A stretch of DNA of 23,120 nucleotides, taken from positions 1 to 23,120 of the IMG/VR virus record IMGVR_UViG_3300025687_004884; one strand, 5' to 3'. This document shows positions 1-23,120 of this stretch, piece by piece. The translations under genes were made by a program, and so were the position numbers. Numbering within the stretch: the first letter of the stretch is position 1; every line of letters starts with the position of its first letter. The notes beneath the pieces were generated by a model. That model was not told where the DNA came from, ran no database searches, and was given only the letters and a program-made list of their open reading frames with translations. Source of the stretch: a virus.

Positions 1-103
1 CCCATTTCTGCGCCAAAGTTTATTTACCTTGCCGCGTTTACCTAGCTTAACATTGACAACGACGCCGGGCAGCGGCGGACGATCGGCGGAAACCTGGGCG
101 CAT
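1..103. other. left-edge stretch with no supported gene
   Basis: I see no gene here that I can support. On the plus strand, codons 1-45 stay open to a TAG at 43-45 and could be the last residues of a gene entering from the left. On the minus strand one frame stays open from the TAG at 157-159 to the window edge, but it has no good start codon and crosses a terminator. Either could be real, and the sequence to the left would decide. Confidence 0.3.
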
Positions 104-137
104 AAAAAAACGCCGGGCGGCTTTCGCCGTCCAGCGT
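104..137 (-). terminator. intrinsic terminator after the 70-residue gene
   Basis: Read on the minus strand, this is a 12-pair stem with one wobble and one mismatch (110-121 against 126-137), a GAAA loop and a run of seven T. It lies about 20 bases after the stop of the gene at 157-369. The T run is followed by ATGCGCC, the same tail as in the terminator at 2085-2120, so the two terminators share a 3' flank. Confidence 0.85.
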
Positions 138-156
138 TGTCGATGCTGGTCGAATC

Positions 157-369
157 CTAGTCTTCGTCGACGAACGTCATCAGGTCCGCCACTGACGGCC
201 GCCGGTATCGCCCGTCAATCCACCGCCGACATTCGTCGACGGTCTTCGCCCGGTGAACCGGGAACCCGCCGGCGTTCAGTACGGCCGGCCGGCCGTCAGT
301 CGTGTCAATGTCGTGGCCGCGGTAGCGGAAGCCGAACCAACGCCGTTCGATTGCGTGTCGCGTGTTCAT
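157..369 (-). CDS. hypothetical 70-residue early protein
   Basis: Not recognised. It is a small protein rich in Arg and aromatic residues. The start at 369 is chosen because CGAAAGG (377-383 on the plus map) sits seven bases upstream. The longer open frame reaching 534 would translate the CA-repeat leader as His-Thr repeats and cross the promoter, so it is not the real start. The gene is a self-contained unit: promoter with a TATAAT box at 415-443, CA-repeat leader, gene, terminator at 104-137. This arrangement resembles the accessory 'moron' genes of phages. Function cannot be inferred from the sequence. It uses the same GAC/CGC-rich codons as its neighbours. Confidence 0.7.
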   Translation of the reverse strand: MNTRHAIERRWFGFRYRGHDIDTTDGRPAVLNAGGFPVHRAKTVDECRRWIDGRYRRPSVADLMTFVDED

Positions 370-376
370 TCGATCG

Positions 377-402
377 CCTTTCGTGTGTGTGTGTGTGTGT
401 GC
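377..402 (-). repeat. (CA)9 leader plus CGAAAGG ribosome site
   Basis: On the minus strand a run of about nine CA dinucleotides (383-401) is followed directly by CGAAAGG and, seven bases later, the start codon of the 70-residue gene. The promoter's TATAAT ends at 415, so transcription should begin near 408 and nearly the whole leader is CA repeat. The same (CA)n-CGAAAGG block precedes other minus-strand genes. A CA tract is unstructured and could aid ribosome loading, or it could vary in length by slippage. Confidence 0.75.
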
Positions 403-414
403 GTCCAAGTGTCC

Positions 415-443
415 ATTATACCATATCCCGGTCGACCGGTCAA
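415..443 (-). promoter_or_regulatory. sigma70 promoter with palindromic operator (P1)
   Basis: Minus-strand TTGACC (438-443) and a perfect TATAAT (415-420) are separated by exactly 17 bases. The spacer starts with a 12-bp perfect palindrome, CCGGTCGACCGG (428-439), which overlaps the -35 box. A repressor binding there would block RNA polymerase. The 15-base string TTGACCGGTCGACCG recurs in the promoter at 2006-2034. The ribbon-helix-helix protein encoded at 961-1158 is a candidate ligand, but that link is inference only. Confidence 0.85.
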
Positions 444-458
444 CCCGTCGTTTTGTGC

Positions 459-926
459 CTATTTGTCGAACCTGGGCGAAAACGAAACAGGCAGCCCAAC
501 ACCGGCACAACGCGACCGAACAAACCGCGAACATGGTTCGATAGTTTCTGTTTGTTTCAAGCCGTGTTTTATTTGAATCCTAGACATTGAACCGTACGGA
601 ATAAACCGCCGGCCGAATCGTTCCGCGTCGTCGTCGTTCAACAACCAGGACGAACCCCATTGGTTATAGATGCGACGTTTCGACACGACGCGACCGGTTT
701 CGGCGTCGACCAAAATTTCGCGACGGGCGGCCGGTCCATCGATTCCAAGTTCGGCGCCGTTCTCCAAAAGTCGGATTGCCAAACGATCAAAATCGATCAT
801 TTGCGACGACGCCCACGACGACAAGCCAACATCGGAAACATCGAAATCGAGTCGTTCAACATTCTTCGCCGTGTCACGTTCGATTCGGTTTTGATGAAAT
901 TCAATCGTTCGGATTTCGTATGACAT
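459..926 (-). CDS. hypothetical 155-residue early protein
   Basis: Not recognised. The protein is soluble, mixed acidic and basic, with no membrane segment or clear motif. The start at 926 follows a GAGGAA ribosome site 6-7 bases upstream, itself preceded by a (CA)6 tract at 939-950. The longer frame to 1094 would overlap the regulator gene and read through the leader. The C-terminal 40 or so residues look less typical: more Cys, and ATA, AGG and ACT codons that are rare in the neighbours. Near 574-582 the sequence CTAGGATTC repeats the stop region of the 70-residue gene, but here it is read in a frame where TAG is not a stop. An old frameshift that added a tail is possible but unproven. The stop lies 15 bases before promoter P1. 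Confidence 0.65.
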   Translation of the reverse strand: MSYEIRTIEFHQNRIERDTAKNVERLDFDVSDVGLSSWASSQMIDFDRLAIRLLENGAELGIDGPAARREILVDAETGRVVSKRRIYNQWGSSWLLNDDDAERFGRRFIPYGSMSRIQIKHGLKQTETIEPCSRFVRSRCAGVGLPVSFSPRFDK

Positions 927-930
927 GTCC

Positions 931-950
931 CATTCCTCGTGTGTGTGTGT
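931..950 (-). repeat. (CA)6 leader with GAGGAA ribosome site
   Basis: On the minus strand six CA units (939-950) are followed by CGAGGAATGGGAC and the start codon of the 155-residue gene. It is the same kind of leader as the others, but the Shine-Dalgarno is GAGG rather than AAAGG. It fills most of the short gap after the ribbon-helix-helix gene, which ends at 961. Confidence 0.65.
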
Positions 951-960
951 TTTGTGTCTT

Positions 961-1158
961 TCAAACGTCGATCGTCTTGAACGCCTTTTCAATCGCAAGC
1001 CGCACGACTTCCGACGCGGGAACCCAGGTCGACTCCGCCGTCTTGCAAAGCCGCAAGCCTGGAATCGGCCGCCGGGCCAACGCCTGGGCGACAATGTCGA
1101 TTCGTTCTTTCAATTCTTCAGGAACGCGAATTTGCGTCGTTGACCGGTTTTCCTTCAT
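961..1158 (-). CDS. ribbon-helix-helix DNA-binding regulator
   Basis: A 65-residue protein with the layout of the Arc/MetJ/CopG ribbon-helix-helix family. A short basic N-terminus leads into a beta strand (TTQIRVP, residues 7-13), then helix A (about 14-30) and helix B (PASEVVRLAIEKAFK, 47-61). Such proteins dimerise, and the paired strands read bases in palindromic operators. The loop between the helices (about residues 31-46) is longer than usual for the family. The start at 1158 has CGAAAGG eight bases upstream. It is the only evident transcription regulator in the window and lies among promoters carrying a shared palindrome, so it may control the minus-strand genes. Target and sign of regulation are inference. 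A TTGACCGGT half-site occurs within its own first codons (plus strand near 1139-1147), which could allow autoregulation. Confidence 0.75.
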   Translation of the reverse strand: MKENRSTTQIRVPEELKERIDIVAQALARRPIPGLRLCKTAESTWVPASEVVRLAIEKAFKTIDV

Positions 1159-1166
1159 AGTGTCCG

Positions 1167-1173
1167 CCTTTCG
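1167..1173 (-). promoter_or_regulatory. CGAAAGG ribosome site of the regulator gene
   Basis: This is the conserved CGAAAGG heptamer, here preceded by CAAACA rather than a pure CA tract. It sits eight bases before the ATG at 1158 and fixes the start of the ribbon-helix-helix gene. It is one of five identical heptamers in front of minus-strand genes. Confidence 0.7.
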
Positions 1174-1213
1174 TGTTTGCGGCCGTTAGCGTGGACGCTG
1201 GACCGCTTCAAAT

Positions 1214-1243
1214 GGAAAACGCCCGTCGACGATCGACGGGCGT
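1214..1243 (-). terminator. intrinsic terminator after the 136-residue gene
   Basis: Minus strand: an 11-pair perfect stem (1219-1229 with 1233-1243), a three-base loop, then TTTT. It lies about 20 bases past the stop at 1261, and the gap is filled with an A/C-rich CAAACA-type tract. The next gene downstream, the ribbon-helix-helix regulator, has no strong promoter of its own that I can see, so some read-through is likely. Confidence 0.8.
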
Positions 1244-1260
1244 GTGTTTGTTTGTGTTTG

Positions 1261-1671
1261 TTACGCGAAGGCGGGGTTTTGCGCCCAACCGGAACCGCCT
1301 TTCAATGTCCACAAATCGCGAACCCAATCACCGGCGTCGTTCTTGTGTTTCACTTCGTACCGCGACTGAATACCAGACTCAGCGTCGCGTTTGACGACGT
1401 CCAAAAAGTAACGTTCGTACTTTTCCCAATTTCCCCAATCGCCAAGCGGAACCGAACACTCATTAGTTTCGCCGTTTTTGGTCGCACTATAGGAAACCAC
1501 ATATTCGACCCAAACCCTTTCGAATCCGTCGATCAAATTGATTTCGCTTTCGGCAAAAAAAACGTCGTCCCAATTTTCCGCACCATCGACGACTTCCCAG
1601 GGCGACAAAACAAAGTCGACCGATCGAGGATTAACTAATTCGCCCGTTTCGATATTTTTAAAAATCCACAT
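1261..1671 (-). CDS. hypothetical 136-residue early protein
   Basis: Not recognised. It is an acidic, Trp- and Tyr-rich soluble protein with no signal peptide or membrane segment. The N-terminal residues (MWIFKNIETGELVNPRS) read like a small beta-sheet domain, and the C-terminal third holds a charged stretch (YEVKHKNDAGDWVRDLW). The start at 1671 follows GAAAGGGAAAACGAA and a (CA)5 leader. It lies directly after the terminator of the 71-residue gene, with only about 28 bases between, which leaves no room for a normal promoter. It must be expressed by read-through or by a non-standard promoter. Its own terminator is at 1214-1243. Confidence 0.75.
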   Translation of the reverse strand: MWIFKNIETGELVNPRSVDFVLSPWEVVDGAENWDDVFFAESEINLIDGFERVWVEYVVSYSATKNGETNECSVPLGDWGNWEKYERYFLDVVKRDAESGIQSRYEVKHKNDAGDWVRDLWTLKGGSGWAQNPAFA

Positions 1672-1680
1672 TTCGTTTTC

Positions 1681-1696
1681 CCTTTCGTGTGTGTGT
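1681..1696 (-). repeat. (CA)5-CGAAAGG leader of the 136-residue gene
   Basis: Minus strand: five CA units followed by CGAAAGGG, then AAAACGAA and the start codon at 1671. It begins only three bases after the T run of the upstream terminator (1699-1725). The leader is therefore present even where no promoter separates the two genes, which suggests it acts at the RNA or translation level rather than as part of a promoter. Confidence 0.7.
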
Positions 1697-1698
1697 CC

Positions 1699-1725
1699 AA
1701 AAAATGCCGCCGGGCGACCGGCGGC
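1699..1725 (-). terminator. intrinsic terminator after the 71-residue gene
   Basis: Minus strand: an eight-pair GC-only stem (1706-1713 with 1718-1725), TCGC loop, then ATTTTTT. It lies 15 bases after the stop at 1741. The stem and T run fit the standard intrinsic terminator form. Confidence 0.85.
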
Positions 1726-1740
1726 CGTGTGCGTTGCGAC

Positions 1741-1956
1741 CTAAAACAAGCGATGACCAAAAGCCGGAACGGCGATTGGCAAGCCAAATTTTTCACGCTT
1801 GCAATTAAATGCCGACAATTCGCGTTTCGCGACGTCGACGCCGTGTGCATCCGCGACCATTTCGGCCGCCCACAAAGCAACGGTCGGATCGAAGAAACCG
1901 AAGCCTGCGTCAAATTCGTCCGCCATAACTTTCAAAATGTTTTTGAAACCTTTCAT
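1741..1956 (-). CDS. hypothetical 71-residue early protein
   Basis: Not recognised. It is a small protein with an amphipathic N-terminal half (MKGFKNILKVMADEFDAG) and a predicted helical middle (VALWAAEMVADAHG). The start at 1956 follows CGAAAGGCGAAACG. The longer frame to 2130 would translate the CA leader and promoter. The unit is complete: promoter P2 at 2006-2034, CA leader at 1964-1993, gene, terminator at 1699-1725. No function can be assigned. Confidence 0.7.
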   Translation of the reverse strand: MKGFKNILKVMADEFDAGFGFFDPTVALWAAEMVADAHGVDVAKRELSAFNCKREKFGLPIAVPAFGHRLF

Positions 1957-1963
1957 CGTTTCG

Positions 1964-1993
1964 CCTTTCGTGTGTGTGTGTGCGTGTGTGTGT
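1964..1993 (-). repeat. interrupted (CA)n-CGAAAGG leader of the 71-residue gene
   Basis: Minus strand: two CA tracts split by a single G (around 1983) run into CGAAAGG (1964-1970) and the start codon at 1956. Transcription from P2 should start near the distal end of the tract, so the 5' untranslated region is almost only CA repeat and ribosome site, as for the gene at 157-369. Confidence 0.75.
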
Positions 1994-2000
1994 CTGACGT

Positions 2001-2034
2001 GATACAGTATCGGCGAAAGCGGTCGACCGGTCAA
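2001..2034 (-). promoter_or_regulatory. sigma70-like promoter with two palindromes (P2)
   Basis: Minus-strand TTGACC (2029-2034) is 17 bases from GATACT (2006-2011). The spacer carries CGGTCGACCG (2020-2029), in the same place relative to the -35 box as in P1. A second inverted repeat, GATAC-A-GTATC (2001-2011), covers the -10 region. The -10 box is weaker than in P1, so this promoter may be less active or may depend on a regulator. Confidence 0.7.
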
Positions 2035-2084
2035 CCACAATAAACACAAACCGACGGATTTTTTCGAAAATAGTTTCGGCGCAT

Positions 2085-2120
2085 AAAAAAAGCCGCGTCC
2101 GGTGGTAGACGGTACGCGGC
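2085..2120 (-). terminator. intrinsic terminator after the 27-residue gene
   Basis: Minus strand: an outer seven-pair stem GCCGCGT/ACGCGGC (2114-2120 with 2092-2098), a possible inner ACCG/CCGG extension, then seven T. The T run continues into ATGCGCC, as in the terminator at 104-137. It ends the transcript holding the zinc-finger and micro-membrane-protein genes. Confidence 0.8.
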
Positions 2121-2140
2121 GGGGACACACACAGTCGAGG

Positions 2141-2224
2141 CTAGACGCCCCAACAGATCATCATTGTGACGCCAACGGAAAGCGCGACAAGTATCGACAT
2201 TAGTAAAAAATCTTTCACCATCAT
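2141..2224 (-). CDS. 27-residue single-pass membrane peptide
   Basis: A very short gene: MMVKDFLLMSIL, then a hydrophobic run through ALSVGVTMMICW to the stop. A charged KD pair lies near the N-terminus and the rest is one continuous membrane segment. Phages use such micro-proteins as membrane anchors, holin-like or exclusion factors, but I cannot say which. Support for a real gene: its ATG overlaps the TGA of the zinc-finger gene (ATGA, 2221-2224), AAAGGGG lies just upstream, and a terminator follows at 2085-2120. A second in-frame ATG directly follows, and initiation there would match the usual seven-base spacing better. Codon choice is ordinary for the region. Confidence 0.6.
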   Translation of the reverse strand: MMVKDFLLMSILVALSVGVTMMICWGV

Positions 2225-2556
2225 TTCGCCCCTTTCGCGTGTGTGTACTGGTCGACAATCACGGCCAAACATTGGTCGCCATTTTCAAGCCGACGCATAA
2301 TTTCCCGACAAACAACGGTTTCCGTGTCGCCGTTCCCGCCGTAGAACGCGATCGATTGAATCAGTTCGCGCAGATACCAAAACGCGAAACGGCCACCGCA
2401 CGCACGCCGCGTTTCCTCAATCAGTCGCAGGACGACGGCGGCACGTTTCAAGCGACCAACTCCGCGACATTCCAAACAACGCGACATACCGCGACCGGCT
2501 TCGATCGGCCGGCGACATTCTTCACAATCCAAAACTTCGAAATCCAAATTTCGCAT
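2221..2556 (-). CDS. C4 zinc-finger protein (TraR/DksA-like module)
   Basis: A 111-residue protein. Near the N-terminus it has Cys11-x2-Cys14 and Cys27-x2-Cys30, with CEECRRPI and RCLEC flanks. This layout is close to the four-Cys zinc finger of TraR/DksA-type proteins, which act on RNA polymerase. The rest is mostly helical (AAVVLRLIEETRRACGG, then WYLRELIQSIAFY) with no family I recognise, so the function is open. The start at 2556 follows AAGGGAG eight bases upstream and a CA/CAAA tract. Longer upstream starts would translate that tract. The last residues (YTHAKGAK) are encoded by the CA-CGAAAGG block that serves the overlapping downstream peptide gene. P3 (2602-2630) is the likely promoter. 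Confidence 0.65.
   Translation of the reverse strand: MRNLDFEVLDCEECRRPIEAGRGMSRCLECRGVGRLKRAAVVLRLIEETRRACGGRFAFWYLRELIQSIAFYGGNGDTETVVCREIMRRLENGDQCLAVIVDQYTHAKGAK
2231..2246 (-). repeat. (CA)4-CGAAAGG block inside a coding region
   Basis: Minus strand: four CA units, CG, then CGAAAGGGG. Here the leader block does not sit in an intergenic gap. It forms the last codons of the zinc-finger gene while placing a ribosome site in front of the 27-residue gene. Confidence 0.6.
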
Positions 2557-2601
2557 TTTCGAAACTCCCTTGTTTGTGTGTGTTTGTGTGTGTCGGTGGT
2601 T

Positions 2602-2630
2602 GTTGTATCGGCTTCGTTTTCGCTGGTCAA
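2602..2630 (-). promoter_or_regulatory. possible promoter P3 for the zinc-finger gene
   Basis: Minus-strand TTGACC (2625-2630) with TACAAC (2602-2607) at 17 bases, or GATACA (2604-2609) at 15. The -35 hexamer equals that of P1 and P2, but the palindrome is absent. It lies upstream of the CA/CAAA leader and the start at 2556. It faces away from the plus-strand element at 2651-2688, making a compact divergent control region. Confidence 0.5.
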
Positions 2631-2650
2631 CAGAAGTTTTTCGTTTTTTG

Positions 2651-2688
2651 TGTCCGTTTGTGTGCGTTTCTGGCAACTATACAAACAA
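2651..2688 (+). promoter_or_regulatory. repeated promoter-like element, copy 1
   Basis: TGTCC, 15 variable bases, then TGGCAACTATACAAACAA (2671-2688). The same string with the same spacing occurs at 12252-12289 and I saw it nowhere else. TATACA (2678-2683) can serve as a -10 box, but no normal -35 lies 16-18 bases upstream, so a phage-specific activator or altered polymerase may be needed. It stands before the first plus-strand gene and would drive the late operon. Confidence 0.6.
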
Positions 2689-2702
2689 GGGAAAACCCAA
2701 CA

Positions 2703-2725
2703 GCGGGTGATCGCGTGGCGCCCGC
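2703..2725 (+). other. hairpin in the leader of the first plus-strand gene
   Basis: A seven-pair stem with one wobble (GCGGGTG, 2703-2709, against 2719-2725) and a nine-base loop lies between the promoter-like element and the ribosome site AAAAGG at 2741-2746. It has no T run, so it is not a terminator. It may stabilise the messenger or be incidental. Confidence 0.35.
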
Positions 2726-2754
2726 ATTTCCCCAAATTTCAAAAGGTTCTGGAA

Positions 2755-3201
2755 ATGTCAATCATTCAACGACTTGCAAACATGGGCGATTTTTTTGGTT
2801 TGTTGATGAAAATCGACCCGGCCGACGTTTTAAAAATTGCGGAAAGCGTCCGCGTTCTGTCGGACGATGACGCCGATTTGAAAATTCGCGTATTGGCGGG
2901 AATCGACGTCGCCGACGTCCTGGTCGAATACACGCCAACCGAGGCCGACGACATGTTCGTCGATTGGATCGCAAAGCTAGCCGAATCCGAGGGCGTTTGG
3001 TCGATCGTTGACGCCGTCCGCGAATTGATCGACGGCCGCAAAGTCGGCGAATTGACCATCGTCGCCGATTACCCGCGCGGCGTGACCGTTGGCGAAACCG
3101 ACGAAGAAACCGGCGAAGTTCAAACAATTCCGGTCGGCGTCATTGTTCAGGTAGCGGTTTTCGTCGTGCAAATGATTCGATTGCTAAAAGAAAACAAATG
3201 A
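2755..3201 (+). CDS. hypothetical acidic protein with hydrophobic C-terminus (148 residues)
   Basis: Not recognised. The first 105 or so residues are acidic and helical, with repeated aliphatic spacing (PADVLKIAESVRVL, IDVADVLVEY). Near the end, VGVIVQVAVFVVQMIRLL looks like a membrane or strongly hydrophobic segment followed by a basic tail. The start at 2755 has AAAAGG eight bases upstream. The open frame extends to 2239 but crosses the promoter-like element. It is first in the plus-strand operon, and its TGA overlaps the ATG of the next gene, a two-helix membrane protein. A membrane-linked or lysis-related role is a guess from context only. Confidence 0.7.
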   Translation: MSIIQRLANMGDFFGLLMKIDPADVLKIAESVRVLSDDDADLKIRVLAGIDVADVLVEYTPTEADDMFVDWIAKLAESEGVWSIVDAVRELIDGRKVGELTIVADYPRGVTVGETDEETGEVQTIPVGVIVQVAVFVVQMIRLLKENK

Positions 3202-3752
3202 TCCAAAACGCATTGTTGACGGCGCTTTTGTTGGTCGGCGTCGTTTTAGTTTTCCAACAATATTTGGTCGCCATAATCCGCGCGATTCGCGACCGCGTGT
3301 CCAAACTCCGTTGGACAATGGCGGTCGGTTTCGCGTTGATTGCCGTCGTTGTCTGGACCGCCTATTCTGACGCACCGCGGCCGCCGAAACCAACGCCGAA
3401 ACCAAACAGCTACGTTTCGGCAGACGTCGCCGAGGAATTGCTACCGTTCCAAAGCGACGACGATTTGGCGGCCGCGGCGGAAACATGGTCGGCCGTGTTT
3501 CTGACGTTTTCCGATTTGATCGAAGCCGACGGCCGCACGTCAAACCCGCTTATTCGCCGCGTGGACGACGTGCGACGCATACGCGACAACATTGTCGCCG
3601 TTCCCATTTCTGGCGTTCCTGGAGGCGACGTCGTGGCCGTGGCGGTCGGTCCAGCATTGGACGACCTGGGCGTCGGTGAACTAACCGACGCAAAACGACA
3701 AGCCGTCGTCGATTTATTCCGCGGCGTCGGTCAAACGTTGAGGGCGAAATAA
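3198..3752 (+). CDS. membrane-anchored protein with soluble C-terminal domain (184 residues)
   Basis: Two hydrophobic segments at the N-terminus (about residues 4-24 and 39-57) are separated by a basic loop (RAIRDRVSKLRW). A Pro/Lys linker (RPPKPTPKPN) follows, then a soluble domain of about 110 residues with no recognised family. The layout suggests a membrane anchor presenting a domain across the membrane. It overlaps the previous gene by ATGA and the next by TAATG, so all three are probably translated in a coupled way. It lies just before the cysteine peptidase and may help place that enzyme at the membrane. It could also act as a holin-like or pinholin factor, which the sequence does not settle. 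Confidence 0.7.
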   Translation: MIQNALLTALLLVGVVLVFQQYLVAIIRAIRDRVSKLRWTMAVGFALIAVVVWTAYSDAPRPPKPTPKPNSYVSADVAEELLPFQSDDDLAAAAETWSAVFLTFSDLIEADGRTSNPLIRRVDDVRRIRDNIVAVPISGVPGGDVVAVAVGPALDDLGVGELTDAKRQAVVDLFRGVGQTLRAK

Positions 3753-4726
3753 TGGCGCGCGTGTTCGGATGGACGCCCGACGCCGACGGCGTCGAATCGA
3801 TAATTGCCGACGCCACGTCCGACGTGTTCAACATGTCGCCCGCCGACGATCGCGAAATCGGCGTGTGTGCGTTCCAGTCGCGCGAATCCGATCCGATAGT
3901 GCTTTTCGACGCGTTGCGTCCTCTCGAACCGAATTGGCGACGTGGCGCCCAAAAAATCGGCGATTGTGTGTCGTGGGGATACGCGATCGCGGCCGACCTA
4001 GTTGTCGCCGTTTCGATTTGGTTGAAGCAGTCGCCGTGGGAATGGCCGGGCGTGTTCGCGACCGAACCAATTTACGGCGGATCGCGCGTCGAGGCACGCG
4101 GAAAAAAGACCGCCGGTTATTCCGACGGCAGCTACGGCGGTGCGGCGGCCAAGTGGTTAACCAAATGGGGCGCATTAAACCGAATCGATTATTCGCTTGC
4201 GACCGGCAACGCCGAACACAATTTGACAACGTACAGCGGCGAACGTGCGAAGGCGTGGGGAAACTGGGGATGCGGCGGACGCCATGATCGCGACAAATTG
4301 GACGCCGTCGCCCGACAACGCCCGGTTTCGAAAGCGTACCGCGTGACGTCGTTCGATCAATTGGCGGCCGCAATTAAAAACGGATACCCGGTCGCAATTT
4401 GCAGCGGCCAGGGATTAGGCAAACGCAACGCGGACGGATTCGCACCGCCGAGGGGTTCCTGGTCGCATTGTATGACGGCGACCGGTCTTCGTTTCGACAA
4501 ACCCGGCGCGTTAATCACGAACAGTTGGGGCAATTCCTGGGGAACGTCCGCACCGCTTCCGGGCGTTGATTGGGACGAAGTTAAAAAATGTTCGGCGTGG
4601 GTCGACGCGAAAACCGTCGACCGAATGTTGAAACAAAACGATTCGTTCGCGTTGACCGGCGTCGACGGCTTGAAACGACGCGAAATCAATTGGCGGGAAG
4701 GTTGGGTTATCAATGGACGTTCGTAG
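3752..4726 (+). CDS. papain-like (C1 family) cysteine peptidase
   Basis: A 324-residue protein with all papain-family landmarks in order. QKIGDCVSW holds the oxyanion Gln67 and nucleophile Cys72. SWSHCM holds the catalytic His239. NSWGNSWG holds Asn257, as in the papain signature. An N-terminal segment of about 60 residues precedes the Gln-Cys motif and may act as a short propeptide. No signal peptide is visible. The enzyme should cut peptide bonds. Phages usually lyse cells with amidases, endopeptidases or muramidases of other folds, so a C1 enzyme beside membrane proteins is unusual. It could be an endolysin, a virion enzyme used at entry, or a protease against host proteins. Its neighbours (membrane proteins before, lipoprotein and holin-like protein after) favour a role at the cell envelope. 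Confidence 0.85.
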   Translation: MARVFGWTPDADGVESIIADATSDVFNMSPADDREIGVCAFQSRESDPIVLFDALRPLEPNWRRGAQKIGDCVSWGYAIAADLVVAVSIWLKQSPWEWPGVFATEPIYGGSRVEARGKKTAGYSDGSYGGAAAKWLTKWGALNRIDYSLATGNAEHNLTTYSGERAKAWGNWGCGGRHDRDKLDAVARQRPVSKAYRVTSFDQLAAAIKNGYPVAICSGQGLGKRNADGFAPPRGSWSHCMTATGLRFDKPGALITNSWGNSWGTSAPLPGVDWDEVKKCSAWVDAKTVDRMLKQNDSFALTGVDGLKRREINWREGWVINGRS

Positions 4727-5063
4727 TTTCCTGATTTTGATTTGTTCGGTTGTCGGTTGCGACTTCGAACCGGCGTCGACCGTTCCGTCGGTCGCGTTCG
4801 TCGACGGATACGTTTACACGGTCGCCGGTGCGTCGATCGATGAAAGCGAAATAAAACCGCCACCAAAACCCGACGGCGAATTGTGCGAAACGTGCGACGG
4901 TAGCGGAAAAGTCGGCGACGGGAAAGTGTTTACCGTTTGCATGGATTGCAACGGCCTCGGCCGAACCGGGATCGACGGCGGCGTGTCGTTTGTCGACGCC
5001 GAGAAATCAAAACCAGCCGTGAAACGTCGCCATGTTGTTCGCCGTTTGTTTCGGGGGCGTTGA
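4713..5063 (+). CDS. putative lipoprotein with DnaJ-like zinc module (116 residues)
   Basis: The N-terminus is short and hydrophobic and ends in a lipobox-like VVGC, placing the lipidated Cys at residue 16, followed by Asp. A soluble part of about 40 residues and a Pro/Lys linker follow. Then come two CxxCxGxG units: CETCDGSG (58-65) and CMDCNGLG (76-83). These match half of the cysteine-rich zinc domain of DnaJ. The C-terminus is strongly basic. The gene starts inside the end of the peptidase gene (14-base overlap, different frame), with a possible AAGG site upstream. Phage lysis cassettes often carry a small lipoprotein (o-spanin) overlapping a membrane protein gene, but spanins lack zinc modules, so this would be atypical. 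Confidence 0.6.
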   Translation: MDVRSFLILICSVVGCDFEPASTVPSVAFVDGYVYTVAGASIDESEIKPPPKPDGELCETCDGSGKVGDGKVFTVCMDCNGLGRTGIDGGVSFVDAEKSKPAVKRRHVVRRLFRGR

Positions 5064-5065
5064 CG

Positions 5066-5350
5066 ATGTTTGATTGGCAACAAGTCGCAATCCAGGTTCC
5101 AGGCATGGCCGTTTTAGCGATGATCGTTTGGTTCTTCCTTCGACACGTTCGCGCGGCCGGTAACGATTTCCGCGACAGCCTGGACGACCAACACAATTTG
5201 GTTTCGTCGTGCGTCGATCGATTGTGCGAAACGCACGAAAAAACGGTCGGGGCATTGGATCGCAATACGGAAATGTTTGGGCGTGTCGAATCGCGATTGG
5301 ATCAATTGACGTTGATCGAATCAAAACGCATGGAAAACGATCGGGCGTGA
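5066..5350 (+). CDS. holin-like single-pass membrane protein with coiled coil (94 residues)
   Basis: One membrane segment (about residues 8-25, AIQVPGMAVLAMIVWFFL), a basic HVRA flank, then a long polar helix likely to form a coiled coil. The size and layout match small phage membrane proteins of the BhlA/XhlA kind, which act as holins or holin helpers. The start at 5066 comes two bases after the preceding stop. The GGGGGC just upstream is a weak ribosome site, which fits translational coupling. The longer open frame from 4937 is a shadow of the lipoprotein gene. The holin call rests on topology and context only. An i-spanin-like partner for the neighbouring lipoprotein is the alternative. 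Confidence 0.55.
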   Translation: MFDWQQVAIQVPGMAVLAMIVWFFLRHVRAAGNDFRDSLDDQHNLVSSCVDRLCETHEKTVGALDRNTEMFGRVESRLDQLTLIESKRMENDRA

Positions 5351-5351
5351 A

Positions 5352-5726
5352 ATGGCGAAAAGTGTTCACAATGACGTGATCGACGCCGCGTTGGATTACG
5401 TCAAAACAAATTGTACGCGTTTGACGTTGTGTTCCGCCGAACCAACGACGTTCGCCGAAGCGAATTCAACATTCGCCCTTGCCGACGTGACCGTCGACGC
5501 GACCGATTTCACAATTGGCGACGGCGACGTGTCCGGCCGAAAACTAACAATCGCAGAACAATTATCGTTCGCCGTCGACGTGACCGGAACGGCGACACAC
5601 GTCGCGTTGTTGGACGTGTTGAATTCTAAATTGCTTTATGTCACGACGACAACGTCGACCGCGTTGACGGCAAGTCGAAGCGTTAATTTGTTGACATTTG
5701 ATATCGAAATTCTCAAACCATCATAA
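5352..5726 (+). CDS. small phage structural protein of conserved type (124 residues)
   Basis: A beta-rich, Thr/Ala/Asp-rich protein opening with MAKSVHNDVIDAALDYVKTN. Similar short proteins, with a 'DALDYIKTN...LCSAEPTT' opening and a 'GTATHVAL...LLYVTT' middle, are common near tail-fibre genes of environmental phages. I know of no proven function. The start is one base after the previous stop, so translation is probably coupled. It still uses native GAC/ACG/TCG codons, unlike the genes that follow, so the composition change lies between this gene and 5739. Confidence 0.65.
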   Translation: MAKSVHNDVIDAALDYVKTNCTRLTLCSAEPTTFAEANSTFALADVTVDATDFTIGDGDVSGRKLTIAEQLSFAVDVTGTATHVALLDVLNSKLLYVTTTTSTALTASRSVNLLTFDIEILKPS

Positions 5727-5738
5727 GGGAAATAAACC

Positions 5739-6032
5739 ATGGGTAATCTCTCAAACTACGAATCAAACGAAATCGGTCAGGCTCGCATGGAAATCCTTCG
5801 TGGGCATGGTGAAGCTGCAAAAAGTATCGTACAGCAGATGTATTCGATTGCTGTGGAGTACAACAATTACCGAAACAGCCTAAGCGGAGATCCTGAAGAT
5901 ATCGCCTACAGTGATTCCGCTCTGACCTATATGGTTGGCGAATTGCAACCAATCCTCGGCAATCTATCGGCAGAAGAAAAGGCTTGGTTGGATTTGGTCT
6001 TAGATGGTCTGGGTTATCAGCCGAAGGTGTAG
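5739..6032 (+). CDS. hypothetical helical protein in the imported block (97 residues)
   Basis: Not recognised. Mostly helical and acidic, with no membrane segment. A good AAGGG ribosome site precedes the ATG. Its codons differ from the genes on the left: all Asp codons I read are GAT, Gln is mainly CAG, and GCT, AGT and CTG appear often. It is the first gene of the block with foreign codon use (5739 to about 8690). Its place directly before the fibre genes suggests a role in fibre attachment, assembly or regulation, but that is inference. Confidence 0.6.
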   Translation: MGNLSNYESNEIGQARMEILRGHGEAAKSIVQQMYSIAVEYNNYRNSLSGDPEDIAYSDSALTYMVGELQPILGNLSAEEKAWLDLVLDGLGYQPKV

Positions 6033-6041
6033 AGGTAAGTA

Positions 6042-7382
6042 ATGACGACACCAAACGGTGCGATTGTTTTTAATGCGAGTACAGGCGACGACGCTGCTGC
6101 TAGTGGTCTTGGACCTGCAACGGCTCAGACTGGCAGCGGTGCGTCCACCGATGGAACGGCAGTTGTAACAGGCATTACAACCACTGGAGTATCGGCTGGT
6201 GATTTGCTTTGGGTGCAGACTGCGAGTGGTCGTCAGTTTTCTATCATTGCCAGTGTCGACAGTGGTACGCAGGTAACTTGCGACGATACGTTTGCTCTTG
6301 GTTCTGGTCAGACCTGGGCCATTGGTGGTAAAAGGGCGACGTTTGAGAACGCAAGTAGTAGGCAGCTATTTCAGGATGTGAAAGCGGCGATGGTTATTGA
6401 GACTGAAACGGATCAGTCTGTAACGTCGATGATTTCTATCTTAACTGTCGCAGGTTCGTATAACGATGGTTTCATAGTGCTTCGAGGTGACAGTGCTTCA
6501 ACGCAAAGGGTTTTTAACTCTTCTGCTCTTTCACCATGTATCGGCGGAAATGGTGACTGGTCGAGATGGCGGTTTGAAAACTTAAAGTTTACAAATTCGT
6601 ACTCTGGCACTAAAACATCAGCCGCAACAGGAATACGATTTCGAGGGTCGGCGTTTTTTTGTGTAAATTGCATTTTTGGTGATTCTACTAATCAGTTGTA
6701 TACGTCGGTTTATAGGTATGACTCCACAGCCGCAGTTAAGATGTTCCGATGCGTTATTGAAAATTGCACTGGTCCCGGAATCCCTGTTGATAGCGTAAAT
6801 TATAACCCGACCCTTATTGGCTGCATCATTCGCAACAACGCTTTACATGGATGCTCAGTTCATACTGGGACAATAACTGGTTGCTTAATTTATGGGAACG
6901 GCGGTCATGGAATAATTACAGCCAACAATTCAACTTGGTATGGAACGATTAAGGGCAATGTAATATACGGCAATTCAGGAGACGGGGTTAATTTCAGCAG
7001 CACAACGAGAGCATTTTCAGCCTACGTCATTGAAAACAATATTATCTCTGAAAATACTGGGTATGGCGTTGGTGGTGCTTTGGCTGGCTCGAATGATTAC
7101 GGAGCGTTTGTTGATTGTAATGCCTTTTACAGCAATACATCTGGCAATTATCAGAATCTAACCAGTGGACCCAATGACATCACCCTGACAGCCGATCCAT
7201 TCACCGATGCAGCCGCTGACGATTTCACAATCAACGAAACATCCGGTGGCGGTGCTGACCTGCGAACTAAGGCGGTAACACTCGGTTCTACCGAGACTCG
7301 CCCATTCCGTTGGCTGGACGTTTCTACCGGCGGCGGTTCATCTACCCCAGCGGCAGCGGTTCGACACACGAGGTTGAAGTGA
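6042..7382 (+). CDS. right-handed beta-helix tail fibre or tailspike protein (446 residues)
   Basis: The N-terminal 100 or so residues are small-residue-rich and beta-like (GDDAAASGLGPATAQTG). From about residue 160 to 370 there are repeated rungs with N-G-x-G and I-x-x-N patterns, such as CIIRNNALHGCSVH, CLIYGNGGHGI and NVIYGNSGDGVNF. These are typical of a pectate-lyase-like parallel beta-helix. In phages this fold forms trimeric tailspikes that bind or cut surface polysaccharides. I cannot identify catalytic residues. It has a GAGG ribosome site. It ends in VRHTRLK, and the next protein ends in PKHTRL, a shared terminal motif. Codon use is non-native. A host-surface adhesin is the best reading. 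Confidence 0.75.
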   Translation: MTTPNGAIVFNASTGDDAAASGLGPATAQTGSGASTDGTAVVTGITTTGVSAGDLLWVQTASGRQFSIIASVDSGTQVTCDDTFALGSGQTWAIGGKRATFENASSRQLFQDVKAAMVIETETDQSVTSMISILTVAGSYNDGFIVLRGDSASTQRVFNSSALSPCIGGNGDWSRWRFENLKFTNSYSGTKTSAATGIRFRGSAFFCVNCIFGDSTNQLYTSVYRYDSTAAVKMFRCVIENCTGPGIPVDSVNYNPTLIGCIIRNNALHGCSVHTGTITGCLIYGNGGHGIITANNSTWYGTIKGNVIYGNSGDGVNFSSTTRAFSAYVIENNIISENTGYGVGGALAGSNDYGAFVDCNAFYSNTSGNYQNLTSGPNDITLTADPFTDAAADDFTINETSGGGADLRTKAVTLGSTETRPFRWLDVSTGGGSSTPAAAVRHTRLK

Positions 7383-7383
7383 T

Positions 7384-8217
7384 ATGACATGGACAGATAT
7401 GACAGCCCTGACGGGTCTGGTTGCATGGTATAAGCCTGAGACTCTTGCGGCATCATATGCCAACGGTGATCCCATTGATACATGGGCAGATAGTAGCGGC
7501 AATGGCTACGATTTAACCGGCACAACAACCACCAGACCACTTGCGGCGGCTAGTGCGATTAACGGTTATATGGCGGCTGACTTTGATGGGACTGATGATG
7601 TTATGTCTAGTGCGTCGTACACGCACAGCGGGAATATTGTTGTTGCTATGGTCTTTAATCTCGATGCAATGAAAGATTATAACACTATTATAAGTATCCA
7701 CAACAGTGCAACGCCTGCTTATCCGCCCTACTACTATTCTGTTTTCTCGTATGCTAATCAAGATTTCGCTGTAGTTTTAAACGATGGCTCTAGCAGGTAT
7801 TGGGTTGGCAATTCCGCCTTTGGGGGAACTCCAACGGCAGCGAGTACAAACTACATCGCAGTCGGTTCGTTCTCCGCCATTGGCATGCTATTAAGGACCA
7901 ACGGTGAACAAAGCAGGTGGAAACGTAATTTAAGCACTAATCCAGCAAGTCCATCGGGAACTGCCTACATTCATTTGGGAACAACAGGACTTTCTGGTGA
8001 TTTTTTAAATGGAAAGCTGGCTGAAGTGATTATTTGGACGCCAACATCGGATTACACCGAAGTTCCTTGGGTTGAAGGTTACCTTGCCGACAAATACGGC
8101 ATCACGCTAGTTGATGGGCATTTATTCAAAAATGCAGCACCAGAAAACGCACCAACGACCTACAACGCCGCAGGCTCAACAAGCTACGCACTTCCACCAA
8201 AACACACTCGCTTATAG
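7384..8217 (+). CDS. LamG/ConA-like lectin domain tail protein (277 residues)
   Basis: Residues 12-70 (LVAWYKPETL, TWADSSGNGYDLT, then a GYMAADFDGTDDVM stretch) match the start of concanavalin A-like LamG domains common in phage adhesins. Beta-strands continue through a FNGKLAEVIIW-like segment (here FLNGKLAEVIIW) and a YLADKYGI motif near 245, which usually closes such domains. It probably binds glycans on the host surface. The C-terminal 40 residues are a low-complexity linker ending in KHTRL, like the preceding beta-helix protein. It starts one base after the previous stop. Codon use is non-native. No enzyme motif is seen. Confidence 0.75.
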   Translation: MTWTDMTALTGLVAWYKPETLAASYANGDPIDTWADSSGNGYDLTGTTTTRPLAAASAINGYMAADFDGTDDVMSSASYTHSGNIVVAMVFNLDAMKDYNTIISIHNSATPAYPPYYYSVFSYANQDFAVVLNDGSSRYWVGNSAFGGTPTAASTNYIAVGSFSAIGMLLRTNGEQSRWKRNLSTNPASPSGTAYIHLGTTGLSGDFLNGKLAEVIIWTPTSDYTEVPWVEGYLADKYGITLVDGHLFKNAAPENAPTTYNAAGSTSYALPPKHTRL

Positions 8218-8229
8218 GAATCGAGGACC

Positions 8230-9333
8230 ATGGCAACTTCCGGGGCCTATAAAAATTCAGAGTATACTTTCAATTTCTCTTTTACCAAGGCGTCAGACCC
8301 GACAGCGTTTTTTACTGGGACGTTTTTAACGTCAGAAGTGAAAGTAGTGACGCGAGATGGTGGTACAACTAATGCGGCAACTAACATTGCATCGGCACCA
8401 AGCCATGAGGGGAATGGCGTTTACGAAATTAACCTGACGGCAAGTGAGATGAACCATGATGAAATCATGATTGTTCTCGTACCCTCGTCAGCCGATGTTG
8501 TTCCCGAGTCGATTAGCATCGTCACAGAGCCAACGCCGTCAGATATTCTGGAAGTAGCAAGCTCTACGGTTAGCGGCGTTGCAGATTTCAAGGCTACTGG
8601 ATTCAGTACGTTTAACCCTGCTACTGATACGGTTGCCAACGTTTCGTCGGTCGCCAGCGTTTCCGGTTCAGTTGGTTCCATTTCGGGCGTAACGTTCCCG
8701 ACTAACTTTTCCGACCTAGCAATTTCCGCGACCACCGGACGCGTTACGGTGGGAACCAATGCCGACAAAACGGGTTATTCGCTTTCACAATCATTCCCGG
8801 CCAACTTTGCGGATTTAGAAATCACGGCGTCGACTGGTCGTGTTTCGACTGGGACGAATTACGACAAAACGGGTTATTCGCTTTCGCAAACGTTTCCAAC
8901 GAACTTTGCCGACTTGTCGATTTCCGCCACGACAGGACGCGTTGACGTCGGTTCTATGGCCGCCGACACAATAACGGCGTCGGCGATCGCGGCGGACGCG
9001 GTAACGGAATTACAAAACGGCGTCGCAACGGCGGCCGCGTTATCGTCAGCCGCGGCGGAAATTTCGGCCATTCTCGCCGATACCGGAACCGACGGCGTTG
9101 TGATTAGTAGTGCGACAGCGAACGCAATCGCCGACGCGATTTTGTCGCGTAACGTTTCGAATACCGAAGCGACGGCCGCCGAACACACGTTGACAACGAT
9201 CGTTCTTGCGATTCTCGAATCGGCACGAACGACAACCGATTGGAATATTTACAGAACCAACGGTTCGACCGTTCACGCGGCAAAATCAATTTCAACTGAC
9301 GCGGCAGCCCTTCCGGTCGTGGGTGTTTCATGA
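8230..9333 (+). CDS. repeat-containing tail fibre protein, mosaic (367 residues)
   Basis: The first 100 residues form a beta-sandwich-like domain (NFSFTKASD, VTRDGGTTN, GVYEINLTASEMN) often found at the start of phage fibre or receptor-binding proteins. Residues 156-240 hold three 33-residue repeats (FPxNFxDLxIxxxTGRVxVGTNxDKTGYSLSQ), and a long Ala/Thr-rich helical part follows. The C-terminal third (about 250-367) resembles the stalk of marine phage fibres. The gene is mosaic: the first half uses the foreign codons of the block at 5739-8217, and the part after the repeats uses native GAC/TCG/ACG/GCG codons. This suggests recombination within the repeats. The stop overlaps the next ATG (ATGA). 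Confidence 0.75.
   Translation: MATSGAYKNSEYTFNFSFTKASDPTAFFTGTFLTSEVKVVTRDGGTTNAATNIASAPSHEGNGVYEINLTASEMNHDEIMIVLVPSSADVVPESISIVTEPTPSDILEVASSTVSGVADFKATGFSTFNPATDTVANVSSVASVSGSVGSISGVTFPTNFSDLAISATTGRVTVGTNADKTGYSLSQSFPANFADLEITASTGRVSTGTNYDKTGYSLSQTFPTNFADLSISATTGRVDVGSMAADTITASAIAADAVTELQNGVATAAALSSAAAEISAILADTGTDGVVISSATANAIADAILSRNVSNTEATAAEHTLTTIVLAILESARTTTDWNIYRTNGSTVHAAKSISTDAAALPVVGVS
8695..8949 (+). repeat. three 99-nt tandem repeats in the fibre gene
   Basis: Copies begin at 8695, 8794 and 8893 (33 codons each; the third is partial). A 24-base string containing ACAAAACGGGTTATTCG is identical at 8763-8786 and 8862-8885. The repeats make the gene prone to unequal crossing-over and give homology for swapping fibre ends. 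The composition change in the window falls in this stretch. Confidence 0.8.
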
Positions 9334-9566
9334 TTTTTTTTGAAATCGTCAAGGGTTGGTTTTCGTCGACGACTGTCGCGACGGACGTTCCGACCGACGA
9401 CGCGACACAACAACACACAATCGAAAACGTGACCGTCGTTCGATTGTTTAGCGAACAACCGAAACGAACGTTGTTCGATGGAGTCTTTCAAAACACCGCG
9501 TTCGACGAATTGGAAAAAAACACCGCGTTTGACGACGTCGCCCAGGTAACACTTTTTGAGGAATAG
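9330..9566 (+). CDS. small protein with nine-residue TxFD repeats (78 residues)
   Basis: Not recognised. The N-terminus (MIFFEIVKGWF) is hydrophobic, and a Thr/Asp-rich linker follows. From residue 38 there are five units of nine residues, each with a hydrophobic-Phe pair: RLFS, TLFD, TAFD, TAFD, TLFE. The regular period suggests a small beta-solenoid or a set of short linear binding motifs. It overlaps the fibre gene by ATGA and uses native codons. Its place between the fibre and the large terminase fits a fibre-associated or virion protein. I know no family for it. Confidence 0.6.
   Translation: MIFFEIVKGWFSSTTVATDVPTDDATQQHTIENVTVVRLFSEQPKRTLFDGVFQNTAFDELEKNTAFDDVAQVTLFEE
9441..9563 (+). 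repeat. 27-nt repeat units encoding TxFD motifs
   Basis: About four and a half units of 27 bases. The third and fourth share AACACCGCGTTYGACGA almost exactly (near 9491-9509 and 9518-9536), and the outer ones are diverged. The DNA repeat matches the nine-residue protein period, which points to internal duplication. Confidence 0.65.
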
Positions 9567-9571
9567 AAACA

Positions 9572-9952
9572 ATGCCGCGTTTGCTAATCCAACGCCCGGT
9601 TTTGTCGATCGGCGACACCGATTTGTTTTCGGTCGATTTATCGCGTCGGCTCGATTCGGCCGAAACGTTGACGTCGCCGACCGTGATTGAAGTGGACGAA
9701 GACGGCGACGCAATAACCGGCGGCGAATTGACCATCGCCGACGTTGCCGTTTCAACTGTCGCATACAACGACGAAAACAACTACGACGCCAACGGGAACG
9801 CGACAACGGTCGGCATTGGGAAAGCGGTCCAATTTACCGTGTCGACGTCGCAAACGCTTCCGGGCGTCAAATACGCGTTGTTAACAGTCAATTCGACCGG
9901 TGGCAGTATCGCCAGGACGTTGGAACGCATGATAAAAATCGAGTTTAAATAA
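9572..9952 (+). CDS. small Ig-like tail or fibre-adaptor protein (126 residues)
   Basis: A beta-rich single domain. It opens with a D-x-S-x-x-L-D-S-x-E-T-x-T-S pattern (SVDLSRRLDSAETLTSPTV). It then has an acidic loop and a GKAVQFTVS...GVKYALLTVNSTGG segment, and ends with basic-hydrophobic alternation (RTLERMIKIEF). This order resembles the short fibre-tail adaptor proteins of siphoviruses, which have one Ig-like fold per gene. The match is by pattern only. A GAGG ribosome site lies upstream. The stop overlaps the terminase start (TAATG). An uncharacterised virion protein is the alternative. Confidence 0.5.
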   Translation: MPRLLIQRPVLSIGDTDLFSVDLSRRLDSAETLTSPTVIEVDEDGDAITGGELTIADVAVSTVAYNDENNYDANGNATTVGIGKAVQFTVSTSQTLPGVKYALLTVNSTGGSIARTLERMIKIEFK

Positions 9953-12018
9953 TGGACACGACCGGCGCCGCATACGAACGACACCGCGAAAAAATGGCGT
10001 TGCGACAACGCGACGCCCGCGCAAAAGCCGCCGAAATTGGACCGCTTCCGGAAGTGGTCGACCCGGATCGCCGGCAGCGTTGCCGGGAATCGTTGCGGGA
10101 ATTTGCCGAAACGTATCGCCCGGAAGCGTTTTCGCTTGGTTGGTCGGAAGACCATTTAAGAATCCTGGAACGCTTCGAAACGACGGTTCGCGACGGCGGT
10201 TTGTTCGCGTTAGCTATGCCGCGTGGATCGGGAAAAACGACGATTACAATCACGGCGGCTTTGTGGGCGTTGCTTTACGGTTTCCGAAATTGGGTTTGTT
10301 TGGTCGGGGCGACCGGTCCGAAGGCGGCCGCGCTTTTGAAGTCGATTAAAACCGAATTGCGTTTCAATCCGTTGTTGCTTCAGGATTTCCCCGAAACTTG
10401 CCACCCGATTGCACGACTTGAAGGGAAAGCGATTCGGGCGAACGCCCAAACGCTGGACGGCGTCGAAACGAACATTGAATGGCTCGCCGAATCGTTGACG
10501 TTTCCGACGGTCGCCGATTCGCCGTCGTCCGGTGCGGTTGTTACGGTGGCAGGTATTACGGGCGACATTCGCGGCCAGCAAAAAACGCTTTCCGACGGCC
10601 GCGTGATTCGGCCGGATTTCGTGATCGGCGACGACGTCCAAACGCGCGAGTCGGCGAAGTCGCGGCAACAAACCGACGATCGTTTGGCGATCATTCACGG
10701 TGATATTTTGGGCCTTGGCGGTCCAGGCGTCAAAATGTCGGGCGTGTTTCCGATTACGGTGATCCAACGCGGCGACGTGGCCGAACGATTGTTGGACACG
10801 GAAACGTCGCCGGAATTCCACGGCGAACGAACACGGCTTTTGTACGGCATGCCGACGAACATGTCGTTGTGGAACAAGTACAGCGAAATTCGCGACGCGG
10901 ATTTCCGAAATGGCGGCGATGGATCGGTCGCGACGGAATTCTATCGGGAAAACCGGGCCGACATGGAGGTCGGTTGTCGCGCCGCGTGGGACGACCGACA
11001 CAATCCCGACGAAATCAGCGGAATACAACACGCATTGAATTTGTATTTCCGCGACGAAGGGGCGTTCTGGGCCGAGTTCCAAAACGAACCGATCCAAACG
11101 GCCGCCGACGATTTAATTTCCGAAGACGAAATAACAGAACGCGTTCACGCGTACAAACGCGGCATCGTTCCCGACGAAGCCGACATGGTCACGGCTTTCG
11201 TTGACGTCCAAAAACAAATGTTGTTCTATTGCGTGACCGCGTGGCGAAAAGATTTCACCGGGTACGTCATCGACTACGGCGGATTCCCCGACCAGCAAAC
11301 GACCAACTTTCGATATCAACAAGCAAAACAAACGTTGTCGAAACGTTGGCCGGGTGAATCGTTGGAAGTGACGTTGACGCGCGGTTTAAATGAATTGATT
11401 AACGGTCTGTGCGGCCGGTCATGGACAACGCCGACAGGAACCGAACTTTCGATCGAACGCGTTTTGATCGACGCGAACTGGGGTTTGTCGCGGAATATCG
11501 TTTACGAATTCGCCCGACGTTCGCAACATAAAGCGATCATTTTTCCGTCGCATGGAAAAGGCGTCGGGGCGTCCGCCGAACCGTTAAACGCGAAACACGT
11601 CAAAAAGGCGGGCCGGTCGGTCGGTTTACATTGGAGGGTCGACAAAAGCCGCGACGCGCCGAACAGGTACGTTGTCTACGACACAAATCATTGGAAGTCG
11701 TTCTGTTTTGCCCGGCTCGGGACCGAACCTGGAACGTCGTCCAGTTTGACGTTATACGAAGCGACGCCGCGAACGCACAAAACATTTGCCCGACACCTTA
11801 AAAGCGAATATCCGGTCACGGTCGAAGGTCGTGGCCGCACCGTCGACGAATGGAAAACCCGCGCGGATTTGGCCGACAACCATTGGTTCGATTGTTTGGT
11901 CGGAACGTGCGTCGCGGCTTCGGTCCAGGGTTGCAACTTGACCGACAAAACGAAAACGATTTTCGGTTCGAATTCTGCACCGAAGCGAAAACGCAAACGT
12001 CGAAACGTGAGTTTTTAA
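9952..12018 (+). CDS. terL: terminase large subunit (DNA packaging ATPase and nuclease)
   Basis: A 688-residue motor protein that pumps phage DNA into the prohead and cuts the concatemer. Walker A is MPRGSGKTT (residues 89-97, Lys95). Walker B is FVIGDD (223-228), followed by a QTRES coupling-type segment. The RNase H-like nuclease acids are candidates at Asp418 (AFVDVQ), Asp507 (VLIDANW) and Asp647 (HWFDCLVG). The VDVQ motif, HWFD ending and length fit the lambda gpA-like branch better than the shorter T4 or HK97 types. The Lys/Arg-rich tail (KRKRKRR) may contact DNA. No small terminase gene is recognisable nearby. A gpW homologue and portal follow, as in lambda. Long antisense open frames over this gene are composition shadows. 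Confidence 0.95.
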   Translation: MDTTGAAYERHREKMALRQRDARAKAAEIGPLPEVVDPDRRQRCRESLREFAETYRPEAFSLGWSEDHLRILERFETTVRDGGLFALAMPRGSGKTTITITAALWALLYGFRNWVCLVGATGPKAAALLKSIKTELRFNPLLLQDFPETCHPIARLEGKAIRANAQTLDGVETNIEWLAESLTFPTVADSPSSGAVVTVAGITGDIRGQQKTLSDGRVIRPDFVIGDDVQTRESAKSRQQTDDRLAIIHGDILGLGGPGVKMSGVFPITVIQRGDVAERLLDTETSPEFHGERTRLLYGMPTNMSLWNKYSEIRDADFRNGGDGSVATEFYRENRADMEVGCRAAWDDRHNPDEISGIQHALNLYFRDEGAFWAEFQNEPIQTAADDLISEDEITERVHAYKRGIVPDEADMVTAFVDVQKQMLFYCVTAWRKDFTGYVIDYGGFPDQQTTNFRYQQAKQTLSKRWPGESLEVTLTRGLNELINGLCGRSWTTPTGTELSIERVLIDANWGLSRNIVYEFARRSQHKAIIFPSHGKGVGASAEPLNAKHVKKAGRSVGLHWRVDKSRDAPNRYVVYDTNHWKSFCFARLGTEPGTSSSLTLYEATPRTHKTFARHLKSEYPVTVEGRGRTVDEWKTRADLADNHWFDCLVGTCVAASVQGCNLTDKTKTIFGSNSAPKRKRKRRNVSF

Positions 12019-12019
12019 C

Positions 12020-12250
12020 ATGGCAAAACGTAAGCGAAAACAAACCGAAACGCCCGTCGTAGTTTCGGAAATCAAACCGTGTCCGCATTGTGGGAAAACG
12101 GACGGCTTTTTAAAGACACGCGGCGCGTATCTTGAACGAACTTGCGTCGCCTCCGGCATCCATTTGAAGTTTTACCGGTCAAGGTGCAAGGCGTGCGATT
12201 GTGTAGTGATCGAACGCGTCGAAAAAAAAATGACAGAAACCGGCGTGTAA
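12020..12250 (+). CDS. zinc-ribbon protein next to the terminase (76 residues)
   Basis: A small basic protein (MAKRKRKQTE opening) with Cys21-x2-Cys24 (CPHCG) and Cys56-x2-Cys59 (CKACD), a typical zinc ribbon, plus extra Cys at 42 and 61. It starts one base after the terminase stop. Such genes often sit beside terminases in environmental phages. It could bind DNA during packaging (a small-terminase helper) or act as a late regulator. The sequence does not decide. The repeated promoter-like element lies directly after its stop. Confidence 0.7.
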   Translation: MAKRKRKQTETPVVVSEIKPCPHCGKTDGFLKTRGAYLERTCVASGIHLKFYRSRCKACDCVVIERVEKKMTETGV

Positions 12251-12251
12251 A

Positions 12252-12289
12252 TGTCCAAAATTGTCTGATTTTGGCAACTATACAAACAA
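12252..12289 (+). promoter_or_regulatory. repeated promoter-like element, copy 2
   Basis: TGTCC, 15 bases, then TGGCAACTATACAAACAA (12272-12289), identical in core and spacing to 2651-2688. It fills the 51-base gap between the zinc-ribbon gene and the gpW-like gene, the point where capsid genes begin. If TATACA is the -10 box, the RNA starts only about ten bases before the GGGGGAAA ribosome site. It would give the head and tail genes an extra, stronger transcript. Confidence 0.6.
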
Positions 12290-12301
12290 CGGGGGAAATC
12301 C

Positions 12302-12532
12302 ATGGCGTCGGAATTTAGGCAAAAACGACTTGCGCACGCGAAACGCATGGTTGACGCGATCGAGGAACAATTGGCGACGGGCGTCGGAATTGTAAACGTA
12401 AACGTCGACGGAATGTCGGTCACGTTCAATCGCGAAAAGGCGTTCGAAGAATTGCAGAAGTGGTCGAAACTGGTCATCCGCCTAAGCCGCACCAAATCCC
12501 GTACGTCGGCCATTCGATTGGATAACGCATGA
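12302..12532 (+). CDS. gpW-like head-tail connector (76 residues)
   Basis: Size and pattern match lambda gpW (68 residues): an N-terminal helix (RLAHAKRMVDAIEEQLATG), a two-strand hairpin (GIVNVNVDGMSVTFN), then a second helix (KAFEELQKWSKLVIRL) and a basic tail. gpW binds the portal vertex after packaging and prepares tail joining. Position between terminase and portal is exactly as in lambda. A strong GGGGGAAA ribosome site stands three bases from the ATG. The stop overlaps the portal start (ATGA). Confidence 0.75.
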   Translation: MASEFRQKRLAHAKRMVDAIEEQLATGVGIVNVNVDGMSVTFNREKAFEELQKWSKLVIRLSRTKSRTSAIRLDNA

Positions 12533-13929
12533 TTTCAAACGAAACAAAACCGAACGTTTTAAACCGCATTTTCGGCGGTTTCTTCGGTAAATATACGGCC
12601 GCCGAAGCCGACGCCCAACGCCGACGCGATCCAGGGAACACAATCCGAAGTTCGGACGATTTGTTGGACACGTCCAAACGTCGCCGTCTGATGGAAGGCG
12701 GCCGCGAATTGTGGCGAAATTACAGCGTCGCCGCCTGGGCCATTCGTAAACATTTGGACTACGTCGCGACGTTCAATTTTCAGGCACAAACCGACAACGA
12801 CGATTTAAATCGCGAACTTGAATCGTTGTTCAATTGGTACAACCGAAGCGACAATTGCGACATAGCGGGCCGGCACACGTTCCGACGTTTGATTCGGATC
12901 GCCGAGGCACGACGCGTTATCGACGGTGATTGTTTTTTCGTTTTGCTTCGCGACGGCCGAATCCAGCCGATCGAAGGCGACCGCGTGCAAAATCCCGACG
13001 TGTCGCGTTATTCGGCCGAGGATCGCCGGAAATGGGTTCACGGAATCAAAGTCGGTCAAGGCGGGCGGATGCAGCAGGCGTCGATCTATCGGCGTTTGAC
13101 GCATGGTCGCTACGAATTCGAAAGAATCATTAACGCGTCGAACATTCTTCAAATTGCCTATTGGGATTCGTTCGACCAAATTCGCGGCGTGTCGCCATTG
13201 TCGGCGGCGATTTCATCGTTTCAGGATGTTTTAGAGGCGAAAGAATACGCGTTGGCGAAAGCGAAAATAACGCAATTGTTCGCCCTTGCAATAACGCGGG
13301 AAATGGCGGATTTCGACGACGACGACGAACAATTGGACGAAACGGCGCCCGTCGTCGATTTCGGTCGCGGACCATTTAAACTTGAACTAGACCCAGGCGA
13401 AAACGCTTCGTTTTTGGAAAGCAAACACCCTTCCACCGAATTTCAATCGTTTATGTCGATGACGTTGCAGGCCGCGTTGAAATCGCTCGATTTGCCATGG
13501 TCGTTTTATGACGAAGCCCACACGAACTTTTTCGGTTCGAAAATGGCATTGACGAATTACATTCAGTCATGCCGATCGAAACGCGACGATTTGCGGGACG
13601 TTTTGAACAGAATAACGGCGTGGCGGCTTCAAAAATGGATCGCAACGGGTGCGATTACGCTTCCGCGTGGAATGACGATTGGAAACTTGAAATGGGATTG
13701 GGTCGCCGCCGGTGTTCCCTGGTGGGATGTTTCGAAGGAAATTGACGGCGATATCAAAGCGGTCCAGGCTGGATTGCGAACGCTTTCGGAAATTAGACGC
13801 GAACGATACGGCGACGACTGGCGGGACGTAATTCGCAAACGTGCGGAAGAACAACGATTCGCGGAAGCCGAAGGCGTTTCGACCGTTTTTGACACAATAC
13901 AAACGCCAACCGAAGGGAACGAAGAATGA
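12529..13929 (+). CDS. portal protein (lambda gpB family)
   Basis: A 466-residue protein with the features of lambda-type portals. A basic N-terminus leads into the RRLMEGGRELWRNYSVAAWAIRKH segment (first about 20 residues: RRRLMEGGRELWRNYSVAAW), followed by a YVATFNFQ strand. A conserved middle has GDCFFVLLRDGRIQPIEGDRV, and a late helix region YDEAHTNFFGSKMALTNYIQ appears around 330. The C-terminus has a Q-T-P-T acidic tail. Twelve copies normally form the ring through which DNA enters and leaves. It overlaps gpW-like and protease genes by ATGA at both ends, so portal, gpW and protease are translated together. Confidence 0.9.
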   Translation: MISNETKPNVLNRIFGGFFGKYTAAEADAQRRRDPGNTIRSSDDLLDTSKRRRLMEGGRELWRNYSVAAWAIRKHLDYVATFNFQAQTDNDDLNRELESLFNWYNRSDNCDIAGRHTFRRLIRIAEARRVIDGDCFFVLLRDGRIQPIEGDRVQNPDVSRYSAEDRRKWVHGIKVGQGGRMQQASIYRRLTHGRYEFERIINASNILQIAYWDSFDQIRGVSPLSAAISSFQDVLEAKEYALAKAKITQLFALAITREMADFDDDDEQLDETAPVVDFGRGPFKLELDPGENASFLESKHPSTEFQSFMSMTLQAALKSLDLPWSFYDEAHTNFFGSKMALTNYIQSCRSKRDDLRDVLNRITAWRLQKWIATGAITLPRGMTIGNLKWDWVAAGVPWWDVSKEIDGDIKAVQAGLRTLSEIRRERYGDDWRDVIRKRAEEQRFAEAEGVSTVFDTIQTPTEGNEE

Positions 13930-15041
13930 CGGCCGCATTTATACAGGCAAACGGCGAAATGTTCCGCACCGCGACCACATTCGCGGGCGAATTGTCGAAA
14001 GTCGACAAGGAACGCGGGATTATTTACGGCGCGAAAATTATCAGTTTAGGCCGCGTCAACGATTCGCGACCGTGGCACGTTGACGAACAAACATTGTTGG
14101 ACGTCGAACGCATGATTAACGCGCCAAATAAGGGACTCAAAGCCCGTTGGACGCATCCGAATATGTGCGACGATGGATTGGGCAAATATCTTGGACGGTG
14201 GCAGAACGCCCGTATCAGTGGCGATAGCGTCATCGCCGATTTGCATTTGGCGAAATCCGCTTTCGATTCTCCCGTCGGCGATTTGGGTTCGTACGTTTTG
14301 CAACTTGCCACCGAAGACGCGGAATCGTTCGGCGTTTCGGTCGCGTCAATGTTGGCCGACGAAATGGAAGGCGAACCGGAAGACGGCGAAACCATGCCGC
14401 TACGATTTGCCGGATTACACGCGGCCGACCTAGTCGATTCGCCAGCCGCGACACGCGGCGGTTTGTTTTCCAATATTGACGACGATTTGCCAAACATGGC
14501 AACGTGGCTTTTGAAAAAACATTTTTCCGATGCGTCACCAACTGACGTTTTCCATCGGTTTGTTTCGTTTCTTTCCCGCTATTTCGAAAGGGATGTCATG
14601 GACGAGATTCGCGACGGTCTATTGGCCGCGGATTTAGTCGAAACGCCCGCCAACGAACAACCGACGGTCGATCAAGCCGACGGCGAAAACGTTGCGGTGT
14701 TTTCACTTGAAAGTTTGCGTGATGACGCAAAACCATTTGTCGAGGCGTTTGGCGACGTCGGCGCACGATGGTTTATCGAAGGGCGTGATTTGCTCGAATG
14801 TTTCCGCGAGAAAAACGACGAATTGGGTCGGCATTGTAAAGATTTGGAAAACCAAATCGCAGAGCTACAGGCTCAAATCATCGCGACCGATTTGTCCTCC
14901 GGTGAACCCCAACCGCTTTCCACGGATGAACGCGTCGACGTCGACCCGGCACAAGCCGCGAAATTCGCCCGCGTTGACGAATTGAAAGCGAAGGGCGTCG
15001 ACCCGCGTGTCGCAAAATTTGGCGTTGCTTTAAACAATTAG
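13926..15041 (+). CDS. prohead protease with C-terminal scaffold-like region (371 residues)
   Basis: Residues 20-150 look like a phage capsid maturation protease. GIIYGAKIISLGRV strands are followed by ARWTHPNM with candidate catalytic His77, a GKYLGRWQNARI strand and ESFGVSVAS with candidate Ser138 (or Ser134). The Ser-His pair is the usual herpesvirus-type protease arrangement. After about residue 200 the protein is acidic and helical. Residues 290-320 (FREKNDELGRHCKDLENQIA and on) form a coiled coil like phage scaffold proteins. The enzyme probably trims scaffold and coat in the prohead, then itself. Joining protease and scaffold in one gene is known in other phages. It lies between portal and coat gene, as expected. 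Confidence 0.8.
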   Translation: MTAAFIQANGEMFRTATTFAGELSKVDKERGIIYGAKIISLGRVNDSRPWHVDEQTLLDVERMINAPNKGLKARWTHPNMCDDGLGKYLGRWQNARISGDSVIADLHLAKSAFDSPVGDLGSYVLQLATEDAESFGVSVASMLADEMEGEPEDGETMPLRFAGLHAADLVDSPAATRGGLFSNIDDDLPNMATWLLKKHFSDASPTDVFHRFVSFLSRYFERDVMDEIRDGLLAADLVETPANEQPTVDQADGENVAVFSLESLRDDAKPFVEAFGDVGARWFIEGRDLLECFREKNDELGRHCKDLENQIAELQAQIIATDLSSGEPQPLSTDERVDVDPAQAAKFARVDELKAKGVDPRVAKFGVALNN

Positions 15042-15058
15042 TTTTGGACAAACCACAG

Positions 15059-15080
15059 ACACAAACCTTCGCGTTTGTGT
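15059..15080 (+). other. hairpin in the gap before the capsid gene
   Basis: A perfect eight-pair stem ACACAAAC/GTTTGTGT with a six-base loop sits 25 bases before the coat-protein ATG. No T run follows, so it is not a strong terminator. It is in the 64-base leader of the most highly expressed gene and could mark an RNA cut or stabilise the downstream messenger. The AAAAGGAA ribosome site begins at about 15087. Confidence 0.45.
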
Positions 15081-15105
15081 TGCCGCATAAAAGGAATTTA
15101 AAAAC

Positions 15106-16038
15106 ATGGCAGACGCATATCAAACAACCGCCCAGGTTGCGTATTTCAACAAAGTCGATATGGAATTGATGGTTTCCGACGTGCTGAACGAATCGCCATT
15201 GGTGCAAGCCATGGCCGCCCGTTCGACGCGATCAAATTCGTTCGTTTACACGCGACAAACCGCCGCGCCTTCCGTTGGGGTGCGTTCCGCGAATGACGGC
15301 GTCGAAAACACCGTCGGAACATATGAGAGCGTAACCGCAAACCTAAAGATTTTTGACGCATCGTTCGGCATGGACGTCGCCGTCGCACAAAGCGACGAAC
15401 GCGGCGTTGAACATGCGATCGGCGTCGAAGCCGTCACGCATTTACAACAAGCCATGTTCGAAATCGAACAGCAGGTTTTGAACGGAACAACCGGCAATTT
15501 GGCCGGCGGTTTCAGCGGCTTCGCCGATCAAGCCAATTTGAACGGCGCTAGCGATACAATGGTCGTAAACGCCGGCGGAACGACCGCCGGGACCGGTTCC
15601 AGCGTTTACCTGATCCGCATGGGCGAGGGCGACGTTCAGTTGTTATGGGGCCAGGACGGCGAAATCAGCATCGGCGACCGACAAATCGTCGAACGTGCTG
15701 GATCTTCAACCGGACGTTTCCCCGCGTTCTATCATCCGATTGTGGCATGGTGCGGATTGAAAATCGGTTCGACCTACAGCGTCGCCCGCGTCGCAAACCT
15801 GACGGAAGACACCGGCAAGGGATTGACCGACGATTTGATCTACGAAGCGTTGTCGAAGTTCCCCGCGTCACGTCAACCAAACGTGATCGTGATGAACCGT
15901 CGAAGCCTGGAACAACTCCGAAGTTCCAGAACGGCCACAAACGCCACCGGCGCGCCCGCAGAGCGACCAATTTCGGTTGACGGATACCCGATTATCGTCT
16001 CCGACGCGCTGGGCAACACCGAAACGTTGCTTGTCTAA
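15106..16038 (+). CDS. major capsid protein
   Basis: A 310-residue coat protein. The N-terminal part (AYFNKVDMELMVSDVLNESPLVQAMAA) is an arm and helix. Then a VENTVGTYESVTANLKIFDA segment, a long helix (AVTHLQQAMFEIEQQVLNGT) and a C-terminal domain with SVDGYPIIVSDALGNTETLLV follow, close to HK97-fold coat proteins. Hundreds of copies build the shell. Position after the protease/scaffold gene and its own long leader supports this. A strong AAGGAA site precedes the ATG. No decoration-protein gene is seen nearby. The stop overlaps the next start (TAATG). Confidence 0.85.
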   Translation: MADAYQTTAQVAYFNKVDMELMVSDVLNESPLVQAMAARSTRSNSFVYTRQTAAPSVGVRSANDGVENTVGTYESVTANLKIFDASFGMDVAVAQSDERGVEHAIGVEAVTHLQQAMFEIEQQVLNGTTGNLAGGFSGFADQANLNGASDTMVVNAGGTTAGTGSSVYLIRMGEGDVQLLWGQDGEISIGDRQIVERAGSSTGRFPAFYHPIVAWCGLKIGSTYSVARVANLTEDTGKGLTDDLIYEALSKFPASRQPNVIVMNRRSLEQLRSSRTATNATGAPAERPISVDGYPIIVSDALGNTETLLV

Positions 16039-16397
16039 TGTCGTTAGTTTCAAACGCAATCGTTGCCGCGTACAAGGCCGCCCGTTCGGTGAACGCGGCA
16101 ACGATAACTATCACGCGACCGCGAACGGGCGAAACCGTTTCGTTGTCGGCCGTTCCAGGTTCCACATCCCACGTTGTGGAAACCGACGGAATGATCGTCA
16201 ACGAAATTCGGTCGCGCGATTTTTTGGTTTTAACTTCCGAATTCGTTTTGGGTGGATCGCAAACAACGCCAGAACGCGGCGACGTTATCACGTCGGGCGG
16301 AAAGACGTTTAAGGCGTTGGCCGCTAGCGGCGAACAGCACTGGCGATATACCGACCAGACGGAAACGGTGATTCGCATTTTCACGAAAGAGGCGTGA
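16038..16397 (+). CDS. head-closure or neck protein (119 residues)
   Basis: A small beta-rich protein. The middle and end hold PERGDVITSGGKTFKA and GEQHWRYTDQTETVIRIFTK, a pattern I associate with connector/stopper proteins of siphoviruses from environmental hosts. It probably sits below the portal ring to keep DNA inside before tail joining. The call rests on gene order (capsid, this gene, tail terminator, tail tube) and beta-rich character. Translationally coupled to the coat gene by TAATG. Confidence 0.6.
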   Translation: MSLVSNAIVAAYKAARSVNAATITITRPRTGETVSLSAVPGSTSHVVETDGMIVNEIRSRDFLVLTSEFVLGGSQTTPERGDVITSGGKTFKALAASGEQHWRYTDQTETVIRIFTKEA

Positions 16398-16401
16398 TTG
16401 A

Positions 16402-16839
16402 ATGTCGAAATTGGTTGACATTACGAACGCCGTTGTTTCGCGATTAAATGCGGCAACATTTACGCTTTCGTTCACGGCCGAATCGCGGTTGTTTCCGCTT
16501 TTCGAAATGGACGGCATCGATTCGCTATTGGTCAGCGTTTATGGTGCGAACGAATCGTGGGAACGTGAATCGCGCAGCGGCGTTTATTCGAAGGCGTACG
16601 ACGTCCATGTCGTAATCGATTCGCCGGTTCAACAATCGGCGACACAAACCAATTTGAATTCGTCGGTCGAATCTTTGATCGACCTATGCGAAGAGATCAA
16701 ATTAGATTTGGCCGTTCGTCAAATGGACAATTCGCCGTTGGTTGAAATCGAACACGACGAACCATTCGATTCGCAGTTCTTCCACGAATTCGGTTTTTTT
16801 CATTCGGTTATCACGTTCCGATATAAAGGGATCGGCTAA
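16402..16839 (+). CDS. tail terminator/completion protein (145 residues)
   Basis: A protein with an alpha/beta pattern: helix at the start (LVDITNAVVSRLN), then strands (DSLLVSVYGANES and YDVHVVIDSP), a helix (VESLIDLCEEIKLDL) and closing strands (FHSVITFRYKG). This order matches the tail terminator fold of lambda gpU, which caps the tail tube and joins the head. It lies just before the tail tube gene, as in lambda-like genomes. The stop overlaps the tail tube start by TAATG. No direct motif proves the role. Confidence 0.6.
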   Translation: MSKLVDITNAVVSRLNAATFTLSFTAESRLFPLFEMDGIDSLLVSVYGANESWERESRSGVYSKAYDVHVVIDSPVQQSATQTNLNSSVESLIDLCEEIKLDLAVRQMDNSPLVEIEHDEPFDSQFFHEFGFFHSVITFRYKGIG

Positions 16840-17282
16840 TGTCATACGTTTTGAGCGAAGACGCGAAGGTTTACTACAACACCGGAAACTATGCGTCGCC
16901 AACATGGGCAGAAATTAGCAACGTGAAAGACGTCACGTTGAATTTAGAAAAAGACGAAATCGACGTGACGACGCGTGCGTCGGGCGGTTTCAAGGAACGG
17001 GCCGACGGTTTAATCGACGCATCGATCAGTTTTCAAATTCTTTGGAACAACAGTGACACCGCGTTCACCGCGTTGCAGGACGGTTTCTTCAACAAAACCG
17101 CCGTAGAAATGTTGGTTTTAGACGGTCCAAACACGACGACCGGAAGCGAAGGTTTGCGGGCGACTTGCATGGTCAAAAGTTTTACGCGTTCCGAACCACT
17201 TGGAGGCGCGTTAATGGCCGACGTGAATTTGTTGCCCGTCAAAAACTCCGACGCCGCGCCGGCTTGGTACACGGCTCCATAG
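16839..17282 (+). CDS. major tail tube protein (147 residues)
   Basis: A 147-residue beta protein with typical tail tube features. WAEISNVKDVTLNLEKDEIDV is followed by TTRASGGFKERADGLID, the 'defined by R-x-x-G-x-x-x-x-x-D-G' segment of tube proteins, and a later EGLRATCMVKSFTRSEPLGG strand pair. Rings of this protein stack to form the flexible tail. Gene order supports this strongly: tail terminator before, chaperone and tape measure after. No C-terminal Ig extension is present. Confidence 0.8.
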   Translation: MSYVLSEDAKVYYNTGNYASPTWAEISNVKDVTLNLEKDEIDVTTRASGGFKERADGLIDASISFQILWNNSDTAFTALQDGFFNKTAVEMLVLDGPNTTTGSEGLRATCMVKSFTRSEPLGGALMADVNLLPVKNSDAAPAWYTAP

Positions 17283-17292
17283 TAGGTGAACA

Positions 17293-17700
17293 ATGCCAAC
17301 GTTTAATGACACCGACGGCGTCACCTGGAACGTCGTCGTTACGCTTGGAACGCTTGAAGACATTCGCGAACGACTGTCGGTCAACATTTTGGACAATCCG
17401 TCCGAAATGCCGACGTCGATTCGCGACATGGTCAATTTGATTTGGATTTGTGTTGAAGAACAAGCAAACCGAATCGGGATTTCGCCGCGTGAATTCGGGC
17501 GGCGTTTGGACGGCGACGCGATCGAATCCGGGATCGAAGCGTTTATGGAATCCTATTCGGATTTTTTTTGCCGCCTACAACCGGCGCGGGGCGAAGCGAT
17601 CAAAGAGATTTGGAGGCAGGGAAAGCAACTCGAACAAATGACGTTGGACAACGTCAAGAAAGCCTTTTCGAAATCTATTATCGCGTCGCCGGCGTTGTAG
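17293..17700 (+). CDS. tail assembly chaperone, short form (gpG-like, 135 residues)
   Basis: A 135-residue helical protein. The opening WNVVVTLGTLEDIRERLSV, then a NLIWICVEEQANRIGISPREFGRRL middle, matches TP901/lambda-type tail assembly chaperones. These coat the tape measure protein before tube assembly. It lies directly between tail tube and tape measure genes. A GGGAAAG slip site at 17619-17625 in the zero frame allows a longer product (17293-17888). Without slippage, translation ends at TAG 17698-17700. Confidence 0.8.
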   Translation: MPTFNDTDGVTWNVVVTLGTLEDIRERLSVNILDNPSEMPTSIRDMVNLIWICVEEQANRIGISPREFGRRLDGDAIESGIEAFMESYSDFFCRLQPARGEAIKEIWRQGKQLEQMTLDNVKKAFSKSIIASPAL

Positions 17701-17888
17701 GCGTAAACCCGCGAAAATTTAAGTCGTGGCAATTGTTTGAAATGTTGAAAGGCGCACGCCCGGAAGCGTTCCAGCAAACCCGATTTAAATCGCCGAAAGG
17801 CAAACAAACGATTCCGATCAACAAATCGACGGTCGGGTCGTTAAAGGTTTTTTGTTCCGATCGTTTTCGGGGTTCCAACGGGACGTGA
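17293..17888 (+). CDS. tail assembly chaperone, -1 frameshift product (gpGT-like, about 198 residues)
   Basis: A -1 slip on GGGAAAG (17619-17625) joins codons 1-111 to an open frame that continues from 17625 to the TGA at 17886-17888, adding 87 residues. The downstream part (ESLFEIYYRVAGVVGVNPRK, then a WQLFEMLKGARPEAFQQ segment) resembles the second domain of other frameshifted chaperones. It has no convincing start codon or ribosome site of its own. Lambda makes gpG and gpGT the same way with the same heptamer. The ratio of the two products normally controls tail assembly. The shift is inferred from sequence and not shown experimentally here. Confidence 0.85.
17619..17656 (+). promoter_or_regulatory. 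programmed -1 frameshift site with downstream hairpin
   Basis: GGGAAAG (17619-17625) is in the correct phase (G GGA AAG) for tandem slippage. A seven-pair stem (TGACGTT/AACGTCA, 17639-17645 with 17650-17656, GGAC loop) follows 13 bases later and could act as a weak pausing element. Its spacing is longer than typical. The heptamer is the same as lambda's. Confidence 0.85.
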
Positions 17889-17892
17889 TCCA

Positions 17893-18570
17893 ATGGGGAT
17901 AATCGGAAAAACGGGTTTTATCGATTACGACGTTCGATTGAAGGATTTTTTCTTTGATCGAAACCGCGTGATGAACGCCGTCGACAAAATGACACACCGC
18001 GTTTTGTTTTGGTTCGGTGGTCGCGTTCGCGAAAAAACGCGTTCCACATTGGGCAAACCGAAACCGTCGAAATGGGGCGCGAGGCGTTCTGGCGATTATC
18101 GAATAGATAAACCACCGCGACCCGCACCAAAACCGCCGACGCCGCGAATTCAGGATTCGGCAACGGTAACACTTCGAAACGTTCAATACAACTACGACAA
18201 AACGTCGGACGGCGGCAAAGTTCGCGTGTTTGTTCCCAAATATCGTGGAACGCAACGTTTCGGCGGGAAGACCGCGCCGGAATTGCAGGAATTCGGCGGG
18301 ACGGTTCGGGCGCGTGCGAAAACGTTGTATCAATTGCCGCCCAACGACAAACGCCGAAAGAAAAATCAAAAGCGAACGGCGACGTTGATTTTTTCGAAAC
18401 GTTTTCCCATGCGTTCGTTTCGCCTTCCAGCCCGCCCATATCTCGGCGCAAACATGTCCATAAACAATGGACAAACCGGTTTCGAAAAGGCAATCAAGGA
18501 CGCGCAAAAGAGAATGGCGCAAGGCAAATATCCGTTCAACATTGGAAAACTCGGCCGGGGGCGAATCTAA
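17893..18570 (+). CDS. basic minor tail protein, HK97 gp10/gpZ-like (225 residues)
   Basis: A Lys/Arg-rich protein with a Pro-rich linker (KPPRPAPKPPTPRIQ, residues about 74-87) and a C-terminal FPMRSFRLPARPYLGANMS followed by a helix. The 'R-x-P-A-R-P-[YF]-L' motif is typical of the HK97-gp10/lambda-gpZ tail-completion family. Those genes normally lie before the tail tube gene, but here it lies between the chaperone and tape measure, a less common order. The basic character could help contact DNA or the tape measure. Confidence in the family is moderate. Confidence 0.55.
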   Translation: MGIIGKTGFIDYDVRLKDFFFDRNRVMNAVDKMTHRVLFWFGGRVREKTRSTLGKPKPSKWGARRSGDYRIDKPPRPAPKPPTPRIQDSATVTLRNVQYNYDKTSDGGKVRVFVPKYRGTQRFGGKTAPELQEFGGTVRARAKTLYQLPPNDKRRKKNQKRTATLIFSKRFPMRSFRLPARPYLGANMSINNGQTGFEKAIKDAQKRMAQGKYPFNIGKLGRGRI

Positions 18571-20247
18571 ATGGCAATTCCAGCAGGAAAAGCGATTGTT
18601 GAATTGGAATTGAAAGGCGAAGGGGCCATGGCGGCAAAAATGTCGTCGATCAAATCCCGCCTAATCAAATTCGGTCCAGCCGTCGCCGCCGTTGCAGCAG
18701 CAGCAGCGGCCGCCATGGCCGCCGCCGCGGTCAAGGCGTTTGCCGAAATCACAAAAGCGTCGATCCAAGCCGCGACCGCGTTCGCGGAAATCAAAAGCAA
18801 ATTTGGCGTCGTCTTCGGTGAAATGTCCGCCGAAATGGAACAGTTCGCGAACGATTACGGCGCGGCCGTTGGGCGATCGCGAAAACAAACGCTTGAAATG
18901 CTCGCCGGGATGCAGGATTTGCTTGTTCCTATGGGCGTGATGCCTGGGCAGGCCGCGGAATTATCAAAAGCGTTGACAATGCTCGCCGTCGATTTGGCGT
19001 CGTTTAATAACAAGCAAGACGCCGACGTGATGAACGACCTTCAGGCCGCGTTGACCGGTAGCGGCGAAGTGATGAAAAAATACGGCGTTGTCTTAACTGA
19101 AGCCGCCGTTAAACAAGAATTGTTGAACCAGGGACTCGACCCGAAACACGCGACCGACGCACAAAAGGCGATCGCTCGTCTTAATATCATTTTGGCCGGG
19201 ACGACGGCCGCCCAGGGTGACGCACTTCGAACGTCCGATTCGTTCGCGAATCAACAAAAGCGTTTGAAAGCGTCGGTTGACGACTTGATGGTGACATTCG
19301 GCGAACAATTCTTACCGATTCTTCAACGCCTAATGGCGGTTTTGCTCGGCGTAGTGGACGTTATCAAAGGGCCGGTCGAAGACGAAATTGAAAACATGGG
19401 CGACGTCGCAAACGACGCGACCATGACGTTTGGCGATTTGGCCGACACAATAACGCTTCTTGTCCAGGGTTTAGCGTTGGCCGTTGGGCCGATGATCGCT
19501 TTCGCTTCGCACCTTGCCGGCATGGCAGCAAACGCACACAAAGCCGCCGCGGCGTTGCTTGGATTGGAAGCTATGCGGCTTCGTATTCAAGGCGACAAAA
19601 AGGGATCGGCGGAAATGATTAAGCTCGCCGGGAAACATAGCGGTAAAGCTATGGCGCTAGACCAACAATCAGACAGGATGTTCGAAACTGGATTGCGAAC
19701 AACGCGTTTCGGTTTAGGGTTGGACGTTGGCGGTCAAAGTATTTCCGACGCCGTCGCCGCACGAATGGCCGAAAGCGAACAACGCCGCGCCGACATTCTC
19801 GAACAGCAGTCCAATCTATATCAACCGATCGACATAGGCGCCGCCGATCCATTGGGAATGGAAGCGAACAAGGAAAAACAAGCCGAGCAAGAACAAAAAC
19901 GCCTGGACGAAATGAACGAAGCCAAGCGAAAGGCGGCGGAAGAACAAGCCGAAAACGAACGCAAAGCCCGGCAAAAAATGTTGGACGAACTCGATTCGCA
20001 ATATGACATTTTGTCTAACAAGTTCGAAGACAATTTTGAGGAAATGACACGCGAACCGGGTGACATGGGATCTCTTGAAGCGATTTCGGCTTCATCGACG
20101 GCTGCCTATGAAACATTCAAGGCGAACGCCGATCGGGCGACGTCGATTCAAGAACGACAAGCAAAATTGGCCGAAGAACAGGTAAAGCTATCCAAATCAA
20201 TGGAAAAGCTATTGAAAGAACGTCAATTGATTGTGGGAGCTTTATAA
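18571..20247 (+). CDS. tape measure protein (558 residues)
   Basis: An Ala-rich, helical protein. The N-terminus holds a KMSSIKSRLIKFGPAVAAVA segment and a poly-Ala hydrophobic helix (about 36-54). The region EMSAEMEQFANDYGAAVGRS, then PMGVMPGQAAELSKALTMLA and LQAALTGSGEVMKKYGVVLT, is the standard tape measure core. A membrane-like stretch (ILQRLMAVLLGVVDVI) lies near 250, and a long charged coiled coil spans about 430-473. Its length sets tail length. At about 1.5 angstrom per residue it predicts a short tail of roughly 84 nm. No lysozyme or peptidase domain is embedded, unlike many tape measures. Confidence 0.9.
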   Translation: MAIPAGKAIVELELKGEGAMAAKMSSIKSRLIKFGPAVAAVAAAAAAAMAAAAVKAFAEITKASIQAATAFAEIKSKFGVVFGEMSAEMEQFANDYGAAVGRSRKQTLEMLAGMQDLLVPMGVMPGQAAELSKALTMLAVDLASFNNKQDADVMNDLQAALTGSGEVMKKYGVVLTEAAVKQELLNQGLDPKHATDAQKAIARLNIILAGTTAAQGDALRTSDSFANQQKRLKASVDDLMVTFGEQFLPILQRLMAVLLGVVDVIKGPVEDEIENMGDVANDATMTFGDLADTITLLVQGLALAVGPMIAFASHLAGMAANAHKAAAALLGLEAMRLRIQGDKKGSAEMIKLAGKHSGKAMALDQQSDRMFETGLRTTRFGLGLDVGGQSISDAVAARMAESEQRRADILEQQSNLYQPIDIGAADPLGMEANKEKQAEQEQKRLDEMNEAKRKAAEEQAENERKARQKMLDELDSQYDILSNKFEDNFEEMTREPGDMGSLEAISASSTAAYETFKANADRATSIQERQAKLAEEQVKLSKSMEKLLKERQLIVGAL

Positions 20248-20248
20248 C

Positions 20249-21112
20249 ATGGCGTCCGTTTTGGGAATTCGATTCGGCGTTTCGTCAACCGACACCTACA
20301 ACGCCGGCAAACAACGCGTTGATACGACGCACAGGGCGACCTATGTCGTCCAAATGGACAGCGAATCCGCACGCGAAAACAGCGTCGCGAACGTGGCCGG
20401 CGTCCCCAGGATTGGAACACCTTCGCCGATCATGCTCGGCGCGTATTGTGTCAGCCGCGATATTTCAGAAATCGGACCGAAGACGTTTGAAGTCGAAGCG
20501 GAATTTTCGACCAACATTGAAGGCGGAAGCCAACCGGACGACCGCAAACCGTGGGATCGCACGCCCGAATGGGCATGGTCGTTTGAAACGACCGAAGAAC
20601 CAATGTTGACCGACGCCCAAAACAATTCGAAATCGATTGCAAATTCCGCTTTGGAACCGTTGCCACCGGTAACGCAATTAGTCGCCGTTCCAGTTTTGCA
20701 AATCAAACGAACCGAAACGTCGTTCGACGGTCAAACGATTTTAGATTACGTCAACCGCGTTAATTCTTCGTCGTTTTGGGGTGCGTCAGCAAATCAAGCG
20801 TTAATGGCCGGAATCAACGCATCACAAAAACAGTTCGATTCGTTTCGCGTTTGGGAAGTAACGTACACGATCAAATTTAAAGTCGACACCTACGGTTGGA
20901 AATTACGGCTTTTGGATCAGGGGACGTATTATTGGTCGGGCGCCGTCGGCACGTCGCAAAAAATCCCGTTCGGTGACGCGGCGTTCCAGCAAGTCGTCGG
21001 CAACTTAAACGGAAGCGGCGGCGAAAACACGACGACAACACCGGCGTTTGTGACGTACAACCGTTACAACGACGCAGATTTTAATGATTTAAACCTTGGA
21101 CCATGGGGTTAA
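20249..21112 (+). CDS. hypothetical distal-tail or virion protein (287 residues)
   Basis: Not recognised. Mixed beta protein with Trp-rich C-terminal half (WGWKL-type strands such as TYGWKLRLLDQGTYYWSG). The middle has PPVTQLVAVPVLQIKRTETSF, followed by a helix with SSFWGASANQALMAGINASQ. Being right after the tape measure gene, it may be the distal tail or baseplate hub protein. It lacks the repeats expected of a fibre. The ATG at 20249 has GGGAGC upstream and is one base past the tape measure stop. An in-frame ATG at 20231 lies inside the previous gene and is less likely. Confidence 0.65.
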   Translation: MASVLGIRFGVSSTDTYNAGKQRVDTTHRATYVVQMDSESARENSVANVAGVPRIGTPSPIMLGAYCVSRDISEIGPKTFEVEAEFSTNIEGGSQPDDRKPWDRTPEWAWSFETTEEPMLTDAQNNSKSIANSALEPLPPVTQLVAVPVLQIKRTETSFDGQTILDYVNRVNSSSFWGASANQALMAGINASQKQFDSFRVWEVTYTIKFKVDTYGWKLRLLDQGTYYWSGAVGTSQKIPFGDAAFQQVVGNLNGSGGENTTTTPAFVTYNRYNDADFNDLNLGPWG

Positions 21113-21115
21113 AAA

Positions 21116-21484
21116 ATGGCAGACGAAATCACGGTTAATCAATCTTTACGTGTTTCCAATGGGAATTTTTCGTTCCGGCGCGAAGTCGGCTTTTCGACGT
21201 TCGATCAAACGACGGCCGGCGGCGGAAACCCTGGAACGGTCAACATTGGGACAAGCGAAGAATCGGTCGCGTTTGGCGATATCACGACGCCGGGTTGGGC
21301 CATTATGACAAACCTCGACACAACGAATTTCGTCAAATGGGGATTTTCGACCGGCGTTTATGGCGGACGCATGGAACCCGGCGAAACCGCCGGGCCATTT
21401 CGACTCGATCCCGCTTTGACGTCGCTTTACATGGTCGCGGACACGGCCGCGTGTAACGTGTTAATTCAAGTTTTGGAAGACTAG
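21116..21484 (+). CDS. small beta-rich virion protein (122 residues)
   Basis: A beta protein with a GWAIMTNLDTTNFVKWGFSTG core, a GRMEPGETAGPFRLDPALTS middle and an end in ADTAACNVLIQVLED. I have seen the same order (rounded-off 'N-D-x-T-N-x-V-x-W-G ... L-x-P-G-E ... A-D-T-A-x-C') in small proteins next to tape measures in planctomycete-type phage genomes. This points to the host group more than to a function. It starts three bases after the previous stop. It probably belongs to the distal tail. Confidence 0.6.
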   Translation: MADEITVNQSLRVSNGNFSFRREVGFSTFDQTTAGGGNPGTVNIGTSEESVAFGDITTPGWAIMTNLDTTNFVKWGFSTGVYGGRMEPGETAGPFRLDPALTSLYMVADTAACNVLIQVLED

Positions 21485-21489
21485 AACGC

Positions 21490-22197
21490 ATGGCCGACGA
21501 AGCGAACAAACTATTTGGTTTTCGAGAAAACGACGCCCAGGCGTTGAAGGCGATCGCGACGGCGTATCAACTCGGGTCGCCGTACAAGGGCCAAACGAAC
21601 GACGGGGCGTTTCGTGGCGGCAACGCGGCGGGTTTGTGGATCATGGAAGCGACGACCGTAATCGGGCCGGCCGTTGGTTCAACATTTGGAACCGGTACGG
21701 CTAAAATCAAAAAGGTTTCCGGCGTGTCGATCGCGGATCATTCGCCCGGCGGCTTCAACGTGACGCAAGTCGTTAACAATCTTTTCGAAAATTCGATCGG
21801 CATCGGGCGACGTTTTGTTTGTTCCAGAACACTGGACGGCCAATTATGGGTGACAAATATTTGGGGTCTAAAATCCTCGATTTTATTCGAGCTATCTTCG
21901 AATTTGTTAACGACGGACGCGACAGCCTCCGCGACTTTCGACGATCAATTCGGCGACGGCGTCGAAAACGGCGAATCAACCGTTCCGACTCTCAATAACC
22001 TTCCAGCGTCGTCAAATTATGTTTTCGATGGTTCGGCCGGGGCGAAAGGCGTCGCGATTATCGACGATCCATACGTCGCCGACGCCAACGCCGTATATAC
22101 GATTATCCAAATGGAATGTTCTACAGCCGCGGCCGGCGGTGGCGACGAAGGCGGAGGCGATCCAGGCGGAGGCGATCCAGGCGGAGGTTTGCCATAA
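21490..22197 (+). CDS. virion protein with Gly/Asp/Pro-rich tail (235 residues)
   Basis: Not recognised. The first 210 residues form a mixed domain (KLFGFRENDAQALKAIATAY, then PGGFNVTQVVNNLFEN and a later YTIIQMEC strand). The last 20 or so residues are Gly-rich with GGGD-P units encoded by 15-base repeats (22150-22187), likely a flexible arm. The opening (Phe-x-Glu-x-Asp-Ala-x-x-Leu) is common in uncharacterised planctomycete prophage proteins. The stop overlaps the next ATG (TAATG), so it is made together with the Cys-rich protein. Confidence 0.6.
   Translation: MADEANKLFGFRENDAQALKAIATAYQLGSPYKGQTNDGAFRGGNAAGLWIMEATTVIGPAVGSTFGTGTAKIKKVSGVSIADHSPGGFNVTQVVNNLFENSIGIGRRFVCSRTLDGQLWVTNIWGLKSSILFELSSNLLTTDATASATFDDQFGDGVENGESTVPTLNNLPASSNYVFDGSAGAKGVAIIDDPYVADANAVYTIIQMECSTAAAGGGDEGGGDPGGGDPGGGLP
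22150..22187 (+). repeat. 15-base repeats encoding Gly-Gly-Gly-Asp-Pro
   Basis: Two identical units GGCGGAGGCGATCCA (22150-22164 and 22165-22179) and a partial third (to 22187). They encode a flexible Gly-rich C-terminal linker. The identity of the DNA units suggests recent slippage or expansion. Confidence 0.75.
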
Positions 22198-23120
22198 TGG
22201 GTTGGTTCCCTTGTTGTTGCGAGGCCGGGTGCAACGTTTGCGATTGTTTTCCGTGTGGCGTCAAATTTCAATTGTCCGACGTTCCCGCGTTTAAATGCTC
22301 GGCAAGCTATTTGACCGACGACGTTTTTCAGGGTGATTGGGTTTATGCGAACGTGACGCAAAACACGGCGGGATCGTGTGTCGCCGAGTATGTTGCGACC
22401 GTCGGAACCCAACCCGATATCACCGTTCCGCCAGGGCCGCCAGCGTCGCCGCCGTATTCGTGCGGAACGTGCGTCGTATCGCCCGGAATCATGACCGTTC
22501 GTTTTGTCATCACGATTTACGGTCAATCGAATTGCCAACCACCATGCAGCGACGCCGATTTGGGTGGTTCTAGTGTTTGCCAATATTGCGGTTTTCAATA
22601 CGACGTCAAAATTCTGGTCGAACCGTTAATTTCTGGCAGCGTCACACAAACCAACGAAGAATGGAACGCGATCGCGTATCAGGAAATCGGGCCGGATCGG
22701 TGCGACGACTATATCGCCGAATCGACTTCGCGGGGTTTTGCGGTTTGCCCAAACGACCCGGCGACAACATACAAATTCCAACACCTTAATTTGGAATTGT
22801 GCGGCGGCGGTCCGATTCTCGACTTTTCTGACATTACGGCAACGCTTCAGCCGGTCAAAGACGAACGCAACTACCTCGGCGACGATTGCGACGGCGTCAC
22901 GGCCGGTTGTGCGTGTTGGTGGCAGTTTAACCCAGTGTCGCCGCAAACGCCGCCGTGTACTCCGACGACCGATTCGTCGTTTGTGAATTGTATCGACGCG
23001 ACGTGGGGTTCCAGTTGGCAAAATACCGATTGGGACGAAAGTGGAACGACGCCTTCGACCGATGGTTGGTGGTTCACTGGTTTAAATTGTGCCGATTTAA
23101 ACAATTTGACATTGAAGGCG
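22197..23120 (+). CDS. very Cys-rich virion protein, truncated by the window edge
   Basis: Open from an ATG at 22197 for 308 codons to the right edge with no stop, so the C-terminus lies outside. Seven Cys occur in the first 20 residues (MGWFPCCCEAGCNVCDCFPC), and I count about 24 in 308. Many come in pairs (CGTC, CQYC, CACWW, CDC). The rest is beta-like, with Pro-rich loops (VPPGPPASPPYS). The Cys-rich opening could bind metal, while spaced Cys later may form disulfides in the virion. A large Cys-rich protein with this opening after tail genes is something I associate with planctomycete phages, probably an adhesin or tail tip. The start is coupled to the previous stop by TAATG. Confidence 0.65.
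   Translation, partial: MGWFPCCCEAGCNVCDCFPCGVKFQLSDVPAFKCSASYLTDDVFQGDWVYANVTQNTAGSCVAEYVATVGTQPDITVPPGPPASPPYSCGTCVVSPGIMTVRFVITIYGQSNCQPPCSDADLGGSSVCQYCGFQYDVKILVEPLISGSVTQTNEEWNAIAYQEIGPDRCDDYIAESTSRGFAVCPNDPATTYKFQHLNLELCGGGPILDFSDITATLQPVKDERNYLGDDCDGVTAGCACWWQFNPVSPQTPPCTPTTDSSFVNCIDATWGSSWQNTDWDESGTTPSTDGWWFTGLNCADLNNLTLKA

Follow-up and report, generated by a model that had tools for sequence, protein, structure and literature searches.

CA-repeat leaders joined to an extended Shine-Dalgarno sequence before the minus-strand genes of a tailed phage: a probable, recurrent translation-initiation element

Translation of several enteric genes is raised by C/A-rich sequences near the ribosome-binding site. 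ACA triplets just 5′ of the Shine-Dalgarno (SD) sequence raise the translation of yifK, up to 90% of which is lost on mutation, and ACA motifs upstream of the SD of dppA raise translation more than 100-fold (PMC3879156). The same source also describes a CA-rich element of the enteric chromosomal gene gltI, located 45 nt upstream of the start, as a transferable enhancer, and cites work in E. coli in which CA repeats placed downstream of the start increased translation (Martin-Farmer and Janssen 1999, via PMC3879156). Anchoring of the 30S subunit through ribosomal protein S1 has been suggested for the ACA enhancers, and for yifK, too, S1 or 30S binding stands as a proposal (PMC3879156).

The window analyzed here, meaning the whole stretch of DNA under study, corresponds to a single IMG/VR virus record with a length of 23,120 bases. 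It represents a tailed phage with its structural genes on the plus strand (terminase at 9952–12018, portal, major head protein and tape measure). A 324-aa plus-strand protein (3752–4726) contains DCVSWG, SHCMTATG and NSWGNSWG motifs that recall papain-like peptidases, and it had no Pfam match at E 0.01. Seven small minus-strand genes are clustered between 157 and 2556, with starts at 369, 926, 1158, 1671, 1956, 2224 and 2556. They encode two proteins of unknown function, of 70 aa (157–369; no Pfam or PHROG match) and 155 aa (459–926), a 65-aa protein with weak ribbon-helix-helix similarity below the Pfam cut-off (961–1158), a 136-aa protein (p136; 1261–1671), a 71-aa protein (p71; 1741–1956), a hydrophobic 27-aa ORF (2141–2224) and a 111-aa protein with CxxC pairs (2221–2556). 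Neither Pfam nor PHROGs assigned a function to the cluster proteins, and the region gave no BLAST match among cultured phages. A near relative, IMGVR_UViG_3300020189_001013 (L016; also L023, L042 and L168), has a terminase protein that is 99% identical and DNA that is about 87–89% identical in the cluster; the 70-aa protein is 83% identical. A viral scan for further relatives returned only this one.

Could the sequences in front of these seven genes be elements of the same kind? We observed that all seven (7/7) carry a tract of only C and A just 5′ of the start, followed by a purine-rich SD about 6–9 nt from the start codon, whereas the leader is absent from the plus-strand genes. A C/A-rich, ACA-containing sequence close 5′ of the SD, the mark of the ACA and CA-rich enhancers, is likewise found in 7/7 leaders. 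The leader of gene 369 (377–401, minus strand, as are all that follow) comprises (CA)9 at 384–401 and CGAAAGG at 377–383, with the ATG 7 nt on. Gene 926 is preceded by GACACAAAA(CA)5 and then an SD-like CGAGGAA (927–964), with a tract core that is kept in L016. The leader of gene 1158, CAAACACGAAAGG, is a short C/A stretch, CAAACA, joined to CGAAAGG (1167–1179) and identical in L016. The leader of gene 1671 is (CA)4 plus CGAAAGG (1681–1696), directly after a terminator-like hairpin with a T-rich tail (GCCGCCGG-TCGC-CCGGCGGC; 1706–1725), and that of gene 1956 is (CA)4CG(CA)6 plus CGAAAGG (1964–1993). Gene 2224 has a ACACACAC-GCGAAAGG leader (2231–2246) inside the 3′ end of the ORF 2221–2556, and gene 2556 has (CA)4AA(CA)4AA followed by an AAGGGAG SD (2565–2593), the tract being invariant in L016.

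The six CA-tract sites listed in the initial annotation are thus all present before the named minus-strand genes, and gene 1158, missing from that list, brings the cluster to 7/7. The annotation was also right that the leader persists with a terminator directly upstream (gene 1671) and within a coding region (gene 2224), and that five minus-strand leaders contain exact CGAAAGG copies (377, 1167, 1681, 1964 and 2231); a sixth minus-strand copy, at 1516, is intragenic and has no tract. What it did not contain is that this heptamer, as read from the sequence, is an extended SD sequence. GAAAGG, which it contains, makes up the 5′ portion of a complete complement to the canonical 16S tail and would pair with CCUUUC there, and the heptamer accordingly needs no special explanation. 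Judged against this canonical tail, the leaders have the complementarity to the 16S 3′ end, close before the start codon, that marks an SD sequence.

We found 16 copies of CACACACA in the window (overlapping positions counted) compared with 0.47 expected in shuffles, a ~34-fold excess, and 15 of the 16 lie on the minus strand, in leaders. CGAAAGG by itself is enriched only about twofold (10 versus 4.9). C/A-only runs of at least 10 nt within the 45 nt before the start occur at 5/7 minus-strand genes, compared with 4.9% of random minus-strand windows and 1/27 plus-strand ORFs.

In L016, the leader is kept at every orthologous gene, including that of gene 369, which reads CACAAA(CA)5 plus CGAAAGG. 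Tract lengths differ by about one unit at most between the two phages, with 11–13% divergence outside the tracts; within the tract cores, C to A replacements and 2-nt indels make up most of the changes, and at the 2224 leader, a +2 and a −2 indel compensate each other and the SD is kept. Furthermore, the leaders persist where the genes do not. The genes for p71 and p136 (1261–1956) are missing from L016, which has no homologue of either and carries unrelated genes in their place (2022–3120). At these positions, the leader, hairpin, promoter and terminator blocks stay, and homology is lost from the ATG onward and picked up again at the stop or terminator. The 1671 leader stands before an unrelated gene in L016, with CGCAAGG, as does the 1956 leader, whose promoter-leader block is found a second time elsewhere in L016. 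The initial annotation held that relatives with the same genes but no CA tracts would reduce the tract to a mutational by-product. The close relative does have the tracts. More distant terminase relatives (L024–L041; 39–51% terminase identity) have neither CA leaders nor homologues of the cluster genes, and because these genes are also absent there, they do not test the conservation of the tract.

The region contains only two consensus sigma70-like promoters, at genes 369 and 1956, and both end 12–13 nt before the tract. The former is TTGACC-N17-TATAAT (415–443; 11/12 matches, with TG before the −10), which reads TTGACC-N17-TACAAT in L016. The latter is a promoter-like TTGACC-N17-GATACT (2006–2034) that includes a palindromic GGTTGACCGGTCGACC, a stretch present three times in L016. 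Since the scan would return 1.5 such promoters by chance, their weight rests on their position and conservation. The predicted promoters stop just before the tracts, so at these two genes, the mRNA would begin with the tract, which would then form the 5′ UTR. The palindromic GGTTGACCGGTCGACC covers the −35 and spacer of both promoters (430–445 and 2021–2036, minus strand) and might be a shared operator; the weakly ribbon-helix-helix-like protein of 961–1158 is a candidate binder of this stretch.

Are such leaders found beyond these two phages? We scanned 2.9 million viral contigs for the exact pattern (CA)6-N0-3-AAGGA-N4-8-ATG, with TG, CT and GA tracts as controls, the TG tract being the CA tract in the wrong orientation. 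The results show 103 viral stretches with CA, compared with 1 with TG, 8 with CT and 1 with GA. At the 102 loci examined, the ATG is in 102/102 cases the start of an ORF of 32 codons or longer; among random ATGs, ~40% begin an ORF of 30 codons or longer. These loci fall into 44 unrelated clusters, the largest of which holds 47 of the 102 sites and shares a common small protein family, a concentration that counts against the enhancer reading. An earlier viral scan for (CA)5CGAAAGG gave 18 stretches, most with a start codon just 3′, and an unrelated phage (L012) has seven CA leaders of 4 to 22 units between 2801 and 5175, often with GGACAA as the SD. Bacterial genomes seldom contain this pattern (14 occurrences in 257 Gb), a number that does not allow a per-base comparison, as the viral set is sized in contigs; in one bacterial phylum, the (CA)5 version was present in 3/399 genomes (one of them chosen for having it) versus 0 for TG. 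A general hairpin 5′ of the CA tracts was also considered and rejected, as z was below −2 in 11/43 clusters, a signal suggestive of upstream terminators only. Our searches, which covered open-access literature, turned up no description of CA-repeat leaders as a general feature of phages.

The small protein encoded after (CA)6-SD in the cluster of 47 loci (L044, L063, L083, L121 and others) has the signature GYEIR/GYELR ... AEKLYxFV. The family occurs in many, often large, phage contigs, and neither of the two members compared with PHROGs had a match.

As far as sequence comparison can tell, the CA-repeat SD leader is a real, conserved and recurrent phage element, one that probably offers ribosomes a prepared landing site instead of being a random repeat. 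We consider it likely that each cluster gene carries a translation-initiation leader in which a C/A tract and an extended SD act together like the published CA-rich enhancers. The anatomy itself is plain from the sequence: a stretch consisting nearly entirely of C and A, in the predicted 5′ UTR or between cistrons, is joined to CGAAAGG or a variant SD. The tract would stay single-stranded and could offer a landing or standby site to the 30S subunit, probably via ribosomal protein S1, from which the SD would pair with the CCUUUC of the 16S tail. With a common leader of this kind, small accessory or early proteins would be translated strongly whatever the gene, and genes could be exchanged behind it. 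Of the possibilities raised in the initial annotation, an RNA-level role as a translation enhancer is the best-supported reading, given the position of the tract between promoter and SD, the terminator and coding contexts, the replacement of genes behind the leader and the orientation bias. The element is not of a new kind, as ACA and CA-rich enhancers 5′ of the SD have already been published (PMC3879156).

Could the tract, on the other hand, bind nothing and serve only to keep the SD unstructured, as any unstructured sequence would? CA repeats are able to pair neither with one another nor with the SD, and folding predictions place SD accessibility above that with random upstream sequence at some leaders. 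The natural upstream sequence clearly helps at only 3 or 4 of the 7 genes, a point that counts against the enhancer reading as well. A general gain was rejected, because there was none at 369, 1158 and 2556 (3/7 genes); with better accessibility at some genes only, plain freedom from structure fails to explain all sites. Furthermore, the effects of the ACA triplets are sequence-specific in yifK and dppA (PMC3879156). The orientation bias fits an inert spacer as well, since CA, alone of the four tracts, neither pairs with the SD, mimics it nor forms wobble structure, and S1 docking and a structure-free spacer cannot be separated by sequence alone. On balance, we regard the spacer as unlikely, though the strongest of the rivals. 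The chances are much poorer for the view that the main use of the leader and terminator blocks is to supply homology for the exchange of gene cassettes. The breaks of homology at the ATG, its return at the stop or terminator and the duplicated promoter-leader block of L016 fit such exchange, but it does not account for the register of the SD or for the fact that single CA leaders recur among phages that are unrelated. Slightly poorer still is the prospect of a functionless product of neutral replication slippage. Dinucleotide repeats do arise in this way and the lengths vary slightly between relatives, but slippage predicts equal numbers of CA and TG tracts before SDs, which the 103 versus 1 in phages contradicts, and the tracts are restricted to leaders and outlast the replacement of the genes behind them. 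Least probable of all is a phase-variable dial of expression through tract length, which the initial annotation had also offered. The tracts of L012 do span 4 to 22 units, but highly variable length among near relatives was not seen, window and L016 differing by about one unit at most despite their 11–13% divergence; moreover, most tracts are short, and from their place in UTRs they cannot shift a reading frame. This suggestion was not borne out.

It is also conceivable, if improbable, that the tracts let a trans-acting regulator control the cluster jointly, be it an RNA-binding protein, a GU-rich host sRNA of GcvB type or the phage's own UGUGUGUGU 3′-UTR RNA (2123–2135). GcvB silences CA-rich enhancers through GU pairing (PMC3879156). 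In the window, the only (GU)4 in minus-strand sense lies within ACUGUGUGUGUCC (2123–2135), just before a terminator-like stem-loop with a T run (2085–2120) in the cluster. This GU-rich 3′-UTR element, ACTGTGTGTGTCC, is complementary to the CA leaders and unchanged in L016, although its flank differs there and the hairpin has altered in both arms of its stem, which is kept by a paired change (CCGCGT/ACGCGG to CCGCGA/TCGCGG). The predicted duplex energies of the GU element favor the leaders (−12.6 to −19.8 kcal/mol) over plus-strand starts (−3.6 to −15.7 kcal/mol). On the other hand, GU–CA complementarity is automatic, the element may belong to the terminator region and is partly paired in the fold, and no such element was seen in L012; a search of positions 1–3000 gave no relevant Rfam match to sRNA families. 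One speculative possibility is that UGUGUGUGU, which is conserved and precedes the terminator at 2092–2120, could pair with the leaders. That the phage has its own GcvB-like regulon, in which a GU-rich RNA from the 3′ UTR (2080–2135) would set the translation of the whole accessory cluster, newly acquired genes included, is a more distant prospect than trans-acting control in general. If the GU element were real in this sense, it would amount to a phage-encoded sRNA regulon.

Returning to the leader as a translation-initiation element, many unrelated phages may carry a CA tract and an SD, fused, as a translation module that can be moved between genes, and the ACA enhancer idea, so far drawn from a few enteric genes, would then apply to phages at large. 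The CA-SD leader would help the calling of gene starts in phages and would provide a compact leader for expression work. Another known phage leader likewise consists of an SD and an upstream enhancer stretch, but its enhancer appears to be a different one. The repeats of Martin-Farmer and Janssen (1999), as cited in PMC3879156, are the same CA dinucleotides, but theirs were placed after the start codon. According to the same source, gltI, a target of GcvB, has a CA-rich 5′-UTR element like the one predicted here, together with a possible GU-rich antagonist; it differs in being an enteric chromosomal gene with its element 45 nt upstream of the start, whereas the phage sRNA is putative. A further close likeness is to the Salmonella yifK and dppA enhancers (PMC3879156), which have the same C/A-rich, ACA-containing stretch just 5′ of the SD and no strict spacing. 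Compared with these, the phage leaders, whose effect is a predicted one, are almost pure CA tracts and are reused before every gene of the cluster and in many phages.
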